Source of the DNA: Virgisporangium aurantiacum
GTDB lineage: Bacteria; Actinomycetota; Actinomycetes; Mycobacteriales; Micromonosporaceae
Direction: 5' to 3'
Assembly: GCF_016863635.1 (NCBI RefSeq)
Contig: NZ_BOPG01000053.1
Coordinates: 1 to 64,000 of the forward strand
DNA length: 64,000 nt
Shown here: in pieces, positions 1-64,000 of the stretch
Numbering within the stretch: position 1 is the stretch's first letter
Layout of the letters: each line of letters opens with the position of its first letter
Position numbers and translations under genes: made by a program
The notes under the pieces: generated by a model
What the model was told of the DNA's origin: nothing
The model's input: the letters and a program-made list of their open reading frames with translations, nothing else
Databases searched by the model: none

Positions 1-1489
1 CCAGGTCGCCGCCCGTGTCCAGGCGACCGACGCGGGCGCGAAGGTCCACTGTGGACTCCGCACCGAGCAGGACGAATTCGGTCGGTGCGGCCGGCATCCG
101 GCGAACGACGCCACCCGGGTACTCCTCGATCGTGCAGTGGAAGTTCGTCCCGCCGAACCCGAAGCTGGACACCGACGCGCGCCGGGGATGCGTGCCGGCC
201 GCGCGTACCCACGGCCGGGCCGCGGTGTTGAGGTAGAACGGGCTGCGCGCAACGTCGAGGTCGGGATGGGGCCGGTCGACCTTGATGGTCGGCGGCAGCA
301 CCTTGTGGTGCACCGCGAGCACCGCCTTCAGCAACCCGGCCGCGCCGGCCGCGGACTTGGTATGGCCGATCTGGGACTTGACCGAGCCGAGCGCGCACCA
401 CTGCCGGTCGGCCCGGCCCGACGCGTCGAAGACCGCACGCAGCGCGGCGAACTCGGCGGTGTCGCCGGCGCCGGTTCCGGTGCCGTGCGCCTCGACCAGC
501 TCCACCGTCTCCGGACCGTACCCGGCCGCCGCGTAGGCCCGCCGCAGCGCCAGGGCCTGGCCGTCGGGCACGGGCGCGTAGATGGCGGCGCCACGGCCGT
601 CCGACGATGCGCCGACGCCGCGGATGACGGCGTACACGCGGTCGCCGTCGCGCTCGGCGTCGGTGAGCCGTTTGAGCGCGAACAGCACCAGGCCCTCGCC
701 CAGCATCGTGCCGTCGGCGTCGGCGGCGAACGGCCGGCAGTCGCCGGTCGGCGACAGCGCCGGCGTCCGGGTGAAGCACGTGTACATGGTGACGTCGTTC
801 ATGGTGTCGACGCCGCCGGTGACCACGAGGTCGGACTGGCCGAGGCGCAGCTCCGCGATGCCGTTGTACACGGCGGCCAGCGAGCTCGCGCACGCCGCGT
901 CGGTCGTGTGGTTCACCCCGCGCAGGTCGAACCTGTTCGCGATCCGGCCGGCCACCACGTTCGTGAGCAGTCCGGGGAACGTCTCCTCCTGCCACGGCAC
1001 GTAGTGCGCGGCGATCTGGTCGCAGATCGACCGCGCCGCGTCGTCGGGCACGCCGTGCTCGCGCAGCGCGCGCAGCCACACCGGCCGCTGGAGCCGGGCC
1101 GACGCCTCCACCATCCGCTCGAGCGACGACGCGCCGACCATGACGCTCACCCGCTCGGGGTCGACCGGTCGGCCCGTGCAGTCGGCGAGCACCCGCTCGG
1201 CCACCACGAGCGCGAGCAGCTGGGTGGTGTCGATCGCCGACAGGTTGTTCGGCGGGATGCCGTACCGGAGCGGGTCGAACTCGACGTCGGGCAGGAACGC
1301 GCCGCGCCGCCCGTAGGTCTTGTCGACGGCGCGCGGATCGGCGTCGTAGTGGTCCTCGACGAGCCAACGGCTCGCCGGCACGTCCGTCATCAGGTCACGC
1401 CCACCGACCACGGCCCGCCAGAACTCAGCGACGGTCGGCGATCCGGGCAGCAGCGCCGCGACACCGACGATGGCCACGGGCTCCTGCAT
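1..1489 (-). CDS. PUFA-type polyketide synthase, N-terminal ketosynthase (partial)
   Basis: First about 496 residues of a large synthase; the rest lies beyond the left edge. The start ATG at 1489 is preceded by a good GGAGG site. The frame opens directly with a ketosynthase domain: active-site Cys200 in TDAACASSL, His335 in EAHGTGT and His376 in the GHTKSAAGA motif, the complete Cys-His-His set. The long insert between residues 120 and 180 and the pairing with PfaD resemble PfaA/hglE-type (PUFA and glycolipid) synthases rather than ordinary modular PKS. It presumably carries out iterative decarboxylative condensation of malonyl units. It lies 18 bp after the pfaD-like gene and is co-transcribed with it. 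Family assignment is firm; the product is unknown. Confidence 0.88.
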   Translation of the reverse strand, partial: MQEPVAIVGVAALLPGSPTVAEFWRAVVGGRDLMTDVPASRWLVEDHYDADPRAVDKTYGRRGAFLPDVEFDPLRYGIPPNNLSAIDTTQLLALVVAERVLADCTGRPVDPERVSVMVGASSLERMVEASARLQRPVWLRALREHGVPDDAARSICDQIAAHYVPWQEETFPGLLTNVVAGRIANRFDLRGVNHTTDAACASSLAAVYNGIAELRLGQSDLVVTGGVDTMNDVTMYTCFTRTPALSPTGDCRPFAADADGTMLGEGLVLFALKRLTDAERDGDRVYAVIRGVGASSDGRGAAIYAPVPDGQALALRRAYAAAGYGPETVELVEAHGTGTGAGDTAEFAALRAVFDASGRADRQWCALGSVKSQIGHTKSAAGAAGLLKAVLAVHHKVLPPTIKVDRPHPDLDVARSPFYLNTAARPWVRAAGTHPRRASVSSFGFGGTNFHCTIEEYPGGVVRRMPAAPTEFVLLGAESTVDLRARVGRLDTGGDL

Positions 1490-1507
1490 GTTGTCCTCCC
1501 GAAATCC

Positions 1508-3163
1508 TCAGACGAGCCGACGTGGAGCGAACGCGAACGCCTCCGGCGGTACCGGGACGCCGAACGTGCGCGCCTGGTGTGCGCGGGTGACCACGGCCGC
1601 GCCCTCCAGCAGGTTCAGCGCGATCTGGGTCACCGTGCGTTCACCCGGCTCGGCCAGGAAGCTGCCGCGCGTCCAGCGGTTGAACGCCCCGACCGCCGGC
1701 CCGGCCCAGAGCTGGTAGTCGGTGCGCCGCCCGGTGTCCCCGTCGATCGCCCACCGGCTCGACTTGCCCAGGTACCACCGGAAGAGCAGCGCCATCCGGT
1801 GCCGGGGGTCCCGCTCGGCCCGGACGAGCTGTCCCGGGTCGCGCTGCTGCCAGAACGCGCGGGTCTCGGTCCAGATCTCCTCGACGGTCGCGTGCAGGAC
1901 GTCGCGCTCCAGCGCGGCCAGCGCGGCGGCGGGAACCGCCTCGAGCGACGCGTGGTCGCGGTACACCTCGTACAGCCGGCCCGCCCGCATCGCGTACATG
2001 GTTCCGCGCCGCAGGACCTGCACCCGGACGCCCATCTCGAACATGTCCGCGGCCGGCGCCATGGCCACGTCGGCGAGGTCGGCCTGCGCCAGCAACGCCC
2101 GGGCGTCGTCGGACACGCCGGACTCGACGGCCAGCTGGTTGACCGAACCGGTCAGCACGTACGCCGCGCCGAGCGCGAACGCACCGGCGACCGCGAGCGG
2201 CGTGCCGAGCCCGCCGGCCGCACCGACCCGGACCGGTTGCTGGTATCCGTACCGGTCGCTGAGTTCGTCGCGCAGCGCGAGAACCGCCGGCAGGACGGCC
2301 GACAGTGGCCGGTTGTCGGTGTGCCCGCCGCTGTCGGCCTCCACGGTGACATCGGTGGCCACGGGGACCCGGGCGGCGAGCCATGCCTCGTCGGCGGTCA
2401 GCTGGCCCCGCCCCACCAGCGCGTCCAGGATGCGCTGCGGCACCGGCGACAGGAACGCCGCCGCGGTCTCCGGCCTGGACACCTTGGCGAACAGCCACAC
2501 CGGGCGCACGATCGTGCCGTCCCGGTCCACCCGCAGCCCGGTGACCGCGCACCGCGCGACGGCCGGCGTGATGTCGGTGTACGCGGACGCCGAGATCCGC
2601 TGGACGCCGTGACGCAGCAGCAGGTCGGCGACTCGCTCCTCCAGCTCTGGCTCGGCCGGCGAGTGGATGAGGTTCACGCCCCAGTTCGACCCGCGGCCCA
2701 GCGTCGTCGTCAGCTCGTGGACGGCGCGTTCGACCCGGTCGACACCGAGCCCGGCGGCGCCGAAGAAACCGAGCAGCTCGGCGCGGGCCAGCGCGACGAC
2801 CATCCGGGTCGTGGCGATGCCGTTGGCCATCTCCCCTGCCACGTAAGGGAAGCGGACGCCGTGCGCGGCGGCGAACGCCCGGTCGCCGAGCCACTCCGGG
2901 TACAGCGCGGGCAGTATGCCGGTGAGCCGCCACTCGCCGCCCGACGCGATGGGCTCGCCGCCCGGCGCGATCCCGATGCCACTGTCCGGGCCGGTCACCA
3001 GGTGCAGCGGCTCGCGGATGCGGCGCAGGTACGCCCCGATCCGCACCGGATCGAACGCGGGCGCTTCGGTGCCGGCCCGCCACCCGGGTGCCTGAACCGT
3101 TTCCTGGGTCACGGCCTTCTGGGTCACGGCCGCTTTTCGCTCTGCACTCGGGCCAGCACGCAT
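1508..3163 (-). CDS. pfaD: PfaD-family trans-acting enoyl reductase
   Basis: A 551-residue protein of the PfaD family (FMN-dependent, 2-nitropropane-dioxygenase-like TIM barrel), which acts in trans as the enoyl reductase of PUFA-type and some trans-AT polyketide synthases. The sequence has the family layout: an N-terminal segment with LHLVTGPDSGIGIAPGG, a central barrel with GAAGGLGTPLAVAGAFALGA around residues 310-330, and a C-terminal extension rich in Trp and Arg. It sits between a KASIII-like gene and the PfaA-like synthase on the same strand, the usual context. The N-terminus is uncertain because several ATG and GTG codons occur in the first 20 codons and none has a strong ribosome site. 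Confidence 0.87.
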   Translation of the reverse strand: MRAGPSAERKAAVTQKAVTQETVQAPGWRAGTEAPAFDPVRIGAYLRRIREPLHLVTGPDSGIGIAPGGEPIASGGEWRLTGILPALYPEWLGDRAFAAAHGVRFPYVAGEMANGIATTRMVVALARAELLGFFGAAGLGVDRVERAVHELTTTLGRGSNWGVNLIHSPAEPELEERVADLLLRHGVQRISASAYTDITPAVARCAVTGLRVDRDGTIVRPVWLFAKVSRPETAAAFLSPVPQRILDALVGRGQLTADEAWLAARVPVATDVTVEADSGGHTDNRPLSAVLPAVLALRDELSDRYGYQQPVRVGAAGGLGTPLAVAGAFALGAAYVLTGSVNQLAVESGVSDDARALLAQADLADVAMAPAADMFEMGVRVQVLRRGTMYAMRAGRLYEVYRDHASLEAVPAAALAALERDVLHATVEEIWTETRAFWQQRDPGQLVRAERDPRHRMALLFRWYLGKSSRWAIDGDTGRRTDYQLWAGPAVGAFNRWTRGSFLAEPGERTVTQIALNLLEGAAVVTRAHQARTFGVPVPPEAFAFAPRRLV

Positions 3164-3222
3164 CGAAGGATATCCGCCCGTCGACGGCTGCCCTTTGTCC
3201 GCTAACCGACGAACCGCCGGCG

Positions 3223-4242
3223 CTACCAGACCACCTCGGCCATCGAACAGTTCAGACCGGAGCCGATGCCCATCAGTGCCACCCGGCTGCCCCTGCGCAG
3301 CCGGCCCGTTTCGGCCAGTTTCGACAGCACCATCGGCACCGAGGCGGGGCCGATGTTGCCGTACTCCGGGTACACCGCGAGCACCCTGGTCGGATCGATG
3401 CCGAGGACGTCGACCAGGCCCTCGGTGTGTACCTTGCTGACCTGGTGCACCGCGAACTCGTCGAGTTCGGGCCCGGCCCAGCCGAACGCGTCACGGGCGA
3501 CCTGGAAGGTCCGCGCGGCGAGCGTCAGTCCCTCGTCGAGCAGCGTCGCGCTGTCGGTGACCATCCGGTCCATGCTGCCGCGGCACAGGTGCGAGAACGC
3601 CGTGGCGGCAAGGGACACGCCGCCGCGGAACCGGTGCCCGTCACGCAGCAGGGTGCGGTGCCCGAGCACCATGGCCGCCGCGCCCGAGCCCAGCGTCAAC
3701 GACGCAAGCTCGCGGCTGAACTGGTCCGCGGTCGCGCCGGGCGAGTTCAGGCGCTCGATCGTGCCGTCGATGATCCCGTTGCTCGTCTCGCCGTCGACGA
3801 CCAGGGCGTACTCGACGTCGCCGTGCTCGATCATGCGGGCGGCGATGTCCATGCCGGTGAGGAACGCCAGGCACGCGTTGCTGACGTCGAAGTTCTCGCA
3901 CGTACCGGCCAACCCGAGCGCGCCGTGCACCACCGACGCGGTCGACGGCTCCAGGAAGTCGCGGCACACCGAGGTGTTGATGAGGACGCCGATCCGCTCG
4001 GACGGCACACCGGAGCCCGCCAACGCCTTGCGGGCGGCAATGGTCGCGGCCTCGGACACCTGGGTGGACCCGTCCCAGACGCGCCGCGCGCGGATGCCGG
4101 CCACGTCCGTCAACACCACGTCGGGGCGGATGCCCAGGCGTTCCCGCGCGGGTCGCAGCCGCCGCGCGATCTCGGCCGAGGTGAGGCGTACCGGTGCGTC
4201 GACGTGCGCAACGGCGCCGATCGACACGTGACGGTACAACAT
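3223..4242 (-). CDS. 3-oxoacyl-ACP synthase III-like condensing enzyme
   Basis: A thiolase-fold KASIII-like protein of about 339 residues. The catalytic triad is visible: Cys in DVSNACLAFLTG (near residue 124), His in AVHQVSKVH and Asn in YGNIGPASVP. In the family these enzymes start acyl chains by condensing an acyl-CoA with malonyl-ACP, or join two acyl chains (OleA type). Here it leads an apparent operon with the pfaD-like and PfaA-like genes (59-bp gap), so priming of the megasynthase or release of its chain is likely, by inference. ATG 4242 is chosen because GGAGG lies 9 bases upstream; a GTG at 4251 would abut that site. Confidence 0.85.
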   Translation of the reverse strand: MLYRHVSIGAVAHVDAPVRLTSAEIARRLRPARERLGIRPDVVLTDVAGIRARRVWDGSTQVSEAATIAARKALAGSGVPSERIGVLINTSVCRDFLEPSTASVVHGALGLAGTCENFDVSNACLAFLTGMDIAARMIEHGDVEYALVVDGETSNGIIDGTIERLNSPGATADQFSRELASLTLGSGAAAMVLGHRTLLRDGHRFRGGVSLAATAFSHLCRGSMDRMVTDSATLLDEGLTLAARTFQVARDAFGWAGPELDEFAVHQVSKVHTEGLVDVLGIDPTRVLAVYPEYGNIGPASVPMVLSKLAETGRLRRGSRVALMGIGSGLNCSMAEVVW

Positions 4243-4377
4243 CGGGGGCACCCTCCGGACCGGAAGCTACCGCAGCCGGCCGCTCTTCGGGTCGATGGTG
4301 AACAGCGCGCCGGTTCCGCGGTGGGAAGTCCATTCTTCGTACCTCGCGACCCGGTGGCCACGGCGCAGCCTGATCGC

Positions 4378-5136
4378 ATGTGGGAACTCGGAAACTACGC
4401 CCGGATCGCCGACCTCATCACCGACCTGGGCCGCGATCTCGTGAACGCCGCTGGCGTGCGGCCCGGCCAGCGGGTCCTCGACGTGGCCACGGGCACCGGC
4501 AACGCGGCCGTCCCGGCGGCGCGGGCGTCGGCGCGCGTCACCGCTCTCGACCTGTGCCCGGAGCTGCTGGACGCCGGTCGGCGCGCCGCGGGCGACCTGC
4601 CCATCGAGTGGGTGGAGGGTGACGCGACGAAGCTCCCGTACGCCGACGGCGAGTTCGACGTCGTGCTCTCCGCCGTCGGCGCGATGTTCGCCGCCGACCA
4701 GTCGGCGACCGCCGCGGAACTCGTGCGGGTGTGCCGGCCGGGCGGGCTGGTGGCGTTGGCCAACTGGACGCCGGACGGCGGCGTGGGCCGGTTCTTCGAC
4801 CTGCTCGGCCGCTACCAGGCCGAGCGACCGGTCGGTCCGCCGCCGACCCGGTGGGGCGATCCCGAGCAGGTCCGCGCGCTCTTCGACGGTCGACCGGTCG
4901 AGACCGAACACCGGACGCTCGAGTACGGCTTCACCGGCACGCCGGCCGAGTTGGCCGCGCTGTACCGTTCGTCGTTCCCGCCGGTGATCGCGACGCGGGC
5001 CGCCCTCGACGGCGACGGTGCGCGGGCCGCCTTCGACCGCGACCTGGTTGACCTGCTCGCCGCCGAGAACGAGGGACCGCCCGGCGGGCCGGGGCGGTGG
5101 CGGTTCGCCTGGCTGCTGGTCCGGGTGCGGGTGTGA
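4378..5136 (+). CDS. Class I SAM-dependent methyltransferase
   Basis: Rossmann-fold methyltransferase of about 252 residues. Motif I is VLDVATGTGNAA, an acidic residue closes strand 2 (TALDLCPEL), motif II/III is EGDATKLPYADGEFDVVLS, and a PGG turn follows. The pattern is that of UbiE/Methyltransf_11 enzymes acting on small molecules. ATG 4378 starts just before the conserved WxLGxY segment; a GTG at 4354 in the same frame is an alternative. Its stop overlaps the start of the following hydrolase, so the two are translationally coupled. It is divergent from the KASIII-like gene. Substrate unknown. Confidence 0.8.
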   Translation: MWELGNYARIADLITDLGRDLVNAAGVRPGQRVLDVATGTGNAAVPAARASARVTALDLCPELLDAGRRAAGDLPIEWVEGDATKLPYADGEFDVVLSAVGAMFAADQSATAAELVRVCRPGGLVALANWTPDGGVGRFFDLLGRYQAERPVGPPPTRWGDPEQVRALFDGRPVETEHRTLEYGFTGTPAELAALYRSSFPPVIATRAALDGDGARAAFDRDLVDLLAAENEGPPGGPGRWRFAWLLVRVRV

Positions 5137-5951
5137 TGACCGTGCGGCGGTCAGGGAACCACGCGGGCGGGCTCGCGTACGAGGAGCGGGGTGCCGGCGA
5201 ACCGGTCGTGCTGATCCACGGAGGCGTGTGCGCCGACTGGTTCGCCACCCTGATGGACGAGCCGGCGCTCGCCGGCGCCTACCGGCTCATCCGCTATCAC
5301 CGGGCCGGCTACGGCGACAGTGACCGCGTCGACGGGCCGGTCACCGTCGCGCACATGGCCGACCACTGCGCCGTCCTGCTGCGGTGCCTCGGGATCGAAC
5401 GGGCACACCTCGTCGGGCACTCGTCCGGCGCCGCGATCGCTCTGCAGCTGGCCATCGACCGGCCCGACCTGGTGCGCAGCCTCGCCCTGCTGGAGACCGC
5501 ACTGCTCACCGTGCCGAGCGGACCTTTTGCCGCGGAAGCGATGCTGGCCTACCGCGACGGCGACCCGGCGGCAGCGATCGACCGGTGGATGCGCGGGGTC
5601 TGCGGCGCGGGCTACCGCGACCTGTTCGACACGGCGTTGCCCGGCGCGCTCGCGCATGCCGTGCCCGACGCGGACACGTTCTTCGGGCAGGAGCTGCCGG
5701 CGGTACGAAAATGGTCGTTCGGCCCTGCCGAGGCCCGAGCCGTCACCTGTCCCGTGCTGCTCGTCGTCGGCGAGCTGAGCAGGGACGTCAGCCCGACCTT
5801 CGACGAGCGACACGCCCTGCTGCGCGCCCTGCTCCCCCACGCGGAGTCCTTCGAACTGCCCGGCGCGAACCACCTCATGCACGTCCAGAATCCCGCCGGG
5901 CTCGCCGCGCGTCTCGCCACCTTTCTCGCGGCTGGTTCGGCGCCCTGGTAG
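5136..5951 (+). CDS. Alpha/beta hydrolase
   Basis: A 271-residue alpha/beta-hydrolase-fold protein. Visible elements are the oxyanion strand VVLIHGG, the nucleophile elbow LVGHSSGAA (Ser), a late acidic position after the VLLVVGE strand, and the catalytic His in GANHLMH close to the C-terminus. The length suits esterases, epoxide hydrolases and haloperoxidase-like members, which sequence alone does not separate. The ATG overlaps the TGA of the upstream methyltransferase, so the two probably act on related substrates. No signal peptide is seen, so it is cytoplasmic. Confidence 0.82.
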   Translation: MTVRRSGNHAGGLAYEERGAGEPVVLIHGGVCADWFATLMDEPALAGAYRLIRYHRAGYGDSDRVDGPVTVAHMADHCAVLLRCLGIERAHLVGHSSGAAIALQLAIDRPDLVRSLALLETALLTVPSGPFAAEAMLAYRDGDPAAAIDRWMRGVCGAGYRDLFDTALPGALAHAVPDADTFFGQELPAVRKWSFGPAEARAVTCPVLLVVGELSRDVSPTFDERHALLRALLPHAESFELPGANHLMHVQNPAGLAARLATFLAAGSAPW

Positions 5952-5954
5952 AAG

Positions 5955-5971
5955 CTAGAGTCTTACTCTAG
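5955..5971. promoter_or_regulatory. Perfect 7-bp inverted repeat, candidate operator
   Basis: CTAGAGT and its reverse complement ACTCTAG are separated by CTT. The dyad lies just after the hydrolase stop and 15 bp before an ATG at 5987, where a promoter for the downstream methyltransferase would sit. Such TAGAGT/ACTCTA dyads resemble sites of MerR-type regulators; that is inference, and no MerR gene is seen nearby. Confidence 0.4.
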
Positions 5972-5986
5972 AGTTTCAGTACAAGG

Positions 5987-6124
5987 ATGTGGACGGTCAG
6001 GGCAGCGAGACCGACGCGGAACCGCGGCAGGCGTGGAAGGACCGACGATGTTCCCGGGTGGCGGCAGCAGGCCGACGACGTGATCGCCGAACTGACGACG
6101 TTCCTCGATCGGAGGCCCGCGTGA
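5987..6124 (+). CDS. Possible small ORF or gene remnant, 45 residues
   Basis: An ATG 15 bp after the dyad at 5955-5971 opens a 45-codon frame whose stop overlaps the GTG start of the methyltransferase at 6121. The first half is Arg-rich and unremarkable; the last 20 residues (RQQADDVIAELTTFLDRRPA) look like an amphipathic helix from a real protein. It may be a leader peptide, or the residual end of a deleted regulator whose operator survives upstream. No function is assigned and it may not be translated. Confidence 0.22.
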   Translation: MWTVRAARPTRNRGRRGRTDDVPGWRQQADDVIAELTTFLDRRPA

Positions 6125-6813
6125 CGGCACAGCAACGGTGGCTGAGCGCCCAGTGGCGGTTCGTGCGGTCACATCTGCCGACCGCACCGAGCCGGGTCCT
6201 CGAGATCGGCTGCGGCCCCGACGGTGGGTTCGTACCAGCCCTCGAGCAGCACGGCTACACCGCGACCGGCATCGACCCCGTTGCCCCGGCCGGCCCCGGG
6301 TACCGGCAGACCACGTTCGAGGACCACGACGACGCCACCGGGCCGGTCGACGCCGTCGTGGCCTGTACCTCGCTGCACCACGTCGGCGACCTCGACCGGG
6401 TCCTCGACCGGGTCGCGACGACCCTCGTCCCCGGCGGCGTCGTCATCGTCGTGGAATGGGCGTGCGAGACGTTCGACGAGGCGACCGCCCGGTGGTGCTT
6501 CGCCCGTCTCCCGGCCACCGGCGAACCGGGATGGTTGCACGACCATCGCGACCGCTGGCAGGCGTCGGGCTGTTCCTGGCCGACCTACTTCGACGCCTGG
6601 ACGCGCGACGAACACCTGCACCGGGGCGACGCCATCCGCGACGCACTGCAGGCCCGTTTCACCACCCGGTACTCCGCCCGCACACCGTATTTCTTCCCCG
6701 ACCTGTACCCGACCACCGAAGCCGACGAGTGGGCGGCCGCCGACGGGGGCGAGATCCGGCCGACCGGCATCCGGTACGTCGGAACCGCACCGAGCCGGGC
6801 CGAGCCGCAGTAG
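6121..6813 (+). CDS. Class I SAM-dependent methyltransferase
   Basis: A 230-residue methyltransferase. Motif I is VLEIGCGPDGGF, strand 2 ends in GIDP, and the region around residues 75-85 reads DAVVACTSLHHVGDLD, typical of Methyltransf_11 or _25 proteins. The GTG at 6121 is chosen because GGAGG lies 6 bases upstream and the fold begins about 20 residues later; an open frame further upstream has no homology-like sequence. Convergent with the beta-propeller gene that follows. Substrate unknown. Confidence 0.75.
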   Translation: MTAQQRWLSAQWRFVRSHLPTAPSRVLEIGCGPDGGFVPALEQHGYTATGIDPVAPAGPGYRQTTFEDHDDATGPVDAVVACTSLHHVGDLDRVLDRVATTLVPGGVVIVVEWACETFDEATARWCFARLPATGEPGWLHDHRDRWQASGCSWPTYFDAWTRDEHLHRGDAIRDALQARFTTRYSARTPYFFPDLYPTTEADEWAAADGGEIRPTGIRYVGTAPSRAEPQ

Positions 6814-6903
6814 TCGGTTCCGTCCCGGGCTGAGCGCGACCGACGACGTGTCGGCCCGGAAGTCGGCGTGGTTCACATCTTGCGCCGACGACCGCCCCGG
6901 CTT

Positions 6904-8376
6904 TCATTTTGTCGCGAATCGCCAGGTCTTGAAGCCTTCGGACGTCGGGCACACGAGGACCGTGGTGCTCCAGGAGCAGGAACCGGCGACCGCCGGTATC
7001 CGGCCGAGGGGCATCCGGGCGCCGTCCTTCGCCGACACCGCCGCGACCTCGACGTCGGCGCCTGCTCCGGTCACGTCGGGCTGGGACAGGAGCAGCAGGG
7101 TTGCGGTCCTCACCCACCCCGCGGTGGAGCGTGGGACGCTGAGCAGTAGTTTGCCGTCGCGGTCGTACAGCTGGCCGTTGTTGGTGAGGATCCGGTCGCC
7201 GAGCGCGGATGCGTAGAGGATGTTGGACGCCTGACGGCGCCACAGGAGCCGGCCCGTGGCCACGTCGATCACCGCGATGTCGGCCCGGATCGTTCCCGGA
7301 TCGGCTCCGGGCGACCCGTGGCTGATCACGCAGAGCCGTCGCGGGCCGCACGGCGTCGCGTCCACGATCCGACGGTCGTCGGACGCGACCGTGTAGAGGG
7401 CGCGGGTCCGACCCGGTCGGTCGAGGTCGAACCCGCTGATCCGCGTCGGCCGGGTATCGGAGGAGATGCCGTACAGCATTCCGTCGTAGGCCCGGTAGTA
7501 GGACCTGCTGTCCCCGACCGCCGGTTCTCCGACCTCGCGGTGCGTCGCGATGAGGTCACCGGTCCGTGCGTCGAGGACCTCCAGCGTGCCGGCCGGATCG
7601 ATCACCAGCAGCCGATGATCGCGGGGGGCGGTCGCGAGGCCAAAGGGGCCGCGCCCAGCGGGCACCGCCCCGGTCGAGTGGTTGCCGAGCATCCGGGTGC
7701 CGTCGCCCGGTTCGATGGGCCTACGCCACCGCTCGGCGCCGGTCTGCCAGTCAAGGCCGCGGATCAGCCGGTCCGCCGAGGACAGGACGACCAGGGCGGA
7801 ATCGAAGTACTCGAACTGGAGATCATCGACGCCGACCTGCCACCGGAGCGTGCCGCTGGCCGGGTCGACCACCATCGCGACGTGGTCCGGGGTGGTGCCG
7901 TCGTCGTGCTCGCCGATCACGATCACGCCCTGCGGCAACGCGATCATTCCCATCCAGTCGCCCCAGCGGCCGAGGTCGCGGGTCGGCCACGCCGGCCCGC
8001 CGGTGGCGAGGTCGATGGCGCCGACCAGCAGGTGACCGTCGGGTGTACGACCGGCCCCGAACGCCCGTTGGCCCACGACCGATGCCATTCCGTAGGAACC
8101 CGCTTCGCTGGCCGGGTCGAGCGGCATCGGAATGCCCGCCCCGACCGGCTCGACCGATATGAACCGGTCCTGCAGGGCGGGCAGACCCGAGCGGTCCATC
8201 ATCCAGCCGACCCCGGTTGCGGTGCCGAGAAGGATCACGGTCGCCGCGGCCGCCGCGAGGTGCCGTCCGCGGCTGCGTTGCCGGCCGCGGCTGCGCACCG
8301 CGCCGGGATCGGACAGGGGCAGATCGTCGGCGTGGGTGCCGAGCGCCGCGTAGAGCCGGTCGAGATCAACAGGCAT
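6904..8376 (-). CDS. Membrane-anchored PQQ-like beta-propeller, probable sigma-factor partner
   Basis: A protein of 490 residues with a short cytoplasmic head (about 45 residues, many Arg), one transmembrane helix (AAAAATVILLGTATGVGWM) and a large extracytoplasmic part with repeated strands such as LRWQVGVDDL, LLVIDPAGTLEVLDARTGDL and IAVIDVATGRLLWRR, the pattern of PQQ-type beta-propellers. Its start overlaps the end of the upstream ECF sigma gene by 11 bp, so the pair is co-translated. This layout suggests the protein senses an envelope signal and controls the sigma factor. The head is too short to show a classical zinc anti-sigma motif, so the control role is inference. Confidence 0.75.
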   Translation of the reverse strand: MPVDLDRLYAALGTHADDLPLSDPGAVRSRGRQRSRGRHLAAAAATVILLGTATGVGWMMDRSGLPALQDRFISVEPVGAGIPMPLDPASEAGSYGMASVVGQRAFGAGRTPDGHLLVGAIDLATGGPAWPTRDLGRWGDWMGMIALPQGVIVIGEHDDGTTPDHVAMVVDPASGTLRWQVGVDDLQFEYFDSALVVLSSADRLIRGLDWQTGAERWRRPIEPGDGTRMLGNHSTGAVPAGRGPFGLATAPRDHRLLVIDPAGTLEVLDARTGDLIATHREVGEPAVGDSRSYYRAYDGMLYGISSDTRPTRISGFDLDRPGRTRALYTVASDDRRIVDATPCGPRRLCVISHGSPGADPGTIRADIAVIDVATGRLLWRRQASNILYASALGDRILTNNGQLYDRDGKLLLSVPRSTAGWVRTATLLLLSQPDVTGAGADVEVAAVSAKDGARMPLGRIPAVAGSCSWSTTVLVCPTSEGFKTWRFATK

Positions 8377-8905
8377 CGGGGCCTCCCGCGGTGGCGTCGG
8401 TGAACGTTTCGCCCAGCGCCGCGGCCAGCCCGACGCGACCCCGCGACAGCCACGACTTGACCGTGCCGGGGCTGGCACCGGTCTCGTGGGCGATGTCGTT
8501 GACCGAGCGGTCCAGGAGGTAGTGCAGCGCCAGCGCGCGGCGTTGCGGCAGTGGCAGGGTACGGAGAGCGGCGACGAGGACGACCACGTCGTCCGAGGGC
8601 GGCTCGACCGGTCGCGGTGGCCGGAGCGCTGACGCGGCGGTGCGGCGCACGCCCAGTCGCCGCCACCGGTCGGTAGCCAGGCGGGTGACAACCAGCCGCA
8701 GCCACCCCTCGGCGTCGTCGTAGCGGCTCAGCCGTCGCCATCGCTGCCAGGCCCGGGCGTACGCCTCCTGCACGAGGTCCTGGGCGTCCGCGACGTCACC
8801 GGTCAGACCGAGCGCGTAGCGCAGCAGGCGGCGGGCGGAACCCAGGTAGAACGCATCGAAGTCGTCCGTGCCCGCCATCCACTCCATCCGATCTGTCGCG
8901 GTCAT
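8366..8905 (-). CDS. ECF sigma factor, SigE-like family
   Basis: RNA polymerase sigma factor of about 179 residues with region 2 (DAQDLVQEAYARAWQRWRRL) and region 4 (LPLPQRRALALHYLLDRSV, then the helix-turn-helix AHETGASPGTVKSWLSRGR). The length and spacing match the actinobacterial SigE-like ECF group often paired with a membrane protein. The downstream propeller gene overlaps its 3' end. The start is uncertain between GTG 8908, ATG 8905 and internal ATGs before the first helix. A second pair of the same design lies at 39180-40536. Confidence 0.88.
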   Translation of the reverse strand: MTATDRMEWMAGTDDFDAFYLGSARRLLRYALGLTGDVADAQDLVQEAYARAWQRWRRLSRYDDAEGWLRLVVTRLATDRWRRLGVRRTAASALRPPRPVEPPSDDVVVLVAALRTLPLPQRRALALHYLLDRSVNDIAHETGASPGTVKSWLSRGRVGLAAALGETFTDATAGGPDAC

Positions 8906-9069
8906 CACATAGGGACACGGGACAGCACGGCAAATGGTTGCAGGAGCACCCGGCCGGCACGCACCGACTCAGATGAGGTCGTCGGAGTGGCCGGCTTCGA
9001 TGCGGGACCACTGGTCCGGATGTCGAGTCGGCGCCGTCCCCGTTCGTCATCGGTGGGAGGAGGTAGTTC

Positions 9070-9447
9070 ATGTTCGAGGAAGTCTTTCCGATCCTGTCGA
9101 CGCCCGACCTGGCCCGCTCGCTCCGGTTCTACCGGGACCTGCTCGGTGGCACGGTCTCGTACCGGTTTCCGCCGGACGGCGATCCGGTGTACGTCGGGCT
9201 GCAGTTCGGCGGCTCGCAGTTGGGCGTCGGCAGGCAGGACGAGCCGGGTGTGCTCACCAACGATCGGATCACGCTGTGGGTGTACGCGACCGACTGCGAC
9301 GCGGCCCTGGCCCGGTTGCGCGCCGGCGGGGTGCGGGTCGTGCAGGAGCCGACGGACCAACAGTGGGGCGAACGGATGGCGATCGTGGAGGACCCGGACG
9401 GCAACCGGGTGATCGTCGCCACCCGGTCCCCGGAGGAGCGCGCGTGA
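9070..9447 (+). CDS. VOC-family (glyoxalase/bleomycin-resistance fold) protein
   Basis: A 125-residue vicinal-oxygen-chelate protein: one pair of beta-alpha-beta-beta-beta modules, with FPILSTPDLARSLRFYRDLL at the N-terminus and the closing motif VEDPDGNRVIVA. The family includes dioxygenases, epimerases and small-molecule binding or resistance proteins. GGAGG stands 7 bases before the ATG. A strong hairpin follows directly, so it is probably monocistronic. Ligand unknown. Confidence 0.85.
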   Translation: MFEEVFPILSTPDLARSLRFYRDLLGGTVSYRFPPDGDPVYVGLQFGGSQLGVGRQDEPGVLTNDRITLWVYATDCDAALARLRAGGVRVVQEPTDQQWGERMAIVEDPDGNRVIVATRSPEERA

Positions 9448-9456
9448 CTCAGGGCG

Positions 9457-9495
9457 GGTCAAGCGGGCGCCACGCTGCTGGGCGCCCGCTTGACC
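9457..9495 (+). terminator. Hairpin terminator after the VOC gene
   Basis: A perfect 15-bp inverted repeat (arms 9457-9471 and 9481-9495) with a 9-nt loop begins 10 bp after the VOC stop codon. It also faces the 3' end of the remnant on the other strand, so it may act in both directions. Confidence 0.7.
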
Positions 9496-9498
9496 GGG

Positions 9499-9885
9499 TC
9501 AGCCGTTGTTGTCGATCAGGCTGGCGATCTCGTTCGCGTTGCTCACCGCGCAGGTTGGGCCGTTCTGCGTGTTCTCGAATGATGTTGGCGAAGTTGTTCA
9601 CCGAGTACAGGGTGTAGTCCAGTTGGTTCGAGCCGCCGCTGCTCACAGCCCGCCGCCGCTGATCAGCAGCCGCGCCACGGCCCGGCCGCGGGCGTACTCG
9701 GTGGGGTGGCTGTTCTGGTAGCAGACCACGTCGCGGCGGGCGTCGGTGCTGCAGACGGACATGATGGAGAAGTCGTACCGGGTGATCTCCGCTCGGTCGT
9801 AGCCCCGCCAGAAGCGGTCGACGGTGACGGCGTTCGCCCGCTTGCCGTGTACGGTCACCACCGCCGTGTCGCCCTCCGCCGAGAA
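9499..9885 (-). pseudogene. Remnant of a secreted trypsin-like serine protease
   Basis: Reading leftwards, a segment beginning QFSAEGDTAVVTVHG runs to RAVARLLISGGGLC, where the frame breaks. Reading resumes one frame over with SGGSNQLDYTLYSVNN, then breaks again after NNFANII and ends in the third frame with NGPTCAVSNANEIASLIDNN and a stop. The pieces match the order expected in lysyl-endopeptidase-like secreted proteases: pro-region, a VARLL strand before the catalytic His, and the LDYTL strand with the catalytic Asp. The His region is deleted. At least one deletion and one further frameshift make it non-functional. Family assignment is from memory of the pattern. Confidence 0.55.
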
Positions 9886-9912
9886 CTGACGTCGGTGTGG
9901 TCGCGGCGGCGG

Positions 9913-11217
9913 TCAGGTGGCCGTGCCGCGGGCGATGTAGAGGTTCATCTCGGTGAAGTCGAGGGTGACGGTGTAGGGCTTGAAGAAGGTGTGGGGGAAG
10001 TGGCCCAACTCGTCGAACCCGAGGGGGTTGACGGTCGACCGACGCTTGTTCGCGTAGGAGTAGGCGTCCTTGGCGACGGCCACGCCGAGGCGGATCGCCC
10101 TGGGGTAACAGGGGTAGACGTCGGCCGGGTGGCTGTGGGCGAAGGTCTGGATCGGACGGTCGTAGTCGATGCGGATCCGCAACTGCTTGGCCGTTTCTTC
10201 GGCCATGCCCGCGGCGATCTCGCCCGTTCCGCCGAAGTTCACGCCCACGACCCGTGGGCCGGAGCCGTCGATGCTGCCCCTGCTGTGGATGCTTGCGCCC
10301 TCGCGGCCCAGCCACAGCGGCAGGGGCTTGACGCCCGCCCGGTTGGCGTCGGCGCGTGCGTTCGCGGTGGTTTCGGGGGTCTTGCGCCGCAGGATCAACC
10401 ATCGGCCCGCGTAGTCGAACGTGGTCAGGAAGTGGTGGAAGACCCACGTGCCGATCATGCCGTCGTGGTCATGTTCATCGAGCGAGACGGTGTCCGACTC
10501 CGACCACTCCACGGGGATGTTGCGCAGTTCGATGCCGCCCAGCGTGAACGAGTCCAGCACCCCGAAGTGCATCCACATCCTGCCGTCCAGGAAATCGATC
10601 TCCTGGCTGTAGACCGGGGTCAGTCCGGCGTCCTTGGCTACCGTCGAGGACAAGCTCAGGTACGGGGAACCGGTGTAGAACATGAAGCGCTTCGTGGGCC
10701 CGCCGTTGACCGAGGCCTCCACCAGCGGAGACGGGTCCAGCCGGAGCCATTTCAGCCGCGCGATGTCGCCGTGGATCTGATACGCCTCGCCGTGGACCGC
10801 CGCGAACCAGGTGGCGTAGGCGTCTTCGCCGGCTGCTCGCCAGCACGGTACGGACTGGGCGAGTTTGTCTTGCCGGGTGTAGCAGTCGCCCAGGAACTGG
10901 TTGGTTTGCATGTCGTCGGGCGCCAGGTCGAGGGCCATCGTGAGATACTTCTCGGCCTCGGGGAACGTGTTGGCCAGCAGCGCCACGAGGCCGCGCCGGC
11001 GGGCCGCGTGCAGGTTCGCGGGGTCTCGCTTCAGGATCTCCTCGTAGGCGCGGCCGGCCTCCTCGAACTTCCCGGCCTGGTACAGCCCGTCCGCGTCACC
11101 CGTATCGGCGAGCGCGGTGGCCGCCCCGCCCAGCAGCGGCGCCGCCACCGCGGCCCCGGTCAGCACGGCGACGCCCCGCAACAGCGAGCGCCGGTCCCAT
11201 TCACCGTCATGAGTCAT
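9913..11217 (-). CDS. Tat-exported TPR protein with aspartyl-protease-like domain
   Basis: A protein of 434 residues. It opens with a twin-arginine signal (DRRSLLRG and a hydrophobic stretch to about residue 38, ending GGAATALA). Tetratricopeptide-like helices follow (residues 40-130: AGKFEEAGRAYEEILKRDP and successors), then a beta-rich domain resembling retropepsin-like aspartyl proteases. The expected DTG loop reads FYTGSPYLSL, with Tyr for the catalytic Asp, so this half is probably inactive or incomplete. ATG 11217 is chosen because the Tat motif follows at once; a longer frame to 11295 has no support. It lies downstream of a dienelactone-hydrolase gene on the same strand. Confidence 0.65.
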   Translation of the reverse strand: MTHDGEWDRRSLLRGVAVLTGAAVAAPLLGGAATALADTGDADGLYQAGKFEEAGRAYEEILKRDPANLHAARRRGLVALLANTFPEAEKYLTMALDLAPDDMQTNQFLGDCYTRQDKLAQSVPCWRAAGEDAYATWFAAVHGEAYQIHGDIARLKWLRLDPSPLVEASVNGGPTKRFMFYTGSPYLSLSSTVAKDAGLTPVYSQEIDFLDGRMWMHFGVLDSFTLGGIELRNIPVEWSESDTVSLDEHDHDGMIGTWVFHHFLTTFDYAGRWLILRRKTPETTANARADANRAGVKPLPLWLGREGASIHSRGSIDGSGPRVVGVNFGGTGEIAAGMAEETAKQLRIRIDYDRPIQTFAHSHPADVYPCYPRAIRLGVAVAKDAYSYANKRRSTVNPLGFDELGHFPHTFFKPYTVTLDFTEMNLYIARGTAT

Positions 11218-11295
11218 TCCTCCACTGAAGACGGAGGACTGTTGCGATGACGTATGCGATTTTCGATACGCCCGCGATACACGAGTCCCCGGCAC

Positions 11296-12213
11296 TCAAT
11301 CTCTGACGCGGTGGCGGGCGGCGTCGAACCAGTTCAGCGTCCGGCGCCATACCTCCGTCGCGGCGTGGGGGTTGAAACGGGCGCCGGTGTCGTTGAAGAA
11401 GGCATGGTCGGCCTCGGTGAACGTGAGGAGTTCGTGCTTCAGGCCGGCCGCCTCGAGGGCCGCCTTGGCGGCGGCCCGGGTTGCGTTGACACGGGCGTCG
11501 AGTCCGCCGTAGACCCCGAGCACCGCCGCGCGGGAGCCCGCGAAGTTGCCGCCCTCCGGGAATGGTCCGTAGAAGGGAGCGGCCGCGGCGAGACGCGGTT
11601 CGTTGGACGTGAGCAGGCGCCACACCATGGCGCCACCGAAGCAGAACCCGATCGCGGCCAGCTTCTTGCCGCGGACGCGACGCTGCAGTTCGGTCACGCT
11701 GGCTTTCATGCCGGCGACGAAGCGTTCCGGTGGGATCTGCGCAAGCGCGGCCGCCACTTCGGCCTCGCCCGGGAACGCCCCGGTGCCGCCCTCCTCCGAG
11801 AGGAGGTCCAGAGCCAACGCGGAGTACCCGCTGGCGGCCAACCGACCGGCGACCGTGCGGATGTGCTCGGTCAACCCGCGGTTCTCGTGGATGACGAGCA
11901 CACCACCGCGCGGCTTGGCCGCGGCCGCCCAGGCGGCCATCAGCGGCACACGGGGACCGGTGAACGTGATCGACTCCCGGGCGACGGGCGCCCAGGTCGT
12001 CTCCGACGCGGAGCGCCCGTTGTCCTGATCGGCCTCGTTGCCCGGATCGGCCGCAGCCGCTTCGCCGGTGGCGAACGAGGCCAGAAGGCCGGTCGCCGCC
12101 GCACCGGTCACACCCAGCAGGCCCAAGCGGCGGATGGCCTCTCTTCGCGTGATGATGCCGTCACCGAGGTCTTCCGCGACTTCCTCGGCGAGGTATCGCT
12201 GAAGCTCTGTCAT
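11296..12213 (-). CDS. Dienelactone hydrolase family protein
   Basis: A 305-residue alpha/beta hydrolase of the DLH group. The nucleophile is Cys in AIGFCFGGAM, the acid is Asp in GGLDARV and the base is His in EADHAFFND, which is the DLH Cys-Asp-His triad. The N-terminus carries RREAIRRLGLLGVTGAAA, a Tat-like signal, after about 25 extra residues, suggesting export or membrane anchoring. A strong AGGAGG site precedes ATG 12213. DLH enzymes open lactone rings of chlorocatechol breakdown products or act as general esterases; the substrate here is unknown. The TPR/aspartyl-protease-like gene follows on the same strand after 78 bp. Confidence 0.85.
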   Translation of the reverse strand: MTELQRYLAEEVAEDLGDGIITRREAIRRLGLLGVTGAAATGLLASFATGEAAAADPGNEADQDNGRSASETTWAPVARESITFTGPRVPLMAAWAAAAKPRGGVLVIHENRGLTEHIRTVAGRLAASGYSALALDLLSEEGGTGAFPGEAEVAAALAQIPPERFVAGMKASVTELQRRVRGKKLAAIGFCFGGAMVWRLLTSNEPRLAAAAPFYGPFPEGGNFAGSRAAVLGVYGGLDARVNATRAAAKAALEAAGLKHELLTFTEADHAFFNDTGARFNPHAATEVWRRTLNWFDAARHRVRD

Positions 12214-12301
12214 GGATCCTCCTGGGGACTCGAAGCAGCGCCTATGTGCTCGTCACCTGAAGCATAGACCGGCTTCGAATTCCTCCCCGCCGCGATGTCG
12301 G

Positions 12302-13858
12302 TCAGGATTGCAGGCCGTCGCATTGTGGCGCGAGCCGCCCGGTCGTGAGGTACGACAGCAGGTCGTCGGCGCAGTCGGCCGCCTGGTAGACCGAGCCGTG
12401 GACGTCGTCGTCGACGGTGAGCAGGGTGCCGCCGGCGACGGCGTGCGCCTGCAGTGCCCACTCGTACGGGGTGACGAGCTCGTGGCGGTGCCCGGCCAGT
12501 GCCACCGGGGCGCCCGTGCGCCGGGCGGAGAAGCTGTGTCCGGGCACCGACCAGCCGGCGCACCGGAGGTTCATCTGCAGCCCCCGGCCGGCGACCGGAT
12601 TGTCCGCGATCCGCCGCTGGAACGTCGCCCACACGGCCGTGAAATCCGGACGGGCGGGATCGTCACCGCAGACCGTCGCCTGCTCCATCGTCTTGTTGTA
12701 GAGCTCCGGCATGTCGGCCGGAACGTCGGGCCGCGGATCGCCGCCGAGCAGAAGCTTCCTGACCGCGGGTGGCGCGGTGGGACCGGTCGCGTCCCGCAGT
12801 TGCGCGAGCACCTCGGCGAACATCGGCCAGTTGACGGCGAGTTGGCTACCGGCCTGGGCGATCAGGCCCGCGTCGAGCGGCATCGGCAGATCGGTGAACG
12901 TCCGGGGATTCGCGTCGTAGTCCCGCTGCATGTCGATGACGGCCGCCCGCACCTCGTCGGTGGTCCGGCCGAAACCGTAGACGTCGTTCCGCTCGGCCAT
13001 CCACGCCGCCAACCGCAGGAACTGCCGCTCCTGCGCGGCGGCCTGCCCGTCGTCCAGCGCGTCGTTGACGAACCACGTCGGCAGCACGCTGTCGAGGAAC
13101 ATCCGGCCCACGGCGGCCGGGAACAGCGTCCGGTAGACCAGGCCGAGCCGGGTCCCCCACGAGACACCGACATAGCTCAGCCGCCGCTCTCCCAGCGCCG
13201 CCCGGACCCGGTCGAGGTCGCGGGCGACGTTCGGGGTGTTCACCTGGGCCAGGAACGCGGGATCGGTCCGCACGCAGGCCGCGTTCGCGTCTGCCGCCGC
13301 GTCGTACAGCCGCCGGGCCGTCTCCTCGGTCAGCGGCCCCGGCGGGGTGACGACCGGCGGCGGCATCGCACAGGTCACCTTCGTGCTGTTGCCGACGCCG
13401 CGCGGATCGAAGCCGATCAGGTCGTACCGTTCGTTGAGCCGCGCGGTCGACGCGTTGGCGACGGCCACCCGCACCGGCGTCAGGTACCCGCTGCCGCCCG
13501 GGCCACCCGGGTTGAAGGCGAGGCTGCCGAGCCGGTGCGCCTGATCGGTCGCCCGGATCCGCGTGACGGCAACGGTGATCTGCCGGCCACCGGGGTCGCG
13601 GTAGTCCATCGGCACGCTCACCGTGCCGCACTCCATCCGCTGGACGAGGGCCCGGGTCTGCTCCAGCCGGCCGGGCACGACGGCGTCGAGAACCGCGTCG
13701 GAGTACGCCGGACACGCCACCCAGGTGACGGTCGGTGCCGTCGGCTCGATGGCCGACGCCGATCCCGGACCCACCACCGCCCAGGTCGTTCCGGTCGCGA
13801 TCATCGCGAGGGACGCCGAAACACCGCGCCGTACCCGCGTTCTGCGTTGCATCACCAT
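12302..13858 (-). CDS. Secreted alpha/beta hydrolase, tripeptidyl-aminopeptidase-like
   Basis: A protein of 518 residues similar in layout to Streptomyces tripeptidyl aminopeptidases (SlpD/SlpE, Tap family). It has a signal peptide (Arg-rich start, hydrophobic core, ASA cleavage near residue 35), the strand LAFNPGGPGGSGY forming the oxyanion region, the nucleophile Ser in YVGVSWGTRLG, and a C-terminal TAP-like domain with the catalytic His in DDDVHGSVYQ. The family removes N-terminal tri- or dipeptides outside the cell. ATG 13858 is chosen as it places the Arg-rich signal at the start; 13852 is an alternative. Confidence 0.85.
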   Translation of the reverse strand: MVMQRRTRVRRGVSASLAMIATGTTWAVVGPGSASAIEPTAPTVTWVACPAYSDAVLDAVVPGRLEQTRALVQRMECGTVSVPMDYRDPGGRQITVAVTRIRATDQAHRLGSLAFNPGGPGGSGYLTPVRVAVANASTARLNERYDLIGFDPRGVGNSTKVTCAMPPPVVTPPGPLTEETARRLYDAAADANAACVRTDPAFLAQVNTPNVARDLDRVRAALGERRLSYVGVSWGTRLGLVYRTLFPAAVGRMFLDSVLPTWFVNDALDDGQAAAQERQFLRLAAWMAERNDVYGFGRTTDEVRAAVIDMQRDYDANPRTFTDLPMPLDAGLIAQAGSQLAVNWPMFAEVLAQLRDATGPTAPPAVRKLLLGGDPRPDVPADMPELYNKTMEQATVCGDDPARPDFTAVWATFQRRIADNPVAGRGLQMNLRCAGWSVPGHSFSARRTGAPVALAGHRHELVTPYEWALQAHAVAGGTLLTVDDDVHGSVYQAADCADDLLSYLTTGRLAPQCDGLQS

Positions 13859-13925
13859 TGGTTCCCCGTCCTGTCGCCGGTCCCCCGTCAGCGCGGAGGA
13901 CACCCTCCATCGCCGGGGACGGTAT

Positions 13926-15023
13926 TCAGGAACGTGTATGCGCGACATAAACCGCCGGCCTGACGGTGGACCGTTCGGACCCGGCGAACTCCAGCAGCCG
14001 CATGCCTTCCTCTTCCACCGCCGCGCGTTGCGCCGGGGTCAGCGGTCGGAAGGCCTGGACGTCGAGACCGGCCGTCGACACCGTCCAGGTACCGTGCACG
14101 AACCCGTCGACGAGAACCGTCGACCTGCCTCCGATCACGATCCCGCGGCGGTAGTCCTCGTCCGAGATGATCCGGGTGCGGTCGTCGTGGGCGAGCAGGA
14201 CGTTGTCGAACTCCGGCAGGAACCGCACCGGTGCCGGGGTGTCCGGGTCGGGCAGCGCCCCGTCCGGGACGTCGAACAGCTCCCGTCCTCGCCAGTCACG
14301 GAGCCGGCGCAGCTCCATCCCCTCGACCACCGGCCGGAGCCTCGTCAGGCCCGACCAGGTCTGGATGTCCCGCACCGAGGCGGGGCCGAACGCGGCCAGG
14401 TAGCGACGTACCAGCGACTCGCGATCCGACGCGGCACCGGGCGGTCCGAGCCACGACCCCGCGGTGGTCCACAGTGGACGCCCGGACCGGCCCCACACTC
14501 CGCGGGGCGGTACCTGAACGACGGGCAGCAGGTGGGTGACGGCGTAGCCGAGCGACTCCGCGTCCAGCGCGGGCCACCGGCCCGCGAGCAGCGATGCCAG
14601 TTCGGCCCGCGAGCGCGGGTTCCCGGTGACCAGCGTCGCCACCGCGGCGCGGAACTCGTCGAGATCGAGGCCGTCGAGCACCGACCGGAACGGTGACGAG
14701 GCGAACCGGCGGTGCAGCATCTCGCGGAACAGCGGCTCGAGGCGGCCGTGATCCGCGTCGGTCACGAGGTGGATGGTCGTCCGATGCAGCGGCGCCCGCA
14801 CCGCCCGGCGGTCGGTGAGCAGCCCCGACAGCTCGGTGGGATCGAACGCGACCAACCGCGACCACAGCCCGTAGTAGGCGGACAGCGGTTCCTGCGCCTG
14901 CATCCCGACCAGATGCTCGACCGTGTCGTAGGCGGTCCGGGTCACCCGCTCCAGCAGGAACTGCCGGTGCAGGGTGGCCCGGTTCAGACCGCGGAGCGTG
15001 ACTACCGGAAGCCGCGGAACCAC
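13926..15023 (-). CDS. Winged-helix DNA-binding (HTH_42/YcaQ-like) protein
   Basis: A protein of about 365 residues of the HTH_42 group, which includes the DNA-crosslink glycosylases YcaQ and AlkX. Visible are LLERVTRTAYDTVEHLVGMQ and PLSAYYGLWSRL (first winged helix), LHRTTIHLVTDAD, the RFLPEFDNVLLAHDDRTR core and the C-terminal strand VLVDGFVHGTWTV. The QAQ motif region of YcaQ is represented by GMQAQEP. The GTG at 15023 is tentative; it lies within the 3' part of an epoxide-hydrolase stub at 15002-15118, suggesting this 5' end was created by a rearrangement. Confidence 0.75.
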   Translation of the reverse strand: MVPRLPVVTLRGLNRATLHRQFLLERVTRTAYDTVEHLVGMQAQEPLSAYYGLWSRLVAFDPTELSGLLTDRRAVRAPLHRTTIHLVTDADHGRLEPLFREMLHRRFASSPFRSVLDGLDLDEFRAAVATLVTGNPRSRAELASLLAGRWPALDAESLGYAVTHLLPVVQVPPRGVWGRSGRPLWTTAGSWLGPPGAASDRESLVRRYLAAFGPASVRDIQTWSGLTRLRPVVEGMELRRLRDWRGRELFDVPDGALPDPDTPAPVRFLPEFDNVLLAHDDRTRIISDEDYRRGIVIGGRSTVLVDGFVHGTWTVSTAGLDVQAFRPLTPAQRAAVEEEGMRLLEFAGSERSTVRPAVYVAHTRS

Positions 15024-15118
15024 GTGCGCACGTCCTGCGGGATGTCGATGCGGAACGGTCGAATCTCCGCCGTGCCGCCGGAAACCAACGCGGAGACCGT
15101 GACGGTATCTGTTGTCAT
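15002..15118 (-). pseudogene. N-terminal stub of an epoxide hydrolase
   Basis: An ATG at 15118 opens 38 codons containing AEIRPFRIDIPQ, the strand that starts the EHN domain of actinobacterial epoxide hydrolases, and then ends at a stop within unrelated-looking sequence (DVRTWFRGFR). The rest of the roughly 380-residue enzyme is absent. It is read as a truncation left by deletion, overlapping the start of the winged-helix gene. It is too short for certainty. Confidence 0.45.
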
Positions 15119-15318
15119 GCCGTCGATTCTCGGGACGACCGGCGAGCGCGACCAGTGTCCTGAACACCAGCTGAGATGGGTACTGCAGCGCCGGCCCGTG
15201 CAAAACGCACATCGTCCGTGACCGTCAGCCGGTGTGTACCCGACCGCCAGAGCCGGCGCGGCTGTCGTAGGGCATGACGCAGTAGGTCTGCCGAATCATT
15301 CCGAGAGGACCTACCTGA

Positions 15319-15684
15319 ATGACCGCCATCGACGTCGAGCCGCGCGTGCGCGCAGTGCTCGAGACGCTCACCGATGCCGACCTGTTCGCAGACCCGTTCC
15401 TGTTCGCCGACGCGACCGGCGCCCGCCGGGTCTCCCGAGCCGCGTTCCTCGCCAGCCTCCCCCGGCGCGCCCGGATGTTCGCCGATGCCGGCGTCGGCTC
15501 CGCCGAACTCACAACGGCGACGCAGCATCGCCTCGACGAGCAGTACCTGCTGGTCCACACCACGTGGTCGGCGCCGAGCCGCACCGGCGGAGACCCCGCG
15601 GTGCTCGCGTCGTCCTACCTGCTACGCCACACCGGCGAGGCGATCGAAGTCGTCGCGTACCTCAACCACAGGTCCCTGGCTTGA
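15319..15684 (+). CDS. Small NTF2-like (SnoaL/DUF4440-type) protein
   Basis: A 121-residue soluble protein whose length, acidic start and ending (SYLLRHTGEAIEVVAYLNHR) fit the cone-shaped NTF2-like fold, with the central LDEQYLLVHTTWSAPSRTG strand pair typical of SnoaL-like or DUF4440 proteins. Such proteins act as small isomerases, cyclases or ligand binders, and many have no known role. A GAGAGGA site precedes the ATG. It is divergent from the epoxide-hydrolase stub and winged-helix gene. No substrate can be proposed. Confidence 0.65.
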   Translation: MTAIDVEPRVRAVLETLTDADLFADPFLFADATGARRVSRAAFLASLPRRARMFADAGVGSAELTTATQHRLDEQYLLVHTTWSAPSRTGGDPAVLASSYLLRHTGEAIEVVAYLNHRSLA

Positions 15685-15724
15685 CCGAGTGTCGGTACCC
15701 GCTGCCGCCGGTCGACCTCGAGCA

Positions 15725-16159
15725 CTACGGCTCGATCCGAAAGACCGGGTGACGGGCGCCTTCGCGGCCGAATGCCGCCACGCCCTCGCGAGGGTGAGCG
15801 CCGAACGCTTCGCGAACGAACGGTATCAACCGGAACCGGCGGCGGTACGCGAGCAGGATCTCCGGCTTGCGGACGTCGTCGACCTCGACGAGGCGCACCG
15901 CGCGTGTGCGGCGCCCACGCCGGAGCGTGGCTTCGGCGTCGGCGCGGGCGTTGAGGACCCATGCCGTTTCCCCGAACGGCGCGACGAGCCACTCCCGACC
16001 GTCGTGGCGCAGGAGTGCGACGGGCGCGACGCGTTGGCGGCCGCTGCGCCGGCCGCGGGTCACGAGCAGCACCAGCGGTGGCATCGGTAAACCCCAGGTG
16101 AGCAGCCGAAGCGGGACCCGGGACATCCGGGCCAGCCGGGGCGGCAGTTCCGCGGTCAA
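15725..16159 (-). CDS. Deazaflavin (F420)-dependent nitroreductase-family protein
   Basis: A 144-residue protein of the DDN/split-barrel family. It shows the family sequence LVLLVTRGRRSGRQRVAPVA, then EWLVAPFGETAWVLNARA and a closing VFRIEP strand. Members bind F420 and reduce quinones or nitroimidazoles, or are membrane-associated. The stop at 15725 and start at 16159 leave 52 bp to the NTF2-like gene on the same strand, so both may be transcribed from the operator region at 16631-16699. F420 use is inferred from family membership. Confidence 0.82.
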   Translation of the reverse strand: MTAELPPRLARMSRVPLRLLTWGLPMPPLVLLVTRGRRSGRQRVAPVALLRHDGREWLVAPFGETAWVLNARADAEATLRRGRRTRAVRLVEVDDVRKPEILLAYRRRFRLIPFVREAFGAHPREGVAAFGREGARHPVFRIEP

Positions 16160-16211
16160 CGTGGTCTCCTCAGCGGGTCGGCAGCGGCGCGACCGATCGT
16201 CGGCCGGAGGC

Positions 16212-16607
16212 CTAGACGCGCGGAAACGGGGACGGGGCTTCGGCCGGGCGGAGCGGGCCGCTCAGCTGGAGGTTCGCTATCGCCCAACGATCGTGGTCGC
16301 GGACCGCCACCAGGGTGAGCCGGAACGATCCGCTCGCGTCGCGGCCCATCGCGATCGTGCGCTGCCGTTGGACGCCGTTCACGACCGCGACATCGCCGTA
16401 GATCCGGACCTGTGGTTCCAGCACCTCGAACTCGTCGTTCTGCAGGCGGTGCCGGTGCCGGTCGGCCCATTGCTGTTTCGTGAGCGTGAAACCGACCGGT
16501 CCGGCGCCGACGAAATCGTCGGTGAGCAGCCGGTCGTAGGCGTCCACGTCGCCGTGCAGCTCGGCCTGCGCCCATCGCTCGACGAGGTCGAGGACCTGCT
16601 CGCTCAT
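16212..16607 (-). CDS. NTF2-like (DUF4440/SnoaL-type) protein
   Basis: A 131-residue NTF2-fold protein: an N-terminal helix EQVLDLVERWAQAELHGDVD, the conserved YDRLLTDDFVGAGPVGFTLT segment, then strands VRIYGDVAVVNGV and RLTLVAVRDHDRWAIANLQL. The family includes bacterial ketosteroid-isomerase-like and polyketide-cyclase-like enzymes. The gene is divergent from a TetR regulator, with one of two related palindromes just before its start, so it is probably a direct target of that regulator. The F420-type gene lies downstream on the same strand. Confidence 0.8.
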   Translation of the reverse strand: MSEQVLDLVERWAQAELHGDVDAYDRLLTDDFVGAGPVGFTLTKQQWADRHRHRLQNDEFEVLEPQVRIYGDVAVVNGVQRQRTIAMGRDASGSFRLTLVAVRDHDRWAIANLQLSGPLRPAEAPSPFPRV

Positions 16608-16630
16608 CGCGTCTCCTCAAAGCTCTAACC

Positions 16631-16645
16631 GGGGGAAGATCCCCC
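16631..16645. promoter_or_regulatory. Palindromic operator 1 of the TetR locus
   Basis: GGGGGA and TCCCCC arms flank AGA. The 15-mer, read on the minus strand, matches 13 of 15 positions of the second palindrome at 16685-16699. It lies 24 bp before the NTF2-like gene start, where a repressor would block its promoter. Confidence 0.6.
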
Positions 16646-16684
16646 ACAACCGTGTCACGCCCGCAAAGCCGACGCAAGGGAAGT

Positions 16685-16699
16685 GGGGAATCTTTCCCC
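16685..16699. promoter_or_regulatory. Palindromic operator 2 of the TetR locus
   Basis: GGGGAA and TTCCCC arms flank TCT. It lies just upstream of a TATCCT hexamer (16709-16714) that could be the -10 box of the TetR gene, so it would overlap the -35 region. Together with operator 1 it suggests one autoregulating repressor controlling both divergent transcripts. Confidence 0.6.
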
Positions 16700-16745
16700 G
16701 GTTCTGGCTTATCCTGTGCCGGGACGGCAGAACGGAGGCAGGTCG

Positions 16746-17387
16746 ATGGCGAGGTCCATGCGGGCCGACGCTCGGCGGAATCTCGACCAGATCCTGCTCG
16801 CGGCCCGCGACATGATCGCCGAGCACGGGCCCGACGTGCCCCTCGACGACATCGCGCGGCGGGCCGGCGTCGGCAGCGCCACGCTGTACCGTCGTTTCCC
16901 GGACCGGAGCGCACTCCACCGGGCGGTCGCCGCCGAAGCCCTGAGCAGGACCCTCGAGGCGGCCCGGCGCGCCGCCGACACCGAACCCGACGCGTTCGAC
17001 GCGCTGGCCCGGTACCTGCGCGACGCCCTCGAACTTCGCGCCCCGGCCGTGCTGCCGATGCTGCTCGACGTCGTCGACCTCGAACACGATCCCGAGATCG
17101 GCCCGCTGCGCGACGCGTCACGGACCGCGGTCGAGCACCTGATCGAGCGGGTCCACACCGCCGGGGCACTCCCCCACGACGTCGTCTTCGCCGACATCTC
17201 GATGATGCTCGTCCGGATCGCCCGGCCCCTGCCGGGACCGCTGTCGGCCGAAGCCAAGCACGAACTGGCCCGCCATCACCTCGACCTGTTCCTGCGTGGA
17301 CTCCGCGCGCTCGCGCCGTCGGGGAACGACCCGAAGCTCGTCAGATCAACGACACATGACTGTCACTCGCCGTCTCTGGCGGAGTAG
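16746..17387 (+). CDS. TetR-family transcriptional regulator
   Basis: A 213-residue TetR-type repressor. The N-terminal helix-turn-helix is clear: RNLDQILLAARDMIAEHG, then LDDIARRAGVGSATLYRRFP. The all-helical C-terminal ligand domain contains a run ARYLRDALELRAPAVLPMLL. ATG 16746 has GGAGG 8 bases upstream and places the DNA-binding helix near the N-terminus. The gene is divergent from an NTF2-like/F420 gene pair, with two near-identical palindromes between them, so autoregulation and control of those genes are likely. Confidence 0.9.
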   Translation: MARSMRADARRNLDQILLAARDMIAEHGPDVPLDDIARRAGVGSATLYRRFPDRSALHRAVAAEALSRTLEAARRAADTEPDAFDALARYLRDALELRAPAVLPMLLDVVDLEHDPEIGPLRDASRTAVEHLIERVHTAGALPHDVVFADISMMLVRIARPLPGPLSAEAKHELARHHLDLFLRGLRALAPSGNDPKLVRSTTHDCHSPSLAE

Positions 17388-17423
17388 CTGTCGCAAGCGT
17401 TAACGAGCTGGCATGAGGACGGT

Positions 17424-18224
17424 ATGGGGATTCGACGCAGCGCTTCGACCTTGACCACGACCGAGCTGACCGATCTTCGTGACGCGTTTTCCGCGGCGTA
17501 CGGGTTGACCGACGAACGCGGGTACGCCTTCTACGCCGGGGTGCACGGCCTGCCGTTGCCGACGTACTGCGAACACGGCACGTCGCTGTTCCTGCCGTGG
17601 CACCGTGCCTACCTGTACTTCTTCGAGAGAGCCCTCGTCGACGCGCTGCGCCGCGCCCGCGGCGACCAGACGGCCACGGTGAGCCTGCCCTGGTGGGACT
17701 GGACATCAACCCAGGCCCACAGCACCGGCCTGCCCCCGGGATACCGGGCCGGTCCGGGCGGCCCGGCCAACCCGCTGGCCGCGGGTCCGGTGACGTTGAA
17801 CAGTGCCGACCTGGCACTGGTTCGGGCCCGGTTGCCCGGAGCGATCACCGACGGAGCCAACCCCACCACGATCCGCGATCCGGACCTGCCCGACGAGCTG
17901 CCACGGGCGTCCACCGTTTCCCGGGCGCTGCGGTCCACCACGTTCAACAGCTTCAGTACCCTGCTGGAAAGCATTCACGGCGGCGTGCACGGCTGGGTCG
18001 GCGGGGCCATGACCGCAGTTCCCGTCGCGGCCTTCGACCCGATCTTCTACGCCCACCACAGCATGATCGACCGGCTGTGGTACCTGTGGCAGATCAGCCC
18101 CCGCGGCATCAACCCGCCCGCTCGTCTCCTCGACCGGGTGCTGCCCCCGTTCCCGGTGACGGTGCGTCAAATGCTGGACATCTCTACCCTGGGATACGAA
18201 TACGCCGTCCAAGTGATCGGCTGA
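17424..18224 (+). CDS. Tyrosinase-family copper oxidase
   Basis: A 266-residue type-3 copper enzyme that oxidises monophenols or diphenols to quinones. Copper-A ligands His41, His51 and His60 are visible in GVHG, CEHGTSLFLPWHRAYLYFFE; Cys49 gives the Cys-X-His arrangement that forms a thioether in some tyrosinases. Copper-B ligands are His184 and His188 (SIHGGVHGW) and His210 or His211 (FDPIFYAHHSMIDRLW). No signal peptide is present and no MelC1-like caddie is adjacent. A 177-residue accessory gene starts 12 bp after the stop, so the two are probably one operon. Confidence 0.92.
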   Translation: MGIRRSASTLTTTELTDLRDAFSAAYGLTDERGYAFYAGVHGLPLPTYCEHGTSLFLPWHRAYLYFFERALVDALRRARGDQTATVSLPWWDWTSTQAHSTGLPPGYRAGPGGPANPLAAGPVTLNSADLALVRARLPGAITDGANPTTIRDPDLPDELPRASTVSRALRSTTFNSFSTLLESIHGGVHGWVGGAMTAVPVAAFDPIFYAHHSMIDRLWYLWQISPRGINPPARLLDRVLPPFPVTVRQMLDISTLGYEYAVQVIG

Positions 18225-18235
18225 GGAGGGCTCTG

Positions 18236-18769
18236 ATGGTCACCGCGGAAGCCGGCCACGCCGGCGCGTCCGAGCAGACCCTCGTCGTGGGCCTGCCCTT
18301 CCCCGGCGACGCCGGCGCCGCAGCGTTCACGCGCGCCGACGTCGTGATCACCGGCGTCCACCACGCCGACACCTCCTACGAAACCCGCCTGTTCTTCAAC
18401 AACCCCGGCGCCACCATCGACACCCCGCGCACCCCGGACGAGGGCTATGCCGGGCGACTCACCGCGTTCGGCCACGGCGGCTGCTACGGCGACGAAGGCC
18501 ACTGCGACGTCCCCGAGCCCTCGACCGATCCGACCGACCTGCGCCCGCCACATCCGCTGACCCCATTGGACACCTACGTCACCGTCACCGAGCCACTGCG
18601 TCGACTCCTCGCGACCGGCGACACGCTGCAGACCGTGACCCTCGTCCCGGTGTCGATCACCCCCCGCCGGGCCGACCGCAAACCGGCACCTGAACTCCTG
18701 CACTTCGCCGACATCTCCGTGCAGACCTATCTCACCGCCACCGAAGCCGACGCTGACACACCACTCTGA
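18236..18769 (+). CDS. Tyrosinase C-terminal-domain-like accessory protein
   Basis: A 177-residue protein encoded 12 bp after the tyrosinase, with GAGGAGG before its ATG. Its sequence (YETRLFFNNPGA, GHGGCYGDEGHCDVP, RPPHPLTPLDTYVTVT, GDTLQTVTLVPVSITP) resembles the beta-sandwich C-terminal domain of plant and fungal polyphenol oxidases and hemocyanins, which covers the copper site in latent enzymes. The CxGDEGHC motif could bind metal or hold a disulfide. Here the domain is a separate polypeptide, so a shielding, chaperone or substrate-positioning role is inferred. Confidence 0.6.
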   Translation: MVTAEAGHAGASEQTLVVGLPFPGDAGAAAFTRADVVITGVHHADTSYETRLFFNNPGATIDTPRTPDEGYAGRLTAFGHGGCYGDEGHCDVPEPSTDPTDLRPPHPLTPLDTYVTVTEPLRRLLATGDTLQTVTLVPVSITPRRADRKPAPELLHFADISVQTYLTATEADADTPL

Positions 18770-18866
18770 TCACACGTGATCGGCGTCCGCAAGATCGGCG
18801 CAAGGTCCGCGCACAGGCAGCCTCACGACCATGGGATCGCCCATCAGGCGGCCGAAGGAGAAGCCC

Positions 18867-20582
18867 ATGGTCATCAGATCGAGACTCGCTGCCCTCACCA
18901 CGATCAGCACAATGACGAACATCGCCCGGAACCGGTCATTGTTCCGACGTCTGGGCACGATCCTCCTGGCGTCGGGGATTGTCGTGCCCGGACTGGTCCT
19001 CGTGGCGGCGCCGGCGCAGGCGCTGCCCCTCACCGTCGCCGTGACGATCACCAGGGTCGGCGAGTGCTGCCCGGGCGGCCCGATCGACCTCACGAGCGAC
19101 GCCGACTTCTACGGGCGCACCACGATCGGAACGACGTCGACGTCGTTCGGCGAGATCACCGATCGGTCGCTCATCACCCCGAACTGGCGGGCCACCGCGT
19201 CGACCGAGCACACCGCGGCGACCGTCTCCGTCAAGATCGAGATCTTCGACGAGGACGACGGCCTGAACTTCGACGACAACCGGATCGACCTGACCAGCAA
19301 CGACAGCGACCGGGACGTCAACATCACCGTCGACCTGCATCCGGTCGACCGGGACTGCACGTTCTCCGGCGACGTTTCCGGCAGCTGCAACCAGGTCGTG
19401 CAGACCAACGGGAACGCCGACGACGGTGACGTGGCCGGCATCGAGTTCAAGGTCGAGGTGACCGAACCCGCACAGGCACCGGGCAGGCACGTCCGATGCG
19501 GCCACGCGCCGCTGTGGCCGCAGGCCGGGCAGCAGGTGAGGATCACCGCGGAGTCGTTCGGCGACCAGCCCGACGGCCAGGCGCTGCCGACGTTGCTGGC
19601 CGACCGGGTCGAGGTCTGGTATTCCACCGACGGTGGCGCGACCCGTCAGATCGTCGGCAGTTCGGGACGACAGACCACGTTCAACACCACCCGGATCGCT
19701 CCCGGCAACGGAGCGACGATCTCGTACGGCTGCCGCGTCGTGGACGCCGGAGTGCCGGTGTATTCGGGTTGGCGTACGGTGCAGGTCGGCAATCCACCGC
19801 AGGGACAGGCGGTGCCGGTCCTGCTCAACAGCGACCGCGAGCACGCCCTGGACATCGTGCTGTTCCCGGCGACGGTGCGCGCACCGCAGAACCCGGCCAA
19901 CCCGGGCGGCGGGCTGCTGAACTTCCCGGTCTACGCCGCCGGCGCGGCGGACGCCAACTTCCAGACACACGCGGCGGCCGCGATCGCCGAGCTGTACCGG
20001 GAACAGATCGTCCTCGACAACCAGCGCGCGATCAACGTCTGGCTTGCCCGGGACGGGGCCTCCACCGGCGGCATCCGCGACCTCGACGGCAACGGCGCGC
20101 TGGAAACCTGCCAGCACACGCTGCCCGACAACACCGGCCGCGACTACGGATTCGGCAACGTGAAGGCGATCCTGCACCCGATGACGCCGTTTCCGGGCGA
20201 CATCAACACGTTGCGCGAGTGCGCGGTCGGTGGGGTGTTCAGCGCCGAGGCGGGTGAGCCGGATGCGTTCATTCACGAGACCGGGCACGCGGGCTGGGGC
20301 CTGGCCGACGAGTACCCGTTCGGCGTCGACTACTTCCAGCCGAACCCGTACCCGAACATCTATCTCAGCCTCGACGCCTGCACCGCCGACGTGGGCAACC
20401 TCAATGGCGTCGCCGCCGACTGCCGGGGCATGGACACCGCCCGCGACGCCGACACCGACCCGGACATCTGGATCTCGGACCCGGCGACGAACGACCTGAT
20501 GGCGGACAACCAGTTCGCCCGTCGCGCCGACAGGCGACGCATGAAATACGTGTTCGAGCTCTGTGACCAGGCGAAGTGCTGA
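18867..20582 (+). CDS. Secreted M64-like zinc metalloprotease
   Basis: A protein of 571 residues. A long Arg-rich signal sequence (cleavage near APAQALP, about residue 53) is followed by beta-rich N-terminal regions with an acidic, possibly calcium-binding stretch (EIFDEDDGLNFDDN) and a C-terminal catalytic domain with FIHETGHAGWGLADEYPF. HETGH supplies two zinc ligands and the GLADEY extension is the hallmark of IgA-peptidase-like M64 enzymes. Eight or more Cys suggest disulfides. GAAGGAG precedes ATG 18867. The following DUF11 gene starts 10 bp after its stop, so the two are likely co-expressed surface or secreted proteins. Confidence 0.75.
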   Translation: MVIRSRLAALTTISTMTNIARNRSLFRRLGTILLASGIVVPGLVLVAAPAQALPLTVAVTITRVGECCPGGPIDLTSDADFYGRTTIGTTSTSFGEITDRSLITPNWRATASTEHTAATVSVKIEIFDEDDGLNFDDNRIDLTSNDSDRDVNITVDLHPVDRDCTFSGDVSGSCNQVVQTNGNADDGDVAGIEFKVEVTEPAQAPGRHVRCGHAPLWPQAGQQVRITAESFGDQPDGQALPTLLADRVEVWYSTDGGATRQIVGSSGRQTTFNTTRIAPGNGATISYGCRVVDAGVPVYSGWRTVQVGNPPQGQAVPVLLNSDREHALDIVLFPATVRAPQNPANPGGGLLNFPVYAAGAADANFQTHAAAAIAELYREQIVLDNQRAINVWLARDGASTGGIRDLDGNGALETCQHTLPDNTGRDYGFGNVKAILHPMTPFPGDINTLRECAVGGVFSAEAGEPDAFIHETGHAGWGLADEYPFGVDYFQPNPYPNIYLSLDACTADVGNLNGVAADCRGMDTARDADTDPDIWISDPATNDLMADNQFARRADRRRMKYVFELCDQAKC

Positions 20583-20592
20583 GGAGGATGAC

Positions 20593-22200
20593 ATGAACCG
20601 CCGAATCGCACACACCACACGCCGTCGTCGGGCGGTTGTCCTGTTCGCCGTCGTCACGCTGGTCGTGGGTGGGGGTTTCGCCGCCGCGGCGGCGCCCGGA
20701 GGAACCGAGCCGGGCACCGAGCCCGTGCCCCGCCCGGAATACATCGACGACGCCCGCAGTTTCGTCGCCGACGTGGACTTCCGGTCATCGCAATCCGGGA
20801 CCGGCGCGGGTGCCGTGGTCGCCAACGTCGCCACGCCCGGCACCGAGCACCTTCGGCGCGATCTCGTGGTCACCACCGAAGGGGGCGGCGCGGTACTCCG
20901 GTCGGCCACGATGCCGAGCCCGGCGACCGCGTACGCCCACGGCGTCGGGTCCTTCGACCAGCCCGGTCGTTACCCGGTTCTCGCGCCGTACGACAGCAGG
21001 GCCGAGATACTGCGGCTCGCGACGCCGGGTGGCGCCACCGTCGCGACGGTTGATGTGACACCCGCGGTCGCCGCCTACTGCCAGCAGCATGCCGACGACG
21101 CGAGTTGCGGTCACGACGCGGCGATGAGCCTGACGGCGGCACCCGAGCCGGTGCCCGCGGGCACCACGCTGGTCTACACCCCGTCGGTGCGCAACAACGG
21201 CCCGGGACCGGCGTTCGGCACCACCGCCGACCTGACGCTGCCGCTGCCCGCGGCGGCACCGCTTCCCGACGGCTGCACGGGTGAGCCCGGCAGGCCGAGC
21301 TGCGCGCTCGGCCGCGTCCACCCGGGCGCGTCGAAGTCGGTGCAACTGGGGGTGCCGGTGCCGCCGGGATTCCTCAACGGACGCGGCCAGCGGGCCACCA
21401 TCACGGCGTCCGGCGCCGTGCGCACAGTCGGCGGGCGGGACGCCGACGGCGCGAACAACGCGGCGTCGCGGACCGTCGAGGTGATAGCGGTCAGCGACCT
21501 GGGCGTCACCAAGACCGGTTCCCGTCCGGGCGCGACGGCCGGCGAGGTGGTCGAGTACACGATCAAGGCCACCAACGCCGGACCATCCGACGCCGACCGG
21601 ATGACGCTGGTCGACGCCTTGCCCGCCGCCGGGGAAGCCGCGTTCGGCACGGCGACCGCGACCGACGGCGGCGTCTGCGGCCGTGACTCGGCGCTCAACA
21701 AGTTGACCTGCACGTGGCCCGCGCCGGTCGGCGTCGGCGCGAGCCGCACCGTGACGGTCCGGGTGACGGTGACCGACACCGGTCAGGCCAGCACCTTCAC
21801 CGACGAGGCGAGTGTGTCGTCGGTGTCGGTCGATCCGGTACCGGGCAACAACAAAGCGTCGGTGACCACCGGGGTGATCGCCGCGCCGACCAGGGTCACG
21901 GCCACACCGATCCTCGTGCGGCTGCTGCCGGGTGTGGACATCTACATCCTGACCCTCACCGGGAAGGTGGAACGCACCGACACGGGCGCACCGGTCGTGG
22001 GGCGTTCGGTACGGTTCGTCGCCGACAACGGCATGAATCTGTGCACCGCCACCACCGGCACGGACGGTGTGGCCCGCTGCCCAGGGCTCACCTACACGCT
22101 GGCCGCCCTGCTCAGCCTCGGATATACCGTGAACTGGGCCGGCGACACGCGCTATCTGCCGGCAAGCGGTCGAGGGCCGATCATCCAGGTCGGCCGGTAA
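20593..22200 (+). CDS. Secreted DUF11/Ig-like repeat protein
   Basis: A 535-residue exported protein: signal peptide (Arg-rich start, VVLFAVVTLVVGGGFAAAAA), a beta-rich N-terminal module, two DUF11-type domains (the second with VSDLGVTKTGSRPGATAGE and VVEYTIKATNAGPSDADRM), and a C-terminal Ig-like domain (GKVERTDTGAPVVGRSVRFV) ending in GPIIQVGR. No LPXTG sorting motif or C-terminal membrane helix is seen, so it is released or loosely attached. It directly follows the M64-like protease gene, with GAGGAGG before its ATG. A structural, adhesive or carrier role is inferred from the repeats. Confidence 0.75.
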   Translation: MNRRIAHTTRRRRAVVLFAVVTLVVGGGFAAAAAPGGTEPGTEPVPRPEYIDDARSFVADVDFRSSQSGTGAGAVVANVATPGTEHLRRDLVVTTEGGGAVLRSATMPSPATAYAHGVGSFDQPGRYPVLAPYDSRAEILRLATPGGATVATVDVTPAVAAYCQQHADDASCGHDAAMSLTAAPEPVPAGTTLVYTPSVRNNGPGPAFGTTADLTLPLPAAAPLPDGCTGEPGRPSCALGRVHPGASKSVQLGVPVPPGFLNGRGQRATITASGAVRTVGGRDADGANNAASRTVEVIAVSDLGVTKTGSRPGATAGEVVEYTIKATNAGPSDADRMTLVDALPAAGEAAFGTATATDGGVCGRDSALNKLTCTWPAPVGVGASRTVTVRVTVTDTGQASTFTDEASVSSVSVDPVPGNNKASVTTGVIAAPTRVTATPILVRLLPGVDIYILTLTGKVERTDTGAPVVGRSVRFVADNGMNLCTATTGTDGVARCPGLTYTLAALLSLGYTVNWAGDTRYLPASGRGPIIQVGR

Positions 22201-22210
22201 TCGCCAGGGA

Positions 22211-22245
22211 GGTGCCTGCCCCGGCAACACGTCGGGGCGGGCACC
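22211..22245 (+). terminator. Hairpin terminator after the DUF11 gene
   Basis: Two 15-nt arms (22211-22225 and 22231-22245) pair with two mismatches around a 5-nt loop, 10 bp past the stop codon, followed by TT. The adjacent dynamin-like gene converges on it. Confidence 0.6.
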
Positions 22246-22270
22246 TTCCCACCCGAACGGCACGCATGGC

Positions 22271-24166
22271 CTACGCCAGACCCTCGGCCGGCGCAGCGGG
22301 CAGCAATGCCCGTACCCGGACGAGGACCTCGTCGAGCTGCTTGATCCGGGCCCGCAGGTCGTCCCGTTCCTGCGCCAACGTGTTCTTCCGCTTCGTCCGC
22401 TCGGCCTTGTCTTCGGCCATTGCCTTGTCGATGGTCGCGATGTGCGCGTCGAGCTGCTGGAGCCGGCGCTCGATCGCCTCGTCCAGAGCGAGCGTGAGGG
22501 CGTGCTGCAGGCCGGTGAACCGGCGCATGATTTCGTCGGACAGCGCCGCACGGGCCTCGCCGAGTACCTCCCGCAGCCATTGTCTGGTGCCCTGCTTGTC
22601 GGTCATCGACTTCCGCTTGAAGATCATGTAGGCGCCGGCGGCCAGTCCGATCACGATGCCGATGCCGGGCAGCACCATGTTCGCCGGACTTGTGATCCCT
22701 AATGCGGTCGCACCGATCCCCGCGCCGTAGGTGCCGGCCCGGCCGGCCATCATCGCGATCCCGGCGCTCGACATCGCGACCATCGCGCCGTCGCCGGAGC
22801 CGCGCTCCGGGCGGGGCCGGGTCTGCAGGGCGTGCCGTAGCCGGGCGTTGAGGTGCCGCAGCACGTACTGCAGCTCGTGCGGCTGGAACACCTGGGCCAG
22901 CGCCCGCTCACCCACCATGCGGAAGCACAGCTCCAGGTCGTGCGACAGACGCACGCTCAACGCGTGCAGCGAGCGGTCGACCTCCTGCGGCAGGTACTTC
23001 AGCTCGGCACCGCTCGCCTTGTCGATCCTGGTGAGGTAGTCCTCCTGCACCTTCGTGATGTACCGGCGCAGCCGGGCGGTCGCCTCGACCCGGGCCTGCT
23101 GCGTCTCGGTGTTCAGTGTCAGCGACCACTGCCGCGACTCGGTGCGCTTGCGGGCGGCGACCTTCACGCGCTCGTCCTTGGCCCGCTGCACGTCGGCCGG
23201 GTCCGGGTCGGTGGCCTTCATCCGCTCGCCGATCTCCCGGTCGATCCCGATGACCTCGCTGCGCACCGAGCGCAGCACGTTCGCCAGTTGCAATGTGCGG
23301 CCCTTCGCGGCCAGGTCGATCAGCGCGTGTTGCAACTCGGCGATCCGCGATTCCCGGATCAGCTCGGCCCGTGTGTCGTCGGGCATCGACATCGCCGTCT
23401 CGGCCAGCCGGGCGGACACCGGGTACCACGGCGCCGACCCGAACCGCGGCACGTGCGCCTGCAACTGGCCCTTGTTGTCGGCCAGGATGGTGCGCCAGCC
23501 CGGGTAGGCGTCGCACTTGGTCAGGCCGAAGACGACGAAGTTGACCCGCTTGCTGGCCTCGACGAGGAAGTCCAGCTCGGGCCTGGTGAACGGCGACGAC
23601 GCGTCGACGATGAACAGCAGCGCGGTGGCCCGTTCGACCGCGTCGAGGGTGATCTGCGTGTGCAGCGGGTCGAGGCCGCCGACGCCCGGAGTGTCGATCA
23701 GCGTCAGGTGTTGCAACAGGGGCGCCGAGTGATGTACCTCGATGCGCCGCGGCGGGCGCTGCCCGTCCGGAAGCCGGCCCAGCACCGTGCCCCAGTCGCG
23801 GAGGTCGCCGTAGCTGAGCGGGACCGGGTTCTCCCGGCCGGGCAGGTACGCGCGGGCCCCGTGGGTGGCGGAGTGGCGGAACTCGATGAACGCCGAGGTC
23901 GCCACCGCGGCGTCGACCGGCGACAGGCCCGGTACCCCGATCAGCATGTTGACCAGGGAACTCTTGCCCCGCTTGGTTTCACCGACGACCACGATCGAGG
24001 GACGGCTGACGTCACGGCGGCGGACCCGGTCGAGGTCCGCCGCGGCCTCCGGGTCGATCTTGCGCAGGACCGCCAGGCCGCTGTCGACGGCCTGTGTGAG
24101 CAGCTTCTGCAGGGCAGCGTCCGGATTCGGTCTGGTCGCTGCGGGGGGTTGCTGGATCTGGGTCAC
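22271..24166 (-). CDS. Dynamin-like GTPase with membrane hairpin
   Basis: A protein of about 631 residues. The GTPase domain shows G1 (VVGETKRGKSSLVN, near residue 60), a G2-like Thr in VATSAFIEF, G3 (LIDTPGVGG) and G4 (FGLTKCDA). A long helical region follows, with a hydrophobic pair near residues 520-560 (TYGAGIGATALGITSPANMV and an IGIVIGLAAGAYMIF helix) and a strongly charged C-terminal coiled coil. This is the plan of bacterial dynamin-like proteins, which remodel or repair membranes. GTG 24166 is chosen because GAGGAGG lies 5 bases upstream; a longer Ala-rich frame reaches 24301. It stands alone, whereas Streptomyces DynA/DynB are paired. Confidence 0.85.
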   Translation of the reverse strand: MTQIQQPPAATRPNPDAALQKLLTQAVDSGLAVLRKIDPEAAADLDRVRRRDVSRPSIVVVGETKRGKSSLVNMLIGVPGLSPVDAAVATSAFIEFRHSATHGARAYLPGRENPVPLSYGDLRDWGTVLGRLPDGQRPPRRIEVHHSAPLLQHLTLIDTPGVGGLDPLHTQITLDAVERATALLFIVDASSPFTRPELDFLVEASKRVNFVVFGLTKCDAYPGWRTILADNKGQLQAHVPRFGSAPWYPVSARLAETAMSMPDDTRAELIRESRIAELQHALIDLAAKGRTLQLANVLRSVRSEVIGIDREIGERMKATDPDPADVQRAKDERVKVAARKRTESRQWSLTLNTETQQARVEATARLRRYITKVQEDYLTRIDKASGAELKYLPQEVDRSLHALSVRLSHDLELCFRMVGERALAQVFQPHELQYVLRHLNARLRHALQTRPRPERGSGDGAMVAMSSAGIAMMAGRAGTYGAGIGATALGITSPANMVLPGIGIVIGLAAGAYMIFKRKSMTDKQGTRQWLREVLGEARAALSDEIMRRFTGLQHALTLALDEAIERRLQQLDAHIATIDKAMAEDKAERTKRKNTLAQERDDLRARIKQLDEVLVRVRALLPAAPAEGLA

Positions 24167-24349
24167 CCGGTCCTCCTCGATCGCGGCGGCCGCCGGGGCG
24201 CTCCTGCGGGCCTGGCCTGCAGGTCCTTGGCTGCGCACCGCCATGGCCGGGACCGTATCGGGCGGTGCCGCCGCGGTGATCTCTCCCACCGCGGTCGGCA
24301 CTAATTGGGGAGGACCGAATGCCCAGGTCAGCGGAGGATTGCCCGGGGT

Positions 24350-25579
24350 TCAGCGGTTCGCCACGCCACCGCCGGAGGCCGGTTGGACCCGCTCGAACCG
24401 CACCCGGCTCAGGAATCCCGGGAGGTCGCTGAGCACGTACAACTCGCCGTGCACGTCGGTGCCGATCGCGGTCGGCTGGGTGGGGAACGTGCCGATGACG
24501 GCGTTCTCGTAGCCGCCGCCGGGTTTGGGGCGGATGGCGAACACGCGGGGCGCGCAGTAGTCGCTCGCGATGTAGACGCCCCGCGCCTCGGGGGTCCGCG
24601 ACCCTCGGTACACCGGCCCGCCGATCACCGAGCAGCTCTCCGTCATGAAGTGTTCGTACTCGAAGACGGGGTCGGTGTACCGGCTGCCCGGTCGGCACTG
24701 CGTCTGGTCGAAGACCGGCGTGCCCTCCTTGCAGGACCAGCCGAGGTTCGCCCCGCGCTGCGACGGGCGGATGTGGTCGACCTCCTCGATCAGGCCCTGG
24801 CCGACATCACCGATCCACAGCGAGTTGTCGACCGGGTCGATCGAGAACCGCCACGGGTTGCGCAACCCGTAGACCCAGATCTCCGGCCGCGCGCCCGGCG
24901 TGCGGACGAACGGGTTGTCGGACGGCACGCAGTAGGGCTTCGGCCCGCAGGCGCGGTTGACGTCGATCCGCACGATCTTGCCGAGCAGGGTGCCGAGGTT
25001 CTGACCGGACTTGAACGGGTCGTTCGCGAAGCCGCCGTCGCCGGTGGACCAGTAGAGGTAGCCGTCGCGGCCGAACGCGACCTGTCCGCCGTTGTGGTTG
25101 CCGTACTCGGAGTGCTCCTGGGTGAGCAGAACCTGCAACCGCTCGGGAGCGCCGAGGGGCACCCGGGCCAGGGTCAGGGCGCCGGCCGGCAGGCTCGTGT
25201 AGGCCACGTAGAGGATCCCGGTCCGCGCGAAGTTCGGCGCGGGCGTGATGCCGAGAAGGCCGCGCTCGTTGTCCGAGGTGTCGATCCGGGCGGTCAGGTC
25301 CAGTACCGGCTCGGCCGCCAGCCCGGTGTCGGGGTGGTAGGCGCGGACGGTGCCATCCTTCTCCGCGATCAGCATCCGGCCGTCCGGCAGCCCGGTGATG
25401 GCGATCGGACGCTGCAGACCGAAAGCCACCTGTTCGGATACCACGGTCAGTTCAGTGAGTGGCACCGCGGGGGTCTGTGCCGTGCCGGCCACCGACACCT
25501 GGGGTGACACGAGCGCAGACAGAGCCAGGGCGAGCAGGCTGGCCAGCATGGTGGCCGGGCGGCGACGCCGTCGCGACAT
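24350..25579 (-). CDS. Secreted PQQ-dependent sugar dehydrogenase (GSDH fold)
   Basis: A 409-residue six-bladed propeller of the soluble glucose/sorbosone dehydrogenase family. It has a signal peptide (Arg-rich start, cleavage near SVAGTA) and the family motifs NERGLLGI, EYGNHNGGQVAFGRDGYLY, STGDGG, GKIVRID and YGLRNPWRFSIDP. His in GNHNGG and Arg in GLRNPWR are the usual PQQ-site residues. These enzymes oxidise sugars at C1 and pass electrons on. AAGGAG precedes the ATG. It lies on the same strand as, and downstream of, a His-rich membrane protein and an LPMO gene, so it might feed electrons to the LPMO (inference). Confidence 0.87.
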   Translation of the reverse strand: MSRRRRRPATMLASLLALALSALVSPQVSVAGTAQTPAVPLTELTVVSEQVAFGLQRPIAITGLPDGRMLIAEKDGTVRAYHPDTGLAAEPVLDLTARIDTSDNERGLLGITPAPNFARTGILYVAYTSLPAGALTLARVPLGAPERLQVLLTQEHSEYGNHNGGQVAFGRDGYLYWSTGDGGFANDPFKSGQNLGTLLGKIVRIDVNRACGPKPYCVPSDNPFVRTPGARPEIWVYGLRNPWRFSIDPVDNSLWIGDVGQGLIEEVDHIRPSQRGANLGWSCKEGTPVFDQTQCRPGSRYTDPVFEYEHFMTESCSVIGGPVYRGSRTPEARGVYIASDYCAPRVFAIRPKPGGGYENAVIGTFPTQPTAIGTDVHGELYVLSDLPGFLSRVRFERVQPASGGGVANR

Positions 25580-25626
25580 GGTTCAGCTCCTTGAGCAGAG
25601 TGGGGGACGCAATCTGGGGGCGCCGG

Positions 25627-26208
25627 TCAGAGCCCGGCTGCGGCGTCGTATCGGCGGCGCAGGTTGGCCATTTCCGCGTCGGCCAGGGCTTCCTTGAGCG
25701 CCAGCTGCGCATACTTGGGCGGGAACATCTCCTTCAGCCGGTCGACGAACATGACCTCGGCGGTCGCTTCGACGACCTGGATGCCCGGAGGATCGGTGGA
25801 CAGGTTCACGATCACGGGGCCGGCGAGCTTGACCGCGACGTCCCAGGGACGCTTCGGCTCGGCGACGCCGCACATGTGGAAGCCGTACACGGTCTTCACG
25901 TCGGCGACCGTGGTGGCCCCGGCCGGCTCGTAGCCGTAGACGCGGACCCCGCAGATCACCGCCGGCGTCGCCTCCTCGCCGGTGGCCGCCTGTTGGGCGT
26001 TGTGTCCGGCGTGGCTGTGTTGGCCCGGGTCCGCCTGTTCGAGCGTGGTACGCAGTCGGGTCATGATCTGGCTCTGCAGGTCCGCCGGCTCCGGCTTCGA
26101 GCCGGCCGAGTTGACCAGTGCGACCGCGCCGGCCGTCATCGCCAGGATCACCGCCGCCCATACGAAGCGGTTCCGGTACCACCCCGCGGAACTTCCCCGG
26201 GCAATCAT
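25627..26208 (-). CDS. Single-span membrane protein with His-rich segment, unknown
   Basis: Not recognised. The 193-residue protein has one membrane helix near residues 15-35 (FVWAAVILAMTAGAVALVNS), then a helical stretch with the His-rich sequence GQHSHAGHN, then a soluble outer domain with two Cys (AVICGVRVYGYEP, YGFHMCGVAEP) that could pair. The His cluster and Cys pair hint at metal binding. It is encoded between the LPMO (90 bp upstream) and the PQQ-type dehydrogenase (47 bp downstream) on the same strand, so it may belong to the same extracellular oxidative system. ATG 26208 puts the helix at the N-terminus and has GTGGAAG upstream. Confidence 0.6.
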   Translation of the reverse strand: MIARGSSAGWYRNRFVWAAVILAMTAGAVALVNSAGSKPEPADLQSQIMTRLRTTLEQADPGQHSHAGHNAQQAATGEEATPAVICGVRVYGYEPAGATTVADVKTVYGFHMCGVAEPKRPWDVAVKLAGPVIVNLSTDPPGIQVVEATAEVMFVDRLKEMFPPKYAQLALKEALADAEMANLRRRYDAAAGL

Positions 26209-26297
26209 GATCGCTTCCACCTCGTGGCAGGTTGGTCGGGCGGGCGGGTACCGGCCCAGGACGTCGGCTGACGTCCCGGGCCGGCCGGTCGTGCCGA

Positions 26298-26978
26298 TCA
26301 GGAGAAGGTCACGTCGGCGCACCACATGTAGGCCTGGTCCAGGTGCGAGGCCTGCCAGATGACGAACAGGATGTGGTGTCCGGTGTAACCGGAGGTAGAG
26401 ATGTTGAACGAGATGTTCTGCGCCGGCGCGTATCGTCCGGTCTGCGTGATGAAATCGAGGTTTCCCCACCCGAGCGACTGCGTGGTCGGGTTGTACCCCT
26501 GCTTGCTGACATAGACCCGGAAGTAGTCAGCGCCGTGGCTGGCCTGGTCGTACAGCTGCACGGTGAAGTTGCGGCTGATGGCCGTCGTCTTCCAGGCTCC
26601 GATCCGGTTCAGGCTGTCGTTCCGGGCCAGGCCGTTGCTGCACAGCTGCCCGTCGGGGGTACGGGCCTGGAACTGGCCACCGAGCCCGTCCCGGAGCGCG
26701 CTCATCCAGTTCCACATGGTGTCCGGGTTCGCCTGGAAGGCCTGCCAGCACATCGGGTCCTGGGTCTGCATGACCGGGTTCATGTGCTGATTTCCCCAGG
26801 TCTTCCAGCATTGGTAGGCGCGGCTTTGCGGGTTGATGATGGTGCCGTGTGCCTGGGCCGCGCTGGTCCAGGGCAGCATGCTCACCACCATGGTGAGCAG
26901 CACGAACAGCACCCGGACGGGTTGGCGGGCGGCGGAGCGGGATCGCCGACCGGATCGGTCGACCTGGCGTGGACGCAC
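26298..26978 (-). CDS. AA10 lytic polysaccharide monooxygenase
   Basis: A 226-residue secreted copper enzyme that cleaves cellulose or chitin oxidatively. After a signal peptide ending AQA the mature protein begins with His44 in HGTIINPQSRAYQCW, the first histidine-brace ligand. The second His is in GYTGHHILFVIWQASH, and Cys residues supply disulfides. No carbohydrate-binding module follows; the chain ends ADVTFS. GTG 26978 is chosen because GGAGGA lies 6 bases upstream. An exact CebR box sits between promoter and start, so cellobiose-type induction is expected. The two downstream genes may be redox partners. Confidence 0.93.
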   Translation of the reverse strand: MRPRQVDRSGRRSRSAARQPVRVLFVLLTMVVSMLPWTSAAQAHGTIINPQSRAYQCWKTWGNQHMNPVMQTQDPMCWQAFQANPDTMWNWMSALRDGLGGQFQARTPDGQLCSNGLARNDSLNRIGAWKTTAISRNFTVQLYDQASHGADYFRVYVSKQGYNPTTQSLGWGNLDFITQTGRYAPAQNISFNISTSGYTGHHILFVIWQASHLDQAYMWCADVTFS

Positions 26979-27011
26979 GATACGTCCTCCGTTCTTCGAC
27001 GGGTCTGGGGG

Positions 27012-27025
27012 TGGGAGCGCTCCCA
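27012..27025 (-). promoter_or_regulatory. CebR operator of the LPMO gene
   Basis: TGGGAGCGCTCCCA is a perfect 14-bp palindrome identical to the known CebR box that represses cellulose-utilisation genes in Streptomyces and related genera until cello-oligosaccharides are present. It lies 34 bp before the LPMO start and directly after a promoter-like pair: TTGATA (27052-27057) and AATGCT (27029-27034), 17 bp apart, read on the minus strand. Confidence 0.85.
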
Positions 27026-27161
27026 GCAAGCATTGCATCCAGATGTCGACATATCAACTGATGTCTATGAAATGGAGGTGAGCCACCCCGGGAAAGTCGG
27101 AGGCCCTGATACCAGGATGATCTTCCTGGTGAGCTTGGCAACAGGTCAGACACTAGGCGGG

Positions 27162-27716
27162 ATGGCACCGGTGGCGATCGACGACAACCTCGAACACATC
27201 GACGAGTGGCTACGTCACCACGCACCTGCGGCCTTCGCCGATCTGGGTCCACCGGCCGGTCCGGACCACATCGCGGCGCTGGAGAGCACCATCGGTCTCC
27301 ACCTGCACCCCGACGTGACAGCACTGCTCCGATGGCACAACGGCAGTGGCCGTCACGACCGCGGCTTCCCGTTGAGCCCCGGCTTCCCGATCAACGACAC
27401 CGCCCAGATCGCAGAAACGTGGCAACGACTCGCAACGCTTGCGACCCAGGTCCGTGACGACGAAGGCATGCAGGGTTGGTGGGAACCGACCTGGATCCCA
27501 GTGGCCTCCGACTACACCGGATTCGAACTGGTCGTAGACCACGTGACCGGAGAGGTCTTCCATTTCGACCTGACCGAAGGACGCAGCCGACGGCGGCCGT
27601 CCTGGTCCGACCTCACAACGATCGTCTCGGAGATCGCGACTACCCTGCAGTCAGGCAGCCGGTTCGCCGGACTGGCACCCGTCGTCGACGAGGACGGATA
27701 CCTGGACTGGGGATGA
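27162..27716 (+). CDS. SMI1/KNR4-family protein
   Basis: A 184-residue protein of the SMI1/KNR4 superfamily. The typical elements are the opening helix LEHIDEWLRHHAP, PDHIAALESTIGLHLHPDVT, LLRWHNGS, and the later strand pair WIPVASDYTGFELVVDHVTG. Bacterial members often serve as immunity proteins against contact-dependent or polymorphic toxins, and many are orphans. No toxin gene is adjacent here. The start is uncertain (ATG 27162 has a weak GGCGGG site; ATG 27118 is in frame). The gene is divergent from the LPMO. Confidence 0.8.
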   Translation: MAPVAIDDNLEHIDEWLRHHAPAAFADLGPPAGPDHIAALESTIGLHLHPDVTALLRWHNGSGRHDRGFPLSPGFPINDTAQIAETWQRLATLATQVRDDEGMQGWWEPTWIPVASDYTGFELVVDHVTGEVFHFDLTEGRSRRRPSWSDLTTIVSEIATTLQSGSRFAGLAPVVDEDGYLDWG

Positions 27717-27739
27717 TCCTCTCGGCCGATCGCGGTCCG

Positions 27740-28522
27740 TCAGCGGCCCGGCCACTGCCAGAACTCGTCGGGCAGCTCGGCCACCTCGTTCCCGGACCTC
27801 TCCAGGTCCGCGGCCCACGGCAGCATGCGCTGGAAGGTCGGCTCACCGCCGGCGGCGAGTTGCCGGATCATCGCGACGTTGCGCTCGACCCGGCCGATGA
27901 TCGCGTCGCGGATCGCGGTTCGCTCGCCCGTGTACCCGTACGCGTCCAGGAGCAGATGCAACCGCCGGTGCCGGTCGGCCGCGTCACCGAATCCGGCTTG
28001 CTCGGCGAGCTCCGCCGTGAGCAGGGGCACCCAGGTCAGCGCCGAGAACGCGAGGTCATCCTCGCGCCGGGACGGGCTGGCGGTGTCCCAGTCGACGAAG
28101 CCGACCAGGGCGCCGTCGGCCCACACGGCGTTCCACGGCGACGCGTCCAGATGAGCGATCAACAGTCCCGGCTGCCACGGCCGGCCGGTGAACCAGACGG
28201 CGTCGCCGGCCGGACGGAACGTCGTGGTCGCGTCGTGCAGCCTCCGGAGCCACGCACCGACCTGCCCGAGCGCTTCGTCGGAGCGCAACCAGTCCGGCCA
28301 TGGCGAGATCTCGCCCAAGGTCTGGCCGGGCAGGAACGTCAGGCGTTCGCGACCCTGCTCGTCGAAGCCGCGGGCTCGCGGGGCGCCGTCGAAGCCGACG
28401 TCTTCCAGGTGCCGCAGCACCGAGTGCACGGTCGCTGTCCACCGCTGCGCGGGGCGGCGGACCTCGTCGCCAACGCCTACGGCGCCGAAGCTGCGCCCAC
28501 CGGGCAGCCGTCGTTCGACCAT
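27740..28522 (-). CDS. Aminoglycoside-phosphotransferase-family kinase (APH fold)
   Basis: A 260-residue phosphotransferase-family protein. The catalytic loop is IAHLDASPWNAVW (the HxDxxxxN pattern) and the metal-binding aspartate is in GFVDWDTAS. The N-lobe is short, beginning with the VGDEVRRPAQRW strand common to this actinobacterial subgroup. Family members phosphorylate antibiotics, choline, homoserine or other small hydroxylated compounds; the substrate cannot be read from the sequence and resistance should not be assumed. It converges with the SMI1/KNR4 gene. Confidence 0.83.
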   Translation of the reverse strand: MVERRLPGGRSFGAVGVGDEVRRPAQRWTATVHSVLRHLEDVGFDGAPRARGFDEQGRERLTFLPGQTLGEISPWPDWLRSDEALGQVGAWLRRLHDATTTFRPAGDAVWFTGRPWQPGLLIAHLDASPWNAVWADGALVGFVDWDTASPSRREDDLAFSALTWVPLLTAELAEQAGFGDAADRHRRLHLLLDAYGYTGERTAIRDAIIGRVERNVAMIRQLAAGGEPTFQRMLPWAADLERSGNEVAELPDEFWQWPGR

Positions 28523-28730
28523 CCCCCGGTTCTAACGCCTTCCGACGTCCACGGCGACCGAATATCCCACTGGCGCGCACTGGCGCTGGCAACCTGCCGG
28601 TTGTGTTGACGCGGCGGTGGCCAGGACGACGCCTGCGGCCAACCGATCGTCGTTTGCTCCCAAGGGGCGATCTGCGCTGGAGGAGCGGACACATCCAGAC
28701 GCCTTGCGATATAACGGGACTATCCGGGGC

Positions 28731-29558
28731 GTGGGCGAGTTGGATCGGGCTGTGGACTTGTTGTCCAATGCCGATGCGCTGTTGGTGTGTGCCGGAGCTG
28801 GGATGGGTGTGGACTCGGGGTTGCCGACCTTCCGCGATGACCGTGGGTTCTGGCGGGCATATCCGCCGTTCAAGCAGCTCGGCGTGGGGTTCGCTGAACT
28901 GGCCACTCCGGCGCCCTTCGTGACCGATCCGACACTTGCGTGGGGCTTCTACGGGCATCGGCTCGATCTGTACCGCCGCGCCGTTCCGCATGCCGGGTTC
29001 GAGGTGTTGTGGTGCTGGGGCTCGGCGGTGCCGTCGGGTATGGGGGTGTTGACCTCCAACATTGACGGGCTCTTCCAACGCGCAGGGTTCGACCGCGTCG
29101 CCGAGGTGCACGGCTCGATCCATCACCTGCAGTGCGTCCGGCCGTGCTCGGACGACGTCTGGCCCGCTGACGGCCTGGTGGTGGAGGTCGACCCGCAGAG
29201 CATGCGCGCGACCGGGCCGCTGCCGTGCTGCCGCAACTGTGGCGGGCTGGCTCGCCCGAACGTGTTGATGTTCGGCGACTCCTGCTGGGTCGGCACACGC
29301 AGTTGGGACGGGCTGGACGAACTAACCGCCTGGCGGCGCGGACTGCGCGAGGCGAACCTGGTCGTGCTGGAGTTGGGCGCGGGCAGCGCGGTGCAGACGG
29401 TGCGACGGCACGCGGAGTTGGCTAGCACCGCGAATGGTGCACTGATTCGGATCAACCCGCAGGACCCGCAGATCCGCGACGGGCGCGGCGTCTCGCTGGC
29501 ATTGGGTGCCGCCGAGGCGCTCACCGGCATTGATGCCCGGCTCGTCAGCCTCCGGTAG
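28731..29558 (+). CDS. SIR2-family NAD-dependent deacetylase (sirtuin)
   Basis: A 275-residue sirtuin. The NAD-binding signature is VCAGAGMGVDSGLPTFRDDRGFW, the catalytic His127 lies in EVHGSIHHLQC, and Cys pairs around QCVRPC and CCRNCGG can hold the structural zinc. TSNIDG and the late GAGSAVQT strand complete the fold. Family reaction: NAD-dependent lysine deacylation, giving nicotinamide and O-acyl-ADP-ribose. GTG 28731 is chosen because a TATAAC hexamer at 28711-28716 would start transcription close to it, and the fold begins within 15 codons; the open frame extends up to ATG 28617 without recognisable sequence. Confidence 0.82.
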   Translation: MGELDRAVDLLSNADALLVCAGAGMGVDSGLPTFRDDRGFWRAYPPFKQLGVGFAELATPAPFVTDPTLAWGFYGHRLDLYRRAVPHAGFEVLWCWGSAVPSGMGVLTSNIDGLFQRAGFDRVAEVHGSIHHLQCVRPCSDDVWPADGLVVEVDPQSMRATGPLPCCRNCGGLARPNVLMFGDSCWVGTRSWDGLDELTAWRRGLREANLVVLELGAGSAVQTVRRHAELASTANGALIRINPQDPQIRDGRGVSLALGAAEALTGIDARLVSLR

Positions 29559-29594
29559 CGAGGTGCGTCAACACGGCGGACAGCCGCATCGCGG

Positions 29595-31931
29595 TCACGA
29601 ACCGGTCTTCGCCAGATCGATCACGACTTCCTTGTCGACCGGCATCGTGATCGGCTCGTCGTTGACGACGATCTCCTCGTGGGCCGTCGTGGGGCCGGAC
29701 AGCAGGAACGTCGCGGAGGTGTGCCGGACGCGCACCGACAGCGTGTTGCCGTGCCACTTGAGCCGGAAGGCGATGGCGTTCCAGTCCGGCGGCAGCCACG
29801 GTTTGAACGTCATCCGCCCGTTCCGCACCCGGAATCCCCCGAAGCCGGCGACCAGGATCTGCCAGGTGCCGCCCGCCGACGCGATGTGGATGCCCTCCTC
29901 GGTGTTTCCCTGGTTGTCGAGGAGGTCGACGAACGCAGCCCGGCGCAGGTACTGGACGGCCCGGCTGGGATCGCCGACCTCGATACCCATGATGGAGTGG
30001 ATCGCCGGGCTCAAGGACGACTTGTGCAGGGTCAGGGGCTCGTAGAAGTTGTAGTTCGCGAGCTTGACCGGATCCGGGAACTCGTCCGGAAGCACATAGG
30101 TCAGCATCACCACGTCGGCCTGCTTGAGCAGTGTGGAACCGGCCAGGTTGTAGTGGTGATAGCCGGCCGGGTACTGCGGCATGTCGTTGTCGTCCACGGT
30201 CACCGGGAGGTTCTCCAGCCCGAAGTATCCGTCGAACTGCTCGATCACTCCGTCGTCGTTCCCAGCGGGTAGGCGGATCCGGTCGGCGATCGTGAGCCAC
30301 GCCTCGACCTCGTCGGGTCGGAGCCCGATGCGCTCGGACAGGCCGGCCAGTTCGGGGGGATGGGTGACGGCGAGCCCGGCGTAGACGTGTGCCGCCTGCC
30401 GCAGGTGCCACCGCACCAGGTAGTTGGTGTATGCGCTGTTGTCGACGTGCTCGTGGAACTCGTCGGGCCCGACGACTCGGCTCAGGGCGTAGCGGCCGTC
30501 CGGCATCGCTTCCAGCCGGTCGACCCAGAAGCGGCTCGTTTCGAAGAGGATCTCCGCGCCGTAGTCGGTCATGAAGGCCTCGTCGCCCGTTGCCGCGACG
30601 TAGGCGATCAGGCCGTACGCGACCGCCGACGTGACGTGGATTTCCTCCTCTCCCATCCAGATGCGGTGCGCTCCGTCCACCGTCCACTGTGGAGTCGTCT
30701 CGACCCCCGTGTCGGCGGACTCCCAGGCGTAGCGGGCACCACGGAAACCTCCGTCGCGGGCGTTGCGCCGGGCGCCGTCGAGGGTGTGGTGGCGGTACAG
30801 CAGCAGCGCGCGGGCCGTCGCGGGTTGGGTGTAGATGTAGAACGGCAGCATGAACACCTCGGTGTCCCAGAAGGCATGCCCCCGGTAGCGCTCGCCGGTG
30901 AGGCTGTTCGCGCCGATGTTGACGCGCGGATCCGACGCGTTCGCCGCGATCAGCAGGTGATAGATGTTGAACCGGGCCGCTCGGACGATGTCGGCGTCGC
31001 CCTCGACGGTGACGTCGGAGTCGGCCCACTTCTCCCGCCACGCCTCGCGGTTGCGCTCGCGGCACGCCGGGAAGCCGGCCTCGGTATGGCGGTGAAGGTC
31101 GTCCAGGCACGCCTGCCGGACGGACGCCGCCGCCACGTCGCGGGAGGTGTAGATGGTGACGAGCTTGTCGACGGTGAGCGTGTCGCCGGGCGGCACCTGC
31201 GTGTGGAACACCTGCTCGACGAGCCGGTGCCGCTGCTCGACCGTCGGCGAAACCGGCGGCGACACCGTCGTGCGGGCGGCGTAGCCGATGGTGATGCCGC
31301 TGTCGATGGTCCGGGTCTCCAGGTAGACGCCGCCGGCGATCTCCACGCGCGCAACCTCGTCGAGGTGTTTCGACCTGGCCCACTTGTGCCACTTCATCTG
31401 CGGATCGTCCGGCGGCGGAGTCGCGTAGACGGGCCGCCGGTCCAGGTTGTAGTGGGTGCCGTCGATTCCGCTGTGGACGGTCATCGACGCCGTGTGGTTC
31501 TCCGGCGTGATCCGGGCCCGCAGGCAACACAGGTGCTCGTCGGCGCCGCTGGCGAAGTGGACCGTCTCGATCCGGGTCCGGCGACCGTCGGAGTCCTCGA
31601 ACACGGTTTCCCGGAACAGCGAACCGTCCCGCATGTCCAGGATTCTCCGGTGCTGGACGACGGAGGCGGATGTCACGTTCAACCTGGTGCCGTCGACGAC
31701 GACGGCCAGCGCGAGCCAGTCGGGCGCCTTGACCAGCTCGGTGACGGCCGAGTCGTGATGGTCGAACACCCCCCGCAGAAACGTCCCGGGCAGGGCACCC
31801 GCATGGCCCTCCGCCAGAGCGCCGCGGGTGCCGAGATACCCGTTGCCGGTGGTGAAGATCGTTTCGTACATGTTGGCGCGCGCGGGGGCGAAGCCGTCCT
31901 CGACGACCAGCCACCGGTGATCCGTCTCCAC
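29595..31931 (-). CDS. GH65 family glycoside phosphorylase or hydrolase
   Basis: A 778-residue GH65 enzyme, the family of maltose, trehalose, kojibiose and nigerose phosphorylases. It has an N-terminal beta-sandwich (METDHRWLVVEDGFAPARAN), the (alpha/alpha)6 barrel with GHAFWDTEVFMLPFY and the catalytic general acid Glu in VVGPDEFHEHVDNSAYTNYL, then KQADVVMLTYVLP and a C-terminal jelly roll. The phosphate-binding segment looks like HIASAGGTWQILVAGFGGFR, consistent with phosphorolysis giving a beta-sugar-1-phosphate. The PfkB kinase gene lies 9 bp upstream on the same strand, suggesting coupled metabolism of a disaccharide; the exact linkage is not readable. Confidence 0.88.
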   Translation of the reverse strand: METDHRWLVVEDGFAPARANMYETIFTTGNGYLGTRGALAEGHAGALPGTFLRGVFDHHDSAVTELVKAPDWLALAVVVDGTRLNVTSASVVQHRRILDMRDGSLFRETVFEDSDGRRTRIETVHFASGADEHLCCLRARITPENHTASMTVHSGIDGTHYNLDRRPVYATPPPDDPQMKWHKWARSKHLDEVARVEIAGGVYLETRTIDSGITIGYAARTTVSPPVSPTVEQRHRLVEQVFHTQVPPGDTLTVDKLVTIYTSRDVAAASVRQACLDDLHRHTEAGFPACRERNREAWREKWADSDVTVEGDADIVRAARFNIYHLLIAANASDPRVNIGANSLTGERYRGHAFWDTEVFMLPFYIYTQPATARALLLYRHHTLDGARRNARDGGFRGARYAWESADTGVETTPQWTVDGAHRIWMGEEEIHVTSAVAYGLIAYVAATGDEAFMTDYGAEILFETSRFWVDRLEAMPDGRYALSRVVGPDEFHEHVDNSAYTNYLVRWHLRQAAHVYAGLAVTHPPELAGLSERIGLRPDEVEAWLTIADRIRLPAGNDDGVIEQFDGYFGLENLPVTVDDNDMPQYPAGYHHYNLAGSTLLKQADVVMLTYVLPDEFPDPVKLANYNFYEPLTLHKSSLSPAIHSIMGIEVGDPSRAVQYLRRAAFVDLLDNQGNTEEGIHIASAGGTWQILVAGFGGFRVRNGRMTFKPWLPPDWNAIAFRLKWHGNTLSVRVRHTSATFLLSGPTTAHEEIVVNDEPITMPVDKEVVIDLAKTGS

Positions 31932-31940
31932 CGGAACCTC

Positions 31941-32942
31941 CTACCGTCGAGGGCCGTACGTGGCGAGGATCTGTCGCTCGGTGTCCTCGCGGGACAGGTA
32001 GACGTCCAGTCCCGCGCCGCTGCACCGCTGGGCGCCCATCGCGTTGCCGTACTGGCAGGCCTTGACGTAGTCGTGATAGGCGAGGTAGCCGAAGGCCAGA
32101 CCCGCGGCGAAGGAGTCGCCGGCGCCGGTGGTGTCCACGACGTCGGCCACCTCGATCCGGTCGACGTACTCCTCGGCCACCCCGCCGGCACCGTCCCGGA
32201 AGAAGGCCACGGAGCCACGCTCGTCGAGGGTCACGCACACCGATCCGACGCCCCGGTCGAGGCAGTGCCGCGCCAGGTCGCGCAGTTCCACCGGGCCCAG
32301 CCGCGGCGGGTCGGCCACGATCTCGGCCGCCTCGCCGAGCCACGTCGAGCTCGCCTCTTCCAGGTTCATCTTCAGGATGTCGACGTACGGCAGCCACGCG
32401 TCGCGGTCGGCCCATACCCGCGGATGCCGCTCACCGCTGCGGGTCAGCGTCGTCGTCGGGCCGTGCGCGTCCAGCACCACCGTTCCGCTGCTGTTGTCCT
32501 TCAGATGCCGCAGCGTGGCCTGGCCGACCTCGTAGTCGGTGATCGGGACGCAGACGAACGCGTCGGCGTCGAGCACCCTGTCGACGTCGGACGGCAGGAT
32601 CGGGTTCATGAAGTTCGTCTGCCGCTCGACGCGCCGGTTGTGCTCGATGTACCGCAGCTCGATCACGTCGCCCTGGTCGGCGGTCGCCGTTATCCCGGAC
32701 GTGTCGATGTTCGGGTACGCCCCGAGGATCGCCTTGATCGGACCCTCGTCGCGCTGCCGGACGTGTGAGATCGGGACGATCGTGTCGCCGGGACGCAGCA
32801 GCGCCGCGAGGGCGACGGCGGTGTACAGCGCACATCCGTACTTCTCGAATCGTTCACCGGTGTGGGTGACGATCTGATCGCGGGGAATGGGGCCGAGCAC
32901 GGCAATCTTGTGACCGACCGGTGTCCGCTCGTCGGTGGTCAT
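31941..32942 (-). CDS. PfkB-family carbohydrate kinase
   Basis: A 333-residue ribokinase-fold enzyme. The C-terminal PfkB signature DTTGAGDSFAAGLAFGYLA contains the catalytic Asp, and the ATP-side segment VCVTLDERGSVAF precedes it. The N-terminal glycine pair region is weak (VLGPIPRDQI), so substrate prediction is unsafe. GGAGG stands 5 bases before ATG 32942. It is the first gene of a two-gene operon with the GH65 enzyme (9-bp gap) and is divergent from the isomerase-dehydrogenase-permease gene set, so it likely phosphorylates a sugar released in that pathway. Confidence 0.87.
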   Translation of the reverse strand: MTTDERTPVGHKIAVLGPIPRDQIVTHTGERFEKYGCALYTAVALAALLRPGDTIVPISHVRQRDEGPIKAILGAYPNIDTSGITATADQGDVIELRYIEHNRRVERQTNFMNPILPSDVDRVLDADAFVCVPITDYEVGQATLRHLKDNSSGTVVLDAHGPTTTLTRSGERHPRVWADRDAWLPYVDILKMNLEEASSTWLGEAAEIVADPPRLGPVELRDLARHCLDRGVGSVCVTLDERGSVAFFRDGAGGVAEEYVDRIEVADVVDTTGAGDSFAAGLAFGYLAYHDYVKACQYGNAMGAQRCSGAGLDVYLSREDTERQILATYGPRR

Positions 32943-33283
32943 ATACGCCTCCGACACATGTCGCGCAGGCTCGGGTTCGAGGTTGATGGTGCCACGGATG
33001 GCGCCTGGTCCGCGCAGCTATTGCATCCATCGGCGGTATGGAGAAATATTGACGTCCAACAAAACCGATCCTCCAGACCCCGGGAGCGGTAGATCCGGCC
33101 GGTGCGTGGGAGTCCAGGTGATGTTGGTTGGAGTCGCAATCTAATGGCGTCAATGGCGCCCTTCATCAGTTGACGGCCAACGACACGTAGTCCATTCGTT
33201 CCACCGCTGATGCATCACTCTCCAGACCGCAGCGCCGACGTCGTCGCGGTCCGCCCCCGCGCGGGCCGGGAAGGAGATCGCCC
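32943..33283. promoter_or_regulatory. Divergent intergenic region of the carbohydrate locus
   Basis: This 341-bp gap between the PfkB and isomerase genes is less GC-rich than its surroundings and holds no convincing gene. A 12-bp near-repeat, TTGACGTCCAAC at 33049-33060 and TTGACGGCCAAC at 33170-33181, occurs twice in the same orientation and is close to palindromic. It is a candidate binding site for a regulator acting on both transcripts; no regulator gene is adjacent. Confidence 0.4.
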
Positions 33284-34249
33284 ATGTTCACCGATCACGC
33301 TGACAGGGCACACCCCACCGAGACCGGACGGTCACTCGGCCGTCGCGGGTTCCTGCGATCCGGCGCCGTGGTGGCCGCGGCCGTCGGCGTCGGCGGCCCG
33401 GTGGCGGCGCCCGCCGAGGCCGCACCCGCGTCCGCTCCCGCGGGTCATCGCCGGGTACCCGTCGACCGGATCAGCATCCAGCTCTACACCGTGCGCGACG
33501 TGCTCGCGGCCGACCCGGCCGGCACGCTCGCCACCCTCGCCGACATCGGTTACACCAGGGTCGAGGTGGCCGGCACCGCCGGCCTCACGGCGACGGCCTT
33601 CCGTTCGCTGCTCGACGCCAACGGGATCCGCGCCACCTCGGGGCACTTCGGCATTCCGCAGCCGTTCGACGCGGCGGCGTGGCGGGCCACGCTCGCCACC
33701 GCCCGCACGTTGGGCTGTCGCTACGTCGTGCACCCGTTCTTCGGCGCCGACGCGACCGGCGGCGCGGTCCGGGACGCCGCGGTCTGGCGGGCGTTCGCCC
33801 AGGACCTCAACCGGGCCGGCGCGCTGGCCCGCGAGGCCGGGTTCCGGTTCGGCTACCACAACCACCACTTCGAGTTCTTCCCGCTGGCCGACGGCTCCGG
33901 CCGCAACGGCTTCGACGTCCTCACCTCGACCGCCGACCCGCGCCTGGTGCACCTGGAGGTCGACCTGTACTGGTCGTGGCGCGGCACCGCCGACCCGGTC
34001 GACGTGATCCACGCGCATCGTGGCCGGGTGCTCCAGTTCCACTGCAAGGACATGAACCTCAGCAGCGGCTTCGCCGACCTCGGGACGGGCCTGATCGACT
34101 TCCGCCGGATCTTCGCGCAGTCCGACGTGGCCGGGGTCCAGGAGTACATCGTCGAGCGCGACGACGCCGGCACGGCTCCCCGGGTGCCCGCGGACGCGCT
34201 GGACACGGCGGCCGTCGGATACCGGTTCCTGCGGAACATCCGGTTCTGA
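33284..34249 (+). CDS. Tat-exported sugar phosphate isomerase/epimerase-family (TIM barrel) protein
   Basis: A 321-residue xylose-isomerase-like TIM barrel (AP-endonuclease 2 superfamily). A twin-arginine signal (GRRGFLRSGAVVAAAVGVGG) precedes the barrel, which starts ISIQLYTVRDVLAADPAG. Metal-ligand-like residues appear in GYHNHHFEF, LEVDLYW, HCKDM and YIVERDD. Such proteins include 3-keto-glycoside-processing enzymes and hydroxypyruvate isomerases. An exported form acting beside secreted and cytoplasmic sugar dehydrogenases suggests cleavage or isomerisation of an oxidised glycoside outside the cell (inference). AAGGAGA precedes the ATG. Confidence 0.8.
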   Translation: MFTDHADRAHPTETGRSLGRRGFLRSGAVVAAAVGVGGPVAAPAEAAPASAPAGHRRVPVDRISIQLYTVRDVLAADPAGTLATLADIGYTRVEVAGTAGLTATAFRSLLDANGIRATSGHFGIPQPFDAAAWRATLATARTLGCRYVVHPFFGADATGGAVRDAAVWRAFAQDLNRAGALAREAGFRFGYHNHHFEFFPLADGSGRNGFDVLTSTADPRLVHLEVDLYWSWRGTADPVDVIHAHRGRVLQFHCKDMNLSSGFADLGTGLIDFRRIFAQSDVAGVQEYIVERDDAGTAPRVPADALDTAAVGYRFLRNIRF

Positions 34250-34260
34250 GGGGGATTGCC

Positions 34261-36372
34261 ATGAACCCGAGGAGAACCACCGTCGTCGCCGTGCTGACCG
34301 CGACGCTGGCCGGGCTCGCCGGCCTGACGGCGACGCCCGCCGCCGCCCACCCCGGCCACGAACCGCCACCGCTGCCCGCCGATCAGACCGCGTTCCAGAA
34401 GGTGACCCTCAACGACCGGCCCGGCGAGCCGATGAGCCTCGCCGTGCTGCCCGACCTGCGGGTGCTGCACACCGCCCGCACCGGCCAGGTACGGATCCAC
34501 GATCCGCGCACCGGGCTGAACCCGATCGCCGCCAACGTCCCCATCTACCAGCACGACGAGGAGGGGCTGCAGGGCGTCGCGATCGACCCGGACTTCGCCC
34601 GCAACCAGTGGGTCTACCTCTACTACTCGCCGCCCGGGAACACGCCCGTGGACGACCCGGCCACCCCGAACGTCAACGAGGGTGACGCGCCGACCACCGG
34701 CACCCAGGCCGACTGGGACCGGTTCAAGGGTGCGCTGCGGCTGTCCCGGTTCAAGCTGCGCGGCAACACGCTCGACCTGGGTAGCGAGCAGCGGATCATC
34801 GACGTTCCGGTCGACCGCGGGATCTGCTGCCACGTCGGTGGCCAGATCGACTTCGACAGCAAGGGAAACCTCTACCTGTCGACCGGTGACGACACCAACC
34901 CGTTCGAGTCCGACGGCTACGCGCCGCTGGACGACCGCGAGGGCCGCAATCCCGCGTTCGACGCGCGCCGCAGTGCCGGCAACACGAACGACCTCCGCGG
35001 CAAGCTGTTGCGGATCAGGGTGAAGCCCGGCGGTGGGTACACCATTCCGCGCGGCAACCTGTTCGCACCGGGCACGCCCCGGACCCGGCCCGAGATCTAC
35101 GCGATGGGGCTGCGCAACCCGTTCCGGTTCGACGTCGACCCGAAGACCGACCAGGTCTACATGGCCGACTACTCGCCGGACGCCGACCACCCCGACGCCG
35201 AGCGTGGGCCGGCCGGTCAGGGCCGGTGGATGGTCATCGACCGGCCGGGCAACTTCGGCTGGCCGTACTGCGTCACGCCGACCATTCCCTACCGGGACTA
35301 CGACTTCGCCACCGGGACGGCGGGGCCGGCGTTCAACTGCGCCGCGCCGGTGAACGACTCGCGGTACAACACCGGCCGACGGGTGCTGCCCCGGGTGGAG
35401 CAGCCGGAGGTCTACTACTCGTACGATGCGTCCCCGTTGTTCCCCGAACTGGGGACCGGCGGGATCGGCCCGATGGCCGGCCCGGCGTACGACTACTCGG
35501 CGCGGAACCGGTCGCCGTTCAAGTGGCCGCAGGCGTTCGACCGTAAGCCGCTCTTCTACGAGTGGACCCGCGACTACGTCAAGGCGTTCTCGCTGACCCA
35601 CGGCGACGTGACCTCGATCGAGGCCGTCGCGCCCGACATCGTGTTCGACAACCCGATGGACATGGAGTTCGGGCCGGACGGAGCGCTGTACGTGCTGGAG
35701 TACGGCGACGGCTTCTTCTCCGAGAACCCGGAGGCCCAGTTGGCCCGGATCGACTGGACCCGCGGCAACCGGACGCCGGTGCCGGTCGTGGCGGCCGACG
35801 TCGTGGCCGGCCTGGCGCCGCTGACCGTGCAGTTCAGCAGCGCGGGAACGGCGGACGCCGACGGTGACGCCCTGCGGTACGCGTGGGACTTCGACGCCGA
35901 CGGCCGGGTGGACTCCCGGTCGCAGAACGCGTCGTTCACCTACACCCGCGACGGCGTCTACGAGGCGACGCTGACCGTCACCGACTCCACCGGCCGGCGG
36001 GCGTCGGCGTCGGTGCGGGTCGTCGTCGGGAACACGATTCCGGTGGTGACGCTCACCGCGGAGCCCGCGGGCGGCACGTTCCAGTTCGGCGACGCGGTCA
36101 CCTTCACGGTGACGGTCGAGGACGACGCGCCGATCGACTGCGCGCGGGTCACCGTGGCCTACATCCTCGGACACAACGAGCACGGTCACCCGCTCTCGTC
36201 GACGGCGGGCTGTTCGGGCACGATCCAGACGTTCGTGGACACCGGCCACGCCGGAGCGAGCAACCTGCGCGGCGTCTTCGTCGCCAGCTACACCGACGCG
36301 CCGGAGGGCGGGCTGCCGCCGCTCAGCGGGTCCGATGAAGTGGTTCTGACGCCCACCGACGTGGCGGTCTGA
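34261..36372 (+). CDS. Secreted PQQ-type sugar dehydrogenase with PKD domain
   Basis: A 703-residue exported protein. After a signal peptide (cleavage near TPAAAHP) comes a six-bladed GSDH-type propeller of about 480 residues with EEGLQGVAIDPDFA, GICCHVGGQIDFDSKGNLY, STGDD, NDLRGKLLRIRV and YAMGLRNPFRFDVDP. A PKD domain follows (APLTVQFSSAGTADADGDAL, YAWDFDADGRVDSR) and then a C-terminal beta domain. The GLRNPFRF motif matches the dehydrogenase family; PKD domains usually bind surfaces or other proteins. It starts 11 bp after the isomerase stop and so belongs to the same operon. Substrate unknown. Confidence 0.85.
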   Translation: MNPRRTTVVAVLTATLAGLAGLTATPAAAHPGHEPPPLPADQTAFQKVTLNDRPGEPMSLAVLPDLRVLHTARTGQVRIHDPRTGLNPIAANVPIYQHDEEGLQGVAIDPDFARNQWVYLYYSPPGNTPVDDPATPNVNEGDAPTTGTQADWDRFKGALRLSRFKLRGNTLDLGSEQRIIDVPVDRGICCHVGGQIDFDSKGNLYLSTGDDTNPFESDGYAPLDDREGRNPAFDARRSAGNTNDLRGKLLRIRVKPGGGYTIPRGNLFAPGTPRTRPEIYAMGLRNPFRFDVDPKTDQVYMADYSPDADHPDAERGPAGQGRWMVIDRPGNFGWPYCVTPTIPYRDYDFATGTAGPAFNCAAPVNDSRYNTGRRVLPRVEQPEVYYSYDASPLFPELGTGGIGPMAGPAYDYSARNRSPFKWPQAFDRKPLFYEWTRDYVKAFSLTHGDVTSIEAVAPDIVFDNPMDMEFGPDGALYVLEYGDGFFSENPEAQLARIDWTRGNRTPVPVVAADVVAGLAPLTVQFSSAGTADADGDALRYAWDFDADGRVDSRSQNASFTYTRDGVYEATLTVTDSTGRRASASVRVVVGNTIPVVTLTAEPAGGTFQFGDAVTFTVTVEDDAPIDCARVTVAYILGHNEHGHPLSSTAGCSGTIQTFVDTGHAGASNLRGVFVASYTDAPEGGLPPLSGSDEVVLTPTDVAV

Positions 36373-36380
36373 GAACGGAA

Positions 36381-36412
36381 GCCGGGCGCCGTCCGAACGG
36401 GCGGCGCCCGGC
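36381..36412 (+). terminator. Hairpin after the PKD-dehydrogenase gene
   Basis: A perfect 11-bp inverted repeat (arms 36381-36391 and 36402-36412) lies 8 bp after the stop codon. With no T-run it may be a weak terminator or an mRNA-stabilising stem that separates the secreted-enzyme genes from the cytoplasmic pair downstream. Confidence 0.5.
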
Positions 36413-36464
36413 CGGCACCGCGGCCGTCGCGCCCCGGTCAGGGTGAATCGGAGAGGAGATACCC

Positions 36465-37589
36465 ATGGCGGGTCGTCCCCGATCCGGAATCGTGGGCGCC
36501 GGGTTCATCGGCGAGGTCCACGCGCGTGCGGTGCGCGCGGCGGGTGGTGTGCTGGCCGCCGTCGCCGGCCCCAGCGCGGAGTCGTCCGCGGCCGCGGCCA
36601 CCCGGCTGCTGGCGGAGCGGGCGGCCCCGTCGGGGGAGGAGCTGGTCGAGGCCGACGACGTCGACGTCGTGCACATCTGCACCCCGAACCACCTGCACGC
36701 GCCGCTGGCCGAGCGGGCGCTGGCCGCGGGAAAGCACGTGATCTGTGAGAAGCCGCTCTCCACCGACGTGGCCGGCGCCCAGCGGCTCGCCGACCTGGCG
36801 GGCGCGGCCCCGGTCGTCGCGGCGGTGCCGTTCGTGTACCGGTTCTACCCCACGGTCCGCGACGCCCGCGGACGGGTGCGCCGCGGCGACCTGGGATCGA
36901 TGCGCCTGATCCACGGCTCGTACCTGCAGGACTGGCTGTCGCGTACCGAAGATCGCAACTGGCGGACCGACGCGGCACTCGGCGGCGGCTCCCGCGCCTT
37001 CGGCGACATCGGCGTGCACTGGTGCGACGTCGTCGAGTTCGCCACCGGGCACCGCATCACCCGGCTCGTCGCCCGCCTGATGAGCGTCCCCCGCGGCGCT
37101 GACCGATCCGGGCCGGGCACGGAGGACGCAGCAACGGTTCTGTTCGAAACCGATCAGGGGGCACTGGGCTGCGTCATCGTCAGCCAGGTCTCACCCGGAC
37201 GGAAGAACCGGCTGTGGTTCTCCCTCGACGGCGCCCGGGCCTCCCTGCAGTTCGACCAGGAACTCCCCGACTCGCTGTGGGTCGGTGGGCGGGAACACAA
37301 CATCCTGGTCCAGCGCGGCGCGGAGTCCTCGACCGACGACGCCGCCCGGTACAACATCGTCCCGGTCGGCCACCCGCAGGGCTACGTCGACTGCTTCACC
37401 GCCTTCGTCGCCGACGTCTATGCCGCCACCGCCGGCGAGCCGCCCGACGGCCTTCCCACCTTCGACGACGGCCTGCGCGCCGCCGTCATCACCGATGCCG
37501 TTCTGGCATCCGCCGCCAGCAGCGGCTGGGTGACGGTGCCCCGCACACACATCAACCGAGAGACATCCACGGGGCCGGCACCTCGATGA
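36465..37589 (+). CDS. Gfo/Idh/MocA-family oxidoreductase
   Basis: A 374-residue NAD(P)-dependent oxidoreductase. The Rossmann start is GIVGAGFIGEVHARA, followed by DVVHICTPNHLHAPLAERAL and the catalytic-lysine motif VICEKPLS; the substrate domain carries GSRAFGDIGVHWCDVVEF. The family oxidises or reduces ring hydroxyls of sugars and inositols. It lies just before an MFS permease (11-bp gap) and after the exported isomerase and dehydrogenase, so it probably handles the imported product of that set, for example reduction of a keto-sugar (inference). GAGGAGA precedes the ATG. Confidence 0.9.
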   Translation: MAGRPRSGIVGAGFIGEVHARAVRAAGGVLAAVAGPSAESSAAAATRLLAERAAPSGEELVEADDVDVVHICTPNHLHAPLAERALAAGKHVICEKPLSTDVAGAQRLADLAGAAPVVAAVPFVYRFYPTVRDARGRVRRGDLGSMRLIHGSYLQDWLSRTEDRNWRTDAALGGGSRAFGDIGVHWCDVVEFATGHRITRLVARLMSVPRGADRSGPGTEDAATVLFETDQGALGCVIVSQVSPGRKNRLWFSLDGARASLQFDQELPDSLWVGGREHNILVQRGAESSTDDAARYNIVPVGHPQGYVDCFTAFVADVYAATAGEPPDGLPTFDDGLRAAVITDAVLASAASSGWVTVPRTHINRETSTGPAPR

Positions 37590-37600
37590 GGAGGCACACC

Positions 37601-38920
37601 ATGGCCGCTATGACAGGTCCACCGGGGAGCACGATCAGTGGGGCGACCCGGCTCAAGCTCTCCACGATGATGTTCCTGCAGTTCTTCGTCTGGGGCGCCT
37701 GGTTCGTCACCATGGGCACGTTCCTGGGCGAAGAACTGGAGGCCTCCGGAAGCCAGATCAGCCTTGCCTACCTGACCCAGTCCCTCGGCGCCATCGCGGC
37801 ACCGTTCTTCATCGGACTCATCGCCGACCAGTTCTTCTCCGCCCAGAAGGTGCTGGGCATCCTGCACCTCGCCGGAGCCGCCCTGCTGTTCCTCGCGTCG
37901 ACGATGTCGACCTTCGGCGCGTTCTTCCCGGTCATCCTCGTCTACATGATCCTGTACATGCCGACGCTGGCCCTCGTGAACTCGGTCTCGTTCCGGCAAA
38001 TGGCAAGCCCGGAGAAGCAGTTCCCGGCCGTGCGCGTCCTCGGAACCATCGGCTGGATCGTCGCCGGAGTGATCATCGGCTGGCTGGCCTGGGAACAGGA
38101 GGCACAACTCAGCCAGACCTACCGGATGGCCGCCGTCGCGTCGCTGATCCTCGGCGTGTTCAGCTTCTTCCTGCCCGCCACCCCACCGACCCACCGCGGC
38201 GAGAAGACCTCGATCCGCGACATCCTCGGACTCGAAGCGATCGGCCTCCTGAAGAACCGCTCCTACCTCGTGTTCTTCCTCTCCTCCATCGCGATCTGCA
38301 TCCCGCTCGCCTTCTACTACAACTTCACCAACCTCTTCCTCAACGAGGAGGGCGTGAAGTCCGCGGCGGCGGTCCAGTCGCTCGGGCAGGTCTCCGAGGT
38401 GCTGTTCCTTCTGCTCATGCCGTTCCTCCTGATGCGGATCGGCGTGAAGCTGACGCTGGCCGTCGGCATGGCCGCCTGGGCGATCCGGTACGTCTTCTTC
38501 GCCTTCGGCGACGCCGGAAGCCTGTTCTGGATGCTGCTCGTGGGCATCGTCCTCCACGGCATCTGCTACGACTTCTTCTTCGTCGCCGGACAGATCTACA
38601 CCGACAAGTTCGCCGGTGAGCGCTTCCGCAGCGCGGCACAGGGACTCATCACCCTCGCCACCTACGGCGTGGGCATCCTGATCGGCTCGCTCGCGGCCGG
38701 CCCCATCGTCGACAACTTCGCCACCGACGACGGTCATGATTGGACCCAGATTTGGATCATCCCGGCCGTCATCGCGGGCGTCGTGATGATTCTGTTCCTG
38801 ATCCTCTTCAAGGACCGGCGCGTCGACCACGTGACCATGCTGGATGCGGCGAGTACGACGCTCGAGGCACCCGGAATCGCGGTCCCGCGGGAGCAACGGC
38901 CACGCTCCGGCACCCCATGA
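37601..38920 (+). CDS. MFS permease, nucleoside/sugar symporter type
   Basis: A 439-residue membrane protein with about twelve helices, for example TMMFLQFFVWGAWFVTMGTF, GAFFPVILVYMILYMPTLAL and GVVMILFLILF. The FVWGAWFVT start and the central loop with RVLGTIGWIVAG are typical of the NupG-like nucleoside:proton symporter branch, members of which also occur in keto-sugar and inositol loci. A charged tail follows the last helix. It starts 11 bp after the oxidoreductase stop with GAGGAGG upstream, so it is the likely importer for the pathway. The transported compound is unknown. Confidence 0.87.
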   Translation: MAAMTGPPGSTISGATRLKLSTMMFLQFFVWGAWFVTMGTFLGEELEASGSQISLAYLTQSLGAIAAPFFIGLIADQFFSAQKVLGILHLAGAALLFLASTMSTFGAFFPVILVYMILYMPTLALVNSVSFRQMASPEKQFPAVRVLGTIGWIVAGVIIGWLAWEQEAQLSQTYRMAAVASLILGVFSFFLPATPPTHRGEKTSIRDILGLEAIGLLKNRSYLVFFLSSIAICIPLAFYYNFTNLFLNEEGVKSAAAVQSLGQVSEVLFLLLMPFLLMRIGVKLTLAVGMAAWAIRYVFFAFGDAGSLFWMLLVGIVLHGICYDFFFVAGQIYTDKFAGERFRSAAQGLITLATYGVGILIGSLAAGPIVDNFATDDGHDWTQIWIIPAVIAGVVMILFLILFKDRRVDHVTMLDAASTTLEAPGIAVPREQRPRSGTP

Positions 38921-38963
38921 CCGAGATCATCCAGCCGTCGGCCCGCCAACAGCGTGGCCGCAT

Positions 38964-39092
38964 TCAGCGCCGGCGCCGCAGGAAGAGGGTCCACACGCCG
39001 TACAGCAAGAGGGCGATGCAGAACGCCACACAGAGGAGTCCGAACGTCGTGCTGCCCTGATACGGACGGGCCAGAATCGGGTCGTCAGCCAT
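38964..39092 (-). CDS. Small single-span membrane protein, 42 residues
   Basis: ATG 39092, with GGAAGG 8 bases upstream, opens a 42-codon frame encoding a polar N-terminus (MADDPILARPYQGS), one hydrophobic helix (FGLLCVAFCIALLLYGVWTL) and a basic RRRR tail. The layout is that of a genuine small membrane protein with its C-terminus inside. It is convergent with the permease gene and downstream of the sigma/membrane-protein pair. Function unknown. Confidence 0.55.
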   Translation of the reverse strand: MADDPILARPYQGSTTFGLLCVAFCIALLLYGVWTLFLRRRR

Positions 39093-39179
39093 CCCTACGG
39101 CCTTCCGCCTGTCGTCGGTGTGCCGGGCGTCTCGGCACCGTATCAGCCCTCCTGGTGGTGATAGGAGCCGCCGCCGGTT

Positions 39180-40043
39180 CTAGCACGTGCCCGACACCGC
39201 GCAGTACCGGACGACGGCCGTGCGGGCGATGTCGCGCAGCCACGCCGGGTCGGCCTGGAGCGTCGGCGTCACCAGCATCACCATGCTGCCGAGGCGGACG
39301 AACAGGAAGGCGTGCGTCGCCGGTTTGCCGGTCGACGCGGTCGCCGGCTCCTCGGTGACGTCGACCTGTACCGAGTCCACTCCGGCGAAGCCCTCGGCGC
39401 TGACCGCGAGGGTGTACCGGGCCCGGCCGGCGGTGAACGACGCGCAGTCGACCGCGGTCTGCCGTGCCTCGTCGAGGACCCGCTGGGCCGCCGCGACATC
39501 GGTGAACCGGAGCAGGACCTCCTCGACACTGACGCCGTCGAAGTTGCCGGGCTCCGGATCGGCGCGGACACCGACTCCGCCCTCGTGGTGCTGGATGGCG
39601 TCGGGCGACTTCGGGTTCGGGCCGTACGGGACCCGCACCGTTTCCGACGCCCGCACCATCCGGGCCGGGCAGCCGTCGAGGGTGGTGGGTGGCCAGAGCA
39701 GGACGTAGTCCTCCCTGCGCGTCCCGCCGACGGTGCTGCCGTAGCTGCTCCAGGCGTGGACGTCGTAGCCCGGGCCGACGTCCTCGGTCCGGAGCAGTTC
39801 CGGGGCGGGCCGGTCGGGGTGCGGCGGCTGGTCGATCGGCTGCGAGTTGGCCGGCCGCGGTTCGGCGTCCGTCCACATCGGACCGGAGGCCCACGCCAGC
39901 GTGGCGACGACGAGCACGACGGCGAGCCCGCCACCGACCACGCGGGCGGCGCGGCGACGCCGGACCCGCGCCCGGATCCTTGCGCTGTCGGGCCAGTCCA
40001 CAGTGGACACACTGGCCATGACGAGGTCGTGCAGCCTAGTCAC
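39180..40043 (-). CDS. Single-span membrane protein, probable sigma-factor partner
   Basis: A protein of 287 residues, not assigned to a named family. A basic cytoplasmic head (RIRARVRRRRAARVV) is followed by one helix (GGGLAVVLVVATLAWASG) and an outer domain of about 220 residues with Cys in DGCPAR, VDCASF and the CAVSGTC end, suggesting disulfides. Its GTG start overlaps the 3' end of the ECF sigma gene by 8 bp, so the two are translationally coupled. By position it should sense a cell-surface condition and control the sigma factor, as in other SigE-type pairs; no zinc anti-sigma motif is visible. Confidence 0.7.
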   Translation of the reverse strand: MTRLHDLVMASVSTVDWPDSARIRARVRRRRAARVVGGGLAVVLVVATLAWASGPMWTDAEPRPANSQPIDQPPHPDRPAPELLRTEDVGPGYDVHAWSSYGSTVGGTRREDYVLLWPPTTLDGCPARMVRASETVRVPYGPNPKSPDAIQHHEGGVGVRADPEPGNFDGVSVEEVLLRFTDVAAAQRVLDEARQTAVDCASFTAGRARYTLAVSAEGFAGVDSVQVDVTEEPATASTGKPATHAFLFVRLGSMVMLVTPTLQADPAWLRDIARTAVVRYCAVSGTC

Positions 40044-40536
40044 CGGATCTCCTCTCCGACGGCGTGGCGAGATAGGGCGCGAGCGTCGAGCGGCCGCGGG
40101 CCAGCCGCGCCTTGATCGTCCCGGTCGGGACGCCGGTCTCCGCGGCGATCTCCGCGACGGTCAGCCCGGCGAAGTAGTGCAGGGCGATGGCCGTCCGCTG
40201 GTCCGGCGACAGCCGGCGCAACGCGTTGACGAGGTCGACGGTCTCCGGGCCGGGCGGCGGATGCGCCGGCTCCGGACCGTGTCTCAGGTAGGCGCGGGCC
40301 CGGCTGCGGAGGCTGCGCCACCGGCTGATCGCGACCCGCGTGGCGACCAGCCGCACCCACGCCTCCGGATCGGCGTCCGGCCCGAACGAGCGCCACCGCT
40401 GCCACGCCCGGACGTACGCCTCCTGCACGGCGTCCTGCGCCTCGGCCAGATCGCCGGTGACCAGGAAGACGCACCCGAGCACCCGCTGCCGGCTGCCCCG
40501 GTAGAACGCCTCGAACCGCTCGCTGTCACCGGCCAC
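40036..40536 (-). CDS. ECF sigma factor, SigE-like family
   Basis: A 166-residue sigma factor with region 2 (DLAEAQDAVQEAYVRAWQRW) and region 4 (LSPDQRTAIALHYFAGLTV, then EIAAETGVPTGTIKARLARG). GTG 40536 follows GGAGG by 4 bases. The downstream membrane-protein gene overlaps its end. The pair copies the plan of 6904-8905 but the sequences differ clearly, so these are two separate signalling modules. It borders the aromatic polyketide cluster without showing its promoter repeats. Confidence 0.88.
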   Translation of the reverse strand: MAGDSERFEAFYRGSRQRVLGCVFLVTGDLAEAQDAVQEAYVRAWQRWRSFGPDADPEAWVRLVATRVAISRWRSLRSRARAYLRHGPEPAHPPPGPETVDLVNALRRLSPDQRTAIALHYFAGLTVAEIAAETGVPTGTIKARLARGRSTLAPYLATPSERRSGD

Positions 40537-40624
40537 TGATCCTCCATCGTCGACCCTGAATCACGGGGTCATACGCCTGGGCCGCCCCGGCCGGTTGCAT
40601 CGACGCGGGCCCGATCTCCGCCGG

Positions 40625-40667
40625 TCGAGCGAGTCTTGAGCAGCGCGAGACGTGCGGCCGTTGGAAT
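40625..40667 (+). promoter_or_regulatory. SARP-type promoter of the O-methyltransferase
   Basis: Heptads TCGAGCG (40625-40631), TTGAGCA (40636-40642) and the weaker GAGACGT (40647-40653) lie 11 bp apart. Eight bases later stands the -10-like TGGAAT (40662-40667). An ATG occurs 6 nt after it, at 40674. This is the left-most such site and marks the left border of the cluster. Confidence 0.65.
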
Positions 40668-40727
40668 GCGGCCATGGCCGCGACCGGCTCACCGGCCGGA
40701 GCCGACATCCGTGGAAGGGGCTGTGCG

Positions 40728-41756
40728 ATGACGGTGACCGATCCGACGCTCTCCGACGGGATCAGGATCGCCCGCATCAACGGCGCGTACCGGCAGGCAA
40801 AGGTGCTCCACTGCGCCGTGGAGCTGGGCCTGTTCGAGCTCCTGGCGACCCGCCCGGCCGACGAGGACGAGATCGTCGAGCGGCTCGGGCTGCGGCCACG
40901 GCTGGCCCGGTCGCTGCTCTTCGCCCTGGTCGCCCTGGAACTCCTGGAGCGCGACGGCCGCCGCTACCGCAACTCCCCCGCGGTGACGGAGTTCCTGTGC
41001 CCGGCCGGCGAGGTGAACCTCGGCCCGGCGGTGCGGGTGGCCAGCCGCCGGCACTACCGGGCGTGGGCCGACCTGTCCGACGCCGTGCGCGAGAACACCG
41101 GCGCGGAGACCGTCGACGAGGGTCACAACGCGTTCGCGGACCTCTACCGCAACCTCGACGACGCCCGCGGCTTCCTGGCGCACATGGACTCCTTCAACGG
41201 CTTCATCGGACCGGCTCTGGTCGACTGCCTGCCCTGGCGGAGGTACCGGTCGTTCGTCGACCTCGGCGGTGGGCGGGGCAACATCGCCGCTCAGCTCGTG
41301 CGCGCCTGGCCGCACCTGGCCGGCGGCGTGTTCGAGCTGCCCGCGATCCGGCCGCTGTTCGACGAGTACATGACCCAGCTGGGCGTCGCCGACCGGGTGA
41401 CGTTCCACGGCGGTGACTTCTTCGTCGATCCGGTGCCGCCGGCCGACGTGCTGCTGTTCGGGCACGTGCTGCACGACTGGTCGGCGGAGCGCTGCCGGGT
41501 GCTGCTGGAACGGGCGGCCGAGGCGCTGCCGTCGGGCGGTGCCGTGGTGGTCTACGACCAGATGCTCGACGAGGCCGAGCCGGACCTGCACAGCGCGCTC
41601 GCCAGCCTCAACGTCGCGCTGATGACCTCCTTTGGCTCCGAGTACACCGTCGAGGAGTGCCGCGGCTGGCTGGAGAAGGCCGGGCTGCGGGTCACCGGGG
41701 GCCGCCGGCTGCACACCGTCGGCAGCGACTACCTGCTCGTGGCGGAGAAGCCCTGA
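40728..41756 (+). CDS. O-methyltransferase, DnrK/TcmN type (Methyltransf_2)
   Basis: A 342-residue SAM-dependent O-methyltransferase with an N-terminal winged-helix dimerisation region (LFELLATRPADEDEIVERLG, LVALELLERDGRRYRNSPAV) and the SAM domain: VDLGGGRGNIAAQLVRAWP, HGGDFFVDPVPPADVLLFGH, LHDW and YDQMLDE. This is the small-molecule family that methylates polyketide phenols or carboxyls. ATG 40728 follows a strong GGAAGGGG site; the upstream ATG 40674 lies at the expected transcription start and would add 18 residues, so a leaderless longer form is possible. First gene of the aromatic polyketide cluster. Confidence 0.9.
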   Translation: MTVTDPTLSDGIRIARINGAYRQAKVLHCAVELGLFELLATRPADEDEIVERLGLRPRLARSLLFALVALELLERDGRRYRNSPAVTEFLCPAGEVNLGPAVRVASRRHYRAWADLSDAVRENTGAETVDEGHNAFADLYRNLDDARGFLAHMDSFNGFIGPALVDCLPWRRYRSFVDLGGGRGNIAAQLVRAWPHLAGGVFELPAIRPLFDEYMTQLGVADRVTFHGGDFFVDPVPPADVLLFGHVLHDWSAERCRVLLERAAEALPSGGAVVVYDQMLDEAEPDLHSALASLNVALMTSFGSEYTVEECRGWLEKAGLRVTGGRRLHTVGSDYLLVAEKP

Positions 41757-41766
41757 CCCGCCGCGC

Positions 41767-43071
41767 TCACCGGCGGGACTCCACGAACTCCCGGATCGAC
41801 CCGCTGATGTAGTCGATCATCTCGGTGGTCAGGCCGGGGTACACGCCGACCCAGAACGTCCGCTCGGTGACGATGTCGCTGTTGGTCAGCTCACCGGCGA
41901 CGCGGTACGTGACGCCCTGGTACGCCGGCTGCCGCGTCAGGTTGCCGGAGAACAGCATCCGGGTGCCGATCCGGCGGGACTCCAGGAACGTCAGGACGGC
42001 GGTGCGGTCGAACGGCGCGTCGGGGAGCACGGTCAGCAGGAAACCGAACCAGCTCGGGTCGCTGCCCTCGGTGGCCCGCGGCAGCAACAACCACGGCACA
42101 CCCTCCAGGCCGTCGCGCAGCCGCTGCCAGTTGCGCCGCCGGGCCGCGCCGAACTCCGGCAGCTTGGCCAGCTGGGACAGGCCCAGCGCGGCCTGCAGGT
42201 CGGTGGTCTTCAGGTTGTAGCCGATCCGGGAGAACGTGTACTTGTGGTCGTACCCGTACGGCAGGGTGCCGAACTGCTGGCCGAACCGGCGCTGGCAGGT
42301 GTTGCTGCACCCCGGGGCGCACCAGCAGTCCCGGCCCCAGTCGCGCAGCGACTCGACCACCTTGGCCATCCGCACGCTGTCGGTCAGCACGCAGCCGCCC
42401 TCGCCGAACGTCAGGTGGTGCGCCGGGTAGAAGCTGACGGTGCTGAAGTCGCCGAACGTGCCGGTGGCCCGGCCCTGGTAGGTGCTGCCGACCGCGTCGC
42501 AGTTGTCCTCGACGAAGAACAGGCCCCGTTCGGCGGCCAGCGCGGCGATCTCCGCGACGGGGAACGGGTTGCCCAGCGCGTGCGCGATCATGATCGCCCG
42601 GGTCCGCGGGCCGATCGCCGCCTCCACCCGGTCCGGCGTGGTGTTGTAGGTGCCGAGTTCGATGTCGACGAAGACGGGCACCAGGCCGTTCTGCACGATC
42701 GGGTGGACCGTGGTGGGGAAGCCGGCGGCCACGGTGACCACCTCGTCGCCCGGGCGCAGCCGCCGCTCGCCGAGTTCGGCCTGGGTGAGCGCGGTCAGCG
42801 CGAGCAGGTTCGCCGAGGAGCCGGAGTTGGTCAGGTGCGCCTTGCGCCGCCCGATGGTGCGGGCGAACTCCCGCTCGAACTGCTCGGCGCTGGACCCGGC
42901 GGCGATGCGCAGGTTCAGGGCGGCCTCCACCAGCGCGACCCGGTCGTCCTCGTCCAGCACCGCGCCGGAGGGCAGCAGCGGCGTCTCGCCGGGGACGAAC
43001 CCGCGCCCCTGCTCGCGCTCCCGGTGGAACTTGCGGACGTGATCGAGGATGAGCGACTGGATGTCCGTCAT
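41767..43071 (-). CDS. NDP-4-keto-6-deoxyhexose 3,4-dehydratase (PLP, 2Fe-2S)
   Basis: A 434-residue aspartate-aminotransferase-fold enzyme of the RfbH/E1/SpnQ type, which removes the C3 hydroxyl of a nucleotide sugar. The PLP lysine of transaminases is replaced by His in SFYPAHHLTFGEGG, the mark of the dehydratase branch. Cys residues in CWCAPGCSNTC can hold the [2Fe-2S] cluster. With the 2,3-dehydratase it predicts a 2,3,6-trideoxyhexose. The ATG overlaps the stop of the 4-ketoreductase-like gene in an ATGA, so it ends a four-gene coupled operon starting at 46455. An electron-transfer partner is not encoded here. Confidence 0.93.
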   Translation of the reverse strand: MTDIQSLILDHVRKFHREREQGRGFVPGETPLLPSGAVLDEDDRVALVEAALNLRIAAGSSAEQFEREFARTIGRRKAHLTNSGSSANLLALTALTQAELGERRLRPGDEVVTVAAGFPTTVHPIVQNGLVPVFVDIELGTYNTTPDRVEAAIGPRTRAIMIAHALGNPFPVAEIAALAAERGLFFVEDNCDAVGSTYQGRATGTFGDFSTVSFYPAHHLTFGEGGCVLTDSVRMAKVVESLRDWGRDCWCAPGCSNTCQRRFGQQFGTLPYGYDHKYTFSRIGYNLKTTDLQAALGLSQLAKLPEFGAARRRNWQRLRDGLEGVPWLLLPRATEGSDPSWFGFLLTVLPDAPFDRTAVLTFLESRRIGTRMLFSGNLTRQPAYQGVTYRVAGELTNSDIVTERTFWVGVYPGLTTEMIDYISGSIREFVESRR

Positions 43072-44012
43072 GCGGGTTCCCTTCTCGAGGCCGGGGCGGC
43101 CGGCACCGGTGATGCCGCGGCCCACAGGGTGTGCAGCGAATCGAGCAGCGGCCGCCGCGGCCGCCAGCCGAGCAGCCGGCGGGCGACGGTGACGTCGACC
43201 GCCTGCCACCGCACGCCGGTGGCGTTGGCCGCGCCGGGGCCGTCGCGGTCGGACAGTTCCGTGGGCACGCCGCTGATGGCGACGAGGTCGCGCACCAGCC
43301 GGTCCACCGGCACGGCCTCGCCGCGGCCGATGTTGACCAGCGCGCCGCCGGCCGGTGCCCGGGTCGCCGCCGCGCACACGGCGGCGGCCACGTCGCGGAC
43401 GTCGACGAAGTCGCACTCGGCGGCCAGCCGGCCGGTGCGCAGCACCGCCGTGGCGCCGGCGCGCGCCGCCTGCGCCAACTCGGCGGCGACCCCGCCGAAC
43501 AGGCTGGCCGCCGGCATGCCGGCACCGATCGCGTTGACGGTGCGCAGCACGACCGCGTCGACCCGGCCGGCCGCCGCGGCGGCGAGCACCAGCCTGGTCG
43601 CGGCCAGTTTCGTCCGCCCGTACGGGGAGACCGGGTGCGGCGGGGTGGACTCCCGGATCGGCGTGCCGGGCGGCACCGGTCCGACCTCGTGCACGGTGCC
43701 GAGCTGGACGAGCCGGGTGCGGCCGGGCAACCGTTCGACGGCGTCGACGAGGCGGGCGACCAGCCCGGTGTTGACCGGCTCCACCTCACCCGGGTCGGGC
43801 CGCCACACGGCGCCGGCGGCGTTGACGACCAGCGCCGGCCGGACCGCCGCCAGGGCGGCATGGAGCTGTGCCGTGGACGCCGTGGACAGGTCGAGCGCCG
43901 GCGCTCGGCCGCGGCCGACCACGGTGACCCGGTAGCCCGCCCGGGCCAGGGCGTCGCACACGTGCCGGCCGACGAAACCGGTGCCGCCGAGCACGACCGC
44001 GCGGGCCGTCAC
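43068..44012 (-). CDS. NAD-dependent epimerase/dehydratase, probable NDP-hexose 4-ketoreductase
   Basis: A 314-residue extended SDR protein. The cofactor motif is VVLGGTGFVGRHVCDAL, and the active site has SPYGRTKLAATR (the YxxxK pair) with an upstream Thr in QLGTVHEVG. In deoxysugar operons this class reduces the C4 keto group of the NDP-sugar as the last step before transfer. GTG 44012 overlaps the upstream gene in a GTGA, and its stop overlaps the 3,4-dehydratase start. Stereochemistry at C4 cannot be read from the sequence. Confidence 0.87.
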   Translation of the reverse strand: MTARAVVLGGTGFVGRHVCDALARAGYRVTVVGRGRAPALDLSTASTAQLHAALAAVRPALVVNAAGAVWRPDPGEVEPVNTGLVARLVDAVERLPGRTRLVQLGTVHEVGPVPPGTPIRESTPPHPVSPYGRTKLAATRLVLAAAAAGRVDAVVLRTVNAIGAGMPAASLFGGVAAELAQAARAGATAVLRTGRLAAECDFVDVRDVAAAVCAAATRAPAGGALVNIGRGEAVPVDRLVRDLVAISGVPTELSDRDGPGAANATGVRWQAVDVTVARRLLGWRPRRPLLDSLHTLWAAASPVPAAPASRREPA

Positions 44013-45004
44013 GCCCGGCTCCGCACGGCCCGCCGGCGCACCTCGTCCACCAGCTCGGCCTGCCGGACGACGACGTCGCCCTGCAGCCCGCTGTCGGTGC
44101 CGTCGCGGACGGCACCGGCGAACGCGGCGATCGCGGCGGCGAACTGGTCGTCGGGCGGCAGGGTCAGCTTCTCCACCCGGTCCTGCCGGTCCAGGCGCAC
44201 CACCGGAGACAGGGTCGGCGGCGCGGTGAACGCGCGCTCGACGACGATCCGGCCCCGGCTGCCCCACACCTCGTACGCGCACCGGTAGCCGTGCTCCATG
44301 CCGAACGCGACCTGTGCGACCACGCCGTCCGGGGTGACGAGCAGGGCCGCGCCGCCGACGTCGACGCCGTACGCCGGGTCGACGCGCAGGCTGGCACCGG
44401 CCACGGTGAGCCGCGGCCCGAGGAGCGACTGGGCGAGCCGGATCGGGTAGCCGCCGTTGTCGCCGAGGGCACCGCCGCCCAGCGCCGGCTGGTACCGGAT
44501 GTCGTCCGGAGCGCGGGGCGGCATCGCGAACACCGCGGTGACGGCGCGGACGTCACCCACCGCGCCGTCGGCGACCAGCTTCCGGACGGCGTCGTGCAGG
44601 CCGTGCTTGACGAACATGTAGTTCTCGGCCAGCACCAGCCCGCGCCGCGCGGCCGACGCGACGAGCCGGGCCGCGTCCGCGGGGTCCGGTGCCAGCGGCT
44701 TCTCGCACAGCACGTGCTTGCCCGCCAGCAGTGCCCGGTCCACCCACTCGGCGTGCAGCGCCGGTGGCAGCGGCAGGTAGACGGCGTCCACGTCGGCCCG
44801 CTCCAGCAGCGGCGCGTAGCCGTGCACCGGTTCGGCGCCGAACCGGCCGGCGAAGCGGGCCGCCCGGCCGGGGTCCCGGCCGGCGACCGCGACCACGGTG
44901 CTGTGCGGGCCGGCGGCCAACGCCGGCAGCGCCCGGCGCCAGGCGAACTCGGCACAGCCGAGGACGCCGAACCGCAGCGGCCGGCCGGCCGCGTCGGCGG
45001 TCAC
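44009..45004 (-). CDS. NDP-hexose 3-ketoreductase (Gfo/Idh/MocA family)
   Basis: A 331-residue oxidoreductase: Rossmann start FGVLGCAEFAWRRALPAL, VDAVYLPLPPALHAEWVDRA, and catalytic Lys in VLCEKPLAPDP. Similar enzymes reduce the 3-keto intermediate made by NDP-hexose 2,3-dehydratases, and the gene directly follows that dehydratase with a GTGA overlap at 45001-45004, which fixes the GTG start. Substrate-side features such as ENYMFVKHGLHDAVRKLVAD and GDNGGYPIRLA agree with this group. High confidence in role because of the context. Confidence 0.9.
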   Translation of the reverse strand: MTADAAGRPLRFGVLGCAEFAWRRALPALAAGPHSTVVAVAGRDPGRAARFAGRFGAEPVHGYAPLLERADVDAVYLPLPPALHAEWVDRALLAGKHVLCEKPLAPDPADAARLVASAARRGLVLAENYMFVKHGLHDAVRKLVADGAVGDVRAVTAVFAMPPRAPDDIRYQPALGGGALGDNGGYPIRLAQSLLGPRLTVAGASLRVDPAYGVDVGGAALLVTPDGVVAQVAFGMEHGYRCAYEVWGSRGRIVVERAFTAPPTLSPVVRLDRQDRVEKLTLPPDDQFAAAIAAFAGAVRDGTDSGLQGDVVVRQAELVDEVRRRAVRSRA

Positions 45005-46455
45005 CAGCAGGCGTGCAGGCACGAGACGAGGCTGCGTGCCTGCACGTTGACGTAGTGGCTGTGCCGTTGCAGCGCGATCAGCTGCCCGACGGTGACCCAG
45101 CGGAAGTCCTCCGGCGGTTCCGCCGGGAAGTCGTCGTCCACCTCGACGACGAGGTACCGGCTCTCCGAGTGGTAGAACCGGCCGCCCTCCTCGGACTGGA
45201 CCGTCTGGTAGCGGACCCGGCCGCGGCCGGAGAGCACGTAGTCCAGGAACAGGGGCCGGTACTCCTCACCGAGCCCGTCGTAGTTGGCCGGCACGCACTT
45301 GACGGTGGGACCCAGCTCCACCACGTCCATGTAGCCCGGCTCGACGGTGGCGTGCGCCAGCACGTGCAGCACCCCGTCGATGCGCCGGACGAGGAACGCG
45401 ATCACGCCGGTGTCGCACGGCGCGAACAGCGGCTGCGTCCACTGGTGCACCTCGCGGTTGCTCGCGTGCACCGAGACGGCCATGACGCTGAAGTACTTGC
45501 CGTCCGGGCGGGCGATCCGGTCGGCGGTGCGGTGCCAGCCGGCCACCTCGTCGAGCGGGATCCGCCGGGCGTCGAGGATCTGCCCGGTCTTGGCGTCGTT
45601 GAGCCAGGTGAGGATCTCCCCTTCGGTGTACACCGAACCGGTCGCCTCGCCGACGGCGGTCGAGCGCCACAACGCCGCCGCGAAGTCGTCGCCCGGCGCC
45701 GGCGTCACCGGCAGCGAGTCGCGCGCCGCGTACTGCAGGCACGACAGCACCGAGCGGGCGTCCATGTTGATCAGGTTGGGCAGCGCGTGCAGAGCGCGGA
45801 GCTGGCCGAGGGTGAGCCAGCAGAACCCGTCGCGCAGCGGCACGTCGTCGGTCACCTCGACGACCATGTTGCGGTTGCGCTTGCGGTAGAACCAGGCGCC
45901 GTGCTCGGACTGGAGAACGTCGACCAGCACCCGGGCGCGTCCGGGCTGGACGAAGTACTCCAGATACGCGGTTCCCGCCCCGCCGTGCGCCTTGGTGTAG
46001 TTGCTGCGGGTCGCCTGGACGGTCGGCGAGAGCTGAAGCCCGTTGACGTTGCCCGGCTCCACCTTCGCCTGCATCAGGCAGTGCAGCACGCCGTCGATCT
46101 CACGCACCACGATGCCGAGGATGCCCACCTCCGGCTGGTTGATGATGGGCTGCCACCACTGCGGCACCAGGCCCCGGTCGCGGCGCACGTGCAGCCCCTG
46201 GACGCTGAAGAACTTGCCCGTCTCGTGGACGAGGAAGCTCGTGCGCGGGTCGAAGGACCAGCCGGACAACGCGGTGAACGGGATCGGCTCGACCGTGAAC
46301 GAGGTCCGCCGCGCCTGCTCGGTGAACCACTCGTGGAAGCCTGCCGTGGACAGGGCGTGCCCGTGCCGGGCCAGCACCGAGACGAGGATGCGGCCGGCGT
46401 CACCGGTGGTGGCGCCGGCCGCCAGGTCGAGGCCCGCGCGGTGGCTGATGGTCAC
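45001..46455 (-). CDS. NDP-4-keto-6-deoxyhexose 2,3-dehydratase
   Basis: A 484-residue enzyme built of two similar halves (each with a WFTEQARR or WLNDAKTG opening, a GVLHCLMQAKVEPG or GVLHVLAHATVEPG strand and a closing VNVQARSLVSCL-type end), the known internal duplication of the 2,3-dehydratase family. It removes the C2 hydroxyl of the NDP-sugar, giving the 3-keto intermediate used by the next gene. GTG 46455 is chosen over an ATG at 46494 because the latter lies inside the activator repeats and GTG sits 6 nt after the -10-like hexamer. First gene of the minus-strand sugar operon. Confidence 0.93.
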   Translation of the reverse strand: MTISHRAGLDLAAGATTGDAGRILVSVLARHGHALSTAGFHEWFTEQARRTSFTVEPIPFTALSGWSFDPRTSFLVHETGKFFSVQGLHVRRDRGLVPQWWQPIINQPEVGILGIVVREIDGVLHCLMQAKVEPGNVNGLQLSPTVQATRSNYTKAHGGAGTAYLEYFVQPGRARVLVDVLQSEHGAWFYRKRNRNMVVEVTDDVPLRDGFCWLTLGQLRALHALPNLINMDARSVLSCLQYAARDSLPVTPAPGDDFAAALWRSTAVGEATGSVYTEGEILTWLNDAKTGQILDARRIPLDEVAGWHRTADRIARPDGKYFSVMAVSVHASNREVHQWTQPLFAPCDTGVIAFLVRRIDGVLHVLAHATVEPGYMDVVELGPTVKCVPANYDGLGEEYRPLFLDYVLSGRGRVRYQTVQSEEGGRFYHSESRYLVVEVDDDFPAEPPEDFRWVTVGQLIALQRHSHYVNVQARSLVSCLHACW

Positions 46456-46461
46456 GCCGAC

Positions 46462-46504
46462 AGGGTCGGCGGGTCCGCTCGATGCGGCATCCACTTCGGC
46501 TCGA
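46462..46504 (-). promoter_or_regulatory. SARP-type promoter of the 2,3-dehydratase operon
   Basis: Read leftwards: TCGAGCC (46498-46504), TGGATGC (46487-46493) and TCGAGCG (46476-46482), each 11 bp apart, then eight bases and the -10-like GACCCT (46462-46467). GTG 46455 follows after 6 nt, so a leaderless mRNA is predicted. Confidence 0.7.
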
Positions 46505-46515
46505 CCTCGGCCGGC

Positions 46516-46558
46516 TCGAGGCGGGCGAGACCGTGCAGCGAGGGGGCCGTCCTAACCT
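46516..46558 (+). promoter_or_regulatory. SARP-type promoter of the glycosyltransferase gene
   Basis: TCGAGGC (46516-46522) and GCGAGGG (46538-46544) are 22 bp apart; eight bases later stands TAACCT (46553-46558). Transcription should start near 46565, leaving a short leader with GGGAGG before ATG 46594. It is back-to-back with the sugar-operon promoter. Confidence 0.55.
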
Positions 46559-46593
46559 TCCGGGTCGGCACTGGACGGTCAGGGAGGCGTGCG

Positions 46594-47904
46594 ATGCGGG
46601 TGCTGTTCTCGGTCTCGGACTGGTCGTCCCACTACTTCCCCATGGTGCCGCTCGGCTGGGCGTTGCAGGCCGCCGGGCACGAGCTGCGGGTGGCCTGCGA
46701 CGCGTCCCAGGCGCCGGCCGTCGCACGTGCCGGCCTGACACCCGTGCCGCTGCTGGCGGGCCGGGACCTGATCTTCATGCACCGCATGCACAACCTCGAA
46801 CAGGTGCACCTGGGCCGCTGGCCGCACGACCGGCTGCCGCCCCACCCGGTGACCGGTGAACCGCTGACCGGCCTGGCCGAGTTCGGCGACCTGGGGACCT
46901 ACCTCGCCCGCACCCGGGCCGAGGTCGCCGCCGCGCTGCAGCGCAACATGGTCGACGCCGTCGGCTGGACGTGCGACTGGCAACCCGCGCTGGTGGTCTG
47001 CGACCTGACCAGCCTCCACGGCCTGCTGACCGCCGCGGTGGCCGACGTGCCCTGCGCCGTGCATCTCTGGGGGCCGGTCGGTACCGTCGAACCGCCCGAG
47101 TACGACCTGGTCCCCGACGACCGTGCCGGCACGCTCGGGCGGCTCGGGGTGGACGCCGAGGTGGTCGACCTCATCGAGCACGTGATCGACCCGTGCCCGG
47201 CGGACCTGGCGCCGCCCACCACCGCGGTACGGCTGCCCAGCCGGTACGTGCCGTACAACGGCGGTGGCCCGGTGCCCGCCTGGACGGCGCGGCCGGTGCG
47301 CGCGTCCGACCGGCCCCGGGTGTGTGTGGTGTTCGGTGACTCGCTGCGCGAGATGGCCGGTGCCGGGTCGTTCGACCTGGCCGGTCTGGTCCGCTCGGTG
47401 GCCCGGTTGGACGTCGAGGTGGTCGTCCTGGTCCACCCCGACGACGCGGCGCGGCTGGGCGACCTGCCCGGCAACGTGCGGGTGCCCGGCCCGGTGCCGC
47501 TGCATGCCCTGCTGCCCACCTGTGCGGCGGTGATCCACCACGGCGGCGCCGGTTCGCTGATGACCGCGCTCGCCGCCGGCGTGCCGCAGCTGTCCCTGCC
47601 CTTCTTCCCGGACCAGCGGGCCAACGCCGCGCGGCTGGCCGCCACCGGCGCGGGCGACACCATGGACGGCAATTCGTTCGATCCGGCCGGGGTGCGCGCG
47701 CGGCTGGTGGGCCTGCTGGGCGACCCGCGCTATCGGCGGCGGGCCGCGGCGCTGCGCGACCAGCTCGCCGACCGGCCCAGCCCGGCCCAGCTCGTGGAGC
47801 CGCTGGAGGAGCTGGCCCGGGCCGGCCGGCGCGTCCACCACGGGAGCCGGCTCCCCGCGGTTGACGGGGGTCTACCCCTCCAGTGGTCTTCGACGCGACG
47901 TTGA
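46594..47904 (+). CDS. Glycosyltransferase, GT1 family (antibiotic type)
   Basis: A 436-residue GT-B enzyme of the UrdGT/EryCIII-like family. The acceptor-side N-terminus reads [20 protein letters not shown], and the donor domain has [34 protein letters not shown] and the nucleotide-sugar motif [19 protein letters not shown]. It transfers the TDP-deoxysugar made by the neighbouring genes to the polyketide. It is the only glycosyltransferase in the window. No partner P450-like auxiliary protein is seen next to it. Its 3' end contains the promoter repeats of the following methyltransferase gene. Confidence 0.92.
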
Positions 47905-47921
47905 GCGCGCTCGGCCACCGT
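47890..47921 (+). promoter_or_regulatory. SARP-type promoter inside the end of the glycosyltransferase gene
   Basis: TCGACGC (47890-47896) and TTGAGCG (47901-47907) are 11 bp apart, eight bases lead to CACCGT (47916-47921), and GTG 47929 follows after 7 nt. It would give the sugar-methyltransferase genes a leaderless transcript separate from the glycosyltransferase mRNA. Confidence 0.6.
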
Positions 47922-47928
47922 ATCTCCC

Positions 47929-49122
47929 GTGACCGAGGACCCCCGTGCCGGCGACGCCGGCCACGCCCTGATCGAGCGGCTGCTCGCCGCCGCCGACGGC
48001 ACCCCCGACGAGACCGCGGACCGGCTGGCCGGCGAGGATCCCGACGCGGTGGCCGTCACCACGCTGGCCGAGGTGATGACGCGGGTTGCCCTGGACGAGG
48101 TGGCCGGCGCGCCGGTCGCCGTACAGGTCGACCTCGGCGGGCCCGGCGGCCGGCTGGGCTACGTGGTCACCGTCGGCGATCCGGCGGCGAAGGTTGCCCC
48201 CGGCTGGATCGCCGACCCGTGGGTCCGGCTCAGGCAGGATCTCACCGAGTTCGTCCGCGCCGTCTTCGGGCCGGCGGTCCCGCCCGCCGGGGCGACCCGC
48301 GAGCTGTTCCTCAAGGACGAGCCCGGGCCGCGCAGCTGGCGGCCCGACGACCCGTGGCGGGTCGCGCAGGAGGCCGCCCGGCGGGCCGCGCACCGGCTGG
48401 TCCGCGCCTGCACCGCCGCGACGCCGGACCTGGCCGGGCTGGCGGTGCGGTTCGGTTCGGACAAGTGGGGCGGGCACTGGTACACGCCGCACTACGAGCG
48501 GCACTTCGCGCCGCTGCGCGACCACCGGGTCCGCCTGCTGGAGTTGGGCATCGGCGGCTACCACCTGCCCGACCAGGGCGGCGCGTCGTTGCACATGTGG
48601 CAGCACTACTTCCCGCGTGGGCTCGTCCACGGGCTCGACATCTACGACAAGTCGCGCCTGCCCGTCGGCCCCCGGGTCCGCACCGTGCGGGGCGACCAGG
48701 GCGACGCCGCGTTCCTGGACACGCTCGGCCACCGGATCGGGCCGCTGGACATCGTCATCGACGACGGCAGCCACCTCAGCCGCGACGTCATCGTCTCGTT
48801 CCGCGCGCTCTTCCCCCACCTGCGCGACGGTGGCCTGTACGTCATCGAGGACCTGGGCACCGCCTACTGGCCGGGATGGGGCGGCAGCAGCGAGCGGCTG
48901 GACGACCCGGCCACGTCCGCCGGCTTCCTCAAGACGCTGGTCGACGGCCTCAACCACCAGGAGCTGGTGCCCGGCGGCGGGCGGGCGGCCGCCGACACCG
49001 ACACCACCGTGACCGGCCTGCACCTCTACCACAACCTGGCGGTCGTCGAGAAGGGCCGCAACACCGAACAGCCCGCGCCTTCGTGGGTCTCCCGCACCGA
49101 GGATCCTGGAGCACTGCTGTGA
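47929..49122 (+). CDS. MycE-like sugar O-methyltransferase
   Basis: A 397-residue SAM- and metal-dependent O-methyltransferase, close in length and motifs to MycE/TylE and the elloramycin ElmM enzymes. An N-terminal helical domain of about 170 residues precedes the catalytic domain: [52 protein letters not shown] and [17 protein letters not shown], with Asp and Glu residues that can bind Mg. Relatives methylate a sugar 2-hydroxyl after glycosylation. No ribosome site precedes the GTG, which fits the leaderless promoter. It is coupled to the MycF-like gene. Confidence 0.9.
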
Positions 49123-49871
49123 CCGACACCGGCGCCGACCTGTACCTGAACCTGATGAAGAAGGTCCTGACCAACGTCATCTACGAGGATCCACCGGTGG
49201 CCCTCGGCTCCGTCGTCGACGGTTACCGCGCCGACGCCCGGCAGATCGGCGTCGACTGCCCCAGCGTGGCGCACACGATGGTCGGCCTGAAGCGGCTGGA
49301 CAACCTGCGGGCCTGCATCGAGACGGCGCTCGCCGACGGGGTCCCCGGCGACGTCATCGAGACCGGTGTGTGGCGCGGCGGGGCATGCATCTTCATGCGC
49401 GCGGTACTCAAGGCGCACGGCGTCACCGATCGGACCGTCTGGGTGGCCGACTCGTTCGCCGGCATCCCGGAGACCACCCCGGACAGCCACCCGGACGACT
49501 GGCGGATGGCGCTGCACGAGCACAACGACGTGCTGGCGATCCCGATGGAGACGGTGCGGGGGAACTTCGCCCGGTACGACCTGCTGGACGCACAGGTCCG
49601 GTTCCTGCCCGGCTGGTTCCGCGACACGCTGCCCGCCGCACCGCTCACGCAACTGGCCGTGCTGCGCCTCGACGGCGACCTCTACGAGTCCACAATGGAC
49701 GCTCTGACGCACCTGTACCCGAAGCTGTCCCCCGGTGGCTTCGTCATCGTGGACGACTACCTCATCCCGGCCTGTGCCAAGGCGGTCCACGAGTTCCGGG
49801 GCGAGCACGGCATCGAGGACCCGATCGAGACCATCGACGAGTGCGGCGCGTTCTGGCGCCGCACCGTCTGA
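49119..49871 (+). CDS. MycF/TylF-like sugar O-methyltransferase
   Basis: A 250-residue TylF-family Mg-dependent methyltransferase. It opens [19 protein letters not shown] and contains [50 protein letters not shown] and [11 protein letters not shown], the metal- and SAM-binding series of MycF, which methylates a sugar 3-hydroxyl next to a methylated 2-hydroxyl. GTG 49119 overlaps the upstream stop (GTGA), so it is co-translated with the MycE-like enzyme. A 2,3,6-trideoxyhexose would offer no 3-hydroxyl, so the substrate is either another sugar or the aglycone. Confidence 0.92.
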
Positions 49872-49881
49872 GGCGAAGGGG

Positions 49882-51120
49882 ATGCGGCCGGTGGACACCG
49901 TGACGGCGGACCAGGACGTCGAACGGCAACTGGAGACGGTCGAGCGGCTGGTGCGGGCGGCCGACGGCCGGGACGCGGAGCTGGCCAACGTCGTCGACGC
50001 GCTCGGGGCCGGCGAGGTCGCGGCGCTGGCCGTGGAGGAGCTCGTCTTCCGCTGCGCACCGCCGGGCAACCCCGTTCCGGTGGACGTCCAACTGGACCTG
50101 GTGCACGGCGTGCGGCGGCTGGTCTACACGCTGTCCGTCCGGGCCGGCGAGGCGGTCACCGCCACGCCGGAGGGCTCCGGGACCGCCTGCGCGCGGCTGG
50201 AGTTCGAGCTGACCCAGCTGCTGCGGCTGCTGTACGGCCCCGCCGACGGGCGCACCACCGGCACGCACCGCACCGAGCTACTCGTGCACCGGCGCGAGGT
50301 GCTCGCCGCTTACGCCTACGTGAAGGACCAGGGCGGTCTCGGTGCCGTCCTCGCCGCCACCAGCCGCGCCACCGCCACCGTGCTGGGCGCCCTGGCCGCC
50401 GGCCGGCCACCGCTGGACGAGCTGGCCGTCCGGTACGGCGCCGACAAGTGGGGACCGTGGCACTGGTTCGCTCCCCACTACGAGCGGCACCTCCAGCACC
50501 TGCGCGACCGGCCGGTCCGGGTCCTGGAGATCGGCATCGGCGGCTACCGCGACCCGAACGCCGGCGGCGAGTCGCTGCGGATGTGGAAGCGGTACTTCCA
50601 CCGCGGCGTCATCACCGGTGTCGACGTGTTCGAGAAGCACGGCCTGCGCGGGCCCCGGCTGCGCGTGCTGCGCGGCGACCAGGGCGACCCGGAGTTCCTG
50701 GCCTCGCTCGCGGCGTACGGCCCGTTCGACGTGATCGTCGACGACGGCAGCCACGTCAGCGCGCACGTGCGCGCCGGCTTCGCGGAGCTGTTCCGGCACC
50801 TGCGGCCGGGCGGCTGCTACGTCATCGAGGACCTGTGGACGTCGTACTGCCCCGGCTTCGGCGGCGACGCCGACCCGGCCGCGGGCACCACGTCGCTGGC
50901 GCTGCTGAAGTCGCTGATCGACAGCATCCACTACGAGGAGCGCACCGACGCCGGCGCGACCGGCGGCTACCCGGACGCCGAGCTGGTCGGGCTGCACGTC
51001 TACCACAACGTGGCGTTCCTGGAGAAGGGCGTCAACGCCGAGGGCGGGATCCCGTCCTGGATCCCCCGCAGCATCGACGCCCTCGTCACCGACCCCACCG
51101 ACCGGGCCGGCCGGCGTTAG
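49882..51120 (+). CDS. Second MycE-like sugar O-methyltransferase
   Basis: A 412-residue paralogue of the protein at 47929: YGADKWGPWHWFAPHYERHL, VLEIGIGGYRDP, TGVDVFEKHG, VIVDDGSHVSAHVRAGF and YVIEDLWTSYCPGFGGD are all conserved, so catalytic residues appear intact. The N-terminal domain is diverged. It follows the MycF-like gene by 10 bp and ends the four-gene plus-strand operon. Its stop overlaps the convergent oxidase gene by 3-4 bp. Together the three enzymes resemble the ElmMI-MIII set that permethylates L-rhamnose in elloramycin. Confidence 0.88.
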   Translation: MRPVDTVTADQDVERQLETVERLVRAADGRDAELANVVDALGAGEVAALAVEELVFRCAPPGNPVPVDVQLDLVHGVRRLVYTLSVRAGEAVTATPEGSGTACARLEFELTQLLRLLYGPADGRTTGTHRTELLVHRREVLAAYAYVKDQGGLGAVLAATSRATATVLGALAAGRPPLDELAVRYGADKWGPWHWFAPHYERHLQHLRDRPVRVLEIGIGGYRDPNAGGESLRMWKRYFHRGVITGVDVFEKHGLRGPRLRVLRGDQGDPEFLASLAAYGPFDVIVDDGSHVSAHVRAGFAELFRHLRPGGCYVIEDLWTSYCPGFGGDADPAAGTTSLALLKSLIDSIHYEERTDAGATGGYPDAELVGLHVYHNVAFLEKGVNAEGGIPSWIPRSIDALVTDPTDRAGRR

Positions 51121-52706
51121 CCCGGCTCGACCGACAGGGCGTGCCGGAACACGTTGCCGGGGTCGTAGCGGGCCTTGACGCGCCGCAGCCGCGGGTAGTT
51201 GTCCTTGAAATACAGGCGCTGCCACGGGACCCCGGACGCGTTCCACGCGGGGTCCTTCACGTCGACGTCCGGGTAGTTGATGAAGCAGCCGTCCTGGTTG
51301 TCGTTGGGCGCCGGCACGCCGCCGGTGGCCGCGTAGACGTCCCGGTAGAAGCGGCGCACCCAGTCGAGGTTCAGCGCGTCCTCGGCCGGGTCGCCCCACG
51401 TGGCCGCGTACCAGGTCTTGAAGATCGAGTCCCGCTGCGGCACCGCGGTCGCGTCGGCCGCGACGGTGTTCACCCGGCAGCCGTAGGACGCCAGGTACAC
51501 CAGGCCCCAGCCGTGGAACGTGGGCTCGGTCAGCGCCCGGTAGACCGCGGCGACCTGCGCGTCCGTGAACGGCTTGCGCAGGTACCCGCCCTTGGACTTG
51601 GACCGGTCGAAGCCCTCGTTCGCGTTGCGCTGGGCCAGGGTGTTCTCCATCCACAACACGTCCGAGACGTTCACCCAGGGCTGGACGCCGACGCCCGCAC
51701 CGACCGCCGCCACGTACTCGTCGAGCAGGCGCCGCGCGTCCGGAACGGTGGCGTCCATCCGGATCTGGAGCATGATGTTCTCGGCGGTGGGCGTCTGCAG
51801 GTACAGGGTGCTGTGCATGGCGGCGTAGGGCGAGTCGGCGCCGCTGTTCCGGGCGTGCCAGGCGCCGTGGTTGGTCACCAGTCGCGTGAAGGCCGCCTCC
51901 GTGAGCCCGTTCCACGGCCAGTACGCGGCGCCGGTGAGCAGCCGCGCCGGCGGCCGGGGCAGCAGCCGGGCCGGGTCGGCGCCGGTGGCACCGGGCGTGC
52001 GGAACCAGTAGCGGGTGACCACGCCGAAGGTGCCGCCACCGCCGCCGGTGTGCGCCCACCACAGGTCCCGGTTCGGGTCGTCGGGCTCCCGGGTTGCCAG
52101 CACGGTGCGGGCCCGGCCGGCCCCGTCGACCACCACGACCTCCACCGCGTACAGGTGGTCGACGCTGAGCCCGTGCCGGCGCGACAGCGGGCCGTACCCG
52201 CCGCCCGCGATGTGCCCGCCGACGCCGACCTCCACGCACAGCCCGGCCGGCACGGTGACGCCCCAGCCCAGGTACAGCGCGCGGTACAGCTCGCCCAGCG
52301 TGGCGCCGGCCTCGACCGCGAACGCCCGCAGCCGCGGGTCGTAACCGACGGCCTTCATCTCGGAGACGTCGAGCAGCACCCGGACCGCCGGGTCGTCGAC
52401 CAGCCCCTCGAAGCAGTGACCGCCGCTGCGCACGGTGACCCGCCGGCCGTCGTGAACGGCGGCCGCCACGGCCCGTTCCACGTGCCCGGCCGAGTACACC
52501 AGGCACACCTCGTCCGGTGTCGCGGCGAAGCGGCCGTTGTAGCCGCGGGTGGTCAGCTCGGCGTAGCGGGGGTCGTCGGGGCGCACCAGCACCGCGGGCT
52601 GGGCGCCACCCGGCACAGCGGCGTTCGCCGGCGCGGGCGCGACCAGCGGGCCGGACACGGCGGTCAGGGCGGCGGTGCCGAGCAGTCCTCGGCGGGATAC
52701 GGCCAT
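51117..52706 (-). CDS. Tat-exported FAD-linked sugar oxidase, AknOx-like
   Basis: A 529-residue BBE-type oxidase. A twin-arginine signal (SRRGLLGTAALTAV, cleavage near residue 30) is followed by the FAD domain with His97 in VRSGGHCFEG and Cys157 in PAGLCVEVGVGGH, the two residues that hold FAD bicovalently in AknOx, and a C-terminal WNASGVPWQRLYFKDNYPRL segment. AknOx oxidises the terminal rhodinose of aclacinomycins to aculose outside the cell. A similar last step on the trideoxyhexose predicted here is likely. ATG 52706 lies 7 nt after a -10-like hexamer; no ribosome site is seen. Confidence 0.9.
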   Translation of the reverse strand: MAVSRRGLLGTAALTAVSGPLVAPAPANAAVPGGAQPAVLVRPDDPRYAELTTRGYNGRFAATPDEVCLVYSAGHVERAVAAAVHDGRRVTVRSGGHCFEGLVDDPAVRVLLDVSEMKAVGYDPRLRAFAVEAGATLGELYRALYLGWGVTVPAGLCVEVGVGGHIAGGGYGPLSRRHGLSVDHLYAVEVVVVDGAGRARTVLATREPDDPNRDLWWAHTGGGGGTFGVVTRYWFRTPGATGADPARLLPRPPARLLTGAAYWPWNGLTEAAFTRLVTNHGAWHARNSGADSPYAAMHSTLYLQTPTAENIMLQIRMDATVPDARRLLDEYVAAVGAGVGVQPWVNVSDVLWMENTLAQRNANEGFDRSKSKGGYLRKPFTDAQVAAVYRALTEPTFHGWGLVYLASYGCRVNTVAADATAVPQRDSIFKTWYAATWGDPAEDALNLDWVRRFYRDVYAATGGVPAPNDNQDGCFINYPDVDVKDPAWNASGVPWQRLYFKDNYPRLRRVKARYDPGNVFRHALSVEPG

Positions 52707-52713
52707 GCCGTCC

Positions 52714-52756
52714 ATCGCACGCTGCGGCGATCCAGGCCGGCTCGAGGCCGGCTCGA
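52714..52756 (-). promoter_or_regulatory. SARP-type promoter of the sugar oxidase
   Basis: Two identical 11-bp units begin with TCGAGCC at 52750-52756 and 52739-52745; a third, TGGATCG, is at 52728-52734. Eight bases later comes TGCGAT (52714-52719) and, 7 nt on, ATG 52706. This is the clearest tandem repeat of the set. Confidence 0.75.
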
Positions 52757-52762
52757 CGGCCG

Positions 52763-53365
52763 TCAGGCGAGGGCGTCGGCCGCCGCGTACAGGTCCCGGC
52801 ACTGCCGGAAGGTCGGCAGCAGCCCGGCCGCCGCCGCCTCGGCCAGCGTCGGCGCGGCCCGGTCCTTGGCCGACAGGATCGGGTCGGCGCAGCCCCACGG
52901 CAGCGCCAGGTCCGGGTCGAGCGGGTTCAGCTCGTACGGCTCGGTGTCCTCGTACGCGGTGGAGCACAGGTAGCCGACGGTGGCCCCGTCGGTGAGCGCG
53001 ACGAACCCGTGCGCCAGCCCCTCGGCCACGAACACGGCCACGGCCGACCCGGCATCGAGCCGGTTCACCGCACAGGTGCCGTAAGCCGGCGAGCCGACCC
53101 GCACGTCCACGACGATGTCGAGCACCGCGCCGCGCAGGCAGCTCACGTACTTGGCCTGCCCCGGCGGCACGGCAACGCCGTGCAGGCCGCGCAGGACGCC
53201 GCGCCGCGACACCGAGTGGTTGGCCTGCGCCACCGGGAACCGCCGGCCGGTCGCGGCGGCCAGTTCCCGGGCGCGCATGGTCTCGTGGAAGACGCCGCGC
53301 TCGTCGGGCCGCCGGGTCGGCGTGATCCGGTACGCGTCCGGCACGGCCAGTTCGACGATGTCCAC
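52763..53365 (-). CDS. dTDP-4-keto-6-deoxyhexose 3,5-epimerase
   Basis: A 200-residue RmlC-type cupin. It has RGVFHETMRARELA, the substrate loop VSRRGVLRGLHGVAVPPGQAK with the catalytic His, the Asp in VVDVRVGSP, and FVAEGLAHGFVALTD. The enzyme inverts C5 (and C3) and so sends the sugar to the L-series, supporting an L-configured trideoxyhexose such as rhodinose. GTG 53365 lies 5 bp after the P450 stop, in the same operon. Single-centre (5-only) epimerisation cannot be excluded from sequence. Confidence 0.92.
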   Translation of the reverse strand: MDIVELAVPDAYRITPTRRPDERGVFHETMRARELAAATGRRFPVAQANHSVSRRGVLRGLHGVAVPPGQAKYVSCLRGAVLDIVVDVRVGSPAYGTCAVNRLDAGSAVAVFVAEGLAHGFVALTDGATVGYLCSTAYEDTEPYELNPLDPDLALPWGCADPILSAKDRAAPTLAEAAAAGLLPTFRQCRDLYAAADALA

Positions 53366-53370
53366 GCCGG

Positions 53371-54537
53371 CTACGCCCGCGTCGCCGCGGCGCCCAGCAC
53401 CACCGGCAGCTCGTGCAGCCCGCGCATGATGTTCTCGCGCCACCGGGTCGGCCCCGCCAGCCGCATCTCCGGGAAGCGCGACACCAGCGCGCCGATCGCC
53501 ACCTGCGCCTCCATCCGGGCCAGCGGCGCGCCCAGGCAGTGGTGGATGCCGTGCGAGAAGGCCAGGTGCGGGTTCGGGTCGCGGGTGATGTCGAGCCGGT
53601 GCGGGTCGGGGAAGCGGCGCGCGTCCCGGTTGGCGCCGCAGAACGACACCAGCAGGACCTCGCCCTTGCGGATGACCGTGCCCTCCACGTCGACGTCCTC
53701 CAGCGCGATCTGCCCGGCGGCGCTGAACGAACTCTCGTACCGCAGGAACTCCTCCACCGCCGACTCGATCAGCTCCGGTCGCCGCCGCAGCAGCGCGTGC
53801 TGGTCGGTGTTGGTCAGCAGCGCGTGGATGCCGTTGCCGATGAGGTTCGTCGTGGTCGCGTAGCCGGCCGCGATCAGCGCGATGATCAGCTCGACCAGTT
53901 CGGGCTCGGTGAGCCGCGCGGCTCCGTCGCGGGCCGCGATCAGGCCACTGGTCAGGTCGTCGCCGGGGTTCCCGCGCTTCTCCTCGACCAGCCCGACCAC
54001 GTACCGCTTGGTGCGGTCGTAGACCTCCTCGCGGTTCTCCGCGATCTCCCCGGCGAGGATCTTCTCGGTCGACCGGCGCACCTCGGCCCGGTCCTGCGGC
54101 GGCGCGCCGAGCAGCTCGCAGATCACCGCGATCGGCAACGGGTAGGCCAACGCCTCCAGCAGGTCGACCGGCTCGGTCGCGCCCTCCCGGCCGGCGGTGT
54201 CGAGCATCGCGTCGACCTGTGCCCGCACCCACGGCCGCAGGCCCTCGATGCGGCGGAACGTGAACGCCTGGCGGATCAGCGAACGGATGCGGGTGTGCTC
54301 CGGCGGGTCGGAGTCGACAGCGGCGATCTCGCTGTCGTCGGGGCGGCGGCGGCTGAACCGCGGGTCGGCCAGGAGCGCGCGGGCCAGGTCGTAGCGGGTG
54401 ACGAACCAGACCTCACCCATGAACGAGGTGGGCACCCGGGTCAGCGGGCCGGCCTCGCGCAGCCGGTCGAGCACCGGGTAGGGGTCCGCGATGCAGACCG
54501 GGCTCTCCTTCTCCACCAGGACGGGTTGCTGCGTCAC
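53371..54537 (-). CDS. Cytochrome P450
   Basis: A 388-residue bacterial class-I P450. The haem-binding loop is FSHGIHHCLGAPLAR with the proximal Cys, the ExxR pair lies in EEFLRYES, and the I-helix oxygen-activation motif is ALIAAGYATTTN (A-G-x-x-T). It needs ferredoxin and reductase partners, none of which is encoded nearby. In this cluster it should hydroxylate or epoxidise the polyketide core or a side chain. GTG 54537 follows AGGAGG. It is second of three genes in the operon that starts with the NTF2-like protein at 54981. Confidence 0.93.
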   Translation of the reverse strand: MTQQPVLVEKESPVCIADPYPVLDRLREAGPLTRVPTSFMGEVWFVTRYDLARALLADPRFSRRRPDDSEIAAVDSDPPEHTRIRSLIRQAFTFRRIEGLRPWVRAQVDAMLDTAGREGATEPVDLLEALAYPLPIAVICELLGAPPQDRAEVRRSTEKILAGEIAENREEVYDRTKRYVVGLVEEKRGNPGDDLTSGLIAARDGAARLTEPELVELIIALIAAGYATTTNLIGNGIHALLTNTDQHALLRRRPELIESAVEEFLRYESSFSAAGQIALEDVDVEGTVIRKGEVLLVSFCGANRDARRFPDPHRLDITRDPNPHLAFSHGIHHCLGAPLARMEAQVAIGALVSRFPEMRLAGPTRWRENIMRGLHELPVVLGAAATRA

Positions 54538-54546
54538 GAGGTCCTC

Positions 54547-54981
54547 CTAGACCAGATCGTCGCGGGTGACCCGGCGGTGCCGGACCAACCAGCCGGCGCC
54601 GTCGCGCACGAGGTCGTCGACGCAGGACGTGCTGGCGTGCACGGTCGGCTTGCCACCGCGCGGAGTGGCGAGGACCAGCGCGTAGCTGTGCACCGACAGC
54701 GACGCGTCGTCGGTGCCCGGACGGACGCTGACCATGCCCAGCCAGTGCCGGCGCCGGACACCCGACCGGGCCAGCTCCTCGGCCGCGGCCCGCGCGCCCG
54801 CCTCGATGGCGGCCCGGCCCCGGATCGGTTCCGGCAGGGCGTTGGCGGCGAACACACCGTCCTCTGTGAAGGTGCGCGCCCACTCGGCGACGGCACCGCC
54901 GTCGAGCAGCCGCATCTGGTCGGCGTAGAACTGCTGAACCTCCTGGTACAGCCCGGTGACCGCGGCGACCGACGCTGACAT
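54547..54981 (-). CDS. NTF2-like (SnoaL/ring-hydroxylating beta-type) protein
   Basis: A 144-residue NTF2-fold protein: EVQQFYADQMRLLDGGAVAE, WARTFTEDGVFAAN, PEPIRGRAAIEAGARAAAEE and the paired strands VSVRPGTDDASLSVHSYALV. Relatives in aromatic polyketide clusters act as small cyclases, hydroxylase components (SnoaW/SnoaL2-like) or epimerase-like proteins. It leads an operon with the P450 (9-bp gap), so a joint role in tailoring oxidation is plausible. AGGAG lies 6 bases before ATG 54981. Confidence 0.78.
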   Translation of the reverse strand: MSASVAAVTGLYQEVQQFYADQMRLLDGGAVAEWARTFTEDGVFAANALPEPIRGRAAIEAGARAAAEELARSGVRRRHWLGMVSVRPGTDDASLSVHSYALVLATPRGGKPTVHASTSCVDDLVRDGAGWLVRHRRVTRDDLV

Positions 54982-55010
54982 TCCCCGCTCCTTCCGATGG
55001 CGACGCGCAC

Positions 55011-55053
55011 AGGCTGGTCCGGCCGGCTGGAGGCCGGGTAGAGCGCCGATCGA
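55011..55053 (-). promoter_or_regulatory. SARP-type promoter of the NTF2-P450-epimerase operon
   Basis: TCGATCG (55047-55053), TCTACCC (55036-55042) and TCCAGCC (55025-55031) are 11 bp apart, followed by eight bases and CAGCCT (55011-55016). Two more TCGATCG copies stand upstream (55060-55066 and 55074-55080) with 13-14 bp spacing, outside the phase. Confidence 0.65.
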
Positions 55054-55097
55054 CGCCGCCGATCGACCGCCTCCGATCGACGCCGCCGGGCGGCCCG

Positions 55098-55140
55098 CCC
55101 AGCGCGGCTCGAGCCGCGTTCGAGCGCCGCGCGTGAGCCT
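55098..55140 (+). promoter_or_regulatory. SARP-type promoter of the ABM-FAD-cyclase-RmlA operon
   Basis: CCCAGCG (55098-55104), TCGAGCC (55109-55115) and TCGAGCG (55120-55126) are 11 bp apart; eight bases later stands GAGCCT (55135-55140). A leader of about 38 nt with a GGAG site precedes ATG 55185. Confidence 0.7.
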
Positions 55141-55184
55141 CGGCCCGATCGGAAGACCGACGACCAAGCGGACGGAGCTGCGAG

Positions 55185-55850
55185 ATGTTGGAAGACGGTC
55201 GCGACCTGAGCAACCTCATCACCGTGATCGCGCGGTTCACCACCAAGGGCGACCCGGAGGCGTTCGAACGCTTCTTCCTCGACCACGTCAAGTACATGCG
55301 CGCGCAGGAGGGGTTCGGCGCCCACCAGGCGGTGCGGTCGCTGGACAACCCCGCCGTGTACGTGAACTTCGGCTGGTGGCTCGGCCAGGAGGCGTTCCAG
55401 AAGGTGGTCGCCAGCGACCAGTTCAAGGCGCACCAGGGCGTGATGCACTCCATGCTGGAGAAGGCCGACCTGGACCTGTGCGTCAACGTGGCCCGGGTGA
55501 ACGCGGCCGAGTCGGCCGGCACCCGCGGCGAGTTCGACACGCCGCTGATGAACATCACCACCTACCGGGTGACCGGCGACGGCGCCGAGTTCGAGGCGGC
55601 GTTCCAGCGGTACGCGGCGCACATCAGGGAACTGCACGGCTTCGGATACACCGACCTCAACCGGTCGCTGCGCAAGCCCGGCACGTACGCGAGCATCGGC
55701 TACTGGTGGGACCCGGCCGCCTATCCCAAGGCCACCGGCGGCGAGCAGTACCAGGCGTTGACGAAGCTCGCCGAGGTGAACGTCGAGCCGGTCAAGCACG
55801 TCGCGTGGGGCCGCGGCGGCGAGGACGACACGGCCGCGGAAACCGGCTGA
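55185..55850 (+). CDS. Two-domain antibiotic biosynthesis monooxygenase (ABM) protein
   Basis: A 221-residue protein made of two ferredoxin-like ABM halves. The first has ITVIARFTTKGDPEAFERFF and a Trp-rich FGWWLGQEAFQKVV strand; the second has MNITTYRVTGDGAEFEAAFQ and SIGYWWDPAAYPKAT. Single-domain ABM enzymes (ActVA-Orf6, TcmH) oxidise anthrone-type rings to quinones without a cofactor and act as dimers, so a fused dimer could do the same in one chain. It leads the plus-strand operon with the FAD hydroxylase and cyclase. Confidence 0.82.
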   Translation: MLEDGRDLSNLITVIARFTTKGDPEAFERFFLDHVKYMRAQEGFGAHQAVRSLDNPAVYVNFGWWLGQEAFQKVVASDQFKAHQGVMHSMLEKADLDLCVNVARVNAAESAGTRGEFDTPLMNITTYRVTGDGAEFEAAFQRYAAHIRELHGFGYTDLNRSLRKPGTYASIGYWWDPAAYPKATGGEQYQALTKLAEVNVEPVKHVAWGRGGEDDTAAETG

Positions 55851-55870
55851 GCGCGGAAGCCGACCGAGGC

Positions 55871-57091
55871 ATGACGACCATCGACACCGACGTCTGCGTC
55901 GTGGGCGGCGGCCCGGCCGGGCTGACCCTCGCCCTGCTGCTGGCCCGCTCGGGCGTGCGGGTCGCGGTGGTGGAGCGGACCGCCTCGCTGGAGCGCCCGT
56001 ACCGCGGCGAGATCCTCCAGCCGGGCGGTCAGGCTCTGCTGGCCGAACTGGGGGTGCTGGACGGCGCCCGCGCCCGCGGCTGCCACGAGCACTCCCGCTT
56101 CCGGTTCGTCGACCGGGGGCGGGTGCTGCTGGACATCGACTACCGGACGCTGCCCGCCCCGTTCAACTGCCTGCTGAGCGTCCCGCAGCGGCACCTCCTC
56201 GCGGAGCTGCAGGCGGCCTGCGGGCGGTACGAGGTGACGCTGCTGGCCGGGCACAAGGTGAGCGACCTCGTCCGCGACGGCGCACGGATCACCGGAGTGC
56301 TGGCGACCGGCCCCGACGGCGTCCGGCAGATCCGGGCCCGGTGCGTGGTCGGCGCGGACGGACGCTACTCCAAGACCCGGCGGCTGGCCGGCATCGACAA
56401 CGACCGGCTGGACGTCTTCGACCACGACGTGCTGTGGTTCCGCATCCCCGACCGGGAGGGCCCGGGCAGCCCGGAGGTGCGCATCCACCGCGGCGGCGGC
56501 AACCCGGTGCTGGAGTACCGGTCGTTCCCGGACCAGGTCCAGCTCGGCTGGACGCTGCCGCACCACGGTTACCGGGCGCTGGCCGCCCGGGGCGTCGACC
56601 ACGTCCGCGCGGAGCTGACCCGGGCGATCCCGCAGTACGGCGACCTGATCGACAAGCACGTGACCGCCCTGTCCGACCTGACGCTGCTGGACGTGTTCGC
56701 CGCGACCGCCCGGTCGTGGACCGCCGACGGCCTGGTGCTCATCGGCGACGCGGCGCACACCCACAGCCCGATCGGCGCCCAGGGCATCAACCTGGCCGTG
56801 CAGGACGCGGTCGCGCTGCACCCGGTGCTCGTCGACGCGCTGCGATCCGGGAACACCGACGCCGCGGCACTGGACCGGTTCGCCGCACCGCGCCGGCCGG
56901 ACATCGACCGGGTGTTGCGCACCCAGGTGCTGCAGAGCCGGGCGATGCTGGCCGGAAACCGCGTGCTCGACGCGGTGCGCCCGCGGGTCGCCCGGCTGCT
57001 GGCACACACGCCGGTCTACCGGAAGGTGCTGCGCCACATCGCCTACGGCAACCCCGCGATCCGGCTGCGCACCGACCTGTTCGTCCGCTGA
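55871..57091 (+). CDS. FAD-dependent aromatic hydroxylase (PHBH fold)
   Basis: A 406-residue class-A flavoprotein monooxygenase. FAD motifs are VCVVGGGPAGLTLALLLARS, CVVGADGRYS and VLIGDAAHTHSPIGAQGINL. The length matches single-component hydroxylases without the C-terminal thioredoxin-like domain. It should use NAD(P)H and O2 to hydroxylate the polyketide core or open a ring. It follows the ABM gene by 20 bp, with GAGG close to the ATG. A second, longer flavin hydroxylase begins its C-terminus at the right edge of the window. Confidence 0.9.
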   Translation: MTTIDTDVCVVGGGPAGLTLALLLARSGVRVAVVERTASLERPYRGEILQPGGQALLAELGVLDGARARGCHEHSRFRFVDRGRVLLDIDYRTLPAPFNCLLSVPQRHLLAELQAACGRYEVTLLAGHKVSDLVRDGARITGVLATGPDGVRQIRARCVVGADGRYSKTRRLAGIDNDRLDVFDHDVLWFRIPDREGPGSPEVRIHRGGGNPVLEYRSFPDQVQLGWTLPHHGYRALAARGVDHVRAELTRAIPQYGDLIDKHVTALSDLTLLDVFAATARSWTADGLVLIGDAAHTHSPIGAQGINLAVQDAVALHPVLVDALRSGNTDAAALDRFAAPRRPDIDRVLRTQVLQSRAMLAGNRVLDAVRPRVARLLAHTPVYRKVLRHIAYGNPAIRLRTDLFVR

Positions 57092-57115
57092 CCATCGACC
57101 ACGCAGGAGCGCGCC

Positions 57116-57892
57116 GTGCAGCTGATCGACCTGTCCTCGCCCGTCGACGCGAGCTTCTGGGAGCCCGACCCGGTCTCGCACACGCCGATGTCGCCGGCCG
57201 AGGGCGCACGGCACATGTGCAAGGAGATGAACGAGCATTTCGGCCTGAACCTGGACCCGGACATGCTGCCGGACGGCGAGTTCCTCAACAACGACACGTT
57301 CCAGCTGACCGCGCACACCGGCACCCACGTCGACGCGCCGGCGCACTACGGCTCGCGGGCGGCGTACGGGACGCCGCGCACGATCGACCAGATGCCGCTG
57401 GACTGGTTCTGCCGCCCGGGCGTGCTGCTGGACCTGCGTGCCGAGCCGGTGGGCGCGGTGGGCGCGGAGGGCATCGCGCGGGCCATCGACCGGATCGGCC
57501 ACTCCCCCGCGCCGCTGGACATCGTGCTGCTGCACACCGGCGCGGAGCGGCACCTCGGCACGCCCCGCTACTTCACCGACTTCGCCGGCCTCGACCGCGA
57601 CGCCACGGCCATGCTGCTCGACCTGGGCGTGAAGGTGATCGGCACCGACGCGTTCAGTCTCGACGCGCCGTTCCCGTTCATCCTCCAGCGGTACAACTCC
57701 ACCGGGGACCGGGGCGTGCTGTGGCCGGCGCACATGCTCGGGCGCGAACGCGAGTACTGCCAGATCGAACGGCTGGGCAATCTGGACGCGCTGCCCCGCC
57801 CGTACGGGTTCCGGGTGATGTGCTTTCCGGTCAAGCTGACCGGCGCCGGGGCCGGCTGGGCGCGCGCCGTGGCCGTCCTGGACGAGCCGTGA
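57116..57892 (+). CDS. Polyketide cyclase, PF04199 (kynurenine-formamidase-like fold)
   Basis: A 258-residue protein with the family signature AHTGTHVDAPAHY (HxGTHxDxPxH), whose His and Asp residues bind metal in this fold, and a later VLLHTGAERH strand. Members in aromatic polyketide clusters (MtmX, OxyN) are linked to ring closure. GTG 57116 has AGGAG 7 bases upstream. It is co-transcribed with the flavin hydroxylase and RmlA-like genes. Which ring it closes cannot be told; no other cyclase/aromatase family is found in the window. Confidence 0.87.
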   Translation: MQLIDLSSPVDASFWEPDPVSHTPMSPAEGARHMCKEMNEHFGLNLDPDMLPDGEFLNNDTFQLTAHTGTHVDAPAHYGSRAAYGTPRTIDQMPLDWFCRPGVLLDLRAEPVGAVGAEGIARAIDRIGHSPAPLDIVLLHTGAERHLGTPRYFTDFAGLDRDATAMLLDLGVKVIGTDAFSLDAPFPFILQRYNSTGDRGVLWPAHMLGREREYCQIERLGNLDALPRPYGFRVMCFPVKLTGAGAGWARAVAVLDEP

Positions 57893-58968
57893 CCGGCGCG
57901 CCGAAGGGCCTGGTGCTCGCCGGCGGCGACGGCACCCGGCTGCGCCCGCTCAGCTTCGCGATGCCCAAACAGCTCGTGCCGGTGGCCAACCGCCCGGTTC
58001 TGCTGCACGCGCTCGACGACCTGCGCGCCGCCGGCGTCACCGACGTCGGCGTGGTGGTGGGCGACCGGGGCGCGCAGATCCGGGCGGTGGTCGGTGACGG
58101 CGCCGCGCTCGGCCTGCGGATCACCTACCTGGTGCAGGACCGGCCGCTCGGGCTGGCGCACTGCGTGCGGGTGGCCGGCGACTTCCTCGGCGCCGACGAC
58201 TTCGTCATGTACCTGGGCGACAACGTGGTCCGCGGCGGCCTGGCGCCGCTGCTGGCCGACTTCGCCGCCGGCCGGCCGGCGGCGCAGGTGCTGCTGGCCC
58301 GGGTGGCCGACCCCCGCGCCTGCGGCGTGGCCGACGTGGAGCGGTCCGGCCGGATCCGGCGGGTGGTGGAGAAGCCCGCCGACCCGCCCAGCGACCTCGC
58401 CCTCATCGGCGTCTACGCGTTCTCGGCGCGGATTCACGAGGCGGTCGCGGCCATCCGTCCGAGCCGGCGCGGCGAGCTGGAGATCACCGACGCGATCCAG
58501 TGGCTGATCGACCACGGCGCCCCGGTGGGCGGCTCGCTGTTCACCGGCTTCTGGCGCGACACCGGGCGGGTCGACGACCTCCTGGCGTGCAACCGCGAAC
58601 TGCTCGCCACGACGGTCCACAGCGTGCGGGGCGACGTCGACGGCGCCAGTTCGGTGCGCGGGCCGGTGCGGGTCGAGCCGGGCGCCCGGGTGATCTGCTC
58701 GCAGCTGGTCGGACCCGCCGTGATCGGCGCGGACGCCGTGATCGAGAACAGCTACGTCGGCCCGTACACGGCGATCGGGCCGGGCTGTGTGCTCGCCGGC
58801 GCCGGGGTCGAGGACTCGGTCGTGATGGAGAGCACGTCCGTGCGCGGTGTGCACGGCGTCATCCACCACTCGATCCTGGGCCGGTCGGTGGACATCACCT
58901 CGTCACCGCCGGAGCCCATGCGGCACCGCCTGGTCGTGCCCGACCAGAGCCGCCTCGAAATCGGCTGA
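57889..58968 (+). CDS. Glucose-1-phosphate thymidylyltransferase, long RmlA type
   Basis: A 359-residue sugar nucleotidyltransferase. The N-terminal catalytic domain opens LVLAGGDGTRLRPLSFAMPK with the GGxGTRL motif and has the VEKP motif; the C-terminal part has left-handed beta-helix repeats (VIGADAVIENSYVGPYTAIG). This longer form (StrD/AknY-like) is typical of antibiotic deoxysugar pathways, making dTDP-glucose from glucose-1-phosphate and dTTP. GTG 57889 overlaps the cyclase stop (GTGA). The next enzyme, the 4,6-dehydratase, is not in the window and must be encoded elsewhere. Confidence 0.93.
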   Translation: MTGAPKGLVLAGGDGTRLRPLSFAMPKQLVPVANRPVLLHALDDLRAAGVTDVGVVVGDRGAQIRAVVGDGAALGLRITYLVQDRPLGLAHCVRVAGDFLGADDFVMYLGDNVVRGGLAPLLADFAAGRPAAQVLLARVADPRACGVADVERSGRIRRVVEKPADPPSDLALIGVYAFSARIHEAVAAIRPSRRGELEITDAIQWLIDHGAPVGGSLFTGFWRDTGRVDDLLACNRELLATTVHSVRGDVDGASSVRGPVRVEPGARVICSQLVGPAVIGADAVIENSYVGPYTAIGPGCVLAGAGVEDSVVMESTSVRGVHGVIHHSILGRSVDITSSPPEPMRHRLVVPDQSRLEIG

Positions 58969-58991
58969 GAGATTGGCTGAACCACGGCCGG

Positions 58992-60206
58992 TCACGCCGC
59001 GCGCAGCACCATGGCGGCGTTGAAGCCGCCGGCGCCACGGGCCAGCACCAGCGCGGCCGGCCGGTCCAGCGGGCGCGGCCGGTCGACCACCAGATCGATC
59101 CCGTAGTCCGGGGCGGGTGCCACGTTCATCGTGGGCGGGATCGTGCGCCCACGCAGCGCGAGCAGCGCCGTGACGACGTCGAGCACCGCACCGCCGGCGT
59201 AGAGCCGCCCGGTCGCGGCCTTCGGCGCGGTGACGGGCACGCCCGCCGGGCCGAAGACGGCGGTGATCGCGTCGGCCTCGATCCGGTCCTGGTCGCGCAC
59301 GCCGGCCGCGTCGGCGAACACGACGCCGATGTCACCCGGCCCGGCGCCGGCGTCGGCCAGCGCCCGCTCGGCGGCCGCCCGCAGCGCCGGCTCGCCGCCG
59401 GAGTCCGGGTGGGGGTCGAACGTGGCGCCGTAGCCGGCGATCTCGCCGTAGCGACGGGCACCGCGCGCCCGCGCGGCCGCGCCGTCCTCGACGATCAGCA
59501 TCGCGCCGCCCTCGCCGGGCACGTGCCCGCACGCCTGGTCGTCGAACGGCAGGTACGCGCGATCGGGCCGGTCGGACCGGCTGAGTCGCCCGCCGCACAG
59601 CTGCGCCACCCAGCCGTACGGCGACAGCGGGCCGTCGGTGCCGCCGGTGACCACCAGCCGCAGCCCCTTGCGCAGCTGCCGGCGCGCCTGCGCGATCGCG
59701 TCCAGGCCGCCCGCCTGCTCGCCGACCAGCACGCCGGTCGGCCCGCGCAGGTTGTGCCGGATGGAGATCTGGCCGCTGTTGACCGCGTAGAACCAGGCGA
59801 ACGACATGTACGCGCTGACGTGCCGCGGCCCCCGCGACCACAGGTTCTCCAGCTCGCGCTGGCCGTACTCGAAGCCGCCGGACGCGCTCGCGGTGACGAC
59901 ACCCAGCTCCTGCGGGTCCAGCTCCGCCGGGCGCACGCCCGCGTCGGCGAAGGCCCAGTCGGTGGCGGCGAGCGCGAACTGGGTCATCCGGTCGGTCTGC
60001 GGCACCAGCCGGCCGGGCAGGTGGTCGGCCGGCGCGAAGCCGGTGATCTCGCCGGCCAGCCGGGCCGGGTACCCGTCGGCGTCGAACCGGGTCAGGCGGC
60101 GGATGCCCAGCTCGCCGCGGAGCGTGGCGGGCCAGTACGCCTCGACGCCCAGCCCGGTCGGCGCGGCCACGCCGACACCGGTCACCACCGCCGTCACCGG
60201 GCTCAC
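58992..60206 (-). CDS. Chain-length factor (KS-beta) of type II PKS
   Basis: A 404-residue ketosynthase homologue in which the catalytic Cys is replaced by Gln164 in GVLVGEQAGGLDAI, the defining change of KS-beta/CLF. It pairs with KS-alpha and its tunnel sets the polyketide length, which cannot be read reliably here. GTG 60206 overlaps the KS-alpha stop in a GTGA, ensuring equal synthesis. In most clusters the ACP gene follows; here the next gene is convergent and starts 24 bp away, so the ACP is elsewhere. Confidence 0.95.
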   Translation of the reverse strand: MSPVTAVVTGVGVAAPTGLGVEAYWPATLRGELGIRRLTRFDADGYPARLAGEITGFAPADHLPGRLVPQTDRMTQFALAATDWAFADAGVRPAELDPQELGVVTASASGGFEYGQRELENLWSRGPRHVSAYMSFAWFYAVNSGQISIRHNLRGPTGVLVGEQAGGLDAIAQARRQLRKGLRLVVTGGTDGPLSPYGWVAQLCGGRLSRSDRPDRAYLPFDDQACGHVPGEGGAMLIVEDGAAARARGARRYGEIAGYGATFDPHPDSGGEPALRAAAERALADAGAGPGDIGVVFADAAGVRDQDRIEADAITAVFGPAGVPVTAPKAATGRLYAGGAVLDVVTALLALRGRTIPPTMNVAPAPDYGIDLVVDRPRPLDRPAALVLARGAGGFNAAMVLRAA

Positions 60207-61486
60207 CGGGTCGTCCCGGCGGGCGCGGTGAGCACCATGGCGCTCTGGAACCCGCCGAATCCGCTGCCGACCGTGAGCGCGACGCGCACCGGCTGCTCGC
60301 GCGCGGTGAGCGGCACGTAGTCCAGGTCGAGTTCGGGGTCCGGATCGGTCAGGTTCGCGGTGGGCGGGATCGCCGAGTGCTCGATCGCCAGCGCGCAGGC
60401 GGCGATCTCGATGGAGCCGATCGCGCCGAGCGAGTGCCCGATCATCGACTTGATCGAGCTGATCGGCACCCGGTGCGCGTGGTCGCCCAGGCTGCGCTTG
60501 ATCGCCGCGGTCTCGTGCCGGTCGTTCTGCTTGGTGGCGGTGCCGTGCGCGTTGACGTACTCCACCGCCTCGGCGGGCAGCCGGGCCTCGGCCAGCGCCG
60601 CGGTGGCCGCGGCGGCCAGCTCGACGCCGTCGGGTCGCAGCCCGGTCATGTGGTAGGCGTTGCCCCGCGACCCGAACCCGGCGATCTCGGCGTAGACGTG
60701 CGCGCCGCGCCGGTAGGCGTGCCCGCGCTCCTCCAGCACGAGGATCGCCGCGCCCTCGCCGAGGACGAAGCCGTTGCGGTTGCGGTCGAACGGGCGCAGG
60801 GCGTGCTCCGGGTCGTCGTTGCTGGGCGAGGTGGCCTTGATGGCGTCGAAGCAGGCCACGGTGATCGGCGAGATCGGCGCGTCGGTTCCGCCGGCGACCA
60901 TCACGTCGACCGAACCCTCCCGGATCAGGTCGCAGGCATACCCGACCGCGTCGATGCCGGACGTGCACCCGGCCGACACCACCGTGGCCGGTCCCTGCGC
61001 GTTCACCGCCCACGCCACCTCGGCGGCGATCGAGCTGGGCACGAAGTAGTCGTAGAGGTGCGGCACCCCGTACGCGTGGTCGACCAGCCAGCGCCGGCCG
61101 GCGTCGCTGAGCACGACGTACTCCTCCTCCAGCCGCTGCGTGCAGCCGACGGCGGTGCCGATCGCGACGCCGACGCGGTGCGGCGGCGTCCGCGCGTCGC
61201 CGAGCTCGCTGTCGGCCAGGCTCTCCCTGGTGCAGACGACGGCGAACTGCGCGACCCGGTCGAGCCGGCGGATCTCCCGCTGGGTCAGCCCGGCCGCCTG
61301 CGGGTCGAAGTCGCACTCGGCGGCGATCCGCGACCGGAACGGCTCGGCGTCGAAGAAGGTGATCGGCCGGGTGGCCGGCCGGCCGGACAGCAGCCGTTCC
61401 CAGAACGCCTTACGCCCGATGCCGCCCGGCGCGATCACGCCGATCCCGGTGATCACGACCCGCCGGCTCCCGTTGCCCTCGTGCAT
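60203..61486 (-). CDS. Ketosynthase alpha (KS-alpha) of type II PKS
   Basis: A 427-residue condensing enzyme of the aromatic polyketide family. Active-site Cys174 is in VVSAGCTSGIDAV, His residues lie in VEYVNAHGTATKQNDRHE and SMIGHSLGAIGSIE, and the N-terminus RRVVITGIGVIAPGGIG is typical. It condenses malonyl-ACP units together with the CLF. ATG 61486 is chosen over an ATG at 61501 because 61486 lies 7 nt after the -10-like hexamer, so the mRNA is probably leaderless. The pair forms a two-gene operon. Confidence 0.96.
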   Translation of the reverse strand: MHEGNGSRRVVITGIGVIAPGGIGRKAFWERLLSGRPATRPITFFDAEPFRSRIAAECDFDPQAAGLTQREIRRLDRVAQFAVVCTRESLADSELGDARTPPHRVGVAIGTAVGCTQRLEEEYVVLSDAGRRWLVDHAYGVPHLYDYFVPSSIAAEVAWAVNAQGPATVVSAGCTSGIDAVGYACDLIREGSVDVMVAGGTDAPISPITVACFDAIKATSPSNDDPEHALRPFDRNRNGFVLGEGAAILVLEERGHAYRRGAHVYAEIAGFGSRGNAYHMTGLRPDGVELAAAATAALAEARLPAEAVEYVNAHGTATKQNDRHETAAIKRSLGDHAHRVPISSIKSMIGHSLGAIGSIEIAACALAIEHSAIPPTANLTDPDPELDLDYVPLTAREQPVRVALTVGSGFGGFQSAMVLTAPAGTTR

Positions 61487-61493
61487 GCCGTCG

Positions 61494-61536
61494 AGAATCA
61501 CGGCGGTGGCTAGACACCGGCTCGAGGAGGGCTGGA
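61494..61536 (-). promoter_or_regulatory. SARP-type promoter of the KS-alpha/CLF operon
   Basis: TCCAGCC (61530-61536), TCGAGCC (61519-61525) and TCTAGCC (61508-61514) are exactly 11 bp apart. Eight bases later comes GATTCT (61494-61499) and, 7 nt on, ATG 61486. Confidence 0.78.
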
Positions 61537-61553
61537 TCCAGCCGGCTCAGGAT
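61522..61553 (+). promoter_or_regulatory. SARP-type promoter of the VOC gene, overlapping the KS promoter
   Basis: TCGAGGA (61522-61528) and TGGATCC (61533-61539) are 11 bp apart, then eight bases and CAGGAT (61548-61553); ATG 61560 follows after 6 nt. It shares DNA with the KS-alpha operator on the other strand, so one bound activator array may serve both. Confidence 0.55.
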
Positions 61554-61559
61554 CGACAC

Positions 61560-61961
61560 ATGGAAACTCACCTCAGCAGCCGTCCGGCCCCGACCGCGGA
61601 CGAGTCGCTCGGCGTCGTCCTCTGGTTGCGCATCCTCACCACCGATCTGTCCGTCGCGCTGCCCTTCTACCAGCAGCTGTTCGGCTGGACGTACACACAG
61701 GACGACCCGCTCCGGTACACCATCTACAACGTCGACCACGGGCTGGGCGCGATCATCGGCGGCCAGCCGCGGCCGTCCGCGCCCAACGTGGTGCTCTACG
61801 TGGCCGTCGACGACCTCCGCGCGAAGATCGCGCTGGCGCAGTCGCTGGGCGGCACGGTCGTCAGCGGCCCGGTCGTGCTCAGCCCGACCACCGCGTACGC
61901 CGACGTGAAGGATCCGACCGGCACCGTGATCGGGATGTTCACGAGCTCTTGGACGGGCTGA
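61560..61961 (+). CDS. VOC-family protein (cytoplasmic)
   Basis: A 133-residue glyoxalase-fold protein: VLWLRILTTDLSVALPFYQQ, GAIIGGQPRPSAPNVVLYVA, VDDLRAKIALAQSLGGTVV and the closing KDPTGTVIGMF. It is a paralogue of the exported VOC protein at 63101, sharing IGGQPRP/VGGQPRP and VDDLRA. VOC proteins in polyketide clusters act as dioxygenases, cyclases or drug-sequestering resistance proteins. Metal ligands are not obvious. ATG 61560 lies 6 nt after a -10-like hexamer, consistent with a leaderless transcript. Confidence 0.82.
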   Translation: METHLSSRPAPTADESLGVVLWLRILTTDLSVALPFYQQLFGWTYTQDDPLRYTIYNVDHGLGAIIGGQPRPSAPNVVLYVAVDDLRAKIALAQSLGGTVVSGPVVLSPTTAYADVKDPTGTVIGMFTSSWTG

Positions 61962-61969
61962 CCGGCCGG

Positions 61970-62965
61970 CTATCCGGCGGCGCCGACGGTGTGCAGCCGG
62001 GACAGGGCGGAGGCCAGCGCGGTCCGGTCGGCCGCCGCCGGGCCGGGTGCGGGTGGCAGCGTGCAGAGGACCTCGGTGCCGCCCGCCCGCACGGCGGGGT
62101 GCCGCCGGGCCAGCGTGGTCAACCCCGCACCCGGACCGGTCTCGACGAGCAGATGGTCGCCCGTGGACAGCAGCGCGTCGAGCGCCGGCCAGAACAGCAC
62201 CGGCGCGACCGGTTGCCCGGCCCAGAACGCCGGGTCGGCCACGTCCGAGGCGCTCAGCACGGCCCCGGTGTAGGCCGAGTAGACCGGGATCCGGGGCGAA
62301 CGCGGCCGGATCGCCGCGAACACGGCGTCGGCACCGCGAGCCGCCTCGGCCAGCACGGGGCTGTGGAACGGGCTCAGCGACGGCACGCGTCGCCAGGTGA
62401 TGCCGTCCGCCCGCAGCTTCTCCCCCACCGCGGCCAACGCCTCGGCCGGGCCGGCGAGCACGGTCTGCCGGGGCGCGTTCAGCGCACCGACGACCACGCC
62501 GTCGCCCAGGAAGGGCGCCAGCCGTTCGGGCGTGGCGGCCGCGGCCAGCATCCCACCGGGCGGACCGTCGGCCAGCCGCGTGACCCGGTCGGCGACCACA
62601 CGTGCCGCGTCGGCCAGGGTGAACACACCGGCGATGGTGGCCGCGGCCAGCTCGCCGATGCTGTGGCCGAGCAATGCCACCGGGCGCACGCCGCGATCGA
62701 GCAGTACCCGGCCGACGGCATAGTCGACGGCGAACAGCAGCGGCTGGGAACGGGTGACGTGGTCCAGCGGGACGGTCGGTTCACCGGCGCGCCAGTCGGC
62801 GCGCAACCGGTCTCCCAGCGGCCCCATGGCGGTGAACACCGCCTCCACCGCCCGGGTGAACACCGGTTCGTGGCCGTACAGGCCGGCGCCCATCCGGGCG
62901 TACTGCGAGCCCTGGCCCGGCAGCAGCAGCGCGACGGGCCGGCGGGCGGGATCGGTACGGGTCAT
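61970..62965 (-). CDS. Acyl-carrier-protein malonyltransferase (stand-alone AT)
   Basis: A 331-residue FabD-like acyltransferase. GQGSQYARMG opens the fold; the nucleophile Ser102 is in LLGHSIGELAAA and the catalytic His201 in LSPFHSPVL. In type II systems such ATs load malonyl units or, as with DpsD/AknF and ZhuC, act with a special starter unit or edit acetyl primers. The SPFHS region does not give a safe specificity. ATG 62965 lies 6 nt after a -10-like hexamer. It is convergent with the cytoplasmic VOC gene. Confidence 0.93.
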   Translation of the reverse strand: MTRTDPARRPVALLLPGQGSQYARMGAGLYGHEPVFTRAVEAVFTAMGPLGDRLRADWRAGEPTVPLDHVTRSQPLLFAVDYAVGRVLLDRGVRPVALLGHSIGELAAATIAGVFTLADAARVVADRVTRLADGPPGGMLAAAATPERLAPFLGDGVVVGALNAPRQTVLAGPAEALAAVGEKLRADGITWRRVPSLSPFHSPVLAEAARGADAVFAAIRPRSPRIPVYSAYTGAVLSASDVADPAFWAGQPVAPVLFWPALDALLSTGDHLLVETGPGAGLTTLARRHPAVRAGGTEVLCTLPPAPGPAAADRTALASALSRLHTVGAAG

Positions 62966-62971
62966 GACCGA

Positions 62972-63003
62972 ACCGTCCCAGGAGTCACTCGACGCGCGCT
63001 GGG
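62972..63003 (-). promoter_or_regulatory. SARP-type promoter of the acyltransferase
   Basis: CCCAGCG (62997-63003) and TCGAGTG (62986-62992) are 11 bp apart, then eight bases and GACGGT (62972-62977), then 6 nt to ATG 62965. Confidence 0.6.
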
Positions 63004-63021
63004 GCCGGCCAACGGCGCCCG

Positions 63022-63064
63022 TCGAGCCGCCCACAACGACGAGTCAAGCCCGATACGCCAATTT
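63022..63064 (+). promoter_or_regulatory. SARP-type promoter of the exported VOC gene
   Basis: TCGAGCC (63022-63028) and TCAAGCC (63044-63050) are 22 bp apart, then eight bases and CAATTT (63059-63064). A leader of about 30 nt with GAGGAGG precedes GTG 63101. Confidence 0.6.
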
Positions 63065-63100
63065 CGACAGGTCCAACCATCTCGCTACGAGGAGGCAGGT

Positions 63101-63634
63101 GTGTCACCATCCCAGACCGCTCAGGGCACCGCCCTGACCCGGCGCTCGGCGCTCGGCGCCGTCATCGCCGTCGGCGCGGCGACCGCTCTCACCCGGCCGG
63201 GCGCGGCTCAGGCCGCCGGCGGCCGGCTTACGGCCGCCGAACTGGCGACCGCCATGGAGCAGGCGGCCACCGGTCCCGGCGACATCGTCTTCTGGCACAT
63301 CCGCACCGCCAACCTCAAGGTGGCCCTGCGCTTCTACCAGACCCTGTTCGGCTTCGCCTGGCAGTTCCAGCAGGTCGACGCCGGAACCTACGTGATCCTC
63401 ATCCACGGCCTGCCGGCCGGTGCCATCGTGGGCGGCCAGCCCCGGCCGCGAAACTCCAACGCCGTCCTCTACATAACGGTGGACGACCTGCGCGCCAACA
63501 TCTGCAAGGCCGAGCGGATGGGCGGCCGTGTCGTACTCGGCCCGGAGATCATCTTCGAGGGACAGGCGTTCGTGTCGATGGTCGACCCGACCGGCAACGA
63601 GTTCGGCATGTTCGGCGCCTACACCGAGGCCTGA
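63101..63634 (+). CDS. Tat-exported VOC-family protein
   Basis: A 177-residue protein with a twin-arginine signal (LTRRSALGAVIAVGAATALT, probable cleavage near AAQAAGG) followed by a single VOC module: DIVFWHIRTANLKVALRFYQ, GAIVGGQPRPRNSN, VDDLRANICKAERMGGRVVL and MVDPTGNEFGMF. The body is clearly related to the cytoplasmic VOC at 61560, so one copy has gained an export signal. VOC proteins are usually cytoplasmic. A late tailoring step outside the cell, or capture of the exported compound, is inferred. GAGGAGG precedes GTG 63101. Confidence 0.82.
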   Translation: MSPSQTAQGTALTRRSALGAVIAVGAATALTRPGAAQAAGGRLTAAELATAMEQAATGPGDIVFWHIRTANLKVALRFYQTLFGFAWQFQQVDAGTYVILIHGLPAGAIVGGQPRPRNSNAVLYITVDDLRANICKAERMGGRVVLGPEIIFEGQAFVSMVDPTGNEFGMFGAYTEA

Positions 63635-63647
63635 CGCCCACACGAGC

Positions 63648-63677
63648 GGTGCCCCGCGGCCGTGGCCGCGGGGCACC
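63648..63677. terminator. Bidirectional hairpin terminator
   Basis: Perfect 14-bp arms (63648-63661 and 63664-63677) around a 2-nt loop, followed by TTT, between the VOC and flavin hydroxylase genes that converge here. Confidence 0.8.
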
Positions 63678-63696
63678 TTTCGTGGCGACCGGCGAG

Positions 63697-64000
63697 CTAT
63701 CCGGGGGACCGGCCGCCACCGTCGAGGAGCCGGTCCAGGACGCCGGCCAGGGTGGCCTGCGGGTCGTCGACGGCGGTGGGGCTGCGCCAGGCGACGAACG
63801 CGTCCGGGCGCACCAGCACCGCCCCGTCCGGGGCGAGCCCCGCGGTCTTCGCCCAGACGGCACCGTCGGGCTCGTCGAGGTCGCCGCCCGGGCCGACCCG
63901 GTACCCACGCACCGCGACGCCGCGCCGGGCGGAGACGGCCTCGGCCGCCGCGCACCACGCCCCGCCCTCCGGGCCGGTCAGCAGCACGAAGCCCGGTGCG
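63697..64000 (-). CDS. FAD-dependent aromatic hydroxylase, C-terminal part (partial)
   Basis: Only the last 101 residues are inside the window. They read FVLLTGPEGGAWCAAAEAVS, then VRGYRVGPGGDLDEPDGAVW, DGAVLVRPDAFVAWRSP and a final ATLAGVLDRLL helix, the thioredoxin-like C-terminal domain of anthracycline and angucycline hydroxylases (RdmE, PgaE, OxyS type). The LVRPDxFVAWR motif is characteristic. The FAD and substrate domains lie to the right of the window. It is convergent with the exported VOC gene and shows that the polyketide cluster continues. Confidence 0.85.
   Translation of the reverse strand, partial: APGFVLLTGPEGGAWCAAAEAVSARRGVAVRGYRVGPGGDLDEPDGAVWAKTAGLAPDGAVLVRPDAFVAWRSPTAVDDPQATLAGVLDRLLDGGGRSPG

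Follow-up and report, generated by a model that had tools for sequence, protein, structure and literature searches.

An AA10 LPMO of Virgisporangium aurantiacum and two uncharacterised partners in a conserved and probably co-regulated module

The fungal AA12 PQQ pyranose dehydrogenases (CcPDH and TrAA12) are secreted, LPMO-linked six-bladed propellers of the GSDH type with a catalytic His and an Arg-Asn/Asp pair, features that recur in the bacterial GSDH-fold protein (GSDH) described here. To our knowledge, fungi have no PQQ synthesis of their own. CcPDH is reported to drive LPMOs (PMC5960967), and its PQQ residues are given as R273, R621, H539 and H560 (PMC6881789). In bacteria, the PQQ dehydrogenases of the Asd/sGDH type (2g8s, 3das, 1c9u/1cru) share with GSDH the PF07995 fold and the HNGG and RNP motifs. 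Redox proteins for bacterial LPMOs have been proposed from AA10-owning cellulose degraders comparable to the present organism, namely TERTU_3803/2913 of T. turnerae and Cbp2D/Cbp2E of Cellvibrio, and one TERTU domain is GSDH-like. The TERTU proteins are, however, large and multi-haem; in the reported assays their tested domains gave LPMO no electrons and bound no PQQ, and T. turnerae cytochrome domains did not drive LPMO (PMC10916295). A 2023 review sees no clear electron-donor protein so far for bacterial LPMOs (PMC10154616). Finally, the CebR regulon of cellulolytic Streptomyces uses the same 14-bp box as found here and includes AA10 genes with CebR sites, and the accessible text on that regulon mentions neither a GSDH nor a gene 2 (PMC4898821).

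We analysed a 64,000-nucleotide stretch of the V. aurantiacum genome (the window), in which genes for an AA10 LPMO, a His-rich membrane-anchored protein (gene 2) and GSDH follow one another on the minus strand. Compared with fungal AA12 enzymes, the window GSDH showed neither a cytochrome b nor a CBM domain, and a C-terminal Arg is missing; compared with Asd/sGDH enzymes, the C-terminal R-x-R has become Q-P-T; and unlike the TERTU proteins it has a single domain and is tied to one LPMO clade. We found no publication on the set of LPMO, gene 2 and GSDH in a search outside of which lay supplements and most subscription papers, and none of the matches listed for CebR with PQQ was on the subject.

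The LPMO gene and its CebR operator

The LPMO gene (26298..26978, minus strand) most likely starts at the GTG at 26978, which lies behind a GGAGG, rather than at the ATG at 27038 that opens the longest reading frame. Its secreted product (P0003) matches PF03067 with 149 bits from His45, the mature N-terminal His, with which residue 1 of the solved LPMOs 6ndq, 4oy6 and 5opf aligns; these three and 5uiz are its nearest solved relatives. Both hallmarks of an AA10 LPMO, the LPMO_10 domain and the mature N-terminal His, are present.

An exact CebR operator, the palindrome TGGGAGCGCTCCCA (27012..27025, without strand), lies upstream of this gene precisely where the initial annotation had placed it. 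It is the sole match with up to two mismatches in the 64-kb window; at this tolerance shuffled sequence held 0.43 matches on average, with at least one match in 35 of 100 shuffles. The box sits directly behind a promoter-like pair, TTGATA and AATGCT at a spacing of 17 bp (minus strand, 27057 to 27029), that ends just before the operator. The promoter had likewise been proposed at the outset. When 47 LPMO upstream regions are overlaid without gaps, their consensus has a TTGATAT-like -35 element at the same distance from the box. The AATGCT half is weak, matching TATAAT at three of six positions when counted by hand, and a generic promoter and terminator scan of the window that included sigma-70 listed no candidates and missed the pair. 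The placement of the operator recurs upstream of LPMO and GSDH orthologues, and in the corresponding consensus of 61 GSDH upstream regions the box is immediately preceded by another element, CgATGTA. The LPMO gene carries what marks a CebR regulon member, the 14-bp box at a promoter, and CebR would shut this promoter by sitting at the start site.

The rest of the genome (14.1 Mb, from an assembly marked 97.6% complete and 9% contaminated) contains further boxes. With up to one mismatch there are 21 CebR sites genome-wide, 12 of them exact, compared with one for the reversed pattern. Read by eye, 11 of these 12 face genes tied to cellulose or cello-oligosaccharides: three GH9, two GH5, a GH48, a GH3, a GH1 gene adjoined by a LacI-family gene, and three LPMO genes including that of the window. 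The twelfth faces a condensation-domain gene. Because exact boxes front GH9, GH5, GH48, GH3 and GH1 genes and further LPMOs, the CebR regulon is, judged by gene content, real in this genome. At one of these sites, on another contig (C4), an exact box is followed by another LPMO and then by a GSDH protein that itself carries a membrane anchor and a His-rich linker and lacks the catalytic His; one congener has the same box-LPMO-GSDH order and the linker. Taking this locus together with the window, LPMO and GSDH therefore meet twice under CebR boxes.

Gene order and the hairpin behind the LPMO gene

We collected loci of gene 2 relatives by alignment search and examined the best 80 of the 96 found as named loci, all from organisms that we take to be Micromonosporaceae. 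An LPMO was counted if it lay within 5 kb of gene 2 with at least 40% identity to the window LPMO, and a box if it had at most two mismatches. Among the best 80 loci, an LPMO lies within 5 kb of gene 2 in 52, with a CebR box upstream of that LPMO in 49 of the 52, and GSDH lies within 5 kb of gene 2 in 11. Relatives give both the CebR box at the LPMO and a link among the three genes stronger support than the initial annotation had. In the 813 kb concerned we counted 60 boxes with up to one mismatch, as against zero to two for each of 19 scrambled palindromes. In the remaining 28 loci, some of which end at contig ends, no LPMO from this clade lies within 5 kb of gene 2; four of them carry their own box, and three lie close to a different gene that was judged AA10-like by eye. 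Twenty distant copies of gene 2 were fetched in all: those at L079 to L084 follow a box and one gene (a GH6 with CBM2 in L079, the sole one tested), those at L078, L087 and L089 are near other LPMOs, and the rest show neither arrangement; in L085, one of these, a box directly precedes gene 2.

The order of the genes varies. LPMO precedes gene 2 in 20 of the best 80 loci and gene 2 precedes LPMO in 18; GSDH is divergent from a gene 2-LPMO pair in seven, gene 2-LPMO-GSDH occurs in three, the LPMO is divergent in three, and LPMO-gene 2-GSDH, as in the window, is found in one. That one is Paractinoplanes atraurantiacus (L192, identical in sequence to L236 of genome G227), whose exact box-LPMO-gene 2-GSDH locus is tightly packed: about 10 bp separate LPMO and gene 2, and the GSDH start overlaps the end of gene 2 (ATGA). 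A lack of conservation of the three-gene order had been named at the outset as counter-evidence, and it half applies: what recurs is the linkage, in several orders, and the exact order was seen in the window and in one further species. Different arrangements occur more often, and the majority of GSDH orthologues are not beside an LPMO but carry their own CebR box. Given these varied arrangements across the 80 loci, the exact window order is rare, but the partnership has been rebuilt in several orders.

Whether one transcript spans the three genes may depend in part on a perfect 16-bp hairpin (26250..26285, minus strand) that begins 12 nt past the LPMO stop and has no U tract. The whole stretch between LPMO and gene 2 folds at -50.3 kcal/mol (z -3.6); the 47 bp between gene 2 and GSDH have no such structure (z 0.19 for the stretch that was folded). 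In the named loci, 50 non-duplicate LPMO 3' ends were scored, five matches being skipped, and 45 of them have a stem of at least 12 pairs with one mismatch allowed, compared with 97 of 562 ends of other ORFs, which a simple ORF picker delimited. The stem is present whichever gene follows, at 17 of 20 ends before gene 2, 3 of 3 before GSDH and 25 of 27 before other genes. The hairpin gave no sign of being a genome-wide repeat. A pattern with exact arms had no match in the genome, the window copy itself being one mismatch off that pattern; a looser pattern matched the window copy and none of 17 other loci of this genome.

One explanation of this structure is that the LPMO transcript ends at the conserved hairpin and that transcription of gene 2 and GSDH in the window is weak, coming from readthrough or an unseen promoter. 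The 16-bp stem, the enrichment of stems at LPMO ends and the lack of a hairpin in the tight Paractinoplanes operon all favour it. The missing U tract speaks against it, as does the failure to find a separate promoter or CebR box before gene 2 or GSDH in the window, and a hairpin of this kind can likewise stabilise the part of a polycistronic RNA that lies upstream. We regard termination with weak downstream expression as a possibility to be held tentatively; the hairpin may terminate, attenuate or protect the transcript.

Regulation of GSDH and its co-occurrence with the LPMO

We searched 300 genomes of the family, limiting the scoring to a few top candidates in each genome, for orthologues of GSDH (at least 78% identity), of the LPMO (at least 69%, the next matches being at about 50%) and of gene 2 (E at most 7e-57). 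A GSDH orthologue is present in 85 of the 300, the V. aurantiacum genome included, and in 67 of the 85 its gene has its own CebR box, the centre of which lies 31-76 bp upstream of the start; 10 of these boxes are exact, 54 have one mismatch and 3 have two. Six further GSDH genes lie behind an LPMO gene on the same strand, and 12 have neither box nor LPMO. For comparison, a box occurs in 88 of 1050 windows of about 300 bp drawn at random from the same loci, a count that includes true boxes. Paralogues at about 54-61% identity have a box in 11 of the 20 cases taken from 32 listed. The link between GSDH and the box seems largely peculiar to this family: of 16 class-level homologues at 44-61% identity, 2 have a box.

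The LPMO orthologue occurs in 134 of the 300 genomes and gene 2 in 129, of which 120 also have the LPMO. GSDH is found together with the LPMO in 85 genomes and alone in none; 49 have the LPMO alone and 166 neither. The same nesting is seen within the two largest sampled genera, where the counts for both, GSDH only, LPMO only and neither are 32/0/22/52 and 26/0/18/23. These tests treat genomes as independent although they are related, and shared descent may inflate the counts. Since GSDH is absent from 49 of the 134 LPMO genomes, it is not required.

The shared box could mean no more than a shared regulator, GSDH being a further member of the cellulose regulon that scavenges or oxidises sugars for the cell and lies beside the LPMO through chance clustering of regulon genes. 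Most GSDH orthologues do have their own box and no adjoining LPMO, 11 of the 20 paralogues have boxes too, and CebR boxes serve many GH genes in this genome. Against this, the linkage occurs in three arrangements and in an overlapping operon, GSDH is found in 0 of 166 LPMO-negative genomes, and in one genus it tracks the LPMO and not GH48. In 80 of the 106 sampled genomes of that genus, GH48 is present in 70; GSDH occurs in 22 of the 38 GH48-positive genomes with the LPMO and in 0 of the 32 without it, and GSDH and GH48 show no association (22/1/48/9, p 0.27). GSDH thus follows the LPMO and not the cellulase GH48 in these 80 genomes, and we consider regulon membership with chance clustering unlikely. 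A co-regulated LPMO module is, by contrast, a reading we hold with high confidence, and gene content gives good support to a function tied to the LPMO. On the whole we see at this locus an LPMO with two uncharacterised partner genes, in a module that is conserved and probably under common regulation.

Proposed roles of GSDH and gene 2

GSDH (24350..25579, minus strand) had been described as a secreted PQQ-type sugar dehydrogenase. The fold assignment is sound: the protein matches PF07995 with 139.9 bits (cut-off 25) over profile positions 1-277 of 332, and a profile search found no cytochrome domain in it. Among PDB sequences it resembles human HHIP most (91 bits), followed by 7cdy and 2g8s, with sGDH at 25 bits, and none of the 13 sequences matched by phmmer (E 0.001) is named AA12. 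An AlphaFold model built from 12 close sequences reached a pLDDT of 35, too poor for a fold search. His162, Arg240 and Asn241, the residues at the reactive quinone and the catalytic His and Arg-Asn of PQQ-dependent Asd/sGDH enzymes, are invariant in 12 of 12 aligned rows. The PQQ part of the description fares less well. The C-terminal arginines that hold the PQQ carboxylates in Asd/sGDH enzymes (R406/R408) are replaced by Gln368 and Thr370, invariant in the 12 rows, so that the R-x-R kept by canonical members in the same genome and by the solved enzymes reads Q368-P-T370 (aligned by eye in this region, where MAFFT slipped). PqqC, the sole pqq gene searched, was not found above cut-off in this genome; it is present in 21 of the 300 genomes and in 3 of the 85 with GSDH (4 at E 0.001), the Paractinoplanes with the tight operon being one of the three.

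These features would also fit a GSDH that has lost PQQ chemistry and binds or opens the 1,5-lactones and oxidised ends from C1-oxidising LPMOs, or acts as a ligand binder like HHIP, which shares its fold. The match to HHIP over sGDH, the basic residues missing at the C-terminal end, the lack of PqqC in most carriers and the T. turnerae GSDH-like domain reported to bind no PQQ (PMC10916295) point that way, and strict dependence on the LPMO suits a protein that handles LPMO products no less than it suits a donor. The invariant catalytic His and Arg-Asn count against it, although HHIP likewise keeps the His (PMC4133262), and lactonase activity in the GSDH family is our own suggestion. We judge this binding or lactone-handling role rather unlikely. 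In favour of a PQQ enzyme, fungal AA12 enzymes are described as binding PQQ with a different residue set in which several bacterial residues are missing (PMC6881789, PMC4133262). To the case against belongs the statement that bacterial enzymes have an equivalent of CcPDH Arg621 (PMC6881789). The objection from absent PqqC would be met if PQQ were scavenged, as reported for E. coli (PMC6881789).

Among specific roles, we propose that GSDH would most likely be a redox partner that acts extracellularly on sugars at the LPMO step, oxidising cello-oligosaccharide ends and passing electrons or H2O2 back to the LPMO; its cofactor would be a quinone, either scavenged PQQ or a different one. Two further points against such a role are that the second-locus GSDH lacks the catalytic His and that no cytochrome domain was found in the window protein. 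Because the quinone residues are kept while the R-x-R is missing, PqqC is rare and the T. turnerae domain failed to bind PQQ, we put this role forward tentatively, and the electron-donor link through PQQ, as initially suggested, is so far unsupported.

Gene 2 (25627..26208, minus strand) encodes a protein with a single hydrophobic segment near the N terminus (about residues 15-33) that serves as membrane anchor, a His-rich linker containing QHSHAGH, and an alpha/beta domain with two Cys, Cys86 and Cys113, both invariant in 55 alignment rows. Searches bear out its initial description as a His-rich, Cys-containing membrane protein of unknown family: the protein (P0001) had no Pfam, NCBIfam or PDB sequence match, and 21 relatives gave scattered weak Pfam matches, the best with E 0.0022 in one relative. 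The alpha/beta domain is modelled with a pLDDT of about or above 90 over residues 81-193 (confident from about 80 to 193), and fold searches with it returned no convincing match (best Foldseek E 0.17; best VIA Z 4.7 with an rmsd of 4.3 over 92 residues). The linker might let gene 2 bind a metal at the cell surface, with copper the probable one, and so load or hold the LPMO; we consider this copper role possible, if doubtful.

Taken together, the module may work as follows. When cello-oligosaccharides appear, the cell would make the AA10 LPMO, the GSDH propeller and the membrane-anchored His-rich protein, with GSDH and gene 2 acting as LPMO accessories in a cellobiose-derepressed secreted module. 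The comparative basis is the shared operator, the recurrent linkage and the strict nesting of GSDH within LPMO genomes. With GSDH as redox partner and gene 2 as metal protein, this whole picture is our best explanation and a serious possibility, though we stop short of calling it probable. A further reading, in which GSDH is the long-sought dedicated partner of a bacterial LPMO, a CebR-induced propeller of the HHIP type that either donates electrons or peroxide gained by oxidising cello-oligosaccharides or clears lactones, and in which gene 2 delivers copper, appears somewhat unlikely.

GSDH is in any case a concrete and cheaply testable donor candidate: it usually shares the LPMO operator, and in 300 genomes it was not found without this LPMO clade. 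Gene 2 adds a family, of unknown kind, that is tied to LPMOs. Should GSDH fail as a donor, it would still point to an unrecognised step in oxidative cellulose breakdown.

Surroundings of the LPMO and gene 2

A conserved hairpin, of about CCGGCCCAGGRCGT..CGYCCTGGGCCGG, lies 3' of most LPMO genes in the clade of the window LPMO (loci L126-L205, collected around relatives of gene 2), where it is present irrespective of which gene comes next. The window copy occupies 26250-26285, at the 3' end of the LPMO gene. Elsewhere, in loci L079-L084 (around 5.4-9.2 kb), a gene with a CebR box is followed directly 3' by a paralogue of gene 2, the His-rich membrane-anchored protein; in L079 this leading gene encodes a GH6 with CBM2. 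Gene 2 also occurs without an LPMO (L164, L173, L178, and L184), near an ABC-transporter ATPase gene and a GH65-like gene, both named by eye.

GSDH-domain proteins of the genome

A second LPMO-GSDH pair with an exact CebR box was found on contig C4 of the same genome (L004, 3830-5882) and in L328. The GSDH protein of this pair carries a membrane anchor and a His-rich linker, and that of L004 is without the catalytic His. The genome holds 17 GSDH-domain matches, among them one more in the window, at 34426-35322, and no PqqC match; the cofactor of this group is in question.

Other genes at CebR boxes

On contig C57, a one-mismatch CebR box accompanies a gene for a secreted expansin-like protein composed of DPBB and expansin C domains (L017, 3607-4537). 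On contig C61, two CebR boxes, one exact and one with a mismatch, abut (L009, 3663-3690) immediately 5' of a gene encoding a condensation domain of the type found in NRPS clusters, and a natural product may possibly be under cellulose control.
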